From: Bacteroidota bacterium
GTDB lineage: Bacteria > Bacteroidota > Bacteroidia > Chitinophagales > Saprospiraceae
Assembly: GCA_024642665.1 (NCBI GenBank)
Contig: JAHEAR010000013.1
Span: 1 to 64,000 of the forward strand
Direction of reading: 5' to 3'
DNA: 64,000 bases
Below are positions 1-64,000 of this stretch, one piece after another; the first letter of the stretch is position 1; the number at the start of each line of letters is the position of its first letter. The position numbers were made by a program, and so were the translations under genes. The notes under the pieces were generated by a model. It had not been told where the DNA came from. It saw only the letters and a program-made list of their open reading frames with translations, and did not search any database.

Positions 1-90
1 GCATAGAGCGTAGGGCGGAGGGGTAAACTACTAAATCAATTACGTTGTTGGAGCAAACGCCAGACAACGGCAATGTTGCCTTTATATAAC

Positions 91-340
91 TAAACTTTCT
101 AAACCACAAGTGCCCTCGGCGTTTTGTACTAAACTTTCTAAACCACAAGTGCCCTCGGCGCTTTGTACTAAACTTTCTAAACCACAAGTGCCCTCGGCGC
201 TTTGTACTAAACTTTCTAAACCACAAGTGCCCTCGGCGCTTTGTTCTAAACTTTCTAAACCACAAGTGCCCTCGGCGTTTTGTTCTAAACTTTCTAAACC
301 ACAAGTGCCCTCGGCGCTTTGTTCTAAACTTTCTAAACTC
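91..340. repeat. 39-bp tandem repeat array
   Basis: Six full 39-bp units start at 91, 130, 169, 208, 247 and 286, followed by a partial unit from 325. Each unit contains CTAAACTTTCTAAACCACAA and then a GTGCCCTCGGCG core. Units differ only at a C/T site in GCTTT or GTTTT and at an A/T site in GTAC or GTTC. The period is a multiple of three, so both strands stay open as 13-residue repeat proteins, but nothing else supports a gene. The array lies just downstream of the VOC gene stop. The unit resembles the core of dispersed copies near 14591 and 39195. Confidence 0.95.
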
Positions 341-358
341 AATGACCTTGCTTTAATC

Positions 359-745
359 TTAATCTCCGTGGTCAAAGAGGCCGCAATAGGCACCGGCAGG
401 ATCTTTAATAATACAGTAGCGGGCTTTGTCTCCCATTTTACGTGGACCGTTGATAACTTCTCCTCCACCTTCAAGGACTGCGGCGATGCTCTCATCCAGA
501 TTTGCAACATTGACATACATGATCCATGCCGGAGGCATGCCAATATTTGATCCACGATCATGGCAGATGCCGGTACGCACTACATCATCTTCCGGCGAAG
601 CCATACAGTAATCATTATAATCCCCCATACTCACATCGCTGGTTTTCCAACCGACAACATTTTTATAAAAGGCCTTTAAGCCATCAGCATCATCCACCGT
701 CAAATCGACCCATGTGACAGCACCAATTTTCTTCTCAGTTTCCAT
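359..745 (-). CDS. VOC family (glyoxalase-like) protein
   Basis: This 128-residue protein has the length and pattern of a single vicinal-oxygen-chelate module. It opens with a strand of the form VTWVDLTVDDADGLKAFYKN, which is the usual first beta strand and helix. The second half contains MYVNVANLDESIAAVLEGGG followed by a GPRKMGD stretch. It ends with IKDPAGAYCGLFD, the typical closing strand. It resembles the antibiotic-resistance or 27-kDa-antigen type of VOC proteins, but the substrate cannot be predicted. No signal peptide is seen, so it should be cytoplasmic. It is followed downstream by the 39-bp repeat array and lies just downstream of the M28 peptidase on the same strand, with a 23-bp gap, so the two may be cotranscribed. 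Confidence 0.85.
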   Translation of the reverse strand: METEKKIGAVTWVDLTVDDADGLKAFYKNVVGWKTSDVSMGDYNDYCMASPEDDVVRTGICHDRGSNIGMPPAWIMYVNVANLDESIAAVLEGGGEVINGPRKMGDKARYCIIKDPAGAYCGLFDHGD

Positions 746-768
746 TTCGATATAATTATTCCTTTGGA

Positions 769-2031
769 TTAAAACTGGATATCAAATGTTTGCTCCTTCC
801 CATCTCGCAAGGCCACAAGGGTTGTTTTGTCACCGTGATGCAGCTCACCCAAAACCTCCATGTAGACATAGATGTCTTTCACCTCTTTACCATTCATTCG
901 GATGATCACATCACCCTTTTGCATACCGGCGGCAGCTGCCGGTTTCCCATCGCGGACGCCATCAATACGCATGCCTACGCCATCATATAAATAATCAGGT
1001 AGTACACCCAACGTAACTTCCATCGTTGGTGTAGTAGAAGGATCAGGGTCTTTGGTTCGGCTAAATTCAAGTTTTGCACTACCCTCTATTTCACTGATTA
1101 CGTTCGCCACCATATCTGCAATCACCGTCATGCCGGGGGCATTGATCAATTCGATATCGTCAGAAGGTTTGTGATATTCCGAATGTGCTCCTGTGAAGAA
1201 ATGAATCGCAGGAATATCGACCAGATAAAATGAAGTATAATCGGATGGACCTATGCCGGATTCTTCAGAGGTGATCACAAAATCAAATGTATTGGCATGT
1301 TCAATAATTTCCGGCCAGGCCGGAGAAGTACCCACCCCATTGACTGCTATCTTCTGATCGCGCAGACGACCTACCATATCGAAGTTAATCATGGCTGTCA
1401 CTTTCGAGAGATCATAGGTTGGATTTTTACAAAAGTAATTTGAACCCCATAAGCCGTTTTCCTCCCCTGTAAATCCAATAAACAAATAATTAAATCGCTT
1501 ATCATTTTGCAATCGTTGCGCCATCTCCAGTATCATAGCCACACCACTCGCATTATCATCAGCGCCATTATGAATCGCCGGTTCGCCTACATACAGGGAT
1601 CCAAATGAGCCATAGCCCAGGTGGTCATAATGCGCTCCTAACACAATAGTATATTTTGCGCCATGATCCATATAGCCAATCACATTTCGGCCACTCTTTG
1701 CATTTTTAGTACCGTTGTCTGCAAATTCAACATTATGTGGGTTTGGCTTATCCACTGAAAAAGTTTGAAACCAGGTACCATCGTCTCCCATGGGTTTCAA
1801 TCCGAGCATATTCATTCGCTTTGCGATATAGTTTCCGGCCTGTGTTTCCCCTTTGGAGCCGAAGGTTCGGCCTTCAAGTTTATTGGAAGCGAGATAGGCT
1901 ATATCATCATACATTTGATCTGCATCACTATCTGAGGCACTCCATTTTACTGAGGTACAGGATACTAAAAGGGTCAGAATTCCTAGTAAAAGGGATTTTC
2001 TGTAAATTCGGGCAAAAGGCATTAATTCCAT
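769..2031 (-). CDS. Lipoprotein M28 family zinc aminopeptidase with C-terminal PDZ domain
   Basis: This 420-residue exopeptidase-like protein carries an N-terminal lipoprotein signal ending LLVSC (Cys25), so it is probably envelope-anchored. The M28 metal-binding pattern is complete. GAHYDHLG supplies His134, NGADDNASG Asp158, TGEE the catalytic Glu190 and ligand Glu191, MINFDMVGRL Asp218 and EYHKPSDD His287. Residues from about 335 to the end form a PDZ domain (GMQKGDVIIRMNGKEV). PDZ-containing M28 peptidases are common in Bacteroidota and are thought to trim peptides in the periplasm or at the cell surface. The gene is divergent from the TolB-like lipoprotein at 2093. A start at Met4 is also possible. 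Confidence 0.93.
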   Translation of the reverse strand: MELMPFARIYRKSLLLGILTLLVSCTSVKWSASDSDADQMYDDIAYLASNKLEGRTFGSKGETQAGNYIAKRMNMLGLKPMGDDGTWFQTFSVDKPNPHNVEFADNGTKNAKSGRNVIGYMDHGAKYTIVLGAHYDHLGYGSFGSLYVGEPAIHNGADDNASGVAMILEMAQRLQNDKRFNYLFIGFTGEENGLWGSNYFCKNPTYDLSKVTAMINFDMVGRLRDQKIAVNGVGTSPAWPEIIEHANTFDFVITSEESGIGPSDYTSFYLVDIPAIHFFTGAHSEYHKPSDDIELINAPGMTVIADMVANVISEIEGSAKLEFSRTKDPDPSTTPTMEVTLGVLPDYLYDGVGMRIDGVRDGKPAAAAGMQKGDVIIRMNGKEVKDIYVYMEVLGELHHGDKTTLVALRDGKEQTFDIQF

Positions 2032-2092
2032 CTTTATCGTTATAAGGTTTCGGTCATCATTGACCTATATTTGTGTTTCAAAAATACAACAG

Positions 2093-3202
2093 ATGAATCA
2101 TACCACTATTATCACTTCCATTTGTTTGCTTGGACTTTTGGCCTGTGGGCCAAAAAAAGCAACAGAATCAGCTGAAAATGAGGTCAACACGACCACTACG
2201 GATACTTTAAAGTACGAACAGGAAACTCATTTAGCAAATCTGAAACAACTCACTTTTGGTGGTGACAATGCAGAAGCGTATTGGAGTAGTGATGGCCAAA
2301 AGCTAGTCTTTCAGGCTACGCGAAAAGAATGGGAGGCTGCATGTGACCAGATTTTCTATATGGATACACGAGATGCTATCGATCCTAACAAAGTTCCAAA
2401 ACTGATTTCGACAGGGGAAGGCAGAACCACGTGCTCCTATTTTATGCCCGGTGATACGACCATTATTTATGCCTCTACGCACCTTGCCGGTGCCGATTGT
2501 CCTCCGACTCCGGAGCGATCAGTGGATGGAAAATATGTTTGGCCGATCTATGCCGAGTTCGACATCTTTGTGGCGGATCTTCAGGGTCATATTATAAAAC
2601 AACTTACTAATTCACCCGGCTATGATGCGGAGGCAACTATATCACCAAAAGGAGACAAAATTGTTTTCACCAGTACACGATCCGGAGATCTTGAACTATA
2701 TACAATGAATCTTGATGGCTCTGATGTCAAACAAGTGACGGATGGTCTTGGTTATGATGGTGGCGCATTCTTTTCACCGGATGGTACTAAATTAGTTTTC
2801 CGTGCATCCCGACCAAAAACATCTGAGGAAGTGGATACCTATAAATCTCTACTTGCTCAGAATCTTGTGCAGCCAACAGAAATGGAATTATATGTGTGCA
2901 ATGTAGATGGATCCGATTTGAAAAAAATTACGGATTTGGGGCAGGCGAATTGGGCACCATTCTTTCATCCTTCCGGCGAAAAGATCATCTTTTGTTCCAA
3001 TCATAAAAGCGAGCGAGGTTTTCCGTTCAATCTCTACATGATCAATATTGATGGAAGTGATTTACAGCAAATCACCTTTGATACAGAGTTTGATTCATTT
3101 CCTATGTTTAGCCCGGATGGAAAAAAGATTGCTTTTGCTTCTAATCGAAACAATGGCGATACAAGAAATACAAATCTTTTTGTCGCAGATTGGGTAGAAT
3201 AG
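2093..3202 (+). CDS. TolB-like beta-propeller (PD40 repeat) lipoprotein
   Basis: From the Met at 2093 the protein is 369 residues and begins with a lipoprotein signal ending LLGLLAC. The longer frame from 2060 would bury this signal, so the later start is preferred. Several WD40-like PD40 repeats follow, with the typical pattern of YDAEATISPKGDKIVFTSTR, then SPDGTKLVF and FSPDGKKIAFASNR. Each repeat ends in a strand reading LYTMNLDGSD, LYVCNVDGSD or LYMINIDGSD. This is the TolB-type six-bladed propeller used for protein interaction or ligand binding in the periplasm. It is not the canonical tolB of a Tol-Pal operon, because no tolQRA or pal is nearby. The role is unknown. Confidence 0.88.
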   Translation: MNHTTIITSICLLGLLACGPKKATESAENEVNTTTTDTLKYEQETHLANLKQLTFGGDNAEAYWSSDGQKLVFQATRKEWEAACDQIFYMDTRDAIDPNKVPKLISTGEGRTTCSYFMPGDTTIIYASTHLAGADCPPTPERSVDGKYVWPIYAEFDIFVADLQGHIIKQLTNSPGYDAEATISPKGDKIVFTSTRSGDLELYTMNLDGSDVKQVTDGLGYDGGAFFSPDGTKLVFRASRPKTSEEVDTYKSLLAQNLVQPTEMELYVCNVDGSDLKKITDLGQANWAPFFHPSGEKIIFCSNHKSERGFPFNLYMINIDGSDLQQITFDTEFDSFPMFSPDGKKIAFASNRNNGDTRNTNLFVADWVE

Positions 3203-3221
3203 CTCAATTACAACTAGAATC

Positions 3222-3527
3222 ATGGCCACACCCTCCTGGATCGATAAATTACAAAACAGGTGGCAGCTAAAGTCTGCCGGTCAGGTGATCATTATCCTGA
3301 TTGTTTTCGCCTGCACGGGGTTCACGGTGATGGGGATTAAGCCATGGATCACAGAAGTGATTTTTCAGGATATGCATCCGTTATGGTTTTCGATTTTATA
3401 CTGGCTGTTGATTCTTCCTATCTATAATCTCTTCCTGCTGATCTATGGATTTATTTTTGGGCAATTCAAATTCTTCTGGGCTTTTGAAAAGCGCTTTTTT
3501 AATCGGATTTTTAGGAGACCTAATTAA
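3222..3527 (+). CDS. Small two-helix membrane protein, DUF6787-like
   Basis: This 101-residue protein starts 19 bp after the propeller lipoprotein stop and is probably cotranscribed with it. It has a short soluble head (DKLQNRWQLKSAGQ) and a first membrane segment at about residues 21-43. A second hydrophobic hairpin follows at about 54-88, then a basic tail FEKRFFNRIFRR. The pattern of a KLQxRW head, two membrane segments and an aromatic basic tail matches a small family widespread in Bacteroidota (DUF6787 as I recall it). Its function is unknown. Confidence 0.75.
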   Translation: MATPSWIDKLQNRWQLKSAGQVIIILIVFACTGFTVMGIKPWITEVIFQDMHPLWFSILYWLLILPIYNLFLLIYGFIFGQFKFFWAFEKRFFNRIFRRPN

Positions 3528-3560
3528 TGGATTTATATCCGATTGAAATTAAATCTTTTT

Positions 3561-3603
3561 TCTAAAGAATCTAATGCTTATTTATTGAATAAGAGGCTTT
3601 AGA
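3561..3603. other. Nested hairpin after the DUF6787-like gene
   Basis: The outer arms TCTAAAG (3561-3567) and CTTTAGA (3597-3603) enclose inner arms CTTATT (3577-3582) and AATAAG (3588-3593). It lies between the converging ends of the small membrane protein and the RND pump genes. Only a short T-run follows, so it may be a weak terminator or just a stable RNA 3' end. Confidence 0.4.
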
Positions 3604-3740
3604 TTTTGAAATCAAACCTTCAAAATACCTCCATACATCTTCGCATTATTTTTCAGCTGTTATACAGCATTTTAAAATTAATGCCAATATCTATAATAGT
3701 TGAACAATGTCTGCTAGCCTTATACCTAATAGGCCTTTCA

Positions 3741-6700
3741 TTAACTCTTCCATTTGAATACAGCTGGAATAACTGCCAGATTCAAAAAGGTAGAACTCAT
3801 CAATCCTCCTAAAATAACGATGGCCATTGGGCTCTGAATTTCATTTCCCGCTTTTCCGCCTGACAAGGTCAAAGGCAAAAGTGCTAATCCGGTAGTCAGC
3901 GTTGTCATCAAAATTGGGTTTAAACGATCTAACGAACCATTAGTAATAGTGTCCTGAAGATTGAAACCTTCCTTTTGCAGGACCTGATATCGACTCACCA
4001 GCAAAATCCCATTTCGCGCCGCAATTCCAAACAAACTAATAAATCCAATGGTAGAAGCAATGGAAATAATACCGGACGTAAAATAAACAATGAATACGCC
4101 ACCAATCAATGCTAAAGGCAAATTGACAAGGACTATTCCCGCCAGTTTAATACTGTTAAACTCCATATACAACAAGAGAAAAATAAGCAATATCGCTCCA
4201 ACTGAAGTGATAAGTAACATACGTGTTGCTTGTGCTTCACTTTCAAACTGCCCGCCATACTCAATCCGATATCCTTCCGGCAATACAATATTTTCAGCTA
4301 CACTTGCCTGAATGTCATTAACGGCACTTCGCAAATCGCGTCCGGCCACATTGGCTGAAACTACAATCTTTCGTTGCACATTTTCTCTGCTAACAGCGTT
4401 AGGGCTGCCAGTTACATCAACTGAGGCAACATAATGCAAAGGAATTTTTTTTCCGTCATGCGTATCAATCAAAGTGTTTCTAATCGCATCCGCCGTATTT
4501 CTATTTTCTTCATTATAGCGTATGATCAAATCAAAACTTCGCTGACCCTCAAATACTTCTCCTACTCTTTCGCCAGCAAAAGCAATATCAATAAAGTCCA
4601 TAAAATCACCGAGACGAATGCCGTATTTTGCCAACATTACTCGATTGGGCTGGATTCGTATTTGCGGAACTTCAATTTGCTGATCGACATTAATATCGAC
4701 CAACCCGGGGATACTTTCAATATTTCGTTTCACTTGGTTTCCGGTTAAATACAATTTATTTAAGTCGTTTCCGAAAATTTTAATCGCAATATTTGCGCGA
4801 GTCCCGGAAAGCATATGGTCAATTCGATGGGCGATCGGTTGTCCAATGGTAATATTTGCACCGGGCACAATCGATAATTTTGCTCTTACCGATTCCAAAA
4901 AATCTTCCTCTCCTCGATCGAGAATTGTAAAAGGCACATCAATTTCAGAAGCATTGACCCCCTGGGCATGCTCATCCATTTCTGCCCTACCTGTGCGCCG
5001 TGAAGTAATTATCACTTCCGGCATTTCCAACATAAGTTCTTCCACTAGGGAGCCGGCTTTATTGGATTCTTTCAGCGATGTTCCCGGAGGAGTTATCACA
5101 CTGATGACCAAAGAACCTTCATTAAACTTTGGCAAGAAACTTCGCCCCAATCCTACCAATAAAAAAATAGAAATAACAAACAAAAGGACAGCTGACATAA
5201 CCACTAGGCGCGGCGACTTTAAAACCACTTCCAGTGTTCTCCGATACGAAGATGCCGCCACTCTTTCTATCCAACTCCCCTTTGCCTGTTGATGTAAACG
5301 AGACTCATTCGTCAGGAAAAAGCTGCTCAAAACAGGTGTCAATGTTACGGCCACAAACAAAGAAGTGAAAATGGCTACTATAAAAGATATGCCCAAGGGT
5401 TGCAGTAATCTTCCTTCCATCCCACTTAGAAAAAACAATGGAATAAATGCTACAATAATAATGAGTGTTGCAATTAAAATTGAATTTCTTATTTCACTGG
5501 ATGCATCAAAAATAATTTTCAATGCCATTTGCCGCTCACCAATGGGTTTAATGGCATTCTCTCGAAGCCGTTTAAATATATTTTCAACATCAATAATCGC
5601 ATCATCCACTAATGCCCCAATCGCAATGGCCATGCCTCCTAAACTCATGGTGTTAATCGTAAAGCCAAAAAGTTTTAAAACGATTATCGTGACCAGCAGA
5701 GATACAGGAATCGCTATTAATGAAATCACGGTGGTTCGCCAATTGAGGAGAAATAGAAACAGGACTATACACACAAACAAAGCACCTTCGAATAGTGTCT
5801 TCTGCAAGTTGTCAATGGATGCCTGAATAAAATCGGATTGCCTGAATATCTTTGAATTGAGCTCAATACCTTTCGGTAATTGCCTCTGTACATCAGCTAA
5901 AGTTTCATCTATACGTTCAGTTAATTTCAGTGTATTCGCATTAGGTTGTTTCATCAGGGTCAGAATAACGGAGGACTTTCCTTCTACCGCTGCATCACCG
6001 ATCTTAGGTGCAGCAATGATGCGTACTTCTGCAACATCCTCAATTTTAATGGGTTTTGAGCCTTCCATTTTAATTAAGGTTTGTCCAATTTTTTCTACAG
6101 AACTCGTTCTCCCTTCGCCTTGAATAATGTATTGATTTCCATATTCATTAATAAAACCACCGGAAGCATTTCGAGTGGAGGCAGCGGCTGCATGCTCCAA
6201 TTCCGTCAACGTAACGCCAAAAAAATTCATCTTCTCAGGAGAGGCGGCTATCTCATACTGCTTATACCCGCCGCCAATCACTACAACTTGTGCAACGCCA
6301 CCAATGGCTAACAACCTGGGTCGCATAACCCAATCCGCCATTGTCCGCAACTCCATTAGCGTCAAACTATCTGAACGCATACTCAACAGCATAATCTCTC
6401 CCATAATGGATGAAATCGGTGCAAGGATGGGACTCGATACGCCTTCCGGAAGTTTACCTTCCACGGTTGACAATTTTTCGGTCACAATTTGCCGAGCTTT
6501 ATAGATATCTGTTCCCCATTCAAATTCAGCCCAAACTATGGAAATGCCCATAGCAGAAGATGACCGTATGCGACGGATATCAGGCGAGCCATTGATAGCT
6601 GATTCAAGTGGAAAGCTAACGAGCCGCTCTACTTCTTCTGTTGCCATACCGCTTGCTTCCGTCAATACTGTAACCGTTGGTGCTGTCAAATCGGGAAATA

Positions 6701-6812
6701 TATCCACGTCCATTTCGGTAGCGATATATCCTCCCGTGATCATGATCAAGGCAAATATGATCAACACTAAGCGTCGGTTTTGTAAGGAAACCTGTATTAT
6801 TTTATTAAGCAT
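3741..6812 (-). CDS. Heavy-metal efflux RND pump, CzcA/CusA family
   Basis: This 1023-residue inner-membrane proton antiporter is full length for the HME-RND family, which exports heavy metal cations such as Cu/Ag or Zn/Co/Cd through a trimeric envelope-spanning complex. Twelve membrane segments are expected in the usual 1 + 5 + 1 + 5 arrangement. The signature in the fourth segment reads GGMAIAIGALVDDAIIDVEN, with Asp403, Asp404, Asp408 and Glu410. It is closer to the CusA-type AIGAMVDAAI pattern than to the CzcA-type DFGIIVDGAV pattern, but the extra acidic residues differ from both, so the metal is uncertain. The gene ends a leftward operon of His-rich protein, adaptor, TolC-like protein and pump, with gaps of 21-67 bp. 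Confidence 0.95.
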   Translation of the reverse strand: MLNKIIQVSLQNRRLVLIIFALIMITGGYIATEMDVDIFPDLTAPTVTVLTEASGMATEEVERLVSFPLESAINGSPDIRRIRSSSAMGISIVWAEFEWGTDIYKARQIVTEKLSTVEGKLPEGVSSPILAPISSIMGEIMLLSMRSDSLTLMELRTMADWVMRPRLLAIGGVAQVVVIGGGYKQYEIAASPEKMNFFGVTLTELEHAAAASTRNASGGFINEYGNQYIIQGEGRTSSVEKIGQTLIKMEGSKPIKIEDVAEVRIIAAPKIGDAAVEGKSSVILTLMKQPNANTLKLTERIDETLADVQRQLPKGIELNSKIFRQSDFIQASIDNLQKTLFEGALFVCIVLFLFLLNWRTTVISLIAIPVSLLVTIIVLKLFGFTINTMSLGGMAIAIGALVDDAIIDVENIFKRLRENAIKPIGERQMALKIIFDASSEIRNSILIATLIIIVAFIPLFFLSGMEGRLLQPLGISFIVAIFTSLFVAVTLTPVLSSFFLTNESRLHQQAKGSWIERVAASSYRRTLEVVLKSPRLVVMSAVLLFVISIFLLVGLGRSFLPKFNEGSLVISVITPPGTSLKESNKAGSLVEELMLEMPEVIITSRRTGRAEMDEHAQGVNASEIDVPFTILDRGEEDFLESVRAKLSIVPGANITIGQPIAHRIDHMLSGTRANIAIKIFGNDLNKLYLTGNQVKRNIESIPGLVDINVDQQIEVPQIRIQPNRVMLAKYGIRLGDFMDFIDIAFAGERVGEVFEGQRSFDLIIRYNEENRNTADAIRNTLIDTHDGKKIPLHYVASVDVTGSPNAVSRENVQRKIVVSANVAGRDLRSAVNDIQASVAENIVLPEGYRIEYGGQFESEAQATRMLLITSVGAILLIFLLLYMEFNSIKLAGIVLVNLPLALIGGVFIVYFTSGIISIASTIGFISLFGIAARNGILLVSRYQVLQKEGFNLQDTITNGSLDRLNPILMTTLTTGLALLPLTLSGGKAGNEIQSPMAIVILGGLMSSTFLNLAVIPAVFKWKS

Positions 6813-6844
6813 TTTTACTCCATTTTAAATACAAATTCTGTTTA

Positions 6845-8056
6845 CTATTTCCCATCCCAATAGGCTAACTCTACTTGCAACACATTGAATTTGTATAAGG
6901 CTGCTAAATATTGTTGTTTCACCTTAACGACTTGTTCCACACCATCCAAATATTCCAGATAGGTGATTTCTCCTTCCTGGTATGCTTTCAAACCAACTTT
7001 ACTTTGTTCATCCACCATAGGCGTCAAATCCTTTCGTAAAAACTCTAAAATGTGTTGTTGGTGATCAAGGCGATACCTCAATTCACTGATTCCCATTTCC
7101 AATTCTTGTTTCTTGACTTCAAAATCAGCTTCCTGTAACATGACACCGATTTCTGCCGCCTCAATCCGGCCTCTATATGCTTTTCCAAAAAGCGGAATAT
7201 TTAAGCCGATTTGGTAACCGAATAAAGGAAAACTACCATACACGGATTGAAGCTTAAAGCCTGAATTAATTTGCGGAAGTAGTTGTGATCTTTCAGTTTC
7301 AACTTTGGCACTTGCCAATTCTTGCTGTGCCTGAATAAATAACAAATGGGGATTGTCTTGTAATGATGGTTCCTGCGTATAAACGGTAATATCGGAAAGC
7401 TCACCTTTTACATCATACGTTGTATCCGACTGCAGCCATTGATTAAACAATAACAAAGCAATTTGATATTTTTCAAGGGTGTGTTCCTGCTCCAGTTGTA
7501 CTTGTCCGACACGCGACTGAGCAGCCAATTGAGGCATACGACCTGTCTCGCCACTTTCCAATTGCTTTGTGGTCACCACCAGAAAGTCATTATACAACGC
7601 TACATTTTCAGCAATCAGTGCTTGCTCTTGCCTGGCATAAAGCAAATGATAGTAAGCTTGTTCTACGTGCATTTTCAATTGACGGTCGGTCAGAATCAAC
7701 TGACTTTCTGCCAATGCAGCTCCTTGCTGATAAAATGCTCGCTGCACTCTGGCAACTTTTGGCAGGTAGAAGTTCTGTTGGATATTGAAAGATGTAATAC
7801 CCAATTGATTATTGCCGTATTCTTCACCGGAAAGATATAGTGCGGTAGGTTGAAATGGAAGACCTGACTCCGATAATTTGTTTTGCTGGTCGACAGCCAA
7901 TCTGTCCCGTTCCAGTCCTGCATAATTTTGTCTCGCAATACGCAGCGCTTCTTCCAATGCAATCGGTGTATTCTGCCCAATGCCCCTTACTAGTATTGTA
8001 CTAAGCAATCCCAGCAATAAAAATACTTTTATGTTGAAATGTCGTTGAATCATCAT
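6845..8056 (-). CDS. TolC-family outer membrane channel of the metal efflux operon
   Basis: This 403-residue protein has a signal peptide (FLLLGLLSTILVRGIGQ). It then shows the alternating long helical regions and beta strands of the outer membrane efflux protein family, including LEEALRIARQNYAGLERDRLAV near the N-terminus. The second half repeats the pattern (GLKAYQEGEITYLEYLDGVEQV), as in CzcC and CusC. It would form the trimeric outer-membrane exit duct for the neighbouring pump. It starts 21 bp after the adaptor gene stop and ends 32 bp before the pump start. It is slightly shorter than E. coli TolC but normal for the CzcC-like group. Confidence 0.9.
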   Translation of the reverse strand: MMIQRHFNIKVFLLLGLLSTILVRGIGQNTPIALEEALRIARQNYAGLERDRLAVDQQNKLSESGLPFQPTALYLSGEEYGNNQLGITSFNIQQNFYLPKVARVQRAFYQQGAALAESQLILTDRQLKMHVEQAYYHLLYARQEQALIAENVALYNDFLVVTTKQLESGETGRMPQLAAQSRVGQVQLEQEHTLEKYQIALLLFNQWLQSDTTYDVKGELSDITVYTQEPSLQDNPHLLFIQAQQELASAKVETERSQLLPQINSGFKLQSVYGSFPLFGYQIGLNIPLFGKAYRGRIEAAEIGVMLQEADFEVKKQELEMGISELRYRLDHQQHILEFLRKDLTPMVDEQSKVGLKAYQEGEITYLEYLDGVEQVVKVKQQYLAALYKFNVLQVELAYWDGK

Positions 8057-8077
8057 TGAAAGATTTATGATTATTTA

Positions 8078-9601
8078 TTAATGCTCATGCCCATGAGCGG
8101 GTATCGTAGAAGACATAGATGCCATTTTGATTTGGTAGGCGCCTTTGGTCACTACCCATTCCCCTTCGAAAACTCCGGATAGGATCTGGACATTAACCCC
8201 ATCATCAATGCCTAATCTCACTTCCCGCTTTTCAAAACTTTCACCACTCACCTGGACATACACATAATTCAAATTATAATCTTGCATTAATGCCATTTTG
8301 GGTACCACCAATTCCTTTTCCGAAGTATTTGTTAATAAAAACAACTCGACATAAGAACCGGGGAGTAAATCATGCAAATTGTCCAATTCAAATAACACTG
8401 GAATAAAGCTGCTGCCCCGATCCATCATTTTACCATAGGAAATCAGCCGTCCATTATAGTCATCAAGGGATTGAACTTCGTCTTGATAAGTGGTCTTAAA
8501 ATTTGCAGTTGTTATCAAATGTAATATGGGTGAATAGTGTTGAGAAACTTGGGCCTGTAAAAGCAATCTGCGCGTATTGGTTATTTCAACAAGAGGTGTA
8601 CCCTCCTGTACAAATTGACCATCACTCACCATTACATGTTTAATAACCCCGGGCATAGAAGCCGAAACTGCTTGACCACCAGCTGTATAACTTTCTGCGA
8701 GTGTTTGAAATTCTGCCTCAGCAATCGCATAATCCATTTTTCGGCGCTCATATTCTTTTTGACCAATGACTTGTTCTTCGAGTAAGCGTTCTGCCCGATC
8801 ATAATCTGTTTTTGTCTTTTCAACACGTGCTTGCGCTACTAGAAATTTCTCTTCCAAATTAGATTCGACCAACCCATTACTGCTGATCGTAAACAAGACT
8901 TCGCCCTTTGCTATTTCCCTACCTTCCTGCAGTTTCTTGCTTTTAAAAAATACAATCCCGCTGCTTTTTGCAGCAATAATTTTTTCTTCGCCTTTGATGG
9001 GAAGGATTTCTCCGGAAGTATGAATCACATGGCGAATAGGCTGACGTCTGACCTGGCTAATGGCAAAATCAATTTTCCATGCCTGCTCTTTAAGAAAAGA
9101 TATTTCATCTCCATCTGGTGCAGGAGGATTTGCGTTTATGGCGTCCTCCTCATTTAGATACACAGCCACATCATTCAAACTGATAGTATCATTATACGTA
9201 TCCGTCATGAGGATAAAATCCAACGTATACTTTCCGGCTTTTTCAGGTGTTAAGGAAGGGCGAAAAATGCCCGGGGAAGCTGGTTCGGAAACGACATCTT
9301 CGGCAATCATTTGATTACCTTCTCGCAAACGAATCATCACCTTACCTTTTTCCACGGCTTTAAAATCTTCCATCCTGGAAAAGTGTGCTGCAAAGCGACT
9401 TGACTTACCAACCACCAATGGTGGAAACTCTACAAAAAGCTCTGACTTGCTTGTCCAAACGGTAAAGGCAAGCGGCTCTAATGACATTTGATGGGATTCA
9501 TCGCCATGGGTATGTGTACCCACGCCATGTTCATGACTACATCCCGGATGTATAAGGAGGATCGCTGCCATCGAAATGGCAGACATAAACATACATTTCA
9601 T
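8078..9601 (-). CDS. RND periplasmic adaptor (CzcB/CusB-like) with His-rich N-terminus
   Basis: This 507-residue membrane fusion protein has a hydrophobic signal ending GCSHEH, probably a lipoprotein Cys at residue 21. The next 20 residues are very His-rich (HEHGVGTHTHGDESHQ), a likely metal-capturing segment. The barrel-sandwich and hairpin region is recognisable from IIAAKSSGIVFFKSKKLQEG through the coiled coil VEKTKTDYDRAERLLEEQV. It closes with the beta-barrel and membrane-proximal domains (PGSYVELFLLTN, then VYVQVSGESFEKREVRLGID). A further His cluster, HGHEH, sits at the extreme C-terminus. The extra N-terminal region of about 160 residues resembles the metal-binding front domain seen in some CusB/CzcB proteins. 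It links the pump and the TolC-like protein in the periplasm. Confidence 0.93.
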   Translation of the reverse strand: MKCMFMSAISMAAILLIHPGCSHEHGVGTHTHGDESHQMSLEPLAFTVWTSKSELFVEFPPLVVGKSSRFAAHFSRMEDFKAVEKGKVMIRLREGNQMIAEDVVSEPASPGIFRPSLTPEKAGKYTLDFILMTDTYNDTISLNDVAVYLNEEDAINANPPAPDGDEISFLKEQAWKIDFAISQVRRQPIRHVIHTSGEILPIKGEEKIIAAKSSGIVFFKSKKLQEGREIAKGEVLFTISSNGLVESNLEEKFLVAQARVEKTKTDYDRAERLLEEQVIGQKEYERRKMDYAIAEAEFQTLAESYTAGGQAVSASMPGVIKHVMVSDGQFVQEGTPLVEITNTRRLLLQAQVSQHYSPILHLITTANFKTTYQDEVQSLDDYNGRLISYGKMMDRGSSFIPVLFELDNLHDLLPGSYVELFLLTNTSEKELVVPKMALMQDYNLNYVYVQVSGESFEKREVRLGIDDGVNVQILSGVFEGEWVVTKGAYQIKMASMSSTIPAHGHEH

Positions 9602-9668
9602 ATTGTCTGATTCTAATACTTAAAAAATAAAATAGTCAATGGCGAAGAATTGCCATTAGCAGAAAAAA

Positions 9669-10112
9669 TCAGACACGTGCGGGAGGTGCACGGAGAGGCA
9701 TATTGGATTGATTTATCCGTTGACTTAGAAACAGCTGATAGAAAGGGGAATCAACCAGGCTATCGGTTTCCAATAAACAGAAGCGCACTGGATCCTCACC
9801 AAAGAATAGTTTAGTTGACTGATTAAATTCAATATGCTTTTTCGCCGGGGCTGTTTGGGCAACTATAATATGTGTACAAGCATGGTCATTTGAATGCCCA
9901 ATATTTTCAAATAAATGTCCTAAAAAATGAAATATCCCATGATGAAAACTGTGTTCATCGTGAAACTCATGAGCATCCAGGTGATGATGAGAAATTGACA
10001 TTGCCAGACAGTCGGATTCTGCTTCATGAGAATGCCGGATGCAATTGTGCACGACTACCATCAGGTAAGTAGCCAGAAGAAAGTAGCTAAGTATTTTGTT
10101 TCTTAATTGCAC
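9669..10112 (-). CDS. Small His-rich exported or membrane protein at the head of the efflux operon
   Basis: This 147-residue protein begins with one hydrophobic segment (ILSYFLLATYLMVVVHNCI). A dense histidine region follows at about 27-80 (HSHEAE, HHHLDAHEFHDEHSFHHG, HDHACTH), with two Cys residues nearby. It ends in a proline-rich LRAPPARV tail, a feature I associate with small proteins beside metal RND operons in Bacteroidota. It lies 67 bp upstream of the adaptor on the same strand, so a periplasmic metal buffer or sensor for the efflux system is the simplest inference. No named family is claimed. Confidence 0.78.
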   Translation of the reverse strand: MQLRNKILSYFLLATYLMVVVHNCIRHSHEAESDCLAMSISHHHLDAHEFHDEHSFHHGIFHFLGHLFENIGHSNDHACTHIIVAQTAPAKKHIEFNQSTKLFFGEDPVRFCLLETDSLVDSPFYQLFLSQRINQSNMPLRAPPARV

Positions 10113-10376
10113 AAGGCGAAGTTAAGGATTTTCACCGAACAATGATATCCAGTTTTGTGCCTCAAATGGCTTGCAATGCTTTTTAGCCATGCGATATTAC
10201 GTACCAGCTTCAGATGCCACCGGGTGATATTGTAGCGACTGCCAAAAACAAGACAAATCTTATGTCTATGCAAAGCCTCTATTTTAAAACCCTCACCTAT
10301 GTTTTAATGAGGCAGAATCAAAACACATGTTATCAGGTCATCACTCATATACGCTGATATCTCCTTGCGCATTTAG

Positions 10377-10586
10377 TCAGGGCTTATGATGTTCAATGTG
10401 GTGTTCTAACAACTCTTTCAAGCTATCTAACCAATCAGCAAATGTTTTCTCTGTCAACTGCGGATGTTCGTTGGATGGTATCGTGAGGGGTGTCTCATCA
10501 AGATATTGATACAATTCAGGATAGTCTTGTTCAATTCTTAAGGTGAGCTTGTTAATTTCCATGGTAATTTCCTGCAATCGTTTCAT
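10377..10586 (-). CDS. Small hypothetical acidic protein
   Basis: This 69-residue protein starts MKRLQEITMEINKLTLRIEQ. It contains a PELYQYLDETPLTIP segment followed by a helix ending LLEHHIEHHKP. No signal peptide or membrane segment is visible. Composition and codon pattern look like a genuine small gene, and it shares the strand and neighbourhood of the metal efflux operon. A link to metal handling through the His-rich tail is only speculation. The 263 bp between it and the His-rich protein gene hold no other recognisable feature. Confidence 0.65.
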   Translation of the reverse strand: MKRLQEITMEINKLTLRIEQDYPELYQYLDETPLTIPSNEHPQLTEKTFADWLDSLKELLEHHIEHHKP

Positions 10587-10988
10587 GATTCATTTATTTA
10601 ATAAAGCATACAAAGAAACAATCATATATACTAAAAAATAACCCGATTCTATTCCCCGCCAAATGAGATAGTCATCCGAAACTCGAATTGTTATAAGCCG
10701 GTCATGGGCAATAAAGCAATCTGGTGATTCCGGGAAAAGCTATTTGTTGCTATTGAGTTCGGATAAAATGGTAATAATTACACCACGGTAATTCATCACC
10801 GACACCTGTTCCGTGGCATCTTGACACAACCATAATTTCATTTCTTTATAATAGATATTGAGCGGGGACTTCCCGATGAATTCTCAGGACGAATTTCTCG
10901 TCCTCCTGAACTATCGAGATCACTTTGCACTCACGCCCGGGGGATGTGATATTCGCCGTGCTTTGATTTTCACTTTTCACTTAAAAAG
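10587..10988. other. Intergenic region without a gene
   Basis: About 400 bases upstream of the 69-residue gene and downstream of the tRNA-Leu pair contain no supported coding frame. The one clear structure is a hairpin with arms AGGACGA (10886-10892) and TCGTCCT (10898-10904) around a 5-nt loop. No U-tract follows it. Confidence 0.6.
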
Positions 10989-11072
10989 TGCCGAAGGGGG
11001 GACTTGAACCCCCACGTCCTTACAGACACACGCCTCTGAAACGTGCGTGTCTACCAATTTCACCACTTCGGC
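10989..11072 (-). tRNA. tRNA-Leu (anticodon CAG)
   Basis: On the minus strand the 84-nt RNA has acceptor arms GCCGAAG and CTTCGGC and discriminator A. The anticodon stem CACGT/GCGTG holds the loop TTCAGAG (anticodon CAG), and there is a long variable arm as in class II tRNA-Leu. The T-arm contains GGTTCAAGTCC. CCA is not encoded. Confidence 0.95.
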
Positions 11073-11085
11073 AGAAGTGTGTGAG

Positions 11086-11186
11086 TTTGGGTTTGAGTTT
11101 GCGTTTGACATATGCAAACACTGACTTATCATGAGCTTTATAAGACTAAAATCTTCCTTTCAAACTCCCACTCAAACTCAAACTCT
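11086..11186. repeat. Inverted GT/CA-rich repeat between the two tRNA-Leu genes
   Basis: The segment at about 11086-11114 is built of GAGTTTG and GGTTTGAGTTTG words. The segment at about 11160-11186 contains the complementary CAAACTC, CACTCAAACTCAAACTC words, so the two can pair imperfectly. The repeat lies wholly in the spacer between the tRNAs. It could affect processing of a dicistronic tRNA transcript, but no function is shown. Confidence 0.6.
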
Positions 11187-11190
11187 TAAG

Positions 11191-11274
11191 TACCAGAGGC
11201 GGGAATCGAACCCGCACATCCTTGCGAATACTGGATTTTGAATCCAGCGCGTCTACCAGTTCCGCCACTCTGGC
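11191..11274 (-). tRNA. tRNA-Leu (anticodon CAA)
   Basis: The minus-strand RNA has acceptor GCCAGAG paired with CTCTGGT (one G-U pair) and discriminator A. The anticodon stem CTGGA/TCCAG holds the loop TTCAAAA (anticodon CAA). A class II variable arm and the T-loop GGTTCGATTCC are present. It sits 118 bp upstream of the tRNA-Leu(CAG) gene in the direction of transcription. Confidence 0.95.
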
Positions 11275-11370
11275 AATCAATATTTAGTTCCTCACTTCTG
11301 AGGGACTGCAAATCTAAGATTTTTTATTATTCAGGGAAGGGTTTAAAACCAACCCGGTCATTACATTTAT

Positions 11371-12708
11371 TTATAGTCCTAATAATCGCATCACATCAAA
11401 CCCATTGGCCAGCAGCATTAATCCTAATACCATGATTAATCCTATATAGGTAAAGACCGTCATAAACTTATCACTCGGCGTTTTCCCGGTGACCATTTCA
11501 AATAGCAATATCACGACATGGCCTCCATCCAGCAGTGGAATAGGCAGCAGATTCATTATCGCCAGAATGAACGAAAGAATAGCTGTAATCCGCCAGAAAT
11601 TTTCCCAATCCCAGGATGTCGGAAATAATTTTGCAATACTGATAAACCCACCAAGACTATCCTTTGCTTTTACCTTGCCATTAAATAATTGAGAAATCCC
11701 TTTAAACCAATCCCCCATAAAGTCCATTCCAGCCTGAATACCTCCGGGAATGGCCTGTGCCAAGGAGTAATCTTCCCTGCCTGTCCAGCCGAGCTCAAAA
11801 GCTCCGCTGAGTTGCACGCCAATTCTTCCATTTTCATCGACATCGATCGGCACCTCGGTTACCTTCCCATTTCTGCTATATCCCAGTCGTACATTTTCGC
11901 CTTTAAATTTTGCGAGCAACTTAATGACTTCATGTTGATAAACCGCTGCCAGATTATTTACATACGTGATTTCATCACCGGCCATCAGCCCTGCTCTTTC
12001 TGCACTACTGCCTCCGGTCACCTTATTAATGATAAATGGAATCCTGGGAGCCGCTACACTAAAGTCTTTATAATCATTAGAGGACAGGACCTGCACAAAC
12101 TTCGGATCCACTTCAATCGTATGCAGTTGTTTGTCACGCGTCACAACGATTTGCTTGGCATCATTAAGCACAATTTCTCGCCGCAAAATGCCGGGTGAAA
12201 ACTCTTTGACTTCTGTTCCTCCTACGGCGACCAAATGATCCCCATCCATCAGCCCTAATTCGGTTCCCAGCGAATCAACATAAATGCCATACTCCATTTT
12301 ACTATTGTCCAGATAGACCTTGCCATAACCCCAAAGCATCATGGCAAAAATGAAAAAACCAAGGATGAAATTGACTGTCACACCACCAAGCATAATAATC
12401 AGGCGCTGCCAGGCTGGTTTAGATCTGAACTCCCAGGGCTGTGGCTCCTGCTTCATCTGCTCTGTATCAAGGCTTTCGTCGACCATTCCGGCGATTTTCA
12501 CGTATCCCCCCAGAGGCAGCCAACCGATGCCATATTCCGTTTCCCCGATCTTCTTTTTAAATAAGGAGAACTTGACATCAAAAAAGAGGTAGAATTTTTC
12601 TACCCTGGTTTTGAACGCTTTAGCAGGGATAAAATGCCCTAATTCATGTAAAATAACCAATATGGAGAGGCTCAGAATAAGCTGAGCAACAATGGACAAA
12701 ATATTCAT
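11371..12708 (-). CDS. rseP: RseP-type site-2 metalloprotease
   Basis: This 445-residue polytopic inner-membrane zinc protease cleaves transmembrane segments such as anti-sigma factors and remnant signal peptides. The first membrane segment carries the HELGH zinc site at residues 21-25, and the C-terminal LLPIPLLDGGH motif supplies the third metal ligand. Two PDZ-like domains lie between them (VDSLGTELGLMDGDHLVAVGG and GSSAERAGLMAGDEITYVNN), which is the RseP architecture. The length matches the family. It is transcribed away from rsmE. One possible client class in this window is the membrane-anchored anti-sigma-like protein near 43 kb, but no link can be shown from sequence. Confidence 0.96.
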   Translation of the reverse strand: MNILSIVAQLILSLSILVILHELGHFIPAKAFKTRVEKFYLFFDVKFSLFKKKIGETEYGIGWLPLGGYVKIAGMVDESLDTEQMKQEPQPWEFRSKPAWQRLIIMLGGVTVNFILGFFIFAMMLWGYGKVYLDNSKMEYGIYVDSLGTELGLMDGDHLVAVGGTEVKEFSPGILRREIVLNDAKQIVVTRDKQLHTIEVDPKFVQVLSSNDYKDFSVAAPRIPFIINKVTGGSSAERAGLMAGDEITYVNNLAAVYQHEVIKLLAKFKGENVRLGYSRNGKVTEVPIDVDENGRIGVQLSGAFELGWTGREDYSLAQAIPGGIQAGMDFMGDWFKGISQLFNGKVKAKDSLGGFISIAKLFPTSWDWENFWRITAILSFILAIMNLLPIPLLDGGHVVILLFEMVTGKTPSDKFMTVFTYIGLIMVLGLMLLANGFDVMRLLGL

Positions 12709-12757
12709 TCGAAAAGATTAATTATTAAAATCTGGCGTCAGATGCAGTTCAAAACGA

Positions 12758-12765
12758 TAGTTTTG
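12758..12765 (+). promoter_or_regulatory. Bacteroidota -7 promoter box upstream of rsmE
   Basis: TAGTTTTG matches the TAnnTTTG consensus and lies 40 bp before the rsmE start. No clear -33 TTTG was found at the expected distance, so the call is tentative. Confidence 0.4.
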
Positions 12766-12805
12766 GGCTTAATGTTCCGAAACCGAACAGCGAAATTAGA
12801 CATTT

Positions 12806-13555
12806 ATGAGCGTTAATTCCTTTCCCTGGTATCATATCCCTCAGCTGAAGGGTGTTAATGAATTGGTATCTCTGCAGGGGGACGAGTGGCATCATTGCCG
12901 TAACGTACTGCGGATGAGCGCCGGAGGCTCCATCATTGTGTTTGATGGCAAAGGCCTTTGTTTTGAAGGCATCATTCGGGAAGAATCCCGTTCAGAGGGT
13001 AAAATCGAGCTAATCAGAGAGCTGACTGATATTTTCACTATTCTTCGAAATCAGGGGATAGCCATCGCTTTTGCCCCTACCAAGAATATCGACCGAACAG
13101 AATTTGCGGTTGAGAAAATGGTGGAACTGGGAGTAGATGAAATCTATTTTCTGGATTGCGAAAATTCAGAAAGAACCCGCATCCGCCTCGACAGAATGGA
13201 GAAAATAGTCATCGGTGCTGCCAAACAATCCAGGAAAGTGCATTTGCCTGTCCTCCATGACTTAATCTCACCGAATATGTTGGTGACCAAATTTCATACG
13301 GAGCAACCGCAGACTCAGATTTTTTGTTGTCATCTGGATCCGGCCTCCAAGCCTTTGGTTGATAATTATTCCCCGAAAGAAAACGTTCTAATGGTCATTG
13401 GACCGGAAGGAGGTTTTTCGCCTGAAGAGATTGAACAACTTAGCTTACGGAGTGCAACATTAGTGACGCTGAGTCCCTATCGATTACGCGTAGAAACTGC
13501 TGCGATTACCGCATGTGCCGCTGTACATTTATTAAACGACCGAATTAAAAAATAA
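12806..13555 (+). CDS. rsmE: 16S rRNA m3U1498 methyltransferase RsmE
   Basis: This 249-residue SPOUT-class methyltransferase modifies U1498 of 16S rRNA. The N-terminal PUA-like part includes GDEWHHCRNVLRMSAGGSI. The trefoil-knot SAM site is evident in LMVIGPEGGFSPEEIEQ and in the LSPYRLRVETAAITACAAV tail, which is diagnostic for RsmE. The NIDRTEFAVEKMVELGVDE segment is also typical. The stop overlaps the DUF4159 gene start (TAATG), indicating translational coupling. Confidence 0.96.
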   Translation: MSVNSFPWYHIPQLKGVNELVSLQGDEWHHCRNVLRMSAGGSIIVFDGKGLCFEGIIREESRSEGKIELIRELTDIFTILRNQGIAIAFAPTKNIDRTEFAVEKMVELGVDEIYFLDCENSERTRIRLDRMEKIVIGAAKQSRKVHLPVLHDLISPNMLVTKFHTEQPQTQIFCCHLDPASKPLVDNYSPKENVLMVIGPEGGFSPEEIEQLSLRSATLVTLSPYRLRVETAAITACAAVHLLNDRIKK

Positions 13556-14208
13556 TGTTACAATCCTTACTCACCATACTATTACTCTTTACTGGTTCAA
13601 TGACCAATGTGGAGCCCTCCCTGCGCCTGGCATTATTAAAATATAATGGAGGAGGTGACTGGTATGCGAATCCCACTTCACTGACTAATCTGGCGGAGTT
13701 TTGTAACACGAGCATCGGAACAGATATCAATACCGATTATGCAACAGTAGAAGTGGGTAGTGCAGATTTGTTTAACTACGCATGGGTGCACATGACGGGG
13801 CATGGCAATATTGTTTTCTCTCCTGCTGAAGCAGAAAATCTGCGTAGCTATTTGATCGGTGGTGGATTTTTACATATCGATGATAACTATGGGATGGATC
13901 CTTACATACGAGTAGCATTAAAACAAGTATTTCCGGAACTGACCCTAACCGAACTTCCATTTGAACATGAAATCTATCATCAGAAATTCAATTTCAATCA
14001 GGGGCTACCAAAAATCCACGAACATGATGGCAAGCCACCACAAGGCTTCGGATTAATTTGGGAAGGCAGGGTGATCGTCTTCTACACCTATGAATGTGAT
14101 CTGGGTGATGGATGGGAAGATCCTGCGGTACATAAAGACCCTCCGGATATCCGACAGAAAGCACTTGAAATGGGGGCGAATATTGTTTCGTATGCGTTTA
14201 AGAATTGA
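13555..14208 (+). CDS. Exported DUF4159 domain protein
   Basis: This 217-residue protein has a short signal peptide (LLTILLLFTGSMTNVEPS). The rest is a single DUF4159 domain. Conserved pieces include the opening RLALLKYNGGGDWYANPTSL, the WVHMTGHGNIVFSP segment, LIGGGFLHIDDNYG, and the late FYTYECDLGDGWEDP. DUF4159 has a glutamine-amidotransferase-like fold and is often found in larger membrane proteins. Here it stands alone and is presumably periplasmic. It overlaps the end of rsmE by one base, a pairing that suggests cotranscription rather than shared function. Its biochemical role is unknown. Confidence 0.9.
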   Translation: MLQSLLTILLLFTGSMTNVEPSLRLALLKYNGGGDWYANPTSLTNLAEFCNTSIGTDINTDYATVEVGSADLFNYAWVHMTGHGNIVFSPAEAENLRSYLIGGGFLHIDDNYGMDPYIRVALKQVFPELTLTELPFEHEIYHQKFNFNQGLPKIHEHDGKPPQGFGLIWEGRVIVFYTYECDLGDGWEDPAVHKDPPDIRQKALEMGANIVSYAFKN

Positions 14209-14217
14209 TTTTTTGGA

Positions 14218-14351
14218 GACCTGGGACTCACAATGAAGGCGCAGTCCTTCATCTGTAGACCTGAGACCCACAGTGATGGCGCAGTCCTTCATCTGTAGAC
14301 CTGGGACCCACAGTGAAGGCGTAGTCCTTTATCTGTAGACCTGGGACCTGA
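14218..14351. repeat. 40-bp tandem repeat, three copies plus a partial
   Basis: Units start at 14218, 14258 and 14298, each opening GACCTGGGACCCACAGTGA and ending CAGTCCTTCATCTGTA, with one or a few substitutions. A partial unit begins at 14338. It starts right after the DUF4159 stop. The 40-bp period breaks any reading frame, so it is non-coding. Confidence 0.93.
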
Positions 14352-14366
14352 GAAGGTGAAAAGGCG

Positions 14367-14450
14367 AGTAGTGAGTGGTGAGGAAATAAAACAACACTGG
14401 TTTTATGGAGTGATGTGGTAAGGAGTGAGTGGTGAGGAGTGAATGGTGAG
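14367..14450. repeat. GTGAGTGGTGAGGAGTGA-type purine-rich simple repeat
   Basis: Words such as GTGAGTGG, TGAGGAGTGA and GAATGGTGAG recur over about 80 bases. The same vocabulary (GAGGAGTGAGGAGTGAGG) appears just after the GH109-like gene at about 38940. Its complement appears before the MATE gene end at about 39340-39365. Confidence 0.7.
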
Positions 14451-14490
14451 TTTTAATTTTTCTGCGTGCATCTGCGCTTTTTTTTCTGCG

Positions 14491-14703
14491 CGATCTGCGG
14501 GAAATATTTTTTTCTCATACTTATCCAAGTCTTTGTCGCAAACTTCAATCCGAGTCTAATCGAGAGACCTGTCACAAAAACCATCTAAAAACTAAACCTC
14601 CTAAACCACAAGCGCCTCAGGCGCAGCGTGCTCAACCAAAGAAACCTCCAGGGTTCTTGACTCAACACATGTTCAAATTAAAAAATCTAAAAAACCCGAA
14701 CCT
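14491..14703 (+). repeat. Dispersed intergenic repeat element, copy A
   Basis: The copy starts in TCTGCGGGAAATAT and continues through CTTATCCAAGTC and ATCCGAGTCTAATCGA. The core at 14591-14637 reads ACTAAACCTCCTAAACCACA followed by AGCGCCTCAGGCGCAGCGTG. A shared tail follows, containing TTCTTGACTCAACACATGTTCA. The same segments in the same order occur at about 39075-39306. No reading frame or transposase is present, so this is a short non-autonomous or REP-like element. The core resembles the 39-bp unit at 91-340. Confidence 0.85.
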
Positions 14704-14712
14704 TTGAAGTGA

Positions 14713-14964
14713 TCACTCTGCGCGAAATCTACGCGCATCCGTAGAAACAATATACTTTTTGATATTGAGCCAAAACGCAATGACCAGGTAGATCACCAAT
14801 GGCGAACCAAACGTGATAAAGGAAGCATAGATAAAATACAACCTGATTTTCGCCGGATTGATTCGCATCCAATCCCCAAGTTGCTGGCAGACGCCAAAAG
14901 CTGACTTTTCAAGTATGTGCCGATTAGAATCGAAAAGATCTTCTATGTGATTGAGCGATTTCAT
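14713..14964 (-). CDS. PspC domain membrane protein
   Basis: This 83-residue protein consists almost entirely of a PspC domain, known from phage-shock envelope stress proteins. It has the characteristic GVCQQLGDWMRINPAKIRL motif, then a membrane segment (YFIYASFITFGSPLVIYLVIAFWL) and a short basic tail. It lacks the extra domains of some Bacteroidota PspC proteins. No pspA or pspB neighbour is present. The gene is isolated in a repeat island. Copy A of the dispersed repeat ends 10 bp beyond its stop, and an inverted core copy begins 33 bp beyond its start. Confidence 0.9.
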   Translation of the reverse strand: MKSLNHIEDLFDSNRHILEKSAFGVCQQLGDWMRINPAKIRLYFIYASFITFGSPLVIYLVIAFWLNIKKYIVSTDARRFRAE

Positions 14965-14996
14965 TTGATGATTTTCGTTGATGAAGTATGCGTTTA

Positions 14997-15044
14997 TTGA
15001 GTTTAGTGCTATGCGCCAAGGCGCTTGATGTTTAGAGGGTTTAG
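14997..15044 (-). repeat. Inverted, diverged core of the dispersed repeat
   Basis: The plus strand reads TTGAGTTTAGTGCTATGCGC and then CAAGGCGCTTGATGTTTAGA with a GGGTTTAG end. This is the diverged reverse complement of the copy A core at 14591-14637. The shared pieces are TTGAG, GCGCC, GGCGCTTG, GTTTAG and GGTTTAG in order. Together with copy A it brackets the pspC gene in inverted orientation. Confidence 0.7.
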
Positions 15045-15288
15045 CAGAAATTGTGCTTAAAAATTTATGCGAGTGATCAAGGCTATTAAGAAATTCTAGT
15101 CTTAGGTCCCAGGTCTAAATATCGCAGGTCTGGTTTTACTTAATTTGAAAATATCGCGTTTTGCAACTCAATGAATAAGCTAAAATAACGAAATTCCGAA
15201 ACAATTTATTGACTCAAAACACTACTTTATGACAGGTAAAAGTAATTCTTCGAGAGTCAGGCTAATATTCCTTCACTACTTTTGAGAT

Positions 15289-16932
15289 ATGGACAAGAAA
15301 AAGGAGTTCTCCATACAGGCCAATATTATTGATATCATAGCCGGTATGATTGGATTTGGGGTGGTGACTGTCAAAGACGGTTTTGTTGAAAAGGTTACAA
15401 TTAATGGGCCTGAAAAAACAGGTGAGCCATACTTGATGCCGGGGTTTATAGATGCCCATATTCATATCGAAAGTTCGATGCTGACACCACCGGCTTTTGC
15501 CGGAATTGCCGTTCAGCATGGTACGGTAGCCACTGTTTCGGACCCACACGAAATTGCCAATGTTTGCGGAATTGAGGGCGTTCGTTATATGGTCAACCTT
15601 GGGAGAAAATCCGGTTTCAAATTTTTCTTTGGTGCACCATCCTGTGTTCCTGCCACAAGTTTTGAAACAGCCGGAGCAACATTATCTGCAAAGGATATCA
15701 CACAGTTGTTTGAAGAGAAAAGCACCTGTTATCTTTCAGAGATGATGAATTATCCTGCCGTCCTGAACAGGGATCCGTTAGTCATGGATAAGATAGCCGC
15801 CGCTAAACAATATGATCTACCTATTGATGGCCACGCACCCGGCTTAAGAGGAGAGGATGCCAAAACCTATGCCGCTGCCGGCATCACGACAGACCATGAA
15901 TGCACCACACTCGCCGAAGCAACGGACAAGATAAATGCCGATATGCATATCATCATCCGCGAAGGAAGTGCAGCAAAAAACTATAACGCACTGCATCCAT
16001 TGATCGGGAAAAATCCGGATCGGGTTATGTTTTGTTCTGATGACAAACATCCTGATGATCTGCTCCGAGGGCATATCAACCAACTAGTCACTCGATCACT
16101 CGATCATGGCTATCCGCTGATGGATATTTTGCGCATTACTTGTTTGCATCCTATTTTACATTATAAGTTAGACTGCGGATTACTACAGGAAGGTGATCCG
16201 GCGGATATGATCATGGTGAAAGATTTGAAAACGTTTGAAGTGTTGTCTACCTGGATCAACGGCGTACAAGTATATGATGGCGACAAAGTTGATATACCTG
16301 AAGTTGCTATTCCAATTATTAACTCGTTTTCCATTGAAGCTATCCAACCTGATGATATAAAACTTGAATTAAAAGAAGGAGATACAAAAATCATAAAAGC
16401 TATCGATGGTGAAATAGTGACCGAATCCCTTTCCCAAATAATGAAGGGCGGAAATTTTGAAAGCGATATCGAAAACGATATTTTAAAAATAGTGGTGGTC
16501 AATAGATATTCAAAAGCGCGTCCCGCCATTGCGTTGATCAACGGGTTTGGAATGAAACAAGGAGCAATCGCATCGAGTGTGGCCCACGATTCGCATAATA
16601 TTGTTGCAGTGGGTACCAATGATCGTGATTTGGCCACATGCATCAACCAGGTCATCGCGCACAAAGGAGGCGTGGCGGCATCCGAAAAAAATGAGCATCA
16701 TATTCTACCATTACCCATCGGCGGACTGATGAGTCCCGATGATGGTGAAACCGTCGGTCATGCCTATGAGGCCGTAGATCAGTTTGTCAAGCAGGCACTA
16801 GGATCAACGCTCTCCGCTCCATTTATGACGCTTTCTTTTATGGCATTGCTCGTCATTCCCACATTAAAACTGAGCGACAAAGGCCTTTTTGATGGAAAAT
16901 CTTTTCATTTTGTTAAACTTCAGGGGGAATAG
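15289..16932 (+). CDS. ade: Adenine deaminase
   Basis: This 547-residue amidohydrolase converts adenine to hypoxanthine and ammonia in purine salvage. The metal-binding PGFIDAHIHIESSM motif (His57, His59) opens the TIM barrel. DGHAPGL and TTDHECTT then carry further metal ligands, and FCSDDKHPDDL holds the late barrel Asp. The C-terminal beta-domain includes HDSHNIVAVGTNDRDLA, characteristic of bacterial Ade rather than of adenosine deaminase. Its length agrees with B. subtilis AdeC. No signal peptide is seen, so it is cytoplasmic. The next gene, DUF3467, follows after 120 bp on the same strand. Confidence 0.95.
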   Translation: MDKKKEFSIQANIIDIIAGMIGFGVVTVKDGFVEKVTINGPEKTGEPYLMPGFIDAHIHIESSMLTPPAFAGIAVQHGTVATVSDPHEIANVCGIEGVRYMVNLGRKSGFKFFFGAPSCVPATSFETAGATLSAKDITQLFEEKSTCYLSEMMNYPAVLNRDPLVMDKIAAAKQYDLPIDGHAPGLRGEDAKTYAAAGITTDHECTTLAEATDKINADMHIIIREGSAAKNYNALHPLIGKNPDRVMFCSDDKHPDDLLRGHINQLVTRSLDHGYPLMDILRITCLHPILHYKLDCGLLQEGDPADMIMVKDLKTFEVLSTWINGVQVYDGDKVDIPEVAIPIINSFSIEAIQPDDIKLELKEGDTKIIKAIDGEIVTESLSQIMKGGNFESDIENDILKIVVVNRYSKARPAIALINGFGMKQGAIASSVAHDSHNIVAVGTNDRDLATCINQVIAHKGGVAASEKNEHHILPLPIGGLMSPDDGETVGHAYEAVDQFVKQALGSTLSAPFMTLSFMALLVIPTLKLSDKGLFDGKSFHFVKLQGE

Positions 16933-17052
16933 CAAACATTGAAATATTCGACCTTTTGAACTCCTGAACGGAGCGCTATGTAACAAAATGAACCTATCAA
17001 TCCAAAAATGGTTAATACCTTTGATCATATCTAAATCTAATAATCCAATATC

Positions 17053-17373
17053 ATGGCTGACGACAAGAATCCAAACAATCAACTCAATATTGAACTCCCG
17101 GAAGAGATTTCAGAAGGTATTTATGCCAATCTCGCAATCATCTCCCATTCGCATACAGAATTCGTCGTGGACTTTATCCGCATGATGCCAAACGTTCCAA
17201 AAGCGAAAGTAAAATCAAGAGTTATCCTGACCCCTCATCATGCCAAACGACTGATGAAAGCGCTGGCAGATAATATCAAAAAGTTCGAAACTCAGTTTGG
17301 TGTCATTGATGAGTCCGATCAGAATGTCTCCTTTCCACCGATGAGTTTTAATACACCGAAGGCTCAGGCATAG
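17053..17373 (+). CDS. DUF3467 domain protein
   Basis: This 106-residue soluble protein matches the DUF3467 pattern. It has an acidic start (NIELPEEISEGIYANLAIIS), the segment HSHTEFVVDFIRMMP, then KAKVKSRVILTPHHAKRLMK and a helix ALADNIKKFETQFG. The family is widespread in bacteria and its molecular role is unknown. It follows adenine deaminase on the same strand. Confidence 0.9.
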   Translation: MADDKNPNNQLNIELPEEISEGIYANLAIISHSHTEFVVDFIRMMPNVPKAKVKSRVILTPHHAKRLMKALADNIKKFETQFGVIDESDQNVSFPPMSFNTPKAQA

Positions 17374-18097
17374 GGCGAAGGGCGGAGAGCGAAGGGCGGA
17401 GAGCGTTGAGGCGATGACGAATTAAAGCACCTTTAATCTTATTTTTTTTTCTGCGTCTTTGCGAGGCTCCTTGCTAATAGAGCATATTGGGATATCATAC
17501 TTGCGTTCTTTGCCTTTGCGAGAAAAACTTCCAGTGATTAATTTTATTCAAATGGTTGCCGATAAACTTTGGCTACCGCAAATGCAACACCTTTAGGTCA
17601 GGAGCAGAAAACGATTTTGGCAATGGTGAAAATTGTCCTCCCCTTCCCCGAGTGCAGTAGCTGTTTTGTAAAGGCGCCAGGAGTCGGGGGTAAAATGTGC
17701 GGTGTGATTTATTAAGTGGAGTGTGATGGGCGATTTGGTTATTGGGGTTATGATAGTTATCAGGGGTTAGCTTTTTTTATCAAGATCTATCGAGAAATAT
17801 AAGAAGGTCCTTCCCCACTAATGATTTGCACGTGGAGGCGCAGAGATGCAGTAAATAGTTATTTCAAAATAATTATTTGTTCGCTCCTATTATGGTCAGG
17901 AGGTGCAAAGACACTGGAGATGCAACAAGAGACGCGAGATGCAGGTTTCTGGATGTTGAAGCGACCTTTTATCCAATAGCCGCGAGGCCTAATGCTTCAA
18001 TCACTCCACCACAAAATCACTCCATCACCCATTTTCCTCTGCGAATCTCTATCTTAGACCTTTGTAGTTGCACATAAACACTCACCAGCCTTAGATC
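17374..18097. other. Long intergenic region with short repeats
   Basis: These roughly 720 bases hold no convincing gene. Immediately after the DUF3467 stop is a purine-rich direct repeat in which GAAGGGCGGAGAGC occurs twice (about 17379-17406). A similar word, CATAGAGCGTAGGGCGGAG, opens the window at position 2. Next come CTGCG/TTTGCG words (17451-17525) like those beside the dispersed repeats. A 66-codon open frame at 17877-18077 has no family features. The T9SS type B gene starts at 18098. Confidence 0.6.
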
Positions 18098-21000
18098 ATG
18101 TTTAACTGGACAGCATCGGGATTAATACTGCTGACGCTTTGGTTTTCGAGCGACCCTGTAATGATGGGTTCGAAGACTTTGCCGGAAACCCTTGCGTCCA
18201 CATCGGCTTGTGACCTGATCGTAGATGCCGGACCAGACACAAATGTTTGCGCACCAGGAGGACTGGTTCAATTAATGGGTGCTATCACCGGTAATTCCAT
18301 TTTCTATCAATGGACCCCATATACCGGATTGAGCAATCCACTTATTCTCGATCCGACGGCAGATGTTACGGGACCGATCACATACACGCTGACTGCTTAC
18401 GGTGTAGATCCATCCAATCCCAGCCTGGTTACGAATGGCGATTTCTCGTTAGGAAATGTTGGTTTTACAACGGATTACAACTACGTCGTCGATATCCCCG
18501 GTATCCAAAATGAGATGGTTCCAGAAGGCACTTATACCGTTGTGTCTAATCCTAATCTGGTGCACACCGGATTTTCAGCTTGTATGGATCATACCGGCGG
18601 CGGCGGCGATATGTTAGTGGTGAATGGAGCTGCTTCGTTTCAGGATGTCTGGTGTCAGACTATATCGCTTGCCCCCAATAGCATCTATAATGTATCTGCC
18701 TGGGTGGCTTCCGTCAATCCATCTTCACCGGCGCAATTACAATTTTCAATCAATGGCACGCCGATCGGGCCGATTATCTATGCCCCTTCTACCACATGCC
18801 TTTGGACCCCTTTCAATGCTTCCTGGTTTTCAGGTTCCAATACGTCCGCTGAGATCTGCATACTCAATTTGAATACGGCCGCCGGTGGAAATGATTTTGC
18901 GATTGATGATATTTCAATGGTAGAACTTTGCTCAGTTCAGGATGAAGTTGAAATCACCATATATAATGAAGTAGCCCCTTTGCCTGTCATCGATGGTCCT
19001 GCATTCCTTTGTGAAGGAGAAACAGGCGTCTACACGGCTACCTTCCCTCCGGATCCACCGATCTATGCTTATCAATGGACATTACCACCGGGGGCAACAA
19101 TCATCAATGGGCAGGGAACACCGGTAATAACCGTCCATTGGGAATATCCCCAGACCGGTGAATTATGTCTCGAGATAGAAACACGCTGTGATATGAATGA
19201 GGCCTGCTTTGAAGTGACGGTTGGGACGCTGCCGGAATTTCCGTTGATCACCGGCCCCATGTCTTTATGTCCGGGAGAAACCGCAGTTTTCTATACGCCT
19301 GAACTTGATGCAGATGACATGTTTTCCTGGACCGTTCCCACCAATGTAGTGATCATCAGCGGACAGGGCACCAATGAGATTGAAGTAGAATGGGCTACTC
19401 CCGGAGATGCAGAAATATGCCTTGAGGTAACCAATGTTTGTGGCAGTATTGAAAACTGTGCGATACTCACCCTTTGGCCCGGCTATCTTTCTCTTTTTGA
19501 TACTACTATATGCGAAGGAAATACAATTGTGATCAATGGCACCACCTATGGCAATGGCTTATTTACCGGAACAGAAATTTTTACTTCCATTGCCGGTTGT
19601 GATAGTATTGTTGAAATAGAAATTACTGAGGCTACGGTCCTTGAATTTTTACTTTCGAGCACCTTATGTCCCGGTGACTCTTTGTTTTTGGAAGGTGCCT
19701 TTCAGACAGAAGAGGGTACTTATACAGACTCATTTACAACAGTATCCGGGTGTGATAGCATAGTGATTACAGAACTCATTTTTTCAGCCTTTGATACGAC
19801 ATGGATTAATTTATTGAGTTGTAGTCCTGCGGATACCGGAGTGACTATCATCACCTACTCACAAGGCCTTTGCGATAGTACAGTGGTGACGCAAGTCACT
19901 TTAGCACCAACAGATACTACACACCTTACAGCGTATTCCTGTTTGCCTTCAGATACGGGAACGGTGTCCATACTCCTCATGAATCAATTTGGATGTGATA
20001 GCCTTGTAAGTACCTCTACCTTATTATTACCAACAGATACCTTGTTGATTTTTCAAAGCACTTGTGATCCTGCACAGGTGGGAACGACTACTCAAACGTA
20101 TTCCAATATTAGTGGTTGTGATAGTATCGTGATCACCACTGTTGATTTTGTATTGTCTGACACAACGATTATTTTCCAACCCACTTGTTTATATGCAGAT
20201 ACCGGTTCAGTTTCAACATTGCTGACTAACAGTATGGGATGTGACAGCCTGATTATTATCAATACTTTTTATGGCGGATCTGATACCACTTTTCTAAATA
20301 CTACTTCCTGCGATCCAGCGGATGCCGGCTATACCTATGCAACATTGTTGAACCAATATGCATGTGACAGTATTATTTCGCTTTATACACTGCTACTACA
20401 TTCCGATACAACATTTCTTTCAGGCAGTAGCTGTCTGCCACAAGATACCGGAACAACCATGCAAGTGCTTACAAATAGTTTTGGTTGTGACAGTACAGTC
20501 ATCACTTCAACCACTTTAAATCCTATTGACGAATGTAGTATTGAAGCTAGTTACGAAGTGATACAACCTTTATGTTTTGGTGATACAAGTTTGATCACGG
20601 TCATTGCAGCAATAGGTCTGGCACCATATGCAGTTATTTGGACACACGAAAATATGGTGCTGACCGGGAACATAACAATCAATACAACACCGGGGTCATC
20701 TTTCATTGAGTTGCTTACTTCCGGTACTTATTTTTTCGAAATAAAATCAGCGAATGGATTATCGCTATTGGATACGATCACTATACTTGATATTCCTCCG
20801 CTTGAAGTGAGCCTTTATGTACCACTTGATCCTTATGGATTTGGGATAGCTTGCTTTGGCGATTCAACCGGTATGGTCATTTCTTCGTTGGAAGAAATGG
20901 GCACACCACCCTACAGTTATTTATGGTCTGACAATTCTATAGCATCTTCTTTAGAAATGCTGCCTGAAGGTACATATGCTTTAACCGTGACGGATGTTAA

Positions 21001-21811
21001 CGGATGTACTGCTGCTGCTTCAACGTCGATTGTTGCACCCGATCCGATGGTCTATGGACTTGATGTCATGGATATTACTTGCTTTGGCTTTCAGAATGGG
21101 AGTGCTGCACTATCAGGTGTCACCGGAGGTGTAACTCCCTGGTCGACATCGCTTGATGGAAATTCTTTTTCAAATACATTACAGTATTCATCCCTTGGTG
21201 GGGGCGAACATCAATTAATTCTGATGGATCAAAACGGGTGTATGGCCAAAGAAAATTTTACGATTGACGAACCGGAGGCATGGTCCATTTCTTTGGCTGC
21301 TGACACGACTTTAGTCTTTGGGCAATCTATTGATCTGGATGTTAATATCAGTGGTTTTCCGGCAGGGATATTGCAAACGATGTGGTCAGATGGTCTGTGC
21401 CAAAATTGTCTTTCACGAAATATAATGCCGGCAACCAATTCTAATTATGCCGTGACCGCCATGGATGAAAATGGATGTACCGATGAAGATGATATCTCCA
21501 TCAAAATAGTCATCGATCGGAATCTTTACATCCCCAATGTATTCTCTCCCAATGGTGATCAGGTCAATGATTTATTCACATTACAGGCAGGGGCAGGTCT
21601 GCAGGAAATTGAAATCATGTCCATCTTTGATCGGTGGGGAAATCTTGTTTTCCAAAAGGAACACGTTGACCCGAATGATTTGTCTAACATGTGGAACGGC
21701 ACCATGAAGGGTCAAACACTCAACCCCGGTGTTTATGTGTATACACTTACAGCGGTGTTTAAAGATGGCGAAAGGGAAATACGCTATGGGGATGTTACGA
21801 TCTTGCGGTAA
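18098..21811 (+). CDS. T9SS type B sorting-domain protein with Cys-knot-like and SprB repeats
   Basis: This 1237-residue secreted protein is probably cell-surface. After an N-terminal signal segment comes a PKD-like piece (IVDAGPDTNVCAPGG) and a carbohydrate-binding-like sandwich at about 105-285. Two more Ig/PKD-like modules follow at about 295-465. Residues about 467-810 form eight units of about 40 residues, each ending in a CDS(I/T/L) motif (for example GCDSIVITE) with a second Cys upstream, suggesting one disulfide per unit. SprB-type repeats follow at about 815-1060 (ITCFGFQNGSAALSG). The end from about 1140 is the gliding-motility-type C-terminal domain (YIPNVFSPNGDQVNDLF), the type B sorting signal of the type IX secretion system. 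Adhesion is the likely role. Confidence 0.93.
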   Translation: MFNWTASGLILLTLWFSSDPVMMGSKTLPETLASTSACDLIVDAGPDTNVCAPGGLVQLMGAITGNSIFYQWTPYTGLSNPLILDPTADVTGPITYTLTAYGVDPSNPSLVTNGDFSLGNVGFTTDYNYVVDIPGIQNEMVPEGTYTVVSNPNLVHTGFSACMDHTGGGGDMLVVNGAASFQDVWCQTISLAPNSIYNVSAWVASVNPSSPAQLQFSINGTPIGPIIYAPSTTCLWTPFNASWFSGSNTSAEICILNLNTAAGGNDFAIDDISMVELCSVQDEVEITIYNEVAPLPVIDGPAFLCEGETGVYTATFPPDPPIYAYQWTLPPGATIINGQGTPVITVHWEYPQTGELCLEIETRCDMNEACFEVTVGTLPEFPLITGPMSLCPGETAVFYTPELDADDMFSWTVPTNVVIISGQGTNEIEVEWATPGDAEICLEVTNVCGSIENCAILTLWPGYLSLFDTTICEGNTIVINGTTYGNGLFTGTEIFTSIAGCDSIVEIEITEATVLEFLLSSTLCPGDSLFLEGAFQTEEGTYTDSFTTVSGCDSIVITELIFSAFDTTWINLLSCSPADTGVTIITYSQGLCDSTVVTQVTLAPTDTTHLTAYSCLPSDTGTVSILLMNQFGCDSLVSTSTLLLPTDTLLIFQSTCDPAQVGTTTQTYSNISGCDSIVITTVDFVLSDTTIIFQPTCLYADTGSVSTLLTNSMGCDSLIIINTFYGGSDTTFLNTTSCDPADAGYTYATLLNQYACDSIISLYTLLLHSDTTFLSGSSCLPQDTGTTMQVLTNSFGCDSTVITSTTLNPIDECSIEASYEVIQPLCFGDTSLITVIAAIGLAPYAVIWTHENMVLTGNITINTTPGSSFIELLTSGTYFFEIKSANGLSLLDTITILDIPPLEVSLYVPLDPYGFGIACFGDSTGMVISSLEEMGTPPYSYLWSDNSIASSLEMLPEGTYALTVTDVNGCTAAASTSIVAPDPMVYGLDVMDITCFGFQNGSAALSGVTGGVTPWSTSLDGNSFSNTLQYSSLGGGEHQLILMDQNGCMAKENFTIDEPEAWSISLAADTTLVFGQSIDLDVNISGFPAGILQTMWSDGLCQNCLSRNIMPATNSNYAVTAMDENGCTDEDDISIKIVIDRNLYIPNVFSPNGDQVNDLFTLQAGAGLQEIEIMSIFDRWGNLVFQKEHVDPNDLSNMWNGTMKGQTLNPGVYVYTLTAVFKDGEREIRYGDVTILR

Positions 21812-21846
21812 TCAACATCTTCACATCATAAGATCCTAAACTACAT

Positions 21847-22419
21847 TTAAAATTTTACCGTGAAAATTAAGAGGCCTAAAAAAATAAGTACACTGGCCAC
21901 AAATCCGATCATTAAAATCAAGTAGGCATATACCAGCAGATTAAACTTTCGTTTGAGGATTAATCCCTGATTATAAATATCAATGGTCAGGTGGTCATAC
22001 AACTCACCTTCTTTCTCAAGGAGTTCATGCATCTTAGTGATAAACTCTGCTTGCGAATACGAAGGCATTGCGCCAAAAAATAGCAAGCTTGTTTTATTTC
22101 CTGTAATAGCCGGTTTTTTATTGGTGATCAATTTTGGACGAGCCGCCTGAACAGCAAAGACAAGGGATATCAACGACGTAATAACGATGATGACAATAGG
22201 GGCCAAAAACAAAACACCGAAATCACTGATCGCTCCTGAAATTGTACCATAACCGGTAATCGCAGCAATAGCAGAAATCACCATGGTGCTGACGGAGATA
22301 ATCATATTCGCTTTATAATCTGCGATCTGGACTAACTTACTTTGGTGATTGTGGGATACCCGAAAGAGTGTTTCTCTTCCGCGCCCCCCTTTCTGCTTCT
22401 TTTGTACTTTCTCTTCCAT
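21847..22419 (-). CDS. Pycsar-effector-like membrane protein (PycTM/DUF5706)
   Basis: This 190-residue protein has the layout of the Pycsar effector transmembrane family. A short head contains RETLFRVSHNHQSKLVQIAD, and the conserved ADYKAN motif is at residues 33-38. Two membrane helices follow at about 39-59 and 68-92, ending in AARP. A cytoplasmic region starts SLLFFGAMPSYSQAEF and continues to DIYNQGLILKRKFNLL, and a last helix lies at about 161-187. In Pycsar anti-phage systems such effectors sense cCMP or cUMP and damage the membrane. Many Bacteroidota homologues carry an N-terminal HD domain, which is absent here. It begins 9 bp after the ruvB stop on the same strand, so the two are probably cotranscribed. 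No cyclase gene is seen in the window. Confidence 0.82.
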   Translation of the reverse strand: MEEKVQKKQKGGRGRETLFRVSHNHQSKLVQIADYKANMIISVSTMVISAIAAITGYGTISGAISDFGVLFLAPIVIIVITSLISLVFAVQAARPKLITNKKPAITGNKTSLLFFGAMPSYSQAEFITKMHELLEKEGELYDHLTIDIYNQGLILKRKFNLLVYAYLILMIGFVASVLIFLGLLIFTVKF

Positions 22420-22428
22420 AATATTTCG

Positions 22429-23457
22429 CTAAGAAAACAAATCCTGTTGGGATGATCTGTAGGGTACTCCAAGATGTTCAAAGGCTTTCGGTGTGGCCTC
22501 GCGTCCTCTTGGTGTTCGCTGGATAAATCCCTGCATCACTAAAAAAGGTTCATATACCTCCTCGATCGTACCCGGATCTTCACCAACCGCTGTTGCAATC
22601 GTTGAAATACCAACAGGTCCTCCTCGAAACTTATGTATAATCGTGGACAAAATACGATTGTCCATTTCATCCAATCCATATTGATCTACGCGCAAAGCAT
22701 TAAGTCCATGGATCGCAATTTCTTCGTCAATGGTCCCGGAACCTTTAATCTGCGCGAAATCTCTAACTCTTCGCAATAGCGCATTTGATATTCGTGGTGT
22801 ACCTCTGGAGCGCAAGGCTATTTCCAGTCGTCCTTTATCCGTGATCGGTACTTCCAGAATAGAGGCAGATCTTGAAATGATTTTCTCCAGCGTAGGGACC
22901 GTATAATAATCCAGATGAAAATTGATGCCGAAGCGAGCGCGCATGGGGGCAGAGATCAAACCGAGTCTAGTGGTGGCACCCACCAATGTAAATGGCTGCA
23001 GACTTATTTGCACAGATCTTGCGGAAGGACCACTATCGATCATGATATCGATGCGATAATCCTCCATGGCTGAGTACAGATATTCTTCTACGACTGTATT
23101 CAATCGATGGATTTCATCGATAAATAATACATCTCCCTCCTGAAGATTGGTCAGTAAACCTGCCAGATCCCCAGGTTTTTCAATGACCGGACCTGAAGTG
23201 ATTCGAAGATTTGCCCCTAATTCTGAAGAAATTATATGGGATAGTGTAGTCTTTCCTAATCCCGGTGGCCCATGCAATAAAACATGATCCAAAGCCTCTT
23301 TGCGCTGTTTGGCTGCTTCAATAAAGACATAGAGGTTTTCTACAATGTCTTCCTGCCCTGCAAAATCAGTAAACCCCTTGGGACGCAAGGCTTTTTCGAC
23401 TTGTTTTTCTTGCGGTGACAGATGGTCATCTGCGCCTTCAATGATAGGATTTCGCAT
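22429..23457 (-). CDS. ruvB: Holliday junction branch migration helicase RuvB
   Basis: This AAA+ ATPase drives RuvA-bound Holliday junction branch migration. The start at 23457 ([19 protein letters not shown]) gives 342 residues, the usual RuvB length. A longer frame from 23487 adds ten hydrophobic residues that are not typical. Walker A ([10 protein letters not shown]), Walker B (LFIDEIHRL), sensor 1 (VGATTRLG), the arginine finger region (APMRARFG) and the C-terminal winged helix ([13 protein letters not shown]) are all present. ruvA and ruvC are not nearby, as in many Bacteroidota. The Pycsar-effector-like gene follows after only 9 bp. Confidence 0.96.
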
Positions 23458-23509
23458 CAGCTGTAAAAGTATTGAAAAAATAGGCACCCGCCGCTTCCAT
23501 TAGAATTTC

Positions 23510-23517
23510 TAATTTTG
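23510..23517 (+). promoter_or_regulatory. Bacteroidota -7 promoter box upstream of icd
   Basis: TAATTTTG fits TAnnTTTG and ends 28 bp before the icd start, a normal leader length. No TTTG was found at the expected -33 distance. Confidence 0.5.
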
Positions 23518-23545
23518 CGCCTCATTCAAATGAAAACATATTGCA

Positions 23546-24811
23546 ATGGACGGATCAAAAATAACGATGGCAAATGAAGGTATTCAGGTACCTAATGACC
23601 CAATTATCCCATTTATTGAGGGCGATGGTATAGGCGCAGATATATGGGCTGCTTCAGTACGCGTATTTGATGCAGCTGTACAAAAAGCTTACAATGGAGC
23701 CAAAAAAGTGCACTGGAAAGAGGTTCTGGCCGGTGAAAAAGCATTTAAAAGCACCGGAGACTGGCTTCCGCAGGAAACGCTGGATATCATCTCAAGCCAC
23801 CTGGTAGCCATCAAAGGACCCTTGACCACCCCGGTAGGTGGGGGCATTCGGTCTCTGAACGTCGCTTTAAGGCAGAAATTAGATCTATACGCTTGTGTTC
23901 GCCCGGTCAGATGGTTCACCGGAGTGCCTTCCCCGGTAAAAGATCCAGGAAAAGTCAATATGACGATATTCAGAGAAAATACTGAAGATATCTATGCCGG
24001 CATCGAATATTTAGCCGGAACTCCTGAAAATGAGCGTGTTAAGCGTTTTTTAATCGAAGAAATGGGGGTGAAAAATATCCGATTCCCGAATACTTCTTCG
24101 CTGGGAATCAAGCCGGTATCTCAGGAAGGCACAGAGCGCCTGGTCAGAGCAGCCATTGAATACGCCCTGAAGAAGAACCAAAGAAGTGTGACGCTGGTCC
24201 ACAAAGGGAACATTATGAAATTTACGGAAGGTAAATTTAAGGAATGGGGATATGCCCTGGCAGAGAGGGAATACGGAAATCGCGTATTTACATGGGCACA
24301 GTATGACAGAATCGCCGCTACCAATGGTCAGGAAGCAGCTGATGCAGCGCAAAAGGAAGCTATTGATGGTGGTGCTCTCCTGATCAAAGATGTGATCGCT
24401 GATGCATTCCTACAGCAGATTCTATTACGTCCTGCTGAATATGATGTCATCGCCACGCTCAATCTAAATGGTGATTATATCTCCGACGCCCTTGCCGCGA
24501 TGGTCGGTGGAATCGGCATTGCCCCGGGAGCGAATATCAATTATGTCAATGGCTCTGCCATATTTGAAGCAACGCATGGAACAGCTCCTAAATATGCCGG
24601 GCTGGACAAAGTCAACCCAAGCTCAGTGATTCTTTCAGGCGTTATGATGTTTGATTATCTGGGATGGGGTGAAGTAGGCGAATTGATTGAAACCAGCCTG
24701 GAAAAGGCTATTGCAAACAAACGCGTGACGTATGATTTTAATCGTTTGATGGACGGAGCAACCTTGTTGAAATGCTCTGAATTTGGTGATGAAATCATCT
24801 CAAATATGTAA
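23546..24811 (+). CDS. icd: NADP-dependent isocitrate dehydrogenase
   Basis: This 421-residue TCA-cycle enzyme oxidises isocitrate to 2-oxoglutarate and belongs to the E. coli type homodimeric class. The N-terminus contains [16 protein letters not shown]. The substrate loop [20 protein letters not shown] is the signature of this subgroup, followed by [13 protein letters not shown]. The metal and cofactor region [17 protein letters not shown] and the [11 protein letters not shown] motif are intact. A start at Met8 is possible but removes only seven residues. It is transcribed away from ruvB and has a strong terminator 55 bp beyond its stop. Confidence 0.96.
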
Positions 24812-24865
24812 CCATTCACTCTTTTCCCTTCCCGTATTCTTCAGGTAGGGTCTTGAACACATAAT

Positions 24866-24901
24866 AAACGGGGTTTCTTTCAAAAAGGACCCCGTTTTTT
24901 T
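24866..24901 (+). terminator. Rho-independent terminator of icd
   Basis: The perfect 9-bp arms AAACGGGGT (24866-24874) and ACCCCGTTT (24889-24897) are followed by a T-run to 24901. Confidence 0.92.
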
Positions 24902-24995
24902 AATTGCCCGAGTTTCGGGATGAGAAATAGCGGCTTTCGAACCATTACATGGACTAAGAGGTTCAAATAAATGAAATCCGTATCTTTCGGCCTTT

Positions 24996-25529
24996 ATGGT
25001 ATCTAACCCCCACAATACGCTCACACAAATTGCAATCAATTCTCTTGATGATTTGCGTCACTACTTAGTGGTCATTGATCCGGTGGTTTATCAATCAGCC
25101 CTGGAGCTACTTTCGGGCTCTACGATAGGCCAGCACACCCGGCATATTATTGAATTTTACAACTGTCTGCTGGACCAAAATGGAAGTAACGATATTCCGG
25201 TAATCAATTATGCAAAGCGCGTCAGAGATATACGTATTGAGTCTGCCCCTGCTTATGCGCTCGCCTGTTTAAGCCGCATTTGTGATCAGCTGATGGAAAT
25301 TGATTTAGAAAAACAATGCTACCTCGATTGTGAAGAACACGGGCAAAAAGATTTGAAGGTTTTATCGACCATTGAAAGAGAATTGATCTACAATATCGAA
25401 CATACCATTCACCACCTTGCGATTGTCAAAATTGCGCTGAAAGTGACCGCACCGGCAATAGATCTTCCTGAACATTTTGGTGTTGCGCCTTCGACAATAC
25501 ACCATCGTCAGGAGTCATGTGCACAGTAA
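24996..25529 (+). CDS. DinB-like four-helix bundle protein
   Basis: This 177-residue protein has the DinB/YfiT-like pattern of three separated His sites that usually bind a metal. TIGQHTRHIIEF lies near residue 45-55, and NIEHTIHHLAIVKIAL lies near residue 130-145. Some DinB-like proteins are thiol-dependent transferases, others are uncharacterised, and the substrate is unknown. The stop overlaps the next gene by 13 bp, making it the first member of a tightly packed four-gene operon. The spacer before it holds the icd terminator. Confidence 0.78.
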   Translation: MVSNPHNTLTQIAINSLDDLRHYLVVIDPVVYQSALELLSGSTIGQHTRHIIEFYNCLLDQNGSNDIPVINYAKRVRDIRIESAPAYALACLSRICDQLMEIDLEKQCYLDCEEHGQKDLKVLSTIERELIYNIEHTIHHLAIVKIALKVTAPAIDLPEHFGVAPSTIHHRQESCAQ

Positions 25530-26227
25530 CTTTCCTATCAACCAATAATCAATTTTTTATCACCTCTAATCGTGATGAAAGTCCGGGGCGTCGTGCTAAA
25601 GGCTTGACTTCCTTGCATGATCAGGGACATCCTAAAATTTATTTCCCTCTCGATGAAACTTCCGGCGGCAGCTGGATCGCACTGACGGAATCAGGCAGGG
25701 CTGTTTGCCTTTTAAATGGTGCTTATGAATCCTTTGTACCACAACCACCCTATCGAATGAGTCGCGGGGAGATTGTCCTTGCCGCTGCTTCGGATGAATA
25801 TAAAGAAGCATTTATCGCCAATGTTGATTTGGTAAATGTTGCCCCCTTCACCTTACTCATTTTTGAAAATAATAGCTTGGATGAGTTGGTTTGGGATGGT
25901 AGTCAAAAACATATCCGGTCGCTTCCGGTGGATCAACCCAACATCTGGTCTTCTGCCACTTTATATCCGCCGGAGGTGAGGGCCTGGCGCAAATCGCTTT
26001 TTGATCAATGGCTCAGGGACACAGAAAATTTAGACCGTGAAAAAATCATTGATTTCCATCAGTTAGCCAATGGAGATTCGGACAATGATTTTGTCATGAA
26101 CAGGGATGATCTTGTAAAAACACTTTCGATCACCAGCATCCGTTTACAGCGCGATACAGCGTCGATCCTGCACCTGGAATTAGAGCAGGATCTACGGGAA
26201 GAAATTTTGATTCAATATGACCGGTGA
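25517..26227 (+). CDS. NRDE (TANGO2-like) family protein
   Basis: This 236-residue protein begins MCTVTFLSTNNQFFITSNRD. It contains the family NRDE motif (SNRDESPGRRA) and the invariant Cys2, which suggests an N-terminal nucleophile hydrolase fold after Met removal. The early segment GGSWIALTESGRAVCLLNG is also typical. Animal TANGO2 is linked to heme or lipid trafficking, but bacterial roles are undefined. It overlaps the DinB-like gene by 13 bp and the ATP-grasp gene by 11 bp, indicating translational coupling. Confidence 0.88.
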   Translation: MCTVTFLSTNNQFFITSNRDESPGRRAKGLTSLHDQGHPKIYFPLDETSGGSWIALTESGRAVCLLNGAYESFVPQPPYRMSRGEIVLAAASDEYKEAFIANVDLVNVAPFTLLIFENNSLDELVWDGSQKHIRSLPVDQPNIWSSATLYPPEVRAWRKSLFDQWLRDTENLDREKIIDFHQLANGDSDNDFVMNRDDLVKTLSITSIRLQRDTASILHLELEQDLREEILIQYDR

Positions 26228-27308
26228 GCGTTCACTATATGCACAGCTACCGGCAGAGATTTCACCGGAAAAATTGTGGTGGAGGCGATTGTTTATTCGC
26301 CTTGGTGCATGGGAATACTGGCCATTGTTTGTGTTCAATATCCCAACCATTGGTATCTGGCTTTGGAATGCAATAAAATCGCGTGATTTGTTTTTCGTCA
26401 CGCTGACAAATCCAGGCATCCCTTATGGTGGTTTTTTTGGTGCATCCAAATCTTCCATTATCGCTGCGATTCCAAAGGATTTTAAGCCAAAAAGCGCCGC
26501 CATACCCAAAGGCACAACGTTTGAAATCCTGCAGCAAAAACTGGAAGAATCAGGAATTTCTTTTCCTGTCATAGCCAAACCTGAAGTTGGGGAGCGGGGG
26601 TGGCTGATTGCCAAAATACAAACCGGTGAAGAATTGTTAGCGTATGTGAAAGCCCATCCAATTGACCTCATCATCCAGGAATACGTCGATCTTCCTTTGG
26701 AACTTGGTGTATTTGTCTATATGATGCCGGATGGAAGTGGTGGTGCGGTTAGTTCAATTTGTGAGAAACATTTTCTGCAAGTGCAGGGTGATGGGCGATC
26801 CTCTTTAGGCCAATTGATTTTAAGTCAGGACAGAGCTGTCCTCCAGTATGAAAAACTAAGAAATCAGTTTGGTCATCGTTGGGAAGAGGTATTGGCTGCT
26901 GGCGAAATTCTGATGCTGGAACCGATTGGGAATCATTGCCGAGGGACGATGTTTCTGGATAGGAATGACCAAATCGATGATACCATTAAAGATCAGATGA
27001 TTGGATTATTAAAATCCATGCCCGGTGTTTATTATGGACGTTTTGACCTGAGGACTCAATCATGGGAGACGCTAAAGAAAGGAGCAGAAATACGCATTTT
27101 AGAATTTAATGGCACCAATAGTGATGTATCCCACATTTTCCAACCCGGCTACTCGCTTTGGACGGCTTACAGGGAAATAGCCTTCCACTGGGACATAATG
27201 CATAAGATTGCACTAAAAAACAGGCAGTTAGACCATAAATCTGCCTCATTTAAAGAAATATTAGCCGCATTAGTTATATATTTTCGGTACAAAAGAACTA
27301 ATCGATAG
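26217..27308 (+). CDS. ATP-grasp family protein (D-Ala-D-Ala ligase-like)
   Basis: This 363-residue protein has a unique N-terminal part of about 80 residues including an aromatic, partly hydrophobic stretch (YWPLFVFNIPTIGIWLWNAI). An ATP-grasp fold follows: FPVIAKPEVGERGWLIAKI supplies the first Lys and nucleotide loop, LIIQEYVDLPLELGVFVY the hinge and metal-proximal strand, and IRILEFNGTNSDVSHIF the late Glu/Asn metal ligands. It is not a housekeeping Ddl, because the N-terminal domain differs and no mur genes are near. It lies 3 bp before the LysE-type exporter gene, so making an amide-linked or ligated small molecule for export is a reasonable but unproven idea. Confidence 0.75.
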   Translation: MTGERSLYAQLPAEISPEKLWWRRLFIRLGAWEYWPLFVFNIPTIGIWLWNAIKSRDLFFVTLTNPGIPYGGFFGASKSSIIAAIPKDFKPKSAAIPKGTTFEILQQKLEESGISFPVIAKPEVGERGWLIAKIQTGEELLAYVKAHPIDLIIQEYVDLPLELGVFVYMMPDGSGGAVSSICEKHFLQVQGDGRSSLGQLILSQDRAVLQYEKLRNQFGHRWEEVLAAGEILMLEPIGNHCRGTMFLDRNDQIDDTIKDQMIGLLKSMPGVYYGRFDLRTQSWETLKKGAEIRILEFNGTNSDVSHIFQPGYSLWTAYREIAFHWDIMHKIALKNRQLDHKSASFKEILAALVIYFRYKRTNR

Positions 27309-27311
27309 CAT

Positions 27312-27929
27312 TTGGGATTTCTGATACACTTTGCATGGGGCTGGGTCTGCAGCTTTTTAGGAATGCTTCCGTTTGGAACAGTAAATGTTGCTATCGCTGA
27401 GACCGCTATCCAGAAAGGGATGAAAATTGCTCTTTTTACGGGTATTGGGGCATCCATTGTTGTTTTTTTTCACTCTTATCTTGCGCTTAGTTTTTATAAC
27501 CTTCTGGCTAATAATCCTGAACGAGAAGCTGCGATTATCATGTGGTGTATTCCGATTTTCTTCATCATAGGCCTGTATTACATCTTCAAAAAGAATGACA
27601 AAAAACCTAAACCAAGGAAAAAGGGAGAAACCGTTATTGGGGTGGCAAAAGGTTTTATGCTTGGATCGCTGAATTTAATTCCTATCCCCTACTATGTATT
27701 CATTGGTGGCTATTTGCATAATGCAGGATTCATCAAACTGGCTCCGGAGTTTATCGCCGCCTTTAGTTGCGGGGTGATCTTTGGGTCATTTGCCGTCTTC
27801 ACTTTATATGCCAAACTCGGACAGTATATTCGAAACAAAAGTGAAAAGCTCAGTGCCTATGCCGGCAAAATTGTCGGACTGATATTCATCGCCATAGCGA
27901 TCAGTCAGGCGTTCCGGTTTTACTGGTAA
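27312..27929 (+). CDS. LysE/RhtB-type amino acid exporter
   Basis: This 205-residue protein has about six membrane segments and an N-terminal GMLPFGTVNVAIAETAIQKG motif, which corresponds to the PGP-containing first helix of LysE exporters. A central charged loop (FKKNDKKPKPRKKGE) and a C-terminal repeat of the fold follow. The start is TTG at 27312, since no in-frame ATG precedes Met18. It sits 3 bp after the ATP-grasp gene as the last member of the operon. The substrate is unknown. Confidence 0.85.
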   Translation: MGFLIHFAWGWVCSFLGMLPFGTVNVAIAETAIQKGMKIALFTGIGASIVVFFHSYLALSFYNLLANNPEREAAIIMWCIPIFFIIGLYYIFKKNDKKPKPRKKGETVIGVAKGFMLGSLNLIPIPYYVFIGGYLHNAGFIKLAPEFIAAFSCGVIFGSFAVFTLYAKLGQYIRNKSEKLSAYAGKIVGLIFIAIAISQAFRFYW

Positions 27930-28170
27930 GGCCATCAACTGCCTGTTTAAAAACTTATCCTGATAAAATTCGTTACGGTTATCAAATATTAAATAATCCA
28001 ACTTTTCTTTGGATTCGGTCCAAAACGGAAACTTTATTTTTTCCTAACTGTTTGAGAATAAATAACATATCAATCATATGACCACAAGTAAACGACAATA
28101 GGACAGGTTCAAAAATCCATTTCGTATTTTGTGGCACTTTTAGGTAGAAATCCAAGTCATTCAATTGCTT

Positions 28171-29271
28171 ATGAGAACATTAAAATTCGCGACCACCGAC
28201 AAAAATCAATTGCAATTTGCCGCTGCGGTGCGTAAAAATGTCAACGACTATTTCAAGGACAAAGGCATTTCAACCAAAGGTAACTATGCCATGGTCCTTC
28301 AGACGATTGTCATGTTGTCGCTGTATCTCGTTCCATTTATACTTTTTCTGACCGTATCCTTAAACGTCTGGGTGGCGATTGGATTGACGATCATGATGGG
28401 ATTAGGGACAGCCGGGATTGGAATGAGTGTCATGCATGATGCTGTGCATGGATCCTACTCCAAAAAAGAATGGATCAATAAGATGGTAGGAGGCTCCATG
28501 TATCTGGTCGGTGCTAATGTCTTCAATTGGAAAGTACAACACAATATTCTACATCATACCAATACTAATATTGATGGTTTTGATCATGATATCGATTCGA
28601 AAGGACCAATCAGGCTTTCGCATTCCGCCCCTTACAAGAAGTTTCACCGCTACCAGCACTTTCATGCATTCTTTTTCTATGGTCTGATGACGATTTCAAA
28701 GCAAATTCAGGATTTCACACAATTGGCAGAATTTAACAAAGCAGGGATTACACGTCAACTAAAGAAAAATCCTACAACAGAATACTTGAAAATGATCATG
28801 TTCAAGGCGTTATATCTGATTACATTCATCGGCTTACCCATCCTGCTCACGGATTATTCCTGGTGGCAGGTATTGATAGGATTTCTGATTATGCACTGGA
28901 CTGCAGGCTTTGTATTAAGTGTCATTTTTCAACTGGCGCATGTCGTAGAAGGCGCTGAACAACCCTTACCCAACGAAGATGGTCTTGTGGAGAGTGATTG
29001 GGCTGCCCATGAATTAGCGACGACGGCAAATTTTGGTCCTAAAAACTGGTTGTTAACCTGGTATGTCGGTGGATTGAACTTTCAAATTGAGCATCATTTG
29101 TTTCCGAATATCTGTCACATTCATTATCAAAAGATTGCTCCGATCGTGGAGCAGACGGCAAAAGAATATGGTTTACATTATAATCTCAAACCTCGTTTTC
29201 GGGATGCGTTGGCCTCTCACTTCCGAACATTAAAAATGCTTGGGAGACCAGCAAGTACTAGTCTTGCTTAA
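28171..29271 (+). CDS. Membrane fatty acid desaturase (acyl-CoA/acyl-lipid type)
   Basis: From the ATG at 28171 this is a 366-residue membrane di-iron desaturase. The three His boxes are present: HDAVH at about residue 90, HNILHH at about 124, and FQIEHHLF at about 304, the QxxHH form typical of front-end or linoleoyl-CoA-type desaturases. There is no cytochrome b5 domain. Hydrophobic hairpins lie at about 45-85 and 205-255. It introduces double bonds into membrane acyl chains using an external electron donor, and the ferredoxin at 41979 is a conceivable but unlinked donor. A strong terminator follows. Confidence 0.93.
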   Translation: MRTLKFATTDKNQLQFAAAVRKNVNDYFKDKGISTKGNYAMVLQTIVMLSLYLVPFILFLTVSLNVWVAIGLTIMMGLGTAGIGMSVMHDAVHGSYSKKEWINKMVGGSMYLVGANVFNWKVQHNILHHTNTNIDGFDHDIDSKGPIRLSHSAPYKKFHRYQHFHAFFFYGLMTISKQIQDFTQLAEFNKAGITRQLKKNPTTEYLKMIMFKALYLITFIGLPILLTDYSWWQVLIGFLIMHWTAGFVLSVIFQLAHVVEGAEQPLPNEDGLVESDWAAHELATTANFGPKNWLLTWYVGGLNFQIEHHLFPNICHIHYQKIAPIVEQTAKEYGLHYNLKPRFRDALASHFRTLKMLGRPASTSLA

Positions 29272-29300
29272 AAAACAAAATGCCCTTACTGGCTTTAAAA

Positions 29301-29340
29301 AGAGAGGTTAGTATGTCCGCCAAGCTAACCTCTTTTTTTT
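29301..29340 (+). terminator. Rho-independent terminator of the desaturase gene
   Basis: Arms AGAGGTTAG (29303-29311) and CTAACCTCT (29325-29333) pair perfectly and are followed by a run of eight T. Confidence 0.92.
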
Positions 29341-29794
29341 ATCAATTTCATGATCATAAAATTTACTGAACAAGGGCTGAAGATGAAAATTAATGGAATG
29401 TTTGGCGGTGTTCCCCTCTTAATTCATAAAACCATTGCAGGAGGCAAAATCGGCAAACCATTACTATTGATATCAGCGACATGCGAATTGCATCTTGCAA
29501 TTCAAAAATGGGGTCTGAAAGTATGCATTTATATGTTCATACTTACTTTGAGGCCGTTATGAATCTAAAGCAAATGAACCCAAGAAAAGCGATTAGGATC
29601 CGCCGAGAAGACACATCCACACCTGCTTTGGGTGGAAAGTAAAGCAGTATTTCCCGTTTTCATCATGCCACATATCAATCTATATTTCAAAGGATTAGAT
29701 TTAACTCAAAAGGTATAGCCATCTTTCCTCATCCTTATAAGGTAGCCGTTTGATCAGCTAAAATCATTACATTTATGCTTAAATAATCTGTGCT
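29341..29794. other. Intergenic region with a short palindrome
   Basis: About 450 bases without a convincing gene. A 70-codon open frame at 29350-29562 shows no family features. A near-perfect palindrome GAATTGCATCTTGCAATTC (29485-29503) has 8-bp arms and a 3-nt spacer, and could be an operator or small hairpin. The next gene starts at 29795. Confidence 0.5.
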
Positions 29795-30253
29795 ATGAAA
29801 TCTGGTCTCTTCCTTTTATTTTTTATGTTTCTACTCTGTGGCAGTTCGTCCGCACAATGGAGTATTGGGGCACGTTTTGGCGGTGCCTCCGGCGTCAGTT
29901 TGAAAAGTTATTCAAAGACCGGCGGACTGAATTTTGAATTCATCGCGGCGCGTGATTTTGATGATGAAGTAGAGGGTTTTTCACTCACCGTTCTTGGTCA
30001 GAAATTTGGGGCACTTTCAGAAAGCGGTAAGTTGGGGGCATTTATAGGCCTCGGAGAGACGATGGTATTTGGGGATGATTTTTTACTGGGCGTAAGTGGA
30101 TCCATAGGATTTGATTGGCGAATTGGGAGGATTGGTTTACAACTGGACTGGTTGCCCACCTGGATTTTTGTTAACAAAAGCTATTTCAGTCCTATCAATG
30201 CCGGGGTTACAGTGCGCTGGATGTTTGGCGGTCCAATTCGTTCAACTAATTAA
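29795..30253 (+). CDS. Small outer-membrane-barrel-like exported protein
   Basis: This 152-residue protein has a signal peptide (LFLLFFMFLLCGSSSAQW). The rest is composed of alternating beta strands rich in Gly and aromatic residues (SIGARFGGASGVSLKSYS, then GFDWRIGRIGLQLDWLPTW). The end VTVRWMFGGPIRSTN is barrel-like but lacks a terminal aromatic. It resembles small eight-stranded barrels of Bacteroidota. Function is unknown. It is the first of three envelope genes in the same direction with gaps of about 50 bp. Confidence 0.75.
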   Translation: MKSGLFLLFFMFLLCGSSSAQWSIGARFGGASGVSLKSYSKTGGLNFEFIAARDFDDEVEGFSLTVLGQKFGALSESGKLGAFIGLGETMVFGDDFLLGVSGSIGFDWRIGRIGLQLDWLPTWIFVNKSYFSPINAGVTVRWMFGGPIRSTN

Positions 30254-30301
30254 TTTTATTCATCAATTTCAATTCTTTCTTCAGACTTAATATGTAAAAT
30301 A

Positions 30302-30937
30302 ATGATGAAGTTTCCCTTTTGGATTCTATTTGCATTTCTATTATTTGCAACTTCCGCATCTGCTCAATTATTTCAATTGAACCCTTATGTTGGCCATCAG
30401 CTTCCTATGCCAATACATACCTACAATGGTAAATTCAATACAGGTGGTGGTATCAATTATGGTTTAAACGCGGCCTGGGGAAGTGGACTTTCCGGTGGTG
30501 GATTTTCCCAAAACGCATTTCTCGAGATTCAATATAACTACCATCAAACAGACATGAAATACAGTTTCTATGGCGGAAACATTGAACAACTGGGTGATCT
30601 CAACGTACATAATATCCTGCTTGGTGGTCTCAAAGGTATCGGCAATGAAAAATTTGAAACCTATGGCGGCTTGTTTTTTGGTGTGACTATATTCGATCCT
30701 GTAGATCCGGCTGCTTACGGGTATACCCGTTTTACTATGGCTGCAAATGCCGGCATGAAATACTATGTCACTCCAGCCTTTGGTATTAGACTGAATGCTC
30801 AATTATATATGCCATTTTGGGGAAGCAGTTATTCATTTGGCTGGGGAGTAGGTGGCTATGGCTATGTCTCTACCGTCATCAGTCCTTACATGAATTTTGA
30901 TATTGGGGTTTTTGTCAACATTGATAAAAGCTATTAA
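30302..30937 (+). CDS. Outer membrane beta-barrel protein
   Basis: This 211-residue protein has a signal peptide (FPFWILFAFLLFATSASAQ). It is followed by Gly/Tyr/Phe-rich strands (GGINYGLNAAWGSGLSGG, then NAFLEIQYNYHQTDMKYSF) and the typical late segment YYVTPAFGIRLNAQLYMPFW. The C-terminus ends in MNFDIGVFVNIDKSY, a terminal aromatic as in outer membrane barrels. The ATG repeats (MM), so the start could be 30302 or 30305. Its neighbours are another exported protein and a lipoprotein in the same direction. The role is unknown. Confidence 0.8.
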   Translation: MMKFPFWILFAFLLFATSASAQLFQLNPYVGHQLPMPIHTYNGKFNTGGGINYGLNAAWGSGLSGGGFSQNAFLEIQYNYHQTDMKYSFYGGNIEQLGDLNVHNILLGGLKGIGNEKFETYGGLFFGVTIFDPVDPAAYGYTRFTMAANAGMKYYVTPAFGIRLNAQLYMPFWGSSYSFGWGVGGYGYVSTVISPYMNFDIGVFVNIDKSY

Positions 30938-30985
30938 TATAAAAATATAAACTTCATCCTATTTAATAAAATCAAAAACAATCCA

Positions 30986-31630
30986 ATGAGAAAATTATTT
31001 TTCAGTATGGCTGTAATGACAGCAATTATTTTCACTTCATGTGCACCGACTATGAAAATAACGGGCAACTGGATGAATGAAGATGTCATGGGTAAAGGCA
31101 AATTTCAAAAAGTTTTTATTTATGGTATTTTTCCTGATGAAGGAACCAGACAATCCGTTGAGAATGCTTTGGCAAAAGCTGCGGAAATGGAAGGCATTGA
31201 AGTGGTCAAAAGCTATCAGGCTTTTGGGCCAAATTTCCCTATGCAAAGTACCACCGATGACGATATCCTTGCCAAGATTAAATCTACTGGTTGTGATGCT
31301 GTTTTTACAACATCTTTAGTAGATGTCAAATCAGAAACACGATACGTTCCCGGGACTACTTCCTACTCACCTTATCCCGCTTATGGTTATTATGGCAGTT
31401 TTGGCGGCTACTACAGCCACAGCGCCTACATCTATGAGCCCGGGTATTATACGGAGGACAACACCTACTTTTTGGAAAGCAATTTATATGATACGGAGAA
31501 TGGTCAAATCGTTTGGTCAGTTCAATCTGAAGCCTACAATCCTGCCAATGCCGATAATGCTGCAAGACAATATGCAGCTTTATTGTTTGACAAACTCAAG
31601 CGAGAAGGATTGGCACATGCTAAGAAATAA
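30986..31630 (+). CDS. Lipoprotein of unknown function
   Basis: This 214-residue protein has a lipoprotein signal (MAVMTAIIFTSCAP, Cys19). A domain of about 85 residues follows (KVFIYGIFPDEGTRQSVENA, then GCDAVFTTSLVDVKSETR) that resembles a nucleotide-free alpha/beta sandwich seen in small envelope lipoproteins. A Tyr/Gly/Ser-rich low-complexity segment (YPAYGYYGSFGGYYSHSAYI) lies at about 130-150, followed by FLESNLYDTENGQIVWSVQS. I cannot name the family. It follows the barrel gene after 48 bp and ends with a strong terminator, so the three genes form a unit. Confidence 0.82.
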   Translation: MRKLFFSMAVMTAIIFTSCAPTMKITGNWMNEDVMGKGKFQKVFIYGIFPDEGTRQSVENALAKAAEMEGIEVVKSYQAFGPNFPMQSTTDDDILAKIKSTGCDAVFTTSLVDVKSETRYVPGTTSYSPYPAYGYYGSFGGYYSHSAYIYEPGYYTEDNTYFLESNLYDTENGQIVWSVQSEAYNPANADNAARQYAALLFDKLKREGLAHAKK

Positions 31631-31670
31631 TTTGGCCATTTATTAAATCCTCTTATGGTTATTGACCAAA

Positions 31671-31709
31671 AAAAGCACTGAAGGATGATTTCTTTCAGTG
31701 CTTTTTTTT
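31671..31709 (+). terminator. Rho-independent terminator after the lipoprotein gene
   Basis: The 12-bp arms AAAAGCACTGAA (31671-31682) and TTCAGTGCTTTT (31694-31705) are followed by further T residues to 31709. Confidence 0.93.
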
Positions 31710-31800
31710 CATAGGGTACAAAGTCTTTGGCAAAGTATATTAAGCAACTCCTTTATAAAATCTTAGCAATACTTGAAATGCTTTGAACGCGTATGTTGAA

Positions 31801-32365
31801 ATGAAGAGAGCAAATTACTTTTACTTTGTTTCATTTTTTTATTTGCACACTTCGCAATACAAGCACAAACACTTACTTCTGATCCGACTCCCGATTCACA
31901 TCAGACCGATTTTATCGATGTCATCAGCTATGCTTTCAGAAAATTCTGGCCTTTAAGTAAAAAGAATCCATCGTATGTCCTTGCCTTCTCGCATTGGGCT
32001 ACTTATTCAATTTCCGGAGAGCGTCCTTACCTCAACCTCCCTTACACCGGATCAGATACATTCAACAGGAGTGGCCGTGGCTACACAATTGGTTATTTCA
32101 GAGGAAATTCCTTTGCCTATTTTGAAACGGAATACCGATATCCCATTTTGCGAAATAAACTAATCCGTGGTGTGATTTTTTTGAATTTTCAAGCGGCTGC
32201 TAATGATGACGGAATGATAGTGTTTCAGGCATGGAATACAGGAGGGGGTGCAGGATTGCGATTTCTTTTTCAGAAAAGAAGCAGGACTACCGTTTGTATT
32301 GATTTCTCCAAAGGAAATTGTGGTTCCAGTGGTATATCTTTTTCGGATTAAATGATGTCTTTTAA
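31801..32365 (+). pseudogene. Broken, truncated BamA/TamA-family outer membrane barrel gene
   Basis: One frame running from about 31812 to 32345 encodes a signal-like KLLLLCFIFLFAHFAIQAQ segment. Strands resembling the last third of Omp85 barrels follow, such as RSGRGYTIGYFRGNSFAYFE and WNTGGGAGLRFLFQKRSRTT. Two lesions are visible. The start ATG at 31801 is in a different frame from the signal peptide. Near 32340 the frame slips so that TAA at 32349 stops it early, whereas another frame would read FGLNDVF and stop at 32365, the expected C-terminal Phe. The central barrel also seems missing, because only about 40 residues separate the signal from the C-terminal strands. It is probably decayed, or carries sequence errors at both ends. 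Confidence 0.75.
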
Positions 32366-33282
32366 TCTGATTTCAATGTTAATGAAAAATCAATTACCTC
32401 TATCAAGGTCTTTAGCACCTCGTTCTTTTTTGTCCATGGAATAAAATGATTTTCACCATCAAAAGTCATTTCTATCAATGTGTCTGCATGGTTTAGTTTT
32501 TCTTTGGCAAAATCTAAATTGGCATAAGGCACAATAATGTCCTCATTGCCATGCAACACAGCGACCGGCATCGTCAATCGATCCCAATCATCTTCTAATA
32601 AAAGCAGGCCGGTACGCAAGGGCATCTGCTCCTCATTACTGACACGTAAGGAGACTGGAAGGATATCCCTTAATAAAGGAATGTCAATCCATTTCCGCCA
32701 GGATTCAGATTCAGGTTCCTGATACGGACTGATGGATCCGGCTATGATGACTAATCCTTTGACAGCGTTTGGATGCTGAATTGCAGCCTGCACCACTACA
32801 GCTCCGCCATAGCTATGGCCGACAAGCCAGTAATTTGAATAGCCCAATTGGACCATCATATCATATAATATATCTCCCTGGCGAGATAAATAAGGTTCTG
32901 ATTTGCCAAAATCCGAATTTCCATATCCGGGTCTGTCATACGTAATCAAGTCTACTCTTTCCAATAGAGACGAGTCTACCATATACTCTAAAAACGCATC
33001 TATGGATCCGGGTGAGCCATGCACCAAAATAAGTGCATTGCCTTTTGGTTCACCCTTACTTGTCTTGAGATAAACAATTTCTCTGTTGTGACATGTCAAC
33101 GTATCCAAAATCATATCAACGCCAGAAGGAAGAATAAAGGATTTAATATCCCGGTCGCTTTTCCTCATCGTAAACAAACCGGTATAGCGCACCGTCACTA
33201 ATGTTGCAATAGGCAGTAAAATAGCCAGCAGGGCTATCCGCACAGCCCACCGACGTAGTTTATCTTTTCTACGCGGGCTCAT
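32362..33282 (-). CDS. Membrane-anchored alpha/beta hydrolase
   Basis: From the Met at 33282 this is a 306-residue protein with an N-terminal membrane anchor (WAVRIALLAILLPIATLVTV). An alpha/beta hydrolase fold follows: ALILVHGSPGS is the oxyanion region, VGHSYGGAVV holds the nucleophilic Ser, AVLHGNEDIIVP the Asp and DGENHFIPW the His. The longer open frame to 33375 would add residues that overlap the upstream acyltransferase far more, so the later start is chosen. It still overlaps that gene by 14 bp, so the two are coupled. The substrate is unknown, though the pairing with an acyltransferase makes a lipid ester plausible. Its end overlaps the broken barrel gene by 4 bp. Confidence 0.87.
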   Translation of the reverse strand: MSPRRKDKLRRWAVRIALLAILLPIATLVTVRYTGLFTMRKSDRDIKSFILPSGVDMILDTLTCHNREIVYLKTSKGEPKGNALILVHGSPGSIDAFLEYMVDSSLLERVDLITYDRPGYGNSDFGKSEPYLSRQGDILYDMMVQLGYSNYWLVGHSYGGAVVVQAAIQHPNAVKGLVIIAGSISPYQEPESESWRKWIDIPLLRDILPVSLRVSNEEQMPLRTGLLLLEDDWDRLTMPVAVLHGNEDIIVPYANLDFAKEKLNHADTLIEMTFDGENHFIPWTKKNEVLKTLIEVIDFSLTLKSD

Positions 33283-34009
33283 AGGCAGGAATATTATTGA
33301 CGATCGCGGACTGCTCAAGATCGATCCAGTCCTGCGCTCTTTGACAAGTTGCTGCACCATGCAAAAGAGGGCCAAAGGCGATTCGTCCTTTGATTTCTTT
33401 TATAGCACTTAACTTAAAGAAGTGAGGAATGAAAGTATGCTTGCCTATATAAGCTACCCCTGGATCCTCGTAGTAGATGGCAATAGGCTGTACAGGGATT
33501 CCTGCCTCCTGCGCCGCTTCGAATGTTCTGGGACGAAAAGGGAGCGTTAGTGGTCCTGCCGAAGTAGTGCCTTCCGGAAATACCAGAATGGACTCCCCAT
33601 CAAACAGAGCATCTCTAACCGCATTGGCGGCATTTTTTCTGCTGTGCTTTTTATCACGCTCTACGAATATGGTACCGGTGATGTTGGCACTATACCCCAC
33701 AAGAGGCCAGTTGGATATCTCGGCTTTGGCTACAATTTTAGCATCAATATGCATGAGGATACTGATCGGGTCTATATAACTTATATGGTTAGCTATATAC
33801 AAACAAGACCCGGTGTAAGGCTCGCCTTCTACCTGCATACGCAGTCCCAGGTGCCTGGGCACGTGATTTAACCACCTCCTTCGATAATTAAGTCCCGCCT
33901 TTTCTTTTGATTTACCTCTGCATATTGCCCAAAAAAATCCAGCCATCCCGGTGACTGTTGAAAAAGCAAAATACAGGAATCTCCAAACAGATCGAATTCT
34001 CCCTTGCAT
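33269..34009 (-). CDS. plsC: 1-acyl-sn-glycerol-3-phosphate acyltransferase (PlsC-like)
   Basis: With the start at the Met at 34009 (MQGRIRSVWRFLYFAFST) the protein has 246 residues, the normal PlsC size. An upstream frame to 34153 would add 48 atypical residues and place the start beside a hairpin. The acyltransferase motifs are present: NHISYIDP (HxxxxD), GTIFVERDKKHSRK, and FPEGTTS with the EGT block. One membrane segment lies near the N-terminus. It makes phosphatidic acid from lysophosphatidic acid at the inner membrane. The hydrolase gene overlaps its end by 14 bp. Confidence 0.88.
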   Translation of the reverse strand: MQGRIRSVWRFLYFAFSTVTGMAGFFWAICRGKSKEKAGLNYRRRWLNHVPRHLGLRMQVEGEPYTGSCLYIANHISYIDPISILMHIDAKIVAKAEISNWPLVGYSANITGTIFVERDKKHSRKNAANAVRDALFDGESILVFPEGTTSAGPLTLPFRPRTFEAAQEAGIPVQPIAIYYEDPGVAYIGKHTFIPHFFKLSAIKEIKGRIAFGPLLHGAATCQRAQDWIDLEQSAIVNNIPAYEPA

Positions 34010-34160
34010 GAGACAAAGTAAACGGTTGTTTAGTGAAAGAAAAAATTCTCCCCAGGGCATAAAATCACTGTCTTTGAATCCAACCAAAATGGAACAAACC
34101 GGATCCGGGATAAATCCCAACATAAAAGGCAAGAAAATAGTCAGGGAAAACACTTAAAAT

Positions 34161-34206
34161 AATCAGGGTTTCTTACGCTCAAGGATGCTTGAAAACCCTG
34201 ATTTTT
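34161..34206. terminator. Terminator-like hairpin between plsC and the coiled-coil gene
   Basis: The 11-bp arms AATCAGGGTTT (34161-34171) and AAACCCTGATT (34193-34203) are followed by T residues on the plus strand. No plus-strand gene ends nearby. On the minus strand it lies before plsC, so it may be an attenuator-like leader structure for plsC or a relic. Confidence 0.5.
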
Positions 34207-34417
34207 AATGTTTATATAGCTGTTTTTCAATGCTTTATACCAATCAAAATAAAATCGTGTATAAAATAAATACGTTCGCTCGTTTATTTGTAAACAGAAT
34301 GCAAGCACACTATGAGACACCATTTTATGAAGTGCTTTTGATTCACTAAAACAGGTTAAACAGATGGTTCAGTAACTCTACTTTTTCAATTAATCCTTTC
34401 ACTAAAACAATTTTACC

Positions 34418-35380
34418 ATGACCGAAATGCAAAATTCAACAGAAAAGAGCACTGATCAAACTTGGAAAATAGCTGCCGGAATCCTTGGCCTTCTATTTGT
34501 CATAGCCCTTATTTTTGGCACAAACATTTACGCCAAGTACAAATCTACTGAGCATAAAGCAGTTTCCTTAGGCGAACAGCTGGATAGCACACGCTCTCAT
34601 CTTCAGGTAGAACTCGCTACCCTGAACGATTCCTACAAGTATCAAATTGATGTAAACGATACATTGTCCAGTGATCTTCAGGCAAAAATTATTGCGATTG
34701 AAGATCTGCAAGTGCGAATCGCACAGGCCAGAAAAGCACTCAAAACGAGTGAAGCAAACAATTCCGAAATCAAGGGTCGTTTAGCGCAGCTGGAAGAACT
34801 CAAAAGCGCTCTGGAAAAAGATATTCTTGGCCTCCGAGAAGAGAACAAATCACTTGTTGTCAGTAATAAAGACCTTAATACTGAGTTAGTCAGCACAAAA
34901 GATGAAGTAAATACACTAAACGCTAAGGTGATGTCACTGACGGCTGCCAATGGAAAGCTGACCAACAGATTGGCTAACGTAGCACCTGCAGGCTTCAGAG
35001 CGGATAACTTTACCGTTACCTCTGCCAACAAAAGAGATAAGATCACTACGAATGGTAAGCGTATTGATGAGATCACTGTAACTTTTGATCTTAACAATAT
35101 CCCTGCTGAGTTTCAGGGCGCACGTGACATCTATCTGGTACTATCTCAATTCAATGGCAATCCGGTGACTTCTGTTCCCGGACAGGAAGTAAACCTGAGG
35201 TTTGGCAACGAGCCGATACAATTACGTGCTGCTGATATTGAAAAAGCAACACTTAGAGATCGCCAATCAATTTCTATGTCATTTGAACCATCAGATAATC
35301 TCGATCCGGGGACTTATAATGTGATGGTTTATGCTGACAGTGGCTACCTTGGAAGTACAGGATTTTTAGTCAGCAAGTAG
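34418..35380 (+). CDS. Single-pass membrane protein with long coiled coil
   Basis: This 320-residue protein has one membrane helix (IAAGILGLLFVIALIFGTNIY) at residues 17-37. A long periplasmic coiled coil follows at about 45-190 (heptad-rich LEELKSALEKDILGLREENK). The C-terminal beta-rich domain of about 125 residues includes KRIDEITVTFDLNNIPAEF and DIYLVLSQFNGNPVTS, ending STGFLVSK. Such anchors with a coiled coil and terminal beta domain are common in Bacteroidota, but I cannot assign a function. It is flanked by a strong terminator and its neighbours are on the opposite strand, so it is monocistronic. Confidence 0.82.
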   Translation: MTEMQNSTEKSTDQTWKIAAGILGLLFVIALIFGTNIYAKYKSTEHKAVSLGEQLDSTRSHLQVELATLNDSYKYQIDVNDTLSSDLQAKIIAIEDLQVRIAQARKALKTSEANNSEIKGRLAQLEELKSALEKDILGLREENKSLVVSNKDLNTELVSTKDEVNTLNAKVMSLTAANGKLTNRLANVAPAGFRADNFTVTSANKRDKITTNGKRIDEITVTFDLNNIPAEFQGARDIYLVLSQFNGNPVTSVPGQEVNLRFGNEPIQLRAADIEKATLRDRQSISMSFEPSDNLDPGTYNVMVYADSGYLGSTGFLVSK

Positions 35381-35420
35381 AAAATCTGGGAGATTCCTTT
35401 TCGTATATAAACCTTATCCA

Positions 35421-35454
35421 GGAAGCCGGTCCTCCCAACCGGCTTCTTTTTTTT
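35421..35454 (+). terminator. Rho-independent terminator of the coiled-coil gene
   Basis: Arms GAAGCCGGT (35422-35430) and ACCGGCTTC (35438-35446) enclose a 7-nt loop, and an eight-T tail follows. Confidence 0.94.
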
Positions 35455-35580
35455 GATCTTTATTCACATATAAAATCGATGTTCGTTATTCCGCTCCAGC
35501 GGAAGATGTTCGGTGTTCATTTTCAGTTGAATCATATTGAGGATCGCCTCACTTACTTGAAAACAACTTACTGATAGACG

Positions 35581-36078
35581 TTAGACCGACAGCAGAAACT
35601 GATCAATAAATTCACGCACGCATCCCTGACCCCCTTCTCGTTGAAGCACCACATCCACCACTTTAATCACCGAAAAATGAGCATCATGCGGGCAGGCAGA
35701 AAATCCTACTTTTTCAAGCAGTTCAATATCATTTACATCATCACCGATATAGGCCACCTGGTCAAAAGAAAGATTTAATTCTTCCATCCAACGGTTGAGC
35801 ACTTCAAGCTTTGGCTCTTTGCCCGAATACAAACGTTCGATGCCAAGCATACGTGCACGCTCTTCCAAAATCTTTATGGAACGACTATGACTAAGCAGCG
35901 CTGTAGGTATACCCTTTTCTTTCAACAAGGAAATACCCATGCCATCGCGTACATTAAATTTTTTGGATTGCACGCCATTTGCATCGATATAAATACCGCC
36001 ATCCGTCAGTGTACCATCGACATCCAGTACCAGCAATTTAATGCGGGCTCCTTTTTCTTTTGTGTGCGCTTCGATCAT
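35581..36078 (-). CDS. kdsC: 3-deoxy-D-manno-octulosonate 8-phosphate phosphatase KdsC
   Basis: This 165-residue HAD phosphatase removes phosphate from Kdo-8-P to give Kdo for LPS. The catalytic VLDVDGTLTDGGIYI motif lies near residue 17-32, followed by KKFNVRDGMGISLLK and the late VAYIGDDVNDIELLEKVG motif with paired Asp residues. The compact form without a cap domain is typical of KdsC tetramers. It overlaps the end of kdsA by 4 bp. With kdsD upstream, the three genes cover three consecutive steps of the Kdo pathway. Confidence 0.94.
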   Translation of the reverse strand: MIEAHTKEKGARIKLLVLDVDGTLTDGGIYIDANGVQSKKFNVRDGMGISLLKEKGIPTALLSHSRSIKILEERARMLGIERLYSGKEPKLEVLNRWMEELNLSFDQVAYIGDDVNDIELLEKVGFSACPHDAHFSVIKVVDVVLQREGGQGCVREFIDQFLLSV

Positions 36079-36854
36079 GATTGGAGAGCTTTGCGAACTT
36101 TAACTACTTTTTCCAAAATACCCTGAAGCAAGTCAAGCTGCAGCATTGTGGAAGCATCACTCAATGCATTGGCAGGATCAGGATGTGCTTCGATAAACAA
36201 TCCGTCAGCACCTGTTGCTGCGGCAACCAGCGCGATTGTTTCAATGTATTCGGGATTGCCGCCACTCACACCGGTCATTTGATTAGGCACTTGTGTTGAA
36301 TGGGTACAATCCATAACAACGGGTACGCCGTGTTTTTTCAATCGAGGTATGACGGTAGCATCAACGATTAAATCTTCATAGCCGAATGAAAATCCTCGTT
36401 CACACACCCAGACATTTTTATTGCCGGTCGACTGTACTTTTTCGATGGGATATTTCATAGCTTCAGGACTAACAAACTGTCCTTTTTTGATATTCACAAC
36501 CTTTCCGGATTCTCCTGCAGCAAGAAGCAGAGATGTCTGCCGACATAAGAATGCCGGTATCTGCAAAACATCTACATACGCTGCCGCTAACGCAACATCC
36601 TGACTTTCGTGAATATCTGTCAGTGTGCGAACTCCAAACGCCTCTCCTATTCCTTTGATGATCTGCAGTGCATTTTCATCACCTATACCCGTGAAGCTAT
36701 CCACGCGGGTTCTGTTTGCTTTTCGAAAACTCGCTTTGAAAATATATTCAATCCCCAGTGCATCACAAATGGGCTTGATCGTCTTAGCAATCAGGTAAGG
36801 CGTAGATTCATTTTCTACAATACACGGCCCCGAAATGAGAAATAATTTATTCAT
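36075..36854 (-). CDS. kdsA: 3-deoxy-8-phosphooctulonate synthase KdsA
   Basis: From the Met at 36854 (MNKLFLISGPCIVEN) this is 259 residues, close to the usual size. The open frame extends to 36923 but those extra residues lie inside kdsD, so the later start is preferred. It condenses phosphoenolpyruvate with arabinose-5-phosphate to Kdo-8-phosphate. Typical segments include FKASFRKANRTRVDSFTGIG, LQIPAFLCRQTSLL, VCERGFSFGYEDLIVD and MDCTHSTQVPN. A His and Cys placed as in the metal-dependent class are present (SGPCIVEN). It overlaps kdsD by 8 bp and kdsC by 4 bp, so translation is coupled. Confidence 0.95.
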   Translation of the reverse strand: MNKLFLISGPCIVENESTPYLIAKTIKPICDALGIEYIFKASFRKANRTRVDSFTGIGDENALQIIKGIGEAFGVRTLTDIHESQDVALAAAYVDVLQIPAFLCRQTSLLLAAGESGKVVNIKKGQFVSPEAMKYPIEKVQSTGNKNVWVCERGFSFGYEDLIVDATVIPRLKKHGVPVVMDCTHSTQVPNQMTGVSGGNPEYIETIALVAAATGADGLFIEAHPDPANALSDASTMLQLDLLQGILEKVVKVRKALQS

Positions 36855-37455
36855 CCGATTTACTTTTTTGACCAAGATAACCGCTGTGGTGTCGCATGGC
36901 ATATGCTTGTTTGGTAAAACCAATTTTCTTCATCAATCCAACCACAATAATATCTCCTAACACAGTCATCACGGTAGTGCTGGTAGTTGGTGTCAATCCC
37001 AGTGGACAAACTTCCTTAGGATGTCCTGTACTCAAAGAAACATCCACCATGGAACCTAGTTCATGCTCCGGATGCCCAGTCAGTCCAATTGATTTGATCT
37101 CAGGAAAGAGACGACGTGCCAGTGGAAGCAATTCGAGAATTTCCTTGGTCTTTCCCGAATTCGAAATTAAAAACAGCACATCGTTTTTCTGAACCACGCC
37201 CAGGTCACCATGCTGAGCTTCAGTCGGATGGAGGAAGATGGACGGTGTTCCGGTCGAGCTCAGGGTTGTGGATATATTATGGCCGATTTGCCCTGCTTTG
37301 CCAAGACCGCAAACCACTACTTTCCCACCTTTTTCATGTACTTCATTGAAAATCAGCTCAATAGCACTTAGAATGCTTGCATCTACCGGGATATTTTGAA
37401 TCCCTTCGATTTCTCGGGCTATTATGTCCTTAATATCATCTATCATTTGATCCAT
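36847..37455 (-). CDS. kdsD: Arabinose-5-phosphate isomerase, SIS-only form
   Basis: This 202-residue protein consists of a single SIS sugar-isomerase domain with no C-terminal CBS pair. It makes D-arabinose-5-phosphate from ribulose-5-phosphate, the precursor of Kdo. Segments VCGLGKAGQIGHNISTTLSS, HPTEAQHGDLG and ISNSGKTKEILELLP match KdsD/KpsF, and the late TPTTSTTVMTVLGD is typical. SIS-only versions are known from Bacteroides. It is the first gene of the overlapping kdsD-kdsA-kdsC operon. Confidence 0.9.
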   Translation of the reverse strand: MDQMIDDIKDIIAREIEGIQNIPVDASILSAIELIFNEVHEKGGKVVVCGLGKAGQIGHNISTTLSSTGTPSIFLHPTEAQHGDLGVVQKNDVLFLISNSGKTKEILELLPLARRLFPEIKSIGLTGHPEHELGSMVDVSLSTGHPKEVCPLGLTPTTSTTVMTVLGDIIVVGLMKKIGFTKQAYAMRHHSGYLGQKSKSDE

Positions 37456-37595
37456 AGGATTGCAAAAATAGGTTTTCCGTTTGGCATAAACGGTGATTTA
37501 CTGTGCAAAGCCTATCCCGGGATTCCCTGCGGAATAAATTGCTTTTGTTACATTCGACTTCTATTTTCCAACCCATATTGAGAAAAAAAATAAAG

Positions 37596-38942
37596 ATGGA
37601 TCCATCAAGAAGAAAATTTATTGAGAAAACTTCACTTGCGGCGGCAGGACTAGGGCTTTCCAATCATCTATTGGCCAGGCAAAATCCAAGACTAAAAGAT
37701 GTCAACGGAAAGCTAAAAATCGGCATCATCGGCAGTGGTTTCAGAGGGCAGTCACATATTGATTTGATTTTAAGGAGAAAAGATTGCGAGGTGACATGCA
37801 TCGCGGAGCCTGATCCGATTATGCTTGCATCAACAAAAAAATTATTTGATGATGCTAAAAAAAGGATGCCTAAAATTTATGACGAAGGTCCGCATGATTA
37901 TATCGAACTTTTGAGCAAGGAAAAAATTGATGCAGTCATCATTGCAACGCCCTGGAAATGGCATGTCCCAATGGCAGTGGCCGCGATGAAGACAGGTGTC
38001 TATACCGGGATAGAAGTCAGTGGTGGTATTTCGCTTGATGAATGTTGGGAATTAGTGGACACCGCTGAGCAAACCGGTATTCCATTATATTTTTTGGAAA
38101 ATGTTTGTTTCCGAAGAGATGTCATGGCTGTTCTTAATATGGTCAAACAGGAACTTTTTGGTGAACTCATTCATCTCGAGTGTGGCTATCAGCATGATCT
38201 GCGTGGTGTGAAATTTAATGATGGTATTTCGGCTTATAATTCAGGGGTTGAGTTTGGAGACAAAGGGTTTAGTGAAGCGAAATGGCGCACGTGGCATAGT
38301 GTGTATCGCAATGGGGATCTCTACCCTACGCATGGCATCGGACCGGTCGCGGAATGGATTAATCTGAATCGGGGCAATCGCATGGAAACCATTGTCTCCA
38401 TGGCAAGCAAATCAAGGGGACTTCATGAGTACATCGTTAATCATCCGAAAGGGGGAAAGGATCATCCGAATGCCTTTATAGAATTTAAATTAGGCGATAA
38501 GGTGACTTCCATCATAAAATGCAAAAAAGGGGAAACTATCGTTTTGCATCATGATACAAATCTTCCCCGTCCCTATTCACTTGGTTTTAGGGTGCAAGGC
38601 ACTAAAGGACTTTGGATGGACGTCAACAAAAGCATCTACATTGAAGGTACAAGTCCGGCGCATGGATGGGAAGATGCCCAGGCTTATCTTGATCAGTATG
38701 ATGATGCGGAATGGAAATCGCATGCGGGAGATGCAGAAGGTGCCGGCCACGGCGGTATGGATTGGTTTCTGATGGATAGTTTTGTCAAATGTCGCTTGGA
38801 AAACAAGCCCCCGAAATTTGATGTGTACGATGCGGCTTCCTGGATGTCAATTACACCGTTGTCAGAGGCTTCGATTGCCGGAGGAGGCACGCCTCAAGCT
38901 TTTCCTGATTTTACCAGAGGGAAGTGGAAGGAAAAAAAGTGA
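37596..38942 (+). CDS. Tat-exported Gfo/Idh/MocA family protein, GH109-like
   Basis: From the ATG at 37596 this is 448 residues. It opens with a twin-arginine signal (SRRKFIEKTSLAAAGLGLS), so it is probably folded in the cytoplasm and exported to the periplasm. The Rossmann motif is GIIGSGFRGQSHIDLIL. VVIIATP-type and EVSGGISLDECW strands follow, then FLENVCFRRDVMAVLNMVKQ and YPTHGIGPVAEWINLNRGNR. These resemble family GH109 proteins, which cleave alpha-N-acetylgalactosamine by an NAD-dependent mechanism. The substrate is inferred from similarity only. The gene stands alone between kdsD (divergent) and a repeat island. A start at 37503 is possible but hides the Tat signal. Confidence 0.88.
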   Translation: MDPSRRKFIEKTSLAAAGLGLSNHLLARQNPRLKDVNGKLKIGIIGSGFRGQSHIDLILRRKDCEVTCIAEPDPIMLASTKKLFDDAKKRMPKIYDEGPHDYIELLSKEKIDAVIIATPWKWHVPMAVAAMKTGVYTGIEVSGGISLDECWELVDTAEQTGIPLYFLENVCFRRDVMAVLNMVKQELFGELIHLECGYQHDLRGVKFNDGISAYNSGVEFGDKGFSEAKWRTWHSVYRNGDLYPTHGIGPVAEWINLNRGNRMETIVSMASKSRGLHEYIVNHPKGGKDHPNAFIEFKLGDKVTSIIKCKKGETIVLHHDTNLPRPYSLGFRVQGTKGLWMDVNKSIYIEGTSPAHGWEDAQAYLDQYDDAEWKSHAGDAEGAGHGGMDWFLMDSFVKCRLENKPPKFDVYDAASWMSITPLSEASIAGGGTPQAFPDFTRGKWKEKK

Positions 38943-39003
38943 GGAGTGAGGAGTGAGGAAATTAAAAACTGCGCCCCTGCCTCTGCGTGCAAAAAAAAGG
39001 TTT

Positions 39004-39094
39004 CCCGCAGATGTCGCTGATCACCGCAGAAAAGTTAAACATGCATGTAAAAAAGATGGAGTACCTGAAATACCTATCTGCGTAAATCTGCGGG
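39004..39094. repeat. Inverted repeat with CCCGCAGAT arms
   Basis: CCCGCAGAT at 39004-39012 and its perfect complement ATCTGCGGG at 39086-39094 bracket a spacer that also holds CCGCAGAAA and TCTGCGT words. The structure overlaps the start of repeat copy B and is a candidate hairpin of a short mobile or REP-like element. Confidence 0.65.
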
Positions 39095-39306
39095 AGATAT
39101 TTTCTGTCTCTAAACCCTCAAAGCTTATCCAAATCGTTGACGCTAACTCAATCCGACTCTAATCGATAGGCATATCATACACACCCATTAAAAAACTAAA
39201 CCTCCTAAACAACAAGGCCTCAGGCGCAGCGTGCTCAACCTAAGAGACCGAAAGGTTTCTTGACTAAACACATGTTCAGTCTGAAAGTCTAATAAAACCG
39301 TTCACT
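39075..39306 (+). repeat. Dispersed intergenic repeat element, copy B
   Basis: This copy has the same order of segments as copy A at 14491: TCTGCGGGAGATAT, CTTATCCAAATC, ATCCGACTCTAATCGA, the core at 39195-39240 (ACTAAACCTCCTAAACAACA then AGGCCTCAGGCGCAGCGTG), and a tail with TTTCTTGACTAAACACATGT. Identity to copy A is high in the core and tail. It lies between the GH109-like and MATE genes. Just upstream, arms CCCGCAGAT (39004-39012) and ATCTGCGGG (39086-39094) could pair. Confidence 0.85.
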
Positions 39307-39365
39307 TTTAACCGCTTACCGTTTACCTTCACAACAACTCACTCCTCGCCTCTCACTCCTCACTT

Positions 39366-40763
39366 CTATATTTTCACAGTCTTCCACGTGCCCTTTCTAA
39401 AAATCGCAATCGCCAGCACAGCTAAAAAAGACTCACTGATGGCAATCGCCCAATACACTCCTTCAGGTCCCCAGTTAAACGTTTTTGCCAACAAATAACT
39501 CAACGGAATCTGCACCAACCAAAACGCCACAAAATTGATGAGCGTGGGTGTCACCGTATCTCCGGCACCATTAAACGCCTGCCCAATCACCATCCCATAC
39601 GCATAGAAAACATACCCAAGGCAAATGATTCGCAAACAAATCACGCCTTGATGTATAACCTCCGCTTCTTGCGTAAAAATTGGAATCAATAATGGCGCAA
39701 AAACAATAAATAAAACCGAAACAGACGTCAAAAAAATCATATTGATAAAAGCAGATCGCCAAACAGATTTTTCAGCACGCTCCGGCTGACCAGCGCCAAG
39801 ATTCTGACCCACTAAGGTAGACACCGCAGAAGCCATCCCCCACGCGGGCAATATCGAAAATATAACAATCCGTATACCAATTGAATATCCGGCAACGGCA
39901 GCATCGCCAAAGAATGCAATGATACGTGCAATAAACAACCAACTGGCCGTCGCGATTATAAATTGCAAAACACCGGTCGAACCCACACGAATAAGTTTGA
40001 TCACCAGCTTTCCCACCCAATGGAAATGTTTGCGCTTCAATTGTATCCTGTTTGATCCGCGCACTAAATGATACACCTGATAACTCACACCAATACCCCG
40101 TCCTATCGTCGTGGCTATCGCAGCTCCCTCTATACCCAATTCCGGAAATGGCCCAATGCCAAATATGAGCATCGGATCAAGAATGATATTAATTCCATTG
40201 GCCAGCCAAAGCGTACGCATGGCTAAAGCAGCATCACCGGCACCACGGAATATAGCATTCAACAGAAAAAGAAAAAATAAGGTGCTACTCCCGGTCAACA
40301 GAATTTGGGTGTATCCACTTCCAATGCCCACAAGCTCGGGAGAACCACCCATAAATCGGAGCAGATCATCCGCCGTAAAGAAGAAAATAACTGCAAAGAC
40401 ACCACAGATAATGACACCAATAAATATGGCCTGCATCGCCGCTACACAAGCCCCCTCATGATCCTTCTCTCCTATCCGCCTGGCCACCATCGCCGTGATC
40501 GCCATCGACAATCCCATCGCCAGCGCCATCACTTGTGTCATGATGACTTCCGTCAATCCAATCGTCGCTGCCGCTTCTTTTCCCAACTTTGCAACAAAGA
40601 AGATATCCACCAGCGCAAACAATCCCTCCATCAGCATTTCTAGCACCATCGGCACCGAAAGCAGAAAGATGGCTTTGTCAATACTCCCTTTGGTGTATAC
40701 GGTTTCACCGCCTGACAGCGCTTGTCGAAAGAGTGATATAATCTGTAAAAATCTGATGCGCAC
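39366..40763 (-). CDS. MATE family multidrug/metabolite exporter
   Basis: This 465-residue inner-membrane antiporter shows the twelve-segment arrangement in two homologous halves. The N-half has FLLSVPMVLEMLMEGLFALV and VDIFFVAKLGKEAAATIGL. The C-half has QNLGAGQPERAEKSVWRSA and NGAGDTVTPTLINFVAFWLV. The family exports cationic drugs or metabolites with Na+ or H+ coupling. The N-terminal 25 residues are less conserved, so a later start is possible. It is monocistronic; its downstream end adjoins repeat island copy B. Confidence 0.93.
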   Translation of the reverse strand: MRIRFLQIISLFRQALSGGETVYTKGSIDKAIFLLSVPMVLEMLMEGLFALVDIFFVAKLGKEAAATIGLTEVIMTQVMALAMGLSMAITAMVARRIGEKDHEGACVAAMQAIFIGVIICGVFAVIFFFTADDLLRFMGGSPELVGIGSGYTQILLTGSSTLFFLFLLNAIFRGAGDAALAMRTLWLANGINIILDPMLIFGIGPFPELGIEGAAIATTIGRGIGVSYQVYHLVRGSNRIQLKRKHFHWVGKLVIKLIRVGSTGVLQFIIATASWLFIARIIAFFGDAAVAGYSIGIRIVIFSILPAWGMASAVSTLVGQNLGAGQPERAEKSVWRSAFINMIFLTSVSVLFIVFAPLLIPIFTQEAEVIHQGVICLRIICLGYVFYAYGMVIGQAFNGAGDTVTPTLINFVAFWLVQIPLSYLLAKTFNWGPEGVYWAIAISESFLAVLAIAIFRKGTWKTVKI

Positions 40764-40933
40764 GTGTCAACAAAAGTAAACAGATATACTATGGTTTCAC
40801 CTTTCTCAGAATATAAGCCCGAGTTTATTTACTTACGACTGATCATGACCTTGTTTTAACCAATTCAATCCGTGCCGACAGCAATCCTCAGCCATTCTTG
40901 TCAGGAATGAAAAGCCTGAGATCATAATACTTT

Positions 40934-41659
40934 TTAAAGTGTATAACTCAACCCTAAGGTCACAATAACCGGAAACGCATCCAGAAATCCACTTTTTGAT
41001 TTTAATTTGAATCCTTCCATCACGGGTGATGCTTCGATGACAAAAGAAGCTCTTCGGGAAATTGATTTGCTATATCCGAATTGAAATGTATTCCAGATGC
41101 CAACCATTTCCATCTCCTCCTCTGCGCTATTACCTTCCATGGGTATTTTATCCATCATTTTTTTAGGTGATCCAAATAAATAATCAGTACAGGCCACTCC
41201 TATGGCACCAATGCCAAACCAAATCTTTGACTCATTTTTCAATTTCACTTCAGCATTCAAGGTAGGCCAGGCAAGCATCCACGCATCTTTATCTTTTTGG
41301 TTTCTCTCCGGATAATAGAGCACGGGTGATTTGGCTATAATGCGCCATTTTTCAGAAGTGTTATTGATTACGGCCTTCATCCGTATACCATAGGCTGACG
41401 ATACCGGTGTTACGCCATATATAATACCCACTGAAAAGTTTCTACTAAACCCATAGGCTATTTGTCCTACACCAATGTAGGGCATCCCGCTATAAAACTC
41501 AATCATGGTTTTACCTTTTTCCGGCATTAAATAATCATGGATTTTACCCTTTTCGTCTTGCCCGACAATATGATTAACAATGGTAAAAAGAATAAGTAGC
41601 GCAAACATGCCTTTCAGGATGGTTTTATTGGCTATTGGATTGATGCTTAACTTTTTCAT
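40934..41659 (-). CDS. Exported barrel-like protein of unknown function
   Basis: This 241-residue protein begins with a signal segment (TILKGMFALLILFTIVNHIV). The rest is mostly beta strands with aromatic residues (QIAYGFSRNFSVGIIYGVTP, then TFQFGYSKSISRRASFVIEA) and ends FPVIVTLGLSYTL, compatible with an outer membrane barrel. No family is recognised. It is transcribed alone, upstream of a 319-bp region that ends at the ferredoxin gene. Confidence 0.72.
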   Translation of the reverse strand: MKKLSINPIANKTILKGMFALLILFTIVNHIVGQDEKGKIHDYLMPEKGKTMIEFYSGMPYIGVGQIAYGFSRNFSVGIIYGVTPVSSAYGIRMKAVINNTSEKWRIIAKSPVLYYPERNQKDKDAWMLAWPTLNAEVKLKNESKIWFGIGAIGVACTDYLFGSPKKMMDKIPMEGNSAEEEMEMVGIWNTFQFGYSKSISRRASFVIEASPVMEGFKLKSKSGFLDAFPVIVTLGLSYTL

Positions 41660-41978
41660 GTTAGAAGTTTTGCATCAAATATATAGGCAGCTAAAACCTG
41701 AGGACCAGCATTCCTGTTCTATTAAATAGCACTATTGTTATACCTCCCGGGAAGGATTAGCAAGCATGTTGCATGTCTGTGTGCTTTTGGCAGTTAAAAT
41801 GCAGATATTCAGCATATTACATGTTTCATGTGCCATCAAAAAATAATCGAGAAATGGTTCATAAAAACTTACATTTTGGGGAATATTTAGCCTGCTGCCG
41901 GCAATGTATGATGGATATACATCCTAATAGCAAAGTAGCCTTATCTTTGCGACCGTATTTTAAGATTTTAGTGTAATT
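41660..41978. other. Intergenic region between divergent genes
   Basis: These 319 bases hold no convincing gene (a 67-codon frame at 41773 has no family features). The ferredoxin promoter box lies at 41942-41949. Confidence 0.5.
41942..41949 (+). promoter_or_regulatory. Bacteroidota -7 promoter box of the ferredoxin gene
   Basis: TATCTTTG matches TAnnTTTG and lies 29 bp before the start codon. No TTTG at the -33 distance is visible. Confidence 0.5.
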
Positions 41979-42326
41979 ATGGCTATATATATCACGGATG
42001 ATTGTATTAATTGCGGGGCTTGCGAACCGGAGTGTCCAAACAATGCCATTTATGAAGGGGGTATTCAATGGGCCGTCAAAGATGGGACGACTTTAACTGG
42101 CAAGTATACACTTGAAGATGGAACGGAGGTGGATGCTGCAGATATGCAGACACCGGTTTCTGATGATTTCTATTTTATCGTGCCGGATAAATGTACAGAG
42201 TGTAAAGGCTTTCACGACGAACCACAATGCGCTGCTGTATGTCCTGTCGATTGTTGTCTCCCGGATCCTGATCGTGTAGAGTCAGATGATATCCTGCTGG
42301 GTCGAAAAGCGCGACTCCACCTTTAA
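41979..42326 (+). CDS. 2[4Fe-4S] ferredoxin, Alvin-type
   Basis: This 115-residue electron carrier has the first cluster motif C9-x2-C12-x2-C15-x3-C19 (CINCGACEPEC) and the second motif with Cys72, Cys75, Cys84, Cys88 and Cys92 (CTECKGFHDEPQCAAVCPVDC). The eight-residue gap between Cys75 and Cys84 is the Alvin-type spacing. A 40-residue insert between the motifs (about 27-66) makes it longer than standard ferredoxins. It is cytoplasmic, and redox partners are not encoded next to it. Confidence 0.93.
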   Translation: MAIYITDDCINCGACEPECPNNAIYEGGIQWAVKDGTTLTGKYTLEDGTEVDAADMQTPVSDDFYFIVPDKCTECKGFHDEPQCAAVCPVDCCLPDPDRVESDDILLGRKARLHL

Positions 42327-42395
42327 GTCACTGGTTGGATTCTGCTAATTCAATTTTCCATTAATTTTTCTGCTATGGTATCATGTCAAAGATGC

Positions 42396-43820
42396 CTACA
42401 ATATGGAATATTTCAGACCCACGCCAAGTCCACGAATATAGTCTGTTCGCTGTCCTGTAGACAAATCTGCAGCATATGATTTTTCCGAATTAAGCACATA
42501 TTGATCAAAGCCATGCGTCCAGTTGGCAAAAACATCGAAATGTTTTCCAAGGCGATAGCCTAAACCAAAAAACATCGATGTGTTTGATTTTCTAATCACA
42601 TCGTAACTGCTTAATGAATTACTTAACTCCTCCTGAGGATACGTTGGAATACCCGTCACATCGCCACGCACTATCGGAAACTGACTAAACGCTTCGGTAG
42701 CAAAACCAAATTTCACACCTCCTGAAGCATAGAATCTTCTGGAAAATCGCCAATTGAGCCCAATGTCCACCTGCCACTGCGAAATCGTTTGAACCAATGG
42801 ATTAATTTCAGCATAATCCGCTTCAACATTAATCGACTCAGCATACACATAGCTGTCTAACCCACTTAAAGGATCAAAATTAAGGATGGGATTAAATTCA
42901 CTAAAACTGAGCTTATCCTGTCTGGCCCCCAAAAAATTGGCATTGGGTTTATAGGACGAATAGCCAAGCGCAGTCGTCAGACTAAATCCTCTGGTGATAT
43001 TCAGATCCACCCCGGCTCCGCCATATACACCTAGTCCGCCATTCATCCCCACAAGACTACTGGCCACCAAGGTAGGATTCAATAAGGCAGGAATCCTTTT
43101 CCCTTTTTTATTTGTGTTAGAAAATGCAATTGTTCGATTTGAAGATTCTTCAGCGATCACAGGTATTGGCAGAACAAATACCGGCTCGATGGCCACAGGA
43201 TTTCTTGGCAAGGAAATCAAACTTTCATTAAACTTGTTGTCCAGGTCAACTGAAGTCATAGCCCCCAAACTTCCATTCGCGTCAATATTTTCTATTGTAT
43301 TCAATGCACCCATTTCTATGTCCTCTGACTGCTGATGATCAAGTGCTGCCATTGGCTCTGAAAATTGCTCACCTTTGATGTTCTCCTTTTTGACCGGAAG
43401 AACTTTATCCTGGGCTCGCTTTGTTTGCTTCTGCAAATCCTGATTAATAGAAATCTGATCAACCTTTTTACCTTCGGAAGAAGATGCAGTGATCTTATTT
43501 ACTTCGGTACTTTTCCCGACACCCTCATCATGCAAAGAAGATTCTTCCAATGTAAAAATTGATTCTGCTGCCTCAGCGCCCTGCATACTTTCCGTAGTCA
43601 GTGCCTCTGGTGTCCCGTTCAATCCATTGGAAACATGCACGATCATAAAATAAACACCCAATACGCCGGCAACGATTACAGCTGATGCCGCCCACCAAAA
43701 GAATGGTAGTCGTCTTGATGACTTGCCTTCAGGCATGACCTCATCAAGTAAAGGCTTCATTTTAGCCCATCCTTTTTCAGGGGTGATATTATAATGAGGT
43801 TGCTCTTTCATGATTTTCAT
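42396..43820 (-). CDS. Anti-sigma-like membrane protein with C-terminal outer-membrane-barrel-like domain
   Basis: From the Met at 43820 (MKIMKEQPHYNITPEKGWAK) this is 474 residues, overlapping the sigma factor gene by 32 bp (23 bp if the start is 43811). A short cytoplasmic head is followed by one membrane helix (FFWWAASAVIVAGVLGVYFM). A long low-complexity periplasmic linker of about 170 residues (Ser/Glu/Lys/Asn-rich) leads to a C-terminal region of about 230 residues with Gly/aromatic strands (GGLGVYGGAGVDLNITRGFS, then SMFFGLGYRLGKHFDVFANW) ending GVGLKYSIL. The tail looks like an outer membrane barrel. Its position directly after an ECF sigma factor suggests an anti-sigma or envelope-sensing role. 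Confidence 0.75.
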   Translation of the reverse strand: MKIMKEQPHYNITPEKGWAKMKPLLDEVMPEGKSSRRLPFFWWAASAVIVAGVLGVYFMIVHVSNGLNGTPEALTTESMQGAEAAESIFTLEESSLHDEGVGKSTEVNKITASSSEGKKVDQISINQDLQKQTKRAQDKVLPVKKENIKGEQFSEPMAALDHQQSEDIEMGALNTIENIDANGSLGAMTSVDLDNKFNESLISLPRNPVAIEPVFVLPIPVIAEESSNRTIAFSNTNKKGKRIPALLNPTLVASSLVGMNGGLGVYGGAGVDLNITRGFSLTTALGYSSYKPNANFLGARQDKLSFSEFNPILNFDPLSGLDSYVYAESINVEADYAEINPLVQTISQWQVDIGLNWRFSRRFYASGGVKFGFATEAFSQFPIVRGDVTGIPTYPQEELSNSLSSYDVIRKSNTSMFFGLGYRLGKHFDVFANWTHGFDQYVLNSEKSYAADLSTGQRTDYIRGLGVGLKYSIL

Positions 43821-44334
43821 TTGTAAGTATTGTTCGTAATCTTTCTCTGGCATTGGACAGATGCCACTTGGAAGTCCCTTCACTGATTTGCATTTTCTCA
43901 CCGATTTCCAGGTGCGAAAATCCTTCAATGGCATATAGTTTAAACACTTCTGCTGAACGATATGGAATTCGATCGAGAAGCAAAATCAACTCTTCAAACT
44001 CGAGTGCATCACTTTGCGTAGCCTGGGTGTGCTGTTGCTCCGCTTCTTCAATCTGAATAAAACGGATATAGTTTTTTTCCTTTTTATAAAAATCAGCCAG
44101 CGTGTGGTAAATCAATCGTCTGATCCATCCCTCAAAGGATCCCTCACTTCTAAACGTCCCAACTTTTTGAAATACTTTCAGAAAGCCATCATTCATGATG
44201 AGCATGGCTTTGTCTTCGTCCCGCGTATACTTCATACACATCGCCATCATGGTATGGAAGTATTGCTTATAGAGCAACTCCTGACACTTTCGGTCATTTC
44301 GAATACATCCTTGTATGAGCTCTGCTTCGGTCAA
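43789..44334 (-). CDS. ECF-type RNA polymerase sigma-70 factor
   Basis: This 181-residue sigma factor has region 2 (LYKQYFHTMMAMCMKYTRDE, then AMLIMNDGFLKVFQKVGTFR and SFEGWIRRLIYHTLADFYKK). It also has region 4 with the helix-turn-helix AIEGFSHLEIGEKMQISEGT followed by SKWHLSNARERLRTIL. It directs RNA polymerase to a specific promoter set, usually after release from an anti-sigma factor. The next gene overlaps its end and encodes a membrane-anchored protein that may be that partner. It is separated from the upstream lipoprotein gene by 58 bp. Confidence 0.93.
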   Translation of the reverse strand: MTEAELIQGCIRNDRKCQELLYKQYFHTMMAMCMKYTRDEDKAMLIMNDGFLKVFQKVGTFRSEGSFEGWIRRLIYHTLADFYKKEKNYIRFIQIEEAEQQHTQATQSDALEFEELILLLDRIPYRSAEVFKLYAIEGFSHLEIGEKMQISEGTSKWHLSNARERLRTILTNENHERATSL

Positions 44335-44392
44335 AATTATAAATGCCTTTAATATGCTGAGTGAAGCACAAGTTCGCTTTCAGTTATTCGCA

Positions 44393-44896
44393 TTATTGAT
44401 TAATTAAGATAATTTTTTCGTTGATACGGGTGACAAAATTATTATACACATCCGGCATGTTAGACGAGTTCTGATCCAACAACCAGAAACCTGATTTTGC
44501 AGCTGCATCCACATACTTTATTTCTACATAGATACCACCCCAGTCTCCTGCATCCGGCTGTCCGATATAATTTACAGTTTCATTGTATAACTCCTCCGGA
44601 AAATAATCAATGATATCTTTTACTAACTCATATTTTATTTTGGGTAAAGAAATATATATCCCATCATAAGGTGTCTCTGATGTCGGGTAGACGTCGGTGG
44701 TGTCCTCCCAAAGTCTTTCATTTTCGAGCTTATATATTTCTATACAGCCTTCTCCGCCACACTCTCCATAGAAATGCCCAAAAATAAAATACGCTAGTTC
44801 GCCCGGTGCAGGACTTACCATAGCATCTTTCTTATCGCAAGACAAACTCAATAATACCAGCACAATCGCCACTAAACTAAATATGAATTTCCTCAT
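44393..44896 (-). CDS. Small lipoprotein of unknown function
   Basis: This 167-residue protein has a lipoprotein signal (FSLVAIVLVLLSLSC, Cys20). A domain starts AYFIFGHFYGECGGEGCIEI with several Cys and aromatic residues, and later contains PDAGDWGGIYVEIKYVDAAA. No family is recognised. It sits 11 bp after the barrel-like gene stop and 58 bp before the sigma factor gene, so it may be part of the same transcript. Confidence 0.8.
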   Translation of the reverse strand: MRKFIFSLVAIVLVLLSLSCDKKDAMVSPAPGELAYFIFGHFYGECGGEGCIEIYKLENERLWEDTTDVYPTSETPYDGIYISLPKIKYELVKDIIDYFPEELYNETVNYIGQPDAGDWGGIYVEIKYVDAAAKSGFWLLDQNSSNMPDVYNNFVTRINEKIILINQ

Positions 44897-44907
44897 CGTC
44901 CTTTATT

Positions 44908-45702
44908 TTAAAATAATAAACCTGTTCGCATTTCAATCCTTCGATAACTTAACTTGTCTGTAAATCTGCCTTGCCCGTCCCATGGGAAAAATGAATTGGT
45001 AAAGGTGGCGTTCTGCAATTTATACTCTAACCCTAAATAATAATTTACGTTTTTACCGCCAAACCGAACTCCTAGTTCAGGACTTAAATACAACCCTCCT
45101 TTTGCATCAAATGTACCTTCATCGACATTATTCAACGCAAACCCGTAGCCGATTTTGAACGCGTAATAAGGTGTAATTTTCTTCGGCAAAAAATAGCCTC
45201 GAACTTCAGCAAACAAAGGAATAATCCTTCGGCTATAATCAAAATCATTTGTCTCGAAGCCTGTTCCGATCCCTACCCCTAACAGTCGACTAAACTTATG
45301 CCCTGCAGAATAATGGATGCCTGCTCCTCCACTGAAAGAAAAATTAAGAAAAACAGAAAAGGTGTTATACATCCCTGTCTCTTTAAATGCATAAGGTCTT
45401 CGACCGCTAGTATACCCGGTATGTAAATCAAATTGAGAGGCATCAAAAGGCACTCCCTGATAGACTTTTGCGATGTCATTTTTTGGGATCACCAATAATG
45501 CGCCGGTCATTAATTTAAATTCCATACCCCGAGCTAATTCCCATTTTTGAATCGTACCACTCAAGGTGCTTCCATCCTTAAGCCAAACATTATCAACGAT
45601 TGGCCTGGAGTCCCCGGAGATGGTATCCGTCTCTTGTCCAAATGCTACAGCAGCAATCGTGAGAAAAAGAAATACATGGAGGTTTAAAAAAATATTTTTC
45701 AT
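44908..45702 (-). CDS. Exported outer-membrane-barrel-like protein
   Basis: This 264-residue protein has a signal peptide (LHVFLFLTIAAVAFGQE). A short module follows (VWLKDGSTLSGTIQKWELAR, then LVIPKNDIAKVYQG), which resembles a beta-strand motif found before barrels in Bacteroidota. Many aromatic strands come next (SVFLNFSFSGGAGIHYSAGH, then AVRFGGKNVNYYLGLEYKL-like sequence), and the end is RIEMRTGLLF with a terminal Phe, typical of an outer membrane barrel. The lipoprotein gene follows after 11 bp. Confidence 0.8.
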   Translation of the reverse strand: MKNIFLNLHVFLFLTIAAVAFGQETDTISGDSRPIVDNVWLKDGSTLSGTIQKWELARGMEFKLMTGALLVIPKNDIAKVYQGVPFDASQFDLHTGYTSGRRPYAFKETGMYNTFSVFLNFSFSGGAGIHYSAGHKFSRLLGVGIGTGFETNDFDYSRRIIPLFAEVRGYFLPKKITPYYAFKIGYGFALNNVDEGTFDAKGGLYLSPELGVRFGGKNVNYYLGLEYKLQNATFTNSFFPWDGQGRFTDKLSYRRIEMRTGLLF

Positions 45703-45800
45703 GCGATTTTATTAAGCATATCAAAGTTCAATTTTTGCATTCCATTTAAAATGACTGAATCGTGCGCAACAGTAAACTGGTAGAGATTCATGTCAGTATT

Positions 45801-45831
45801 AAAAAAAAGGTCCTGTGCCCGTTGACAGGAC
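45801..45831 (-). terminator. Rho-independent terminator of the LVIVD gene
   Basis: On the minus strand arms GTCCTGT (45831-45825) and ACAGGAC (45816-45810) enclose an 8-nt loop and are followed by a T-run of eight (45808-45801). It lies 22 bp beyond the LVIVD gene stop. Confidence 0.92.
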
Positions 45832-45853
45832 ACAAGACCGGAACACTCAACCA

Positions 45854-47137
45854 TTATTGACCAATAGAAATCACACTCAGTTGCCTGAGGTCACTTCTAT
45901 CTGTAGCATCGAATTGATACAATCCATTTCGGCCTACTACCATCACATGATCACCTTGAGGTAATGCTATCACATCAAACGCTTCGAATCCAGTAACATG
46001 GGATTGCAGATTAGCACTGATGGTCTTAGGATTACTCACATCAAAAATTTTAAGTCCGAAAGTGCCTTCACAGAGATATAGGGTCTGATCTACGACCGAA
46101 AGTCCATGTGGATTACTCATCGGATAGGACCTGATCAGGCTGGGGTTGGACAAATTGGAAACATCCACCACATCCAGCTGATTGATAAAACCAAGACACT
46201 CGGTGCCATCCCGCAATGTGACATACGCAGTATTCCCTGAAACAACCACCGGATCACAGGCTGTCGCATGGGCAAATGTTGATACATAAGTGGGTTGTTC
46301 CGGATTAGAAATATCATAAATTAATAGTCCGGAATTAGAGCCTATGAAAAGATTTCCTCCCATCGGAAATAAGGTTTCTATGCCCCATTGCATGGTAACT
46401 TCATTTTTCAAAACCGGCTGTGTCTGTGCTACGCTAAAGACTTTGACTTCAGCGCCATCAATCGTATACAAGTAATCATCTGCGGCTGTAAACCTAGCCA
46501 TAGACCCACCGGTGACAACTCCGCTGTTGACACTTGCTGTTGAGGAAAGCCAGTTGGTATTTCCAAAATTTCCATCTATTGCCATCATCACATCACCTTC
46601 AAACCAAATCGTATTGCCCCAGTTTGGATTACTGCAGTCAATGGTTCGTCTGATATCCATTGGTTTATATTCCACTAGATACCCTGCCTGATCTGTATAG
46701 GAATAGAAGTTTTGAAATACATCTTCCACACGGCTGACTTCCGACGGGGATGTTGGATTAGCGATATCAATGGCCACAAGATCCAGGTAACTATCTACAT
46801 AAAGCACATCGTTATGTACGGCCATATCCAGACTTCCCGGAATATTTATAAATCCAATATTCTGTGGACTTTCCGGTTGTCGGTTGTCGATCACATGCAC
46901 ACCTTCATTCTGCTCATTGATCAACAAATATCCTTTGTAATAAAATATTTTTCCCGGAACGGTAAGCGCCCTAGCAGCATCATACGTAACAGGCACACGC
47001 ATTTCATCAATTCGTTTGTACACAGGCTCATAAGCAACATATTCTTCTGTGCGGGTACATTTGTCTTGCTCGCAACTGGTGACGATGACTGAAACGAGTA
47101 GCAGCATCAAAAAAGCGGAAATCATCTGATATTTCAT
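45854..47137 (-). CDS. LVIVD repeat lipoprotein
   Basis: This 427-residue protein has a lipoprotein signal (FLMLLLVSVIVTSC, Cys22) and then LVIVD-type repeats that build a beta propeller. Examples are VHVIDNRQPESPQNIGFINI, LVAIDIANPTSPSEVSRVED, LLIYDISNPEQPTYVSTF and LKIFDVSNPKTISANL. Such propellers are common in Bacteroidota cell-surface lipoproteins, and the ligand is unknown. The gene is on the minus strand, upstream of the barrel-lipoprotein-sigma set, but the strong terminator after it keeps it separate. Confidence 0.9.
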   Translation of the reverse strand: MKYQMISAFLMLLLVSVIVTSCEQDKCTRTEEYVAYEPVYKRIDEMRVPVTYDAARALTVPGKIFYYKGYLLINEQNEGVHVIDNRQPESPQNIGFINIPGSLDMAVHNDVLYVDSYLDLVAIDIANPTSPSEVSRVEDVFQNFYSYTDQAGYLVEYKPMDIRRTIDCSNPNWGNTIWFEGDVMMAIDGNFGNTNWLSSTASVNSGVVTGGSMARFTAADDYLYTIDGAEVKVFSVAQTQPVLKNEVTMQWGIETLFPMGGNLFIGSNSGLLIYDISNPEQPTYVSTFAHATACDPVVVSGNTAYVTLRDGTECLGFINQLDVVDVSNLSNPSLIRSYPMSNPHGLSVVDQTLYLCEGTFGLKIFDVSNPKTISANLQSHVTGFEAFDVIALPQGDHVMVVGRNGLYQFDATDRSDLRQLSVISIGQ

Positions 47138-47293
47138 ATGGGTAGGTTTGTTTCCCGGATAGACGGCCTTGTGTGGGTTTAAGGTTGGGTATCCCGGGAA
47201 GATTAATTTAAACGCCTAAAGCTTATTCGTTCTGAAAATTAGCTAAAAAAGGAACGTTTGGAAAGGCGAAATAATGCTTATACCATGCATTTT

Positions 47294-48304
47294 CTACCCA
47301 ATGGCGGGCTGATCAGCCAGGCGTGTCCAAAGTTTGTCCTTCAGAACATCAAGTCCGTATCCTGTCACCGCAGAAATAAATACACATTCGATGTCTTTTG
47401 GGAGGGTTGGAATAAGCATTTCTTCTACCTCCTTGTCAATAATATCGCATTTCGTGATCGCACACAAGCGAGGCTTATCCAACAACTCAGGATTGTACAT
47501 TTCAAGTTCGTGGTAGAGTATTTCAAACTCCCTTTTGATGTCATCCGTATCACATGGTATCATAAACAGGAGCACGGCATTTCGTTCTATATGTCGTAAA
47601 AAGCGATGCCCTAGTCCTTTTCCAAGATGAGCATCCTCAATGATACCCGGAATATCCGCAATCACAAAGGACTTGTTATCCCGATAGGACACAAATCCCA
47701 GATTCGGAACAAGGGTTGTAAAAGGATACGAAGCTATTTTAGGTTTCGCAGCAGATACGGAAGAAAGCAGTGTTGATTTACCGGCATTTGGAAATCCTAC
47801 CAGACCAACATCGGCCAATATTTTTAATTCAAAAATACGCCAGCCTTCCTGCAAAGGTTCTCCCGGTTGCGCATAGCGTGGTGTTTGATTTGTTGGGGAT
47901 TTGAAATTATTATTTCCCAAACCGCCGCGACCTCCGGGCATAACGACATATTGCTCTCCATCTTCTGTAATCTCAGCAATGACTTCAAAGGTGTCAGGAT
48001 CTTTGACGACCGTTCCAAGGGGCACTTCCAGGTATTTGTTTTCACCATCCGCGCCGGTACACAGATTGCCCGCGCCGGGCTGACCATTTTCGGCCATGAC
48101 GTGCTTTCGAAATTTGAGGTGGAGCAATGTCCACAACTGAGCATTGCCAATACAGATGATGCTTCCGCCTTTTCCTCCATCACCGCCATCCGGTCCACCC
48201 TTGGCACTGATTTTGTCGCGGTGTAAATGCGCTGAACCTGCTCCTCCGGCACCGGATTTACAATGGATTTTTACATAATCAACGAAGTTCTGTTCTGTAG
48301 ACAT
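47294..48304 (-). CDS. obgE: GTPase Obg/CgtA
   Basis: This 336-residue ribosome-assembly GTPase has the Gly-rich Obg fold at the N-terminus ([20 protein letters not shown], then [14 protein letters not shown]). The G domain has G1 [11 protein letters not shown], the [14 protein letters not shown] segment of switch I, G3 [16 protein letters not shown] and G4 ITKCD. The C-terminal OCT-type extension is absent. Its start overlaps the adk stop by one base, and coupled adk-obg translation is likely. Confidence 0.96.
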
Positions 48305-48882
48305 TATACATGTATACTACTGATGACATCGCACAATTTTTGGAAGATATCATCTATCGAACCCATGCCGGGCACTTTATGGGCTTTCCCTTTCGCATCA
48401 TAATAGGCATAGATGGGCTCTGTCTGTGTTTGATACACTTGAAATCTGTTGCGGATGATGGTTTCATCGCGATCATCTGCCCGACCGGATTCCGCACTTC
48501 GCAATACGATACGTTTGACAATTTCATCTTCCGGAACATCCAGCATAAGTAAAGCATCAATTTGCTGATCCAACATGCCAAGTAAACTTTCAAGAGCTTC
48601 CGCTTGTGGATCTGTGCGTGGAAAACCATCAAAAATAAATCCTTCTGCTTCTTTATGGGCCATCATTTTCTTGCGTAGCATACCGATGGTCACTTCATCC
48701 GGTACCAGTTCTCCTTTAGCCATAAACGCACTTGCCCGAATCCCCAATTCCGAGCCTTCAGCAATTTCAGATCGGAAGATATCACCAGTTGAAATATGAA
48801 CGAGGTTGAACTTTTTTTCCAGTTTTTCCGCTTGTGTTCCTTTGCCGCTTCCGGGAGGGCCAAAAATGATGAGGTTGAGCAT
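48304..48882 (-). CDS. adk: Adenylate kinase
   Basis: From Met5 ([17 protein letters not shown]) this is 192 residues. The P-loop [10 protein letters not shown] is at the N-terminus, the AMP-binding region includes [12 protein letters not shown], and [16 protein letters not shown] is typical. The LID is the short form ([19 protein letters not shown]), without a zinc-binding insertion. It interconverts ATP, ADP and AMP. The open frame extends four residues upstream, but the P-loop spacing favours Met5. It overlaps obgE by one base. Confidence 0.96.
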
Positions 48883-48910
48883 AATCGTATTCAAGAATTA
48901 TAATAAGGTC

Positions 48911-48919
48911 GCAAAGATA
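48911..48919 (-). promoter_or_regulatory. Bacteroidota -7 promoter box of adk
   Basis: On the minus strand TATCTTTGC matches TAnnTTTG and ends 28 bp before the adk start, a normal distance. Confidence 0.55.
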
Positions 48920-48984
48920 ATAAACAGTAAGGAGTCAGCCACTTGTGACCGCCAATAAGTGTCCAAACATCGTCCTAACAAACG

Positions 48985-49020
48985 AAAGGCAGAAGCCCGA
49001 TCACTCAAGCTCCTGCCTTT
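48985..49020. terminator. Bidirectional terminator-like hairpin after the T9SS type A gene
   Basis: Arms AAAGGCAG (48985-48992) and CTGCCTTT (49013-49020) form a stem, with a T-run on the plus strand and a weaker one on the minus strand. It separates adk from the end of the first T9SS gene. Confidence 0.6.
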
Positions 49021-49038
49021 TTTTGCTTATCTTATGGA

Positions 49039-52000
49039 TCAGTTTCCGGAAGAAAAAAGTTTATAGGCTTCTATTTCTCCATCCCCTATCTGTACGGCTA
49101 GCACATATACCCCAGGGGGGAAATTTAATTGGTCCATCGTATAGGATACTGCATTTGGTACCAATATTTCTTCTCTCACCAGTTTTCCGGTAACATCAAA
49201 AATTCTAAAGGTCACTTCTTTTTCTACGACACTACTGAAACTTACTGCAATCTTATCAGAAAAAGGATTTGGAATGACGGTATTGACAATATCCGGTTCC
49301 ACATTTCGCCTGACGACAATGGTGTCGCTGTAGAAATCATAGGCATACCCCAGATCTGTATTTTCATTGATTACCTTAAGTCGGTAATAAATCACATTGC
49401 GCAAACTTTGGTCTACACGCGTATACTGTGTTGCGAATGTGCTGACACCACTCTTTGCCGGTTGATTGGCAACTTCTGAAAATCCAAATCCTGTAAAAGA
49501 TCTTTCTACCAGAAATCGCTTACACTGATATTCAACACCTGTTGTCCAATTGATGGTGATTTCCTGATCGCCGGTATAGCCGGCATTAAATACAGTGACC
49601 GTAGTCTTTAATTCACCTTCGAATTTCGTCACCTCTACATCATCAATAGCAACTCCTTGCGCCTGAATTTCTGAATCGGATTGAAATACAAACCTGAAAC
49701 TCACTGTAGGTTCTCCTGCCAGAAAGCTTACGTCCGTTATATACTGAGTCCAATTGAGTTGTGCATTGGTGAAATAATCTTTGCCAATCGGAAAGGCTCC
49801 ATCCGAAAGATTTTCATTGGCATAGTTGTACCAGTAGGGAATATTTTTTACCCCGAGTTGTTTCCACGAAGCTCCCGCATCTGTCGAGTATTCGACCTGG
49901 AATCCATCGTTTCTGTTTTGCACAGCGTATTTACCAAAAAACTTAAATTCATATAAACCTGGCTCTGTTAAATCAAACATAGGAGTATACAATTCAGATC
50001 GAGAATTATCGGCGTACAAATTATCATTGATACCGGTCACCCAAGCGGTTGTTCCACTGTGTGTACCATCTTTCCCCGGTTTAGTAGAGACACCTCTTTG
50101 GAATGGTGTTCCTTCCGGCGTGTAAGCCGCGAAATGTTCAGGACCGGATTCAAAATCACCGGCATAGCCCGCACTTCCTTTCTCATAAGGGGATGGTAGG
50201 TAAGGCAGGACAGCAATTTTCCTGGTTTGTGTGATACTGCCATTAATGGTTAATGTCAGCGTGTATGTCCCGGGTGTATCATACGTATGGCTTATCACGG
50301 CTTGATTGGAAGTAGTATTGTCACCTAAATTCCATTCGAAATCTTGGGCATTGATGGACTGTGAACCATCGATAACTACCGGGAGGCCTTCATAGGCAAT
50401 TGGTTGGGCAATAATCACCGGTGCCGGTGCTGAGAAAACTTCTGTTGTCATCAACCCTCTTCCGTATGTAGCCGCCAGAACGACTTTATCTGAATCCCTA
50501 AGCTGAAGCATATCCACTCTTACAAATGGCATTCCATTGTCGGGATTGGTGGGCTCCCAATGCGTATTATCGCCATCGATATCTTCTGTCGTCCATACCC
50601 CAGCATCTGTAGCAATCATTGCCCTGTCATGGTTGGCCGGATCGAACATAGCCCAGCGTACCGGAAGATCCGGAAGATCTCCCTCTATAGAAGTCCACTC
50701 ACCCCCATCATCCCGTGTGATCCAAATATTTTTCAGACCGGAGCCAAAATTGAACAAGGAAATCAATCCGTCATTTGGATTGACTTTATCTATATAGACA
50801 CAGGAAACTCTGGCCGATCCCGGAAGATCTGCATAAAGACTTGCATTCAGCGATTTTCCAACATGAGCGTTATCGACTCTTACGACCAGGCCGGACTGTC
50901 CTCCAAAATAAACTCGGTTAGCTACGTTCGGATCAGCCAATACAGCTGTAACATCAATATCATAATTTGTGATATCCACGTCATCATCTACGGCTGAGGT
51001 GTTAATATTCCATCTGAAGAAATCTACATCCGGTACGCCGGTTCTATTGACTTGTCCGTATAAAATATTAGCATCATTATCATAATCGGATCGATTGACA
51101 AAAGCACCATTGACGCTTGCGCCAAATCCGAAACTAAACCCACCGTTTTGCGACAAGCCATAATTTCCACCCTGTGAAGAGACGATTTGAATATTTGGTT
51201 CATTCTGATCAATAAAACAAAACATGCCGTCACCTCCCCAGGCAGTGATAGACGGAGATGCTCCTGCATCACTGATGATGAGTGAATTATTATCCTGTGT
51301 CCCCCCCATCACATATGGTGAAGCAGGATCAGGATGTATAGCACCGGCATAAAATTGTGTAGTTAAATACCCTGAACTCTTATCCGTAGATGAGGTGCCT
51401 CCATTTCCACTGATCCAGATACCGCCGTCATTTCCAAACAAAACACGATTTACGCGTTCAGGATCAAACGTAATATTGTGATGATCAACGTGCATCCCTT
51501 GTGATACCACATGCCAGTTAAAGGCCTGATTGGTAGTTTCTGCCATGTTGACACCACCTGATAGAAGTTTATTACAATTGAAGGGATCAACCGCTAAATC
51601 AAGGTCGTACCAGGCCTGTCCATAGTCTTGAAAAATGGCCGGGACTGCACGCGTTACCCAATTCTCACCACCATCATACGACACATACGTTTCGGAAGAA
51701 AAAGAGCCTACTGCCCCAATCGCAAAAATCACATCCGGGTCACTGGGGCAAACTGCAAATTCAATTCGATTCACATTACTTGGGAATCCGGGCTTACCTC
51801 TTCCGATATTGACCCAATCCCCTACATCTCCGGTAGTAGATTTGTATATGCTATTGTCATTGGCGGCATAAAAAGTCTGATTGGTTTCCACAAAATAAAA
51901 ATCGTGAAAGTTATTACTGCTGGCGCCATTAAATCCGGTCCCCACTACTTTTGTCCAGGTACCTCCTCCATCCTGACTGCGAAGCACACCCCCATAAGCG

Positions 52001-52662
52001 GAAGATGCGTACACATCACTATTGGTGTGTACATAGATTTCATTTACGGTACTTAAAAACGAATTGGCGGTAGAGGGTAATAATACCCATGTTGCCCCAT
52101 CATCGACCGATTTAAAGATTCCGGCGCCCTGAACATCCCCGGTATAACTTTCCCCGGTGGAAACGTACACTGTATTCAAGTCATTGGGATCCTTATCAAT
52201 CCCGGAGATAGAAAGGCTTTCAAAATAGATACCCAGATTTTCCCATTCCGGATTGGCCTGAGTGATATCCGCTGAGCGCCATAAGCCCCCGGAAACACCG
52301 CCGGTCCAGATGCGATTCCGACTTGGATCTGATTCATCGATCATAATGGCTCTGGTTCGCCCTCCCCTGTTGCTGGGTCCTCTTTCCCGCCAGACAGGAT
52401 CTGACAGGCTTCCTCTTGAAACTCTACTTCGAGCTGAGGAGGAAAGTCGACTCTTGCCTTCATCTATGGCCGCAAAAAGTTTATCATAGGGAATTGTGCC
52501 TCGATCAACATCCATAGAAGTCATCCGATAGTCATCGATGGCTCCCTGGATTCGCTCCTGTTTTGAAAATTGTTTTGGCGACTGCTCTACCCGGTAAGTG
52601 TATATTGCCACTACCGCTATGGCAATCACAAGCATTGAAGTGAGGAAATAAATCTTTCGCAT
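49039..52662 (-). CDS. T9SS type A secreted protein with VPS10/BNR propeller, PKD and MAM-like domains
   Basis: This 1207-residue secreted protein starts with a signal segment (YFLTSMLVIAIAVVAIYTY). The first 750 residues are BNR/sortilin-like propeller repeats (GIFKSVDDGATWVLLPS, YVSYDGGENWVTR, WITRDDGGEWTSIEGDLPD). A PKD domain follows at about 755-835 (FEWNLGDNTTSNQAVISHTY), then a MAM/lectin-like sandwich at about 845-1040 with VAIDDVEVTKFEGEL, and a beta domain with EITINWTTGVEYQCKRF. It ends with the type A sorting domain (NPFSDKIAVSFSS, then GVYVLAVQIGDGEIEAYKLF). The neighbour at 52741 is a close paralogue with the same domain order. The substrate or partner is unknown. Confidence 0.93.
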   Translation of the reverse strand: MRKIYFLTSMLVIAIAVVAIYTYRVEQSPKQFSKQERIQGAIDDYRMTSMDVDRGTIPYDKLFAAIDEGKSRLSSSARSRVSRGSLSDPVWRERGPSNRGGRTRAIMIDESDPSRNRIWTGGVSGGLWRSADITQANPEWENLGIYFESLSISGIDKDPNDLNTVYVSTGESYTGDVQGAGIFKSVDDGATWVLLPSTANSFLSTVNEIYVHTNSDVYASSAYGGVLRSQDGGGTWTKVVGTGFNGASSNNFHDFYFVETNQTFYAANDNSIYKSTTGDVGDWVNIGRGKPGFPSNVNRIEFAVCPSDPDVIFAIGAVGSFSSETYVSYDGGENWVTRAVPAIFQDYGQAWYDLDLAVDPFNCNKLLSGGVNMAETTNQAFNWHVVSQGMHVDHHNITFDPERVNRVLFGNDGGIWISGNGGTSSTDKSSGYLTTQFYAGAIHPDPASPYVMGGTQDNNSLIISDAGASPSITAWGGDGMFCFIDQNEPNIQIVSSQGGNYGLSQNGGFSFGFGASVNGAFVNRSDYDNDANILYGQVNRTGVPDVDFFRWNINTSAVDDDVDITNYDIDVTAVLADPNVANRVYFGGQSGLVVRVDNAHVGKSLNASLYADLPGSARVSCVYIDKVNPNDGLISLFNFGSGLKNIWITRDDGGEWTSIEGDLPDLPVRWAMFDPANHDRAMIATDAGVWTTEDIDGDNTHWEPTNPDNGMPFVRVDMLQLRDSDKVVLAATYGRGLMTTEVFSAPAPVIIAQPIAYEGLPVVIDGSQSINAQDFEWNLGDNTTSNQAVISHTYDTPGTYTLTLTINGSITQTRKIAVLPYLPSPYEKGSAGYAGDFESGPEHFAAYTPEGTPFQRGVSTKPGKDGTHSGTTAWVTGINDNLYADNSRSELYTPMFDLTEPGLYEFKFFGKYAVQNRNDGFQVEYSTDAGASWKQLGVKNIPYWYNYANENLSDGAFPIGKDYFTNAQLNWTQYITDVSFLAGEPTVSFRFVFQSDSEIQAQGVAIDDVEVTKFEGELKTTVTVFNAGYTGDQEITINWTTGVEYQCKRFLVERSFTGFGFSEVANQPAKSGVSTFATQYTRVDQSLRNVIYYRLKVINENTDLGYAYDFYSDTIVVRRNVEPDIVNTVIPNPFSDKIAVSFSSVVEKEVTFRIFDVTGKLVREEILVPNAVSYTMDQLNFPPGVYVLAVQIGDGEIEAYKLFSSGN

Positions 52663-52740
52663 GCGTATAATCTTAATCTTTAATAAAATCTTTCATTTCT
52701 TAAGAAACTCCGAAATCGTAAATAAGTTCCCCGATAGTCA

Positions 52741-55700
52741 TTAACCGCTCGTAAACAGTTTATAAGCCGATACGTCTCCGTTGCCGATTTGTACCGTGAG
52801 AATATAAACACCCGGAGTCAATTTTAGTTGATCGATCTGATAGGATACAGCATTCGGAACAGCTTTTTCCTCCATCACCTGACGGCCACTTGCATCAAAC
52901 AATCTGAACGAAACCTCCTGATCCACGATGCTGCTAAAGCTTACTCCTATAAAATCTTTAAATGGATTTGGCAAAACATTGTAAACAATATCTTCCGCTA
53001 CATTCTTTCTGACCACAATTGTATCCGTGTAGAAATCATTTTGATACCCGATAGCAGCATTTTCATTCACCACTTTCAATCGATAATAAATGATATCCCG
53101 TAGACTTGGATCCGTCGTCGTATAGGTATGTGCTTGTGTACTAACCACGCCTTTGGCAGGAATGGTCGCCACGGGACTAAAACCAAATCCGGTAAAGGAT
53201 CGCTCAAGAATAAATTTCTGACATTGATATTCAATCCCTGTTGTCCAGTTGATCGTCACTTCCTGTTCGGCAGTATAACTTGCATTAAACACTGTGACAT
53301 TGGTTTCTAAAGCGCCTGTATATTTTGTCACTTCAAAATCATCGATGGCAAAACCCTGCGCCGGCTCACTATCATCTGATCTGAAAACATATCTAAAACT
53401 TACTGTGGATTGTCCAGCCAGAAAACTTATATCCTTTATGTATTGTGTCCAATTAAGTTGGGCATTGGTAAAGTAAGATTTCCCAATCGGAAAAGCACCA
53501 TCTGAAATCTGTGTATTGTGATAGTTGTACCAATTGGCGTCATTGGTTGTGCCTAATTGCGTCCACATAAGTCCACCATCTAAAGAGTATTCTATCTGAA
53601 ATCCATCTCTTCGATTTTCTATCGCATATTTTGCATAAAACTTGAGTTCATACAAGCCTTGCGCTGTCAGATCAAACATGGGTGTATATAATTCAGCTCT
53701 TGTATTATTCTGATACAAATCATCATTGATTCCAAGTACCCATGCATTATCGCCACTATGGGTGCCGTCCTTTCCGGGCTTTGTGGACTTTCCTCTTTGG
53801 ATACTTGTACCCTGCACCAAAACAGCTGCAAAGTGTTCCGGCATTACTTCAAAATCACCGGCAAAGTCAGCTCCATTTTTCTGATAAGGTGAAGGGAGAT
53901 AAGGAAGGATCGCTATCGATTGTGATTTCGTGCTAGATCCATTGATCGTCAGTGCTATGTTATATACACCCGGCTCATCATACACATGCGTAAAAGTTGG
54001 GTCCTGTGACATATTGCTGTCCCCTAAATCCCATTCATAACTTTGTGCATTGACAGATTGTGATCCATCGATGGTCACCGGTTGTCCCTGATAGGCTACC
54101 GATTGTGTACGGATGACTGGTGTAGCTGCTGCAAAAAAATCAGTGGTAAACATCCCCCTTCCATGTGTGACGCCTAATACTACTTTATCGCTTTCGCGAA
54201 GCAACAACATATTTACTTTGACAAATGGCATTCCGTTAGCAGGTGGGATTGGTTCCCAATGGGTATTATCACCATCAATGTCATCCGTGACCCACACGCC
54301 TGCCTCGGTAGCAATCATCGCCCGATCATGGTCTGTGGGATCAAATAGTGCCCATCGAACCGGCATATCAGGTAAGTCACCTTCTATCGAATTCCACTCG
54401 CCTCCACCATCATAGGTGACCCACACATTTTTAAGCGCACTGCCAAAATTGAAAATAGTGACAATGATATGATTCTCATTTAAACGATCCAGATAAATAC
54501 TTGATACGGCTGCATTGACAGGAAGATTGGCTATTTCAACAGAGGTCGGGTCACCAATATTTGCATTATCAACTCTCAGAACTTTCCCTCCATCTCCTCC
54601 AAAAAACATACGATTTGGCGTGTTTGGATCAGCTTTTATAGCGGTAACATTCAGCCCGTTATTGATAATATTTACTTCATCATAAGCGCCTGAAATGACA
54701 TTCCATCGGAAATAATCCTTCCCATTGGTATTTAGTTGGCCATAGAGAATTTGTGCATCATCATCATACCCGGATCGGTTGATGAAAGATCCGTTTACAT
54801 CAACGCCGGCGTTAAAACTCTGACCGCCATTAGTAGACAAGCCATAATTTCCATTTTGAGAAGAAACGATCTGAATAGTCGGATCATTCTGATCTATAAA
54901 ACAGAAGACACCATCACCTCCCCAAACAGAATTGCCTTCAGCAAACCCATCTGAAATAATCTGAGGAGATCCGTTATCCTGCGTACCTCCAATGATGTAC
55001 GGAGAACTTTCGTCCGGATGAATAGCACCGCAATAAAACTGGGTGGTCGCATAGCCGAAATTCTTGTTGGTAATGGTTTGACCGCCATTTTCACTCAGCC
55101 AGATACCTCCGTCATTACCGAATAAAACACGGCCCTGAATTTTGGGATCGAAAGTGATGTTGTGCTGATCTGCATGCATATTTCCCGGAAGTGGTGTCCA
55201 GCTAATCCCTTGAAATGAACTTTCGAAAGATCGGACTCCACCGGCGATGAGTCTTCCACAATTAAATGGATCTGCTGCGATGTCCAGGTCATACCAGGCC
55301 TGGCCATTGGTAAAATCATCTCCGGGCGAATTACCCGGTGCCTGGCGAGTAGTCCAGGAGGCACCACCGTCATTGGATACATAGGTATCAGAGGCGGAAC
55401 CATTAACAGATCCAAGCACATAAATGGCATCCGGATTGGAATAGCAAACTGCCATTTCTACTCTGACAAGATTATTCGGAAATCCCGGTTGTGATGTCCC
55501 AATATTATTCCAATCGCCGCGATCTCCATTTAACGATTTAAAAATGGAATTTGCATTCGAGGCATAAAATGTCTGATTGATCTCATTGTAAGTGAAATCA
55601 TAAAAATTATTATTGCTTGCCCCTGAAAGTGAAGTACCTAATACTTTTTCCCACGTTTCACCACCATCCTTACTTCGACGCACACCACCGATGGAAGTAC

Positions 55701-56370
55701 AAGCATACACATCACCGTTTGTATGCACATAGATTTCATGTACATCATCAAAATTGCTGTTCTGAGTAGAGGGTAACCACTCCCATGTAGCACCATCATC
55801 TGTTGATTTAAAAATACCTGCTCCGGTGACCGCGTCTATGTTTGGGAAGCCTTCGCCGGTGCCAACATAAATCACATTAAAATCATTCGGGTCCTGTGCG
55901 ATACTGCCGATGGCAATGTTGTTCAGATCAAGTGCGAGCATTTCCCACTGAGGATCACTTTGTGTAATGTCCTCTGTGCGCCACAATCCGCCTGACACAC
56001 TTCCTATCCATATTCGATTTCGATTCGGATCGCCCTGATCGATCATGATAGCACGCGTTCTGCCACCAATATTATTTGGACCTCGCATCTTCCACTTTGC
56101 ATTCGTAAGACTTGCTCCGGTGCGGGTACCGGACGCTTTGGCTTTGGCGACCCGGGATTTTGCTTCTTTAATTGCGCTAAACCATTTTGCATGGGGAATA
56201 TAGCCCAGATCAACATCTGAACTTGTAAACACCATATCTTCTATGGCTCCGGCAATACTCTCTGCTTTATTTGATTCCTCGGAGTCGCCGGCCAATTCTT
56301 TTTGGAAGGATTGATGGATAAAAAAGAAAGCCAGAAGGGCTAAGGGGATGAAATATAAAATCTTTCGCAT
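52741..56370 (-). CDS. T9SS type A secreted protein, tandem paralogue
   Basis: This 1209-residue protein repeats the domain order of the neighbouring 1207-residue protein. It has a signal segment (LYFIPLALLAFFFIHQSF), BNR/sortilin-like repeats (GIFKSTDDGATWEWLPS, YVSNDGGASWTTR, WVTYDGGGEWNSIEGDLPD), a PKD module (YEWDLGDSNMSQDPTFTHVY), and a MAM-like sandwich ending AIDDFEVTKYTGALET. The beta domain has VTINWTTGIEYQCQKF and the sorting domain reads NPFKDFIGVSFSSIVDQEVS with a GVYILTVQIGNGDVSAYKLF end. The two genes are 78 bp apart and lie in the same direction, indicating tandem duplication. Their N-terminal 80 residues differ most. The role is unknown. Confidence 0.93.
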   Translation of the reverse strand: MRKILYFIPLALLAFFFIHQSFQKELAGDSEESNKAESIAGAIEDMVFTSSDVDLGYIPHAKWFSAIKEAKSRVAKAKASGTRTGASLTNAKWKMRGPNNIGGRTRAIMIDQGDPNRNRIWIGSVSGGLWRTEDITQSDPQWEMLALDLNNIAIGSIAQDPNDFNVIYVGTGEGFPNIDAVTGAGIFKSTDDGATWEWLPSTQNSNFDDVHEIYVHTNGDVYACTSIGGVRRSKDGGETWEKVLGTSLSGASNNNFYDFTYNEINQTFYASNANSIFKSLNGDRGDWNNIGTSQPGFPNNLVRVEMAVCYSNPDAIYVLGSVNGSASDTYVSNDGGASWTTRQAPGNSPGDDFTNGQAWYDLDIAADPFNCGRLIAGGVRSFESSFQGISWTPLPGNMHADQHNITFDPKIQGRVLFGNDGGIWLSENGGQTITNKNFGYATTQFYCGAIHPDESSPYIIGGTQDNGSPQIISDGFAEGNSVWGGDGVFCFIDQNDPTIQIVSSQNGNYGLSTNGGQSFNAGVDVNGSFINRSGYDDDAQILYGQLNTNGKDYFRWNVISGAYDEVNIINNGLNVTAIKADPNTPNRMFFGGDGGKVLRVDNANIGDPTSVEIANLPVNAAVSSIYLDRLNENHIIVTIFNFGSALKNVWVTYDGGGEWNSIEGDLPDMPVRWALFDPTDHDRAMIATEAGVWVTDDIDGDNTHWEPIPPANGMPFVKVNMLLLRESDKVVLGVTHGRGMFTTDFFAAATPVIRTQSVAYQGQPVTIDGSQSVNAQSYEWDLGDSNMSQDPTFTHVYDEPGVYNIALTINGSSTKSQSIAILPYLPSPYQKNGADFAGDFEVMPEHFAAVLVQGTSIQRGKSTKPGKDGTHSGDNAWVLGINDDLYQNNTRAELYTPMFDLTAQGLYELKFYAKYAIENRRDGFQIEYSLDGGLMWTQLGTTNDANWYNYHNTQISDGAFPIGKSYFTNAQLNWTQYIKDISFLAGQSTVSFRYVFRSDDSEPAQGFAIDDFEVTKYTGALETNVTVFNASYTAEQEVTINWTTGIEYQCQKFILERSFTGFGFSPVATIPAKGVVSTQAHTYTTTDPSLRDIIYYRLKVVNENAAIGYQNDFYTDTIVVRKNVAEDIVYNVLPNPFKDFIGVSFSSIVDQEVSFRLFDASGRQVMEEKAVPNAVSYQIDQLKLTPGVYILTVQIGNGDVSAYKLFTSG

Positions 56371-56805
56371 TCGCAGGTGCCGTGTTAAAAAATAGCAGTG
56401 TATGGATCAATTAGAATGAAAAGGTCCCTTGTGGCTCTCTTTTGACTCAAAATCCATTTTCAATCACCATTATTTATCCAATTTAAAATGTCCCGGTATC
56501 CGAATTCGGTCCGGAATTGTCCAACATGAAGAAAATAAACAGAAAAAATACCCATAAGGTCATAATCCCGAGTTTTTGGGATTAAGGTCTACGGTCAGCC
56601 GACTTTTATAAATGACTCAATATCAATTGATAAGGCATACTCATCGAGTGATTTGAAGGTCAAAAAAAGTTATCGGGATATTCTCTGGTCTTCCTGAGTA
56701 AAGGTAAGGAAATCGGGTGATAGTGCAGGATGCGTTTACCCCCTTTTGTCTGCCAAACGCCATCCGAACCGACAATCCATGCCATACGGCAGGGCCAGAG
56801 TTCCA
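56371..56805. other. Intergenic region before the T9SS gene
   Basis: About 430 bases with no supported gene. One hairpin, TAATCCC (56563-56569) with GGGATTA (56578-56584), has an 8-nt loop and no T-tail. The leader of the T9SS gene lies at the left side. Confidence 0.5.
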
Positions 56806-57489
56806 TTAAACAGAAAAAGAAGCAAGGTTGCTGACAAACATCCAGTTTCCACTAACATCTATATGCCCGCCTTCCGGAAAGACTTTAAGGAATACCCTCT
56901 CCATAAAGGCAAGATTCCTGGATGTATCTGATTCAAAACGATTGAGTCGATTGAAAAGGAGGATGCCGCCGGGATTGAGCATGTCACGCATAGCCAAAAG
57001 TGCCTCTTCTGATTGAAGGGAATCGGGAATCTGGTCGCCGACGAAGACATCGGAACAAATCATATCATATCGTCCATCATGCCATTCAAGAAATGACCCC
57101 GCATCTGCGGTATAGATCTGAACATTAATTTTCTTTGGCGACAGCACGTAGGTATGGGCGAGAAAGGTCACCACTTCATCAATCTCAACTGCCGTAAATT
57201 CTATTTTCTTGTTAAACTTCGAGACCAGCATATCAGGAATACTCCCCATCCCAAGCCCCATAATCAGACAAGACTCAATGGTGTGTTCCTCCCATTTCAG
57301 GCGCTCAAAGCTTTTCCGAAAATTAGAATACAGATCACTGAAGCTATAAATAGCTCCCTCGGTGATCAGCTTATATCTCCCACGATGCAAAACCACTTTG
57401 AGTTGCTCATTATACGGACTGCTCATCTCTGTCACAGGCCATTCAAAAAAATGACTTAGAAATCTAACGATAGGATTGGGTGCAGTCAT
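56806..57489 (-). CDS. Spermidine-synthase-like methyltransferase fold protein
   Basis: This 227-residue protein has a Rossmann core like spermidine synthases. The glycine-rich SAM-type loop is SCLIMGLGMGSIPDMLVSKF, the next strand ends FTAVEIDEVVTFLAHTY, and YDMICSDVFVGDQIPDSL has the acidic site. LNPGGILLFNRLNR follows. The N-terminal strands (YNEQLKVVLHRGRYKLITEG) resemble the beta-strand domain of polyamine synthases. No polyamine genes are adjacent, so the substrate is open. It starts 3 bp after the GlmU-like gene stop, so they are probably cotranscribed. Confidence 0.8.
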   Translation of the reverse strand: MTAPNPIVRFLSHFFEWPVTEMSSPYNEQLKVVLHRGRYKLITEGAIYSFSDLYSNFRKSFERLKWEEHTIESCLIMGLGMGSIPDMLVSKFNKKIEFTAVEIDEVVTFLAHTYVLSPKKINVQIYTADAGSFLEWHDGRYDMICSDVFVGDQIPDSLQSEEALLAMRDMLNPGGILLFNRLNRFESDTSRNLAFMERVFLKVFPEGGHIDVSGNWMFVSNLASFSV

Positions 57490-57492
57490 GGA

Positions 57493-58683
57493 TTAACGAT
57501 ACACCTCGGAATAGGCAAAAACTTTTCGCAGAATGCTATCATCTTCTTCTGTAAAAGGTATATCGCGACGAGCCATCACATGCTTAGCTGTATTGAGGGC
57601 TTCTTCAATTCGATGGGTGACCAATCCTGATGCGCCTCCCCAGGTAAATGAAGGGACAAATTTTGGTGGAATACCACTGCCAAATATATTGGCTCCGACC
57701 CCAACTATGGTGCCTGTGTTAAAAGTACTTTGGATGCCTGACTTGCTGTGATCCCCCATGACGAGGCCCAAAAACTGAATGCCGGTATCCCGCATGCCTT
57801 TTGTATTGTAATCCCACATCCGAACATTGGAGTAATTATTTTTCAAATTGGATACCGTTGTTCCTGCCCCAAGATTACACCATTCACCGATAATAGAATT
57901 TCCAAGAAATCCATCGTGTGCTTTATTGGAATGTCCCATGATCACCACCTCTTTGACTTCGCCGCCAACCTTACAATCGGGACCTATCGCTGTCGGGCCG
58001 TATATCTGCGCACCCATTTTTATAGTACTACCTTCTCCAATCGTCACCGGTCCACGAATAATCGCCCCTTCCATGATGTGGGCATTTTTACCAATATAAA
58101 TTGGTCCGGATTGGGCATTCAGAATCGCGCAACTAACTTGAGCACCTTCTTCTAAAAAAATATTATCTCCGGCGATCACCTGATTATTGGAAGGAAGACT
58201 CTGACTTACTCTTCCTTTCGTCATCAGATTGAAATCATATTCAATGGTGGCGCGGAGGTATAGAAACAGATCCCAGGGATAACTCAGCTGAATAAAAGGA
58301 GTATCCGAAAGTTCAAGACCGGTAATTTCATCAATGGACTCATCCTTAATCAATCGCTCAAATTGTCCTTTGTTCAGACGGGCAGCGATAAGATCTCCCT
58401 CATCCATCAGGGCTTCGTTTGGATCGAGTTGCTCAATCAACTTGACGAGTCGATCGTTCGGCATGATGGCTCCATTGATAACAATATTGTCATCTTCGAG
58501 GTGCATCGGAAATCGTCGACTTAGGTAATCGGATGTGATATAAGAGGCTTTCCCTGCGAGTAATTTCTCCCAACGCTCGCGAATTGTAAAAACACCAGTC
58601 CGCAGTTCAGCGACGGGTCGGGTGTAGCTGAGTGGGAGCATTTGCTCCCTGGATTCGTCATCAAAAAGAATGATGTTGCGCAT
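57493..58683 (-). CDS. GlmU-like nucleotidyltransferase and left-handed beta-helix protein
   Basis: This 396-residue protein has an N-terminal region that resembles a degenerate sugar-nucleotidyltransferase (IILFDDESREQMLPLSYTRP, then LRTGVFTIRERWEKLL). Its C-terminal half is a left-handed beta-helix of hexapeptide repeats (IYIGKNAHIMEGAIIRGPVT, then IGEGSTIKMGAQIYGP), ending with ITHRIEEALNTAKHV-like helices. Bacteroidota encode such GlmU-family proteins, usually considered acetyltransferase or pyrophosphorylase-like. The canonical GlmU pyrophosphorylase signature is not visible at the N-terminus. It is followed by the methyltransferase gene and lies downstream of rpmE2 beyond a terminator. 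Confidence 0.85.
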   Translation of the reverse strand: MRNIILFDDESREQMLPLSYTRPVAELRTGVFTIRERWEKLLAGKASYITSDYLSRRFPMHLEDDNIVINGAIMPNDRLVKLIEQLDPNEALMDEGDLIAARLNKGQFERLIKDESIDEITGLELSDTPFIQLSYPWDLFLYLRATIEYDFNLMTKGRVSQSLPSNNQVIAGDNIFLEEGAQVSCAILNAQSGPIYIGKNAHIMEGAIIRGPVTIGEGSTIKMGAQIYGPTAIGPDCKVGGEVKEVVIMGHSNKAHDGFLGNSIIGEWCNLGAGTTVSNLKNNYSNVRMWDYNTKGMRDTGIQFLGLVMGDHSKSGIQSTFNTGTIVGVGANIFGSGIPPKFVPSFTWGGASGLVTHRIEEALNTAKHVMARRDIPFTEEDDSILRKVFAYSEVYR

Positions 58684-58700
58684 GGTTCTATGAGGTAATG

Positions 58701-58731
58701 AAAAAAGCCCCGAAATTGTTCGGGGCTTTTT
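58701..58731 (-). terminator. Rho-independent terminator of rpmE2
   Basis: The 13-bp arms AAAAAGCCCCGAA (58702-58714) and TTCGGGGCTTTTT (58719-58731) enclose a 4-nt loop. On the minus strand the stem is followed by a T-run, just beyond the rpmE2 stop at 58734. Confidence 0.93.
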
Positions 58732-58733
58732 GC

Positions 58734-59006
58734 TTATTCAGTTTCTTTTTTTGCAAATTTTGTATTGGCAAATTTTTTGTTGAATTTATCGATCCGTCCC
58801 GCCGTATCAATAAACTTCATTTTACCGGTAAAGAACGGGTGTGATTGGCTGGAGATTTCCAGCTTCACTAGCGGATATTCATTGCCATCCTCCCACTTGA
58901 TGGTATCCTTTGTCTGTACGCAGGATTTAGTCAGGAAAGCAAAATCACAGGAAAAATCCTTGAACACAACGTGGCGATAACTGGATGGATGAATTTCTTT
59001 TTTCAT
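58734..59006 (-). CDS. rpmE2: 50S ribosomal protein L31 type B
   Basis: From the Met at 59006 this is 90 residues, the usual size for type B L31. The open frame extends to 59102 but the extra residues include the promoter region. Conserved pieces are [34 protein letters not shown] and [20 protein letters not shown]. The zinc-binding CxxC motif of type A is missing, which is diagnostic for the type B, zinc-independent form often made under low zinc. It has its own promoter and terminator. Confidence 0.95.
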
Positions 59007-59028
59007 GGCACTTTTAAATAATGGACGG

Positions 59029-59059
59029 CAAAGGTAATCTTTTTGGCAATTTTGGCAAA
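59029..59059 (-). promoter_or_regulatory. Bacteroidota promoter of rpmE2 (-33 TTTG, -7 TACCTTTG)
   Basis: On the minus strand TTTG (59059-59056) is followed after 19 nt by TACCTTTG (59036-59029). This matches the TTTG-N19-TAnnTTTG layout, and the -7 box ends 22 bp before the start codon. Confidence 0.7.
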
Positions 59060-59198
59060 ATATTAAACACATATTTATTGAAGCCAGGAGGGTTGCCGGC
59101 AAATGGCAGGATCCATTGTGGTTTTGTAGTGTAAGGCTTCGGACGAATTATAGCCTCCATAGACCATTTTAACTTATAATCACCTGATATTCTATTTG

Positions 59199-59585
59199 TT
59201 ACATATCACTCTCCCCAAATTCCAGGCCGGGAAAAAAGGCATCCATATAATGGCTGATGGTAAAATCTTCGGTCGGCTGGCCAATAATGGCGAGGATATC
59301 AAACCTGATTTCCCATTCATAACCTATCTCCCGCATATATGCCATGGCCGCATCGATGATCAGTCGCTGCTTGCGCTTATCGACCATTTCTTCGGGACGA
59401 CCGTAATGCACATAAGCTCTCATCTTCACTTCCACGAACACAAGGATCCCATTTTCTTTGGCGATGATATCAATTTCAGCTCGTTTGTATCGCCAATTTC
59501 TTTCCAGCAATGTGAAACCATGTGCTTCGAGAAAGGCTGCAGCTTTATCCTCCGCCCAATCACCGTGCTTCTTCTGAAGTCCCAT
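59199..59585 (-). CDS. YraN family (UPF0102) putative nuclease-fold protein
   Basis: From the Met at 59585 (MGLQKKHGDWAEDKAAAFLE) this is 128 residues, matching the usual YraN length. The open frame extends to 59642, so a Met ten residues upstream is also possible. The endonuclease-like core contains LLERNWRYKRAEIDIIAKEN and ILVFVEVKMR, the E-D-EVK pattern of Holliday-junction-resolvase-like folds. The family is widespread and its function is not settled. Confidence 0.9.
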   Translation of the reverse strand: MGLQKKHGDWAEDKAAAFLEAHGFTLLERNWRYKRAEIDIIAKENGILVFVEVKMRAYVHYGRPEEMVDKRKQRLIIDAAMAYMREIGYEWEIRFDILAIIGQPTEDFTISHYMDAFFPGLEFGESDM

Positions 59586-59739
59586 ATCAAAGGTTAAAAT
59601 AAGGGTGTCCGGCATACCAATCAATTTTTTACAAAAAATCAAGCGATGCGGACAGGCTTTTTAATCAGGTATTGTGAAAAATTTCCTTGTTTTACAATGA
59701 TTTAGCATTTTCCCATTACCAGACGAAATATTTGCCCTT

Positions 59740-60729
59740 ATGATGAATGAATTGATAGAGCGATTTATGGATCAGCTCGAAGAAGGTCTTCAAATCGGTC
59801 GCAGTGCCTCCATTCGCCCTGCTTCCCCTGACATCACGCATATCTATGTCGCCGGATTAGGGGGCTCCGGAATCGGCGCTGACTTTGTGGCTTCCTTTAT
59901 TGCCCAGGAATGCAAACTTCCTTTTCTGGTCAGGAAAGGATATTCGGTACCTGCATTTGTTGGTCCAAAGACATTAGCGATTGCAAGTTCGTATAGTGGA
60001 AATACAGAAGAAACTTTGATTTCCTATGCGCAAATGAAAGCACAAGGCGCCCGTCTTTTATGCGTGGCATCAGGAGGTAAAATTATCGAATCCGCCAAAG
60101 CAGATGGGAATGATTTCATCCAGGTACCGGGCAACTGGCCCTCGCCAAGAGCATGCCTTGGCTATTCTGTTGTCGCTCAATTATCGATATTACAACACCT
60201 CGGCTATATCTCTGATCGCTGTCTCAACGAAGTGGAAGGCGCCATAACAATGCTTCGCAACGATGCTGAAGCCATTCGTGCTGAAGCCAAACGAATTGCT
60301 CAAAAACTCCACCATAAGATACCCGTTATCTATATCGAAGATCGAATGGAACCGGTCGCTGTGAGACTCAGACAACAGATCAATGAAAACAGCAAAGCAC
60401 TTTGCTGGCATCATGTCATCCCTGAGATGAATCATAATGAATTGGTGGGATGGACTGAAGAAAATAAAGACCTCGTCGTGCTTTACTTACGCAATGATGA
60501 TGATTTTTCAAGAAACGCTGTGCGTATGGATATCAATAAACAGATCATCGGCCAATATGCCGGAGAGATCATTGATATCTACTCCAAGGGCACGAACTTC
60601 ATTGAGAAATCACTCTATCTGGTACATCTAGGGGATTGGATTTCGTGGGAACTATCCGTTCTTCGAAATGTAGATGCCCTGGAAGTTAATGTAATTGACT
60701 TCCTCAAGGGTGAACTTGCCAAAGTGTGA
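59740..60729 (+). CDS. Bifunctional phosphoglucose/phosphomannose isomerase
   Basis: This 329-residue protein has two SIS modules, the architecture of PgiPmi enzymes that isomerise glucose-6-phosphate and mannose-6-phosphate to fructose-6-phosphate. Typical segments are VAGLGGSGIGADFVASFI, the IASSYSGNTEETLISYAQ phosphosugar loop, and IPEMNHNELVGWTEENKDL. It would feed glycolysis and sugar nucleotide synthesis. It is transcribed alone from a 97-bp spacer before fabG. Confidence 0.9.
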   Translation: MMNELIERFMDQLEEGLQIGRSASIRPASPDITHIYVAGLGGSGIGADFVASFIAQECKLPFLVRKGYSVPAFVGPKTLAIASSYSGNTEETLISYAQMKAQGARLLCVASGGKIIESAKADGNDFIQVPGNWPSPRACLGYSVVAQLSILQHLGYISDRCLNEVEGAITMLRNDAEAIRAEAKRIAQKLHHKIPVIYIEDRMEPVAVRLRQQINENSKALCWHHVIPEMNHNELVGWTEENKDLVVLYLRNDDDFSRNAVRMDINKQIIGQYAGEIIDIYSKGTNFIEKSLYLVHLGDWISWELSVLRNVDALEVNVIDFLKGELAKV

Positions 60730-60789
60730 TTCAAGAGATTTGAGTTAGGTGGATTGGCTGACAAGTCAGGTAAATAGGGTTTTTGTACG

Positions 60790-60797
60790 TACTTTTG
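60790..60797 (+). promoter_or_regulatory. Bacteroidota -7 promoter box of fabG
   Basis: TACTTTTG matches TAnnTTTG and lies 28 bp before the start codon. No clear TTTG at the -33 distance was seen. Confidence 0.45.
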
Positions 60798-60825
60798 CCC
60801 CAATTGTTATTAAACCATTGATCGT

Positions 60826-61572
60826 ATGTCACTATTAGAAGGAAAAGTTGCCATTGTCACCGGCGGCTCCAGAGGAATTGGCAAAGCTATTGTAGATGCT
60901 TTCGCAGCGCAAGGAGCTACCGTGGCTTTCACCTATTTATCATCCAGAGAACGTGCTGAAGGCATTGCTGCGGACTGGAAAGCAAAAGGCAGAAATGTAA
61001 TCGCCTGCTATTCTGATGCAAGTTCCTATGTCCATGCTGAATCCTTAGTGCCTTCGATCAAGGAACAATTCGGAAAAATTGATATCCTGGTCAACAATGC
61101 CGGCATTACCAACGATACGCTATTACTCAGGATGGATGAGGAACAATGGGACAGTGTCATTGAGACTAACCTAAAGTCCGTCTTCAATATGACCAAGCAA
61201 TGTATTAAAGTGATGTTGCGTCAAAAGTCCGGGTCACTCATCCATATGAGTTCTGTCGTTGGTTTATTTGGCAATGCAGGTCAGGCTAACTATGCGGCTT
61301 CAAAAGCAGGTATTGTCGGATTCAGTAAATCGGTGGCCAAAGAAATTGGTTCACGCAATATTCGAAGCAATGTCATTGCCCCCGGATTCATTGAATCAGA
61401 TATGACCAGTTCGCTGGATGACAGCACGAAAAAAACTTTTCTGGCAAATGTCCCGCTGAGCCGATTTGGACAAGCGGATGAAGTAGCACAACTCGCGGTG
61501 TTTCTGGCCTCTGATCAATCGCAATACATTACCGGACAAACCATCAGTATCTGTGGCGGACTAAATACCTGA
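60826..61572 (+). CDS. fabG: 3-oxoacyl-[acyl-carrier-protein] reductase FabG
   Basis: This 248-residue short-chain dehydrogenase reduces 3-oxoacyl-ACP in fatty acid synthesis. The cofactor loop is VTGGSRGIGKAI, the NNAG motif is VNNAGITNDTLLLRM, and the catalytic triad lies in MSSVVGLFGNAGQANYAASK with Ser, Tyr and Lys. NVIAPGFIESDMTSSLDDS and the C-terminal ITGQTISICGGL are FabG-like. The next gene begins 2 bp after its stop. Confidence 0.93.
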   Translation: MSLLEGKVAIVTGGSRGIGKAIVDAFAAQGATVAFTYLSSRERAEGIAADWKAKGRNVIACYSDASSYVHAESLVPSIKEQFGKIDILVNNAGITNDTLLLRMDEEQWDSVIETNLKSVFNMTKQCIKVMLRQKSGSLIHMSSVVGLFGNAGQANYAASKAGIVGFSKSVAKEIGSRNIRSNVIAPGFIESDMTSSLDDSTKKTFLANVPLSRFGQADEVAQLAVFLASDQSQYITGQTISICGGLNT

Positions 61573-61574
61573 TC

Positions 61575-62819
61575 ATGATCAGGTGTGCCATTGCCTTACT
61601 TATTCTTTCGCTGCTTGCTGCCTGCAGTCCCAAGATTACTTCTCGGCTGGCGACTACCGAGGACATCCAAATCATTGCTCCCCGAATGTCTGATGAGAAG
61701 AAAACAAGTCCTTGTTATAGTCCACTTTCTTACGTCGCATATCCTGAATTGATTCGACCTAAATACATCCGAGTCAACTTTCATTTCATGAATTCCTCAG
61801 ATGGTAGCTATAATATGCCTGAAGAAGAAACGGCCACCTACGCAAGAGATTGGATCATGGCGACGAATAGCAATCTGGATAACAACATGAAGATGTTTTT
61901 ACCTCCGGGAAACGAGACTCCTGTCATACCCATTCCCTATCGATATGTCATATCACCAGATCCTGGTGTTCCAGGGGATGATGGTGTTTACTATCATGTT
62001 GATGATGTATTATGTTATGCTGTTAAAACCGGTAGAGAAAGAAACATAAGCGACAAGCGGGTCATTCAAAAATATGCCATTAGAGATGATTCTGTCATGA
62101 ATATATTTTTACAAACACATCAACTTGACAGCATTAAATCCCCTACTTATCGTCCGGATGCTTCGGGCATATCGATAGGTAGTTCAGTAAAAATATTTGG
62201 ACGGTGGCATGAACGGCCCAGTGTATGGAGTATTCGAGGGATTACAAATCATGAATTGGGGCACTCCCTCGGCCTGGCACATACCTGGGGAGGAAATGAT
62301 GGGTGTGATGATACACCAACCCATCCAAACTGCTGGAATAAAACAGACTCCTCGCCCTGCGATACATTGTACTCTAATAACATGATGGATTACAATGCTC
62401 ATATGGGCGCACTGACACCATGTCAAATTGGTAAAATCCTTCTGAACATGTCCAGAATTGGCTCTATTCAGCGTAACATTATTGAGGCACGTTGGTGTAC
62501 ACTGGATACTACTGCAAATATCACTGTATCCGATAGCATGAGACTTGAAGCCGCTTATGATTGTGAGGGAAATATTACCATTGAATCCGGTGGCACACTC
62601 GAAATTGCTTGCAGACTATCCATGCCTGAAGGGGCAACTATTACGATTCGGCCGGGCGGGAAACTCACAGTTTTATCTACCGGATATATCAACAACACGT
62701 GTAATGGAACATGGTCGGGTATAACCCTTGTGCAGGAGGGAAAAAAGAAAGGCACGGTCGAAGTTGTCAATGGCGGTAAAATTGAAAACACCGTTCAACC
62801 ATTGATACTCGAACCATGA
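61575..62819 (+). CDS. Pappalysin-like (M43-type) metalloprotease lipoprotein
   Basis: This 414-residue protein has a lipoprotein signal (LLILSLLAACSP, Cys17). A metzincin zinc site HELGHSLGLAH lies at residues 226-236, and NNMMDYN follows as the Met-turn. The TWGGNDGCDDTP segment after the zinc site is typical of pappalysin-like M43 peptidases. The C-terminal 100 residues form beta-helix-like repeats (ITIESGGTLEIACRLSMPEG, then ITIRPGGKLTVLSTGYIN) that may bind a surface or substrate. No propeptide or T9SS sorting domain is visible, so it is anchored as a lipoprotein. It starts 2 bp after fabG and overlaps the next gene by 4 bp. Confidence 0.88.
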   Translation: MIRCAIALLILSLLAACSPKITSRLATTEDIQIIAPRMSDEKKTSPCYSPLSYVAYPELIRPKYIRVNFHFMNSSDGSYNMPEEETATYARDWIMATNSNLDNNMKMFLPPGNETPVIPIPYRYVISPDPGVPGDDGVYYHVDDVLCYAVKTGRERNISDKRVIQKYAIRDDSVMNIFLQTHQLDSIKSPTYRPDASGISIGSSVKIFGRWHERPSVWSIRGITNHELGHSLGLAHTWGGNDGCDDTPTHPNCWNKTDSSPCDTLYSNNMMDYNAHMGALTPCQIGKILLNMSRIGSIQRNIIEARWCTLDTTANITVSDSMRLEAAYDCEGNITIESGGTLEIACRLSMPEGATITIRPGGKLTVLSTGYINNTCNGTWSGITLVQEGKKKGTVEVVNGGKIENTVQPLILEP

Positions 62820-64000
62820 AGTCAAATAAAATAATCTTTCTCTTATTTCTGGTTATCACACTTGTTTCCTATTTCACAACGATAGGTGCCGGATTTGTAT
62901 ACGATTTCCTGGGTTGGCAAAATGTCTATGACCATGGAAATTTCCTTGACATCATTAACTGCTTCGGGTATAACGGAAATCACCAAATACTACATCTCTT
63001 CTTTTATTCGATCTATTCCGTTTTTCATATTCAAGGATTACCATGGTATTTAATTTTTTGTACCCTGCACGCTTTCAATGGATGGTTGCTATATCTGTGG
63101 CTAACTAAAATCACCGTTCGGTGGAACCTTAAAACACCCTCGTTGCTTAGTCTGCTGATTTGTATTCTATTTCTAGTGCACCCTTATAGTGTTGAGGCTG
63201 TTGTCTGGAAAGTTTGCCTGCACTATTTACTTTCTCTTCTGACCATACTCACCTTGCTGATTATCGTTCCAAAATTTCTTGATACGGGAAGTAAAAAAAT
63301 ACTTCTTTACAGTTTTTTGGTTTACGGGCTGTCCCTCTTTTTACTTGAAATATCTTATATCACGCCTGTCGTAATAAGCCTTTTTATTTTAGTTGATGTT
63401 TTTGCAACGAAAAAGCCTACGCCTGGAAAATATAGATTTTATATCGCCGGGGGCTTTTGGGGGTTGCTCCTTTTGTCATTGCTGCTTAATAAATGGACGC
63501 TGGGTACCTGGGTAGGACATTATGGTGCTGCAACGCATTTAAACATCAATATTATGGGCATGATGTCTAATGAGATTAAATATCTTTTTAAACATCTTCT
63601 GGATGCCAGATATTTTTCTTTTGATGCTAAATATTATCTGTTTGATACTATTTTATCTAACCCTGAACTTGTCTTTTTTATATTAACCTTATTTATTTCC
63701 GGGATGCTGCTATATGCGCTAAAAATCAAAAAAATACCCGGGTATATTCATCTTGCCTTTTGGAGTCTGGCCGCTTCCATGCTCTATGTACTTCCTGTCT
63801 CAAATCTCTTTTTCTTTCACTTACAAATAGGCACCAATGATAGGTTCAGTTACATTCCTTTAGTCTTTCTGTTGGTAACCATATTATCGTTACTTTCAAA
63901 AACTACCAGGTGGATATGGATGCCTGTACTGGTCATGTCAATTTTTCTCCAGGTTTGGTTACAGCAAAAAACAATCAATGAGTGGAAAAACTCTACCGTC
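62816..64000 (+). CDS. Polytopic membrane protein, GT-C/TMTC-like glycosyltransferase (partial)
   Basis: The frame is open from the ATG at 62816 to the window end, giving at least 395 residues, so the gene is cut off. It overlaps the metalloprotease stop by 4 bp (ATGA). About ten membrane segments are visible, the first being IIFLLFLVITLVSYFTTIGA. The segment ILFLVHPYSVEAVVWKVCLH resembles the HPxxVEAVxWV motif of the GT-C family that includes TMTC-type mannosyltransferases, and FVYDFLGWQ is a GT-C-like acidic loop near the N-terminus. The substrate is unknown. Confidence 0.7.
   Translation, partial: MKSNKIIFLLFLVITLVSYFTTIGAGFVYDFLGWQNVYDHGNFLDIINCFGYNGNHQILHLFFYSIYSVFHIQGLPWYLIFCTLHAFNGWLLYLWLTKITVRWNLKTPSLLSLLICILFLVHPYSVEAVVWKVCLHYLLSLLTILTLLIIVPKFLDTGSKKILLYSFLVYGLSLFLLEISYITPVVISLFILVDVFATKKPTPGKYRFYIAGGFWGLLLLSLLLNKWTLGTWVGHYGAATHLNINIMGMMSNEIKYLFKHLLDARYFSFDAKYYLFDTILSNPELVFFILTLFISGMLLYALKIKKIPGYIHLAFWSLAASMLYVLPVSNLFFFHLQIGTNDRFSYIPLVFLLVTILSLLSKTTRWIWMPVLVMSIFLQVWLQQKTINEWKNSTV

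Follow-up and report, generated by a model that had tools for sequence, protein, structure and literature searches.

The whole stretch of DNA analysed here (the window, 64,000 nt of a Saprospiraceae genome of 3.7 Mb in 72 contigs) very probably encodes a Dma-type sigma/anti-sigma switch, which would control its own operon together with a small number of unlinked genes for lipoproteins or secreted proteins. The putative switch is formed by the last two genes of a five-gene run on the minus strand (47137-42396), which leads from an LVIVD-repeat lipoprotein to a Dma-like protein and is flanked by ordinary genes, encoding an Obg GTPase, an adenylate kinase, a ferredoxin, a MATE transporter and sorted PKD proteins. 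The same strand of the window also encodes a 241-aa protein (40934-41659) whose N-terminus resembles a signal peptide and whose end is barrel-like, and for which Pfam gives no convincing family. Two PKD/sortilin-like proteins of similar size, each with a Por_Secre_tail sorting domain, are encoded side by side at 49039-52662 and 52741-56370.

An ECF sigma gene and its predicted two-membrane partner

The sigma gene (43789..44334, minus strand) encodes 181 residues from a TTG start, this start codon being uncertain. Its product aligns with orthologues of the family and matches Pfam PF08281 and PF04542, with Sigma70_r2 scoring 34 bits against a cut-off of 24, and r4_2 scoring 42 against 25.7. For the partner gene, the longest open reading frame begins at 43934; a same-genus relative with 44% identity, however, begins at the position of the window ATG 43820, so the partner is most likely a 474-aa protein (42396..43820, minus strand) whose gene overlaps that of the sigma factor by 32 nt. 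Both reading frames lie on the minus strand where an earlier, sequence-only reading of this DNA had placed them, and the overlap that it noted is borne out, with its length set by the corrected start.

Pfam matches, the alignment, an AlphaFold2 model and fold comparisons together suggest that this partner is a Dma-like anti-sigma protein. The model, calculated on an alignment of 20 proteins (the window protein and 19 from related loci), places a 36-residue head ahead of a single inner-membrane helix at residues 37-65 (43626..43712, minus strand), which is also seen in the hydropathy profile. A disordered, presumably periplasmic tether of ~175 residues follows (residues ~65-240, 43101..43625, minus strand, pLDDT <50), leading into a predicted eight-stranded, OmpA/NspA-like barrel (residues 245-474, 42399..43088, minus strand), the strands of which lie at residues 245-471. 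Model confidence is low overall (mean pLDDT 57.6, pTM 0.43) and unevenly distributed, with block values of 77-97 over the strands and <60 in the tether and most loops. This predicted arrangement is the one that the sequence-only reading had described, with its short head, one membrane helix, long linker and barrel-like end.

The barrel assignment is supported by sequence profiles and by fold. OMP_b-brl_2 (PF13568) matches the partner above its cut-off (31.8 versus 27 bits) and is found in 12/20 members of the alignment, with OMP_b-brl in 7/20. In VIA-align comparisons, the best PDB matches of the modelled barrel are to transmembrane barrels, namely NspA (Z 16.9, rmsd 2.8, 150 residues aligned), a designed transmembrane barrel (Z 16.1, rmsd 1.6, 117 aligned), OmpA (1qjp, Z 15.8, rmsd 2.3, 134 aligned) and OprF (Z 15.6), and Foldseek also returned mostly transmembrane barrels. 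Soluble barrels match as well, although at lower scores, with two designed ones at Z 13.8 (8ah9) and Z 13.5 (6ohh), and natural ones such as PsbO and TT1927b at Z 9-10. The C-terminus, KYSIL, resembles the ends of barrel proteins. The strands proposed from the letters alone thus hold as a prediction, and the soluble domain that had been named as the observation that would speak against them is not what the model suggests. A protein of this layout would cross both membranes, as had been proposed for it, and the same layout has been published for the Dma proteins and for a pair in Phocaeicola vulgatus.

A conserved tryptophan motif in the cytoplasmic head

Ahead of the membrane helix, the head contains a predicted helix at residues 14-28 (43737..43781, minus strand) carrying the motif W18..M21...L25. 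The sole invariant columns of the 20-protein alignment are M4, W18, L25 and P30, two of which belong to this motif. Generalised as W-x2-[ILMV]-x3-[LIM], the motif is present in all 64 family heads listed (64/64, including a few near-duplicates), compared to a shuffled mean of 5.1 and a maximum of 12. Of the listed heads that adjoin related sigmas in other Bacteroidota, 46/52 have it too (shuffled mean 3.7, maximum 10), these and the family heads being the sequences on which the motif was first seen; in this test, no partner was found at loci L143 and L198, and one more locus had no usable head. In a later draw of 30 Bacteroidales loci, 3/30 had no sigma ORF or partner, and 25/27 partners carried the motif when Ala was also allowed at its fourth position. 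From this conservation, we infer that the head helix with its W motif is the sigma-binding element, and it may represent a common minimal sigma-binding helix for the Dma class.

Other types of anti-sigma head were considered and rejected. FecR-type regulation is characterised by a FecR domain and a nearby TonB-dependent receptor, and RsiW-type zinc anti-sigma factors by an H-x3-C-x2-C motif in the head. Neither Pfam nor NCBIfam detected a FecR domain in the partner, Pfam found no TonB-dependent receptor among the 14 neighbouring products (37503-58683), and the head before the membrane helix contains no Cys, hence no RsiW-type zinc motif, and has no Pfam match. The search for an RsiW- or FecR-like head, proposed as a check in the sequence-only reading, thus gave no support for one by sequence.

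Two further observations concern heads of this kind. In L126, L162, L170, L179, L185 and L186, two to four tandem copies of the W motif precede the membrane helix, which might allow a single anti-sigma protein to bind more than one sigma molecule. In L232, L233, L248 and the own-genome locus L320 (contig C67), the sigma partner has a similar head and membrane helix within only 167-268 aa, which is too short for a tether and barrel and perhaps represents a single-membrane version of the same switch.

Spread of the sigma/partner pair

Relatives were taken from the sigma alignment as the best 80 of 588 candidates, and Saprospiraceae make up 18/26 of its best-ranked records (L131-L156). To describe the pairs, loci L091-L156 with >1.7 kb of downstream sequence each were collapsed at 90% identity into 56 clusters. 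In 55/56 of these listed clusters, the partner is at least 340 aa long and has a hydrophobic helix within residues 1-160, and 25/56 share an identical 11-nt sigma/partner overlap. The arrangement is commoner than expected by chance.

Searching with the partner protein was less productive than searching with the sigma factor: matches were obtained in 4 of 60 genomes, own included, and a scan of genome contigs with the partner found no relative, while the sigma alignment did find relatives. We attribute the small number of partner matches to divergence outside the head. Within the own genome, six sigmas score 123.7-276.3 bits on the family profile and the rest at most 63.5; a large downstream partner is present in 5/6 of them (one cut by the locus end), and the remaining one has a 167-aa partner.

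Further variants were also noticed. Two Bacteroidales sigma matches lie inside frames of 417-419 aa (G092:C34:4242-4823 and G146:C188:7350-7934), reminiscent of the published sigma-fused Dma3. Outside the family studied, L159, L164, L166 and L192 have partners of 651-928 aa and sigmas with an upstream CCAACC...GTCT element.

A conserved operon with an LVIVD lipoprotein and a barrel protein

Upstream of the sigma gene, and also on the minus strand, the operon begins with the LVIVD-repeat lipoprotein (45854..47137, PF08309), followed by a predicted 264-aa outer-membrane protein (OMP; 44908..45702) and a 167-aa lipoprotein of the FGHFYGECGGEGC family (44393..44896), the latter two being recognised through homologues in other genomes and, for the OMP, through its model as well. 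The order LVIVD-repeat lipoprotein, barrel OMP, sigma and Dma is conserved, with the small lipoprotein added in this genus. The OMP model (mean pLDDT 80) starts with a helix of the kind expected for a signal peptide, which is followed by a small five-stranded domain at residues 35-85 and an eight-stranded barrel; fold comparison, which covers the barrel only, gives NspA/OmpW-like matches. For the small N-terminal domain, family candidates were rejected as sub-threshold, with LSM reaching E 0.014 in 1/11 members and NF047433 below its cut-off.

In a search of 60 genomes (own included), we found OMP homologues in 38 and the LVIVD lipoprotein in 39. Apart from the own genome, 38 had an LVIVD match, and neighbourhoods were counted in all of these but G010 and G020 (36 genomes). 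The OMP lies within 2 kb of LVIVD in 31/36 of these genomes, and a Dma-type sigma lies within 3.5 kb of LVIVD in 21/36, which we read as 20 without G017, where the sigma is weak (148 bits) and on the opposite strand. Since regions were chosen by sigma or LVIVD matches, these counts are conditional, and some misses reflect contig ends (G022, G024). In G043 and G056, the OMP gene is inverted, yet still adjoins LVIVD-sigma. Homologues of the 167-aa lipoprotein are present in 9/60 genomes, own included, and among the matches listed, record L133 is the sole case outside this genus in which one stands beside the sigma. Among the 54 lower-ranked records L157-L210 of the best 80 of 588 candidates, L174 is the only one with OMP/LVIVD beside the sigma.

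A candidate promoter that tracks the unit holding the sigma gene

The operon is headed by a candidate ECF-type promoter, ACCCAACC-N18-GTCTA (47160..47190, minus strand), a two-block element ahead of the LVIVD gene. The pattern CCAACC-N17/18-GTCT occurs once in the window (47188-47161, minus strand), 23 nt before the LVIVD start codon, compared to 0.29 occurrences expected by chance in the window. We first noticed the element on visual inspection of the sequences ahead of LVIVD genes, and it precedes LVIVD in 17/30 regions with the sigma nearby (window included, some near-duplicates; shuffle mean 0.06) and in 8/18 regions without this sigma beside it (shuffle mean 0.055), these counts being in-sample.

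A comparison of loci with different gene orders, all excluding the window's own operon, was more informative. In the listed loci with OMP/LVIVD in front, the exact element was found at the sigma in 0/40 and at the OMP or LVIVD in 24/40, most of the latter also being in-sample. Where the sigma is first in its unit, the exact element lies within 350 nt of the sigma in 14/26 listed loci; these independent loci were not used to find the element and therefore provide the stronger test of the promoter. Other Bacteroidota have the exact element at 4/53 of the loci listed, and a reversed-pattern control gave 0 in all three groups. Collapsing sigmas >90% identical, which removed six of them, left these proportions similar, with 13/24 for sigma-first, 0/38 at the sigma and 22/38 at OMP/LVIVD for OMP/LVIVD in front, and 4/51 for others, the exact element being missing in 16/38 clusters with OMP/LVIVD in front and 11/24 sigma-first clusters. 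With one mismatch allowed and >150 nt upstream, the element was present at 30/36 operon heads, 17/26 sigma-first loci and 11/53 others (controls 1, 1 and 3), and it was still missing in 6/36 and 9/26 of the first two groups. In genomes where the cluster is split, both pieces have an exact site in G014, G015, G028, G029 and G035, only the sigma piece in G016, and neither piece in G005 and G017. The element thus tracks the unit that holds the sigma, which is the pattern expected for autoregulation.

A small predicted regulon rich in lipoproteins

Genome-wide, the loose pattern CCAACC-N17/18-GTCT gave 13 matches versus 17 for the reversed control in the own genome (G000), and 12 versus 12 in G001. 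This lack of excess argues against a large regulon, and a regulon based on the loose count was rejected, orthologous or strict sites being retained instead. Four sites are orthologous in both genomes of the genus, and all precede lipoprotein or secreted genes, one of them (in G001) lying within a longer ORF unless the lipoprotein starts at an inner Met. Apart from the operon, the predicted set in the own genome comprises lipoprotein genes behind the sites at C5:108441 and C21:31328 and a secreted-protein gene behind C53:1753. A strict pattern yielded 53 matches against 18 for the reversed control in 20 genomes, with 5/20 genomes having none. These 53 reduce to 30 distinct sites with a locus past the position filter, 12 of which are inside a long ORF or have no ORF within 130 nt. 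For the strict intergenic sites with an ORF within 130 nt, 14/18 precede lipobox ORFs, or 12/16 without the two LVIVD sites used to see the motif, compared to a background of 70/493; the lipobox rule is our own, and the background consists of uncurated ORFs of the same regions, operon lipoproteins among them.

The element also stands ahead of homologues of the 167-aa lipoprotein in G030 and G018, that is, at 2/10 distinct homologues outside this operon type, and within the own operon type, no element directly precedes the gene of this lipoprotein. The own genome has five further Dma-type sigmas; for four of them, the loose-pattern listing shows no site on the contig, and for the fifth (on C41), the sole site on the contig is 24 kb away, so the element looks specific to the sigma of this operon. 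Judging from these sites, the operon appears to regulate itself as well as several lipoproteins, which we read as an autoregulated outer-membrane/lipoprotein response.

Discussion

According to our model, the short amphipathic head of the 474-aa protein would hold the ECF sigma factor at the inner membrane, with the disordered tether crossing the periplasm and the C-terminal barrel sitting in the outer membrane. Release of the sigma would follow a change at that membrane, for which misassembly of the barrel, a ligand or a state signalled by the OMP/LVIVD pair are candidates. From the ACCCAACC-N17/18-GTCTA promoter, free sigma would transcribe both the operon to which it belongs (genes for the LVIVD lipoprotein, the barrel OMP, the small lipoprotein, sigma and Dma) and a small number of unlinked genes for lipoproteins or secreted proteins, and Dma, made last from the operon, would reset the switch.

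The partner might instead be an ordinary single-membrane anti-sigma protein, with a soluble periplasmic beta-barrel at its C-terminus and the signal read in the periplasm. We regard this as unlikely: low overall model confidence, the soluble barrels among the fold matches and the partners of only about 220-270 aa beside related Bacteroidota sigmas elsewhere would be in line with it, but the Pfam outer-membrane barrel model is matched above cut-off, transmembrane barrels account for nearly all of the top fold matches (Z 15-17), and the C-terminus resembles that of a barrel. Less likely still is that the barrel protein is a co-transcribed outer-membrane target, with the sigma controlled by the OMP/LVIVD pair or by expression level only. 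In its favour, the sigma often adjoins OMP and LVIVD, the head has only ~36 residues and its sigma-binding role is deduced from conservation. Against it, the most conserved residues of the whole protein are in that head, the same head motif is found in L232, L233 and L248, the partners of which leave no room for a tether and barrel, and in published work, loss of homologous Dma genes activates the sigma (PMC13088901, PMC9308784).

The cluster and promoter could also reflect shared ancestry of neighbouring genes rather than a single regulated pathway, a reading that is compatible with a Dma switch. The relatives searched belong to one order, and OMP/LVIVD is beside the sigma in a single one of the records L157-L210 from the best 80 of 588 candidates, as this reading would predict; against it, both pieces of the split cluster keep the site in five genomes, unlinked lipoprotein homologues carry the site in G030 and G018, and the inverted OMP still adjoins LVIVD-sigma in G043 and G056, which leaves shared ancestry alone improbable.

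Beyond the Dma-type switch itself, we tentatively consider a more specific possibility, that the operon is a self-contained lipoprotein-surveillance circuit, in which LVIVD and OMP would partner the Dma barrel as its sensor or cargo, a dedicated lipoprotein regulon would be served by one promoter, and Dma would report on lipoprotein or outer-membrane assembly or surface display. If true, sensor, promoter and output would all be defined for what would be a separate branch of the Dma proteins. In the open-licence literature, we found no paper tying LVIVD proteins or Saprospiraceae to such a switch.

In the FecI/FecR/FecA system, an outer-membrane signal is carried to an ECF sigma factor, with the roles split over a receptor and FecR. 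The window pair would share this route from the outer membrane to an ECF sigma, but it has no FecR domain and no nearby TonB-dependent receptor. Another known system is the pair M0N98_03760-61 of Phocaeicola vulgatus, which includes an anti-sigma factor predicted to cross the periplasm and to have an outer-membrane barrel, is induced by the envelope-damaging toxin BcpT, and yields longer O-antigen when mutated (PMC9308784); the EcfO pair of Bacteroides fragilis is cited there as a similar ECF sigma/anti-sigma pair (PMC9308784). The P. vulgatus pair resembles that of the window in its predicted two-membrane anti-sigma factor and differs in lineage.

The closest known systems are Dma1/Das1 and Dma2/Das2 of Bacteroides thetaiotaomicron, reported in the only relevant paper on ECF21 that we found in the open-licence literature. 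According to that paper, Dma proteins are restricted to Bacteroidota and consist of a sigma-binding head, a membrane helix, a disordered tether and a barrel, with an adjacent ECF21 sigma, and the sigma of Dma1 is derepressed when Dma1 is lost (PMC13088901). For the window partner, which adjoins an ECF sigma, the prediction is a short head helix with the conserved W motif, a single membrane helix at 37-65, a long disordered tether and a C-terminal barrel, a likeness in layout to the published description. The Dma family layout of the partner is thus supported and, having already been published, makes the window protein a new member and not a new architecture. The 2026 Dma2 paper leaves open which substrate is sensed and how vesiculation comes about (PMC13088901). 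With its candidate promoter, small lipoprotein-rich predicted regulon and co-encoded barrel/lipoprotein pair, the branch described here would make this question of Dma sensing directly testable. Dma2 is described as part of a three-gene operon with das2 and BT_1557, the latter of unknown function (PMC13088901); the window operon instead combines its sigma and Dma-like genes with an LVIVD lipoprotein, a barrel OMP and a lipoprotein.
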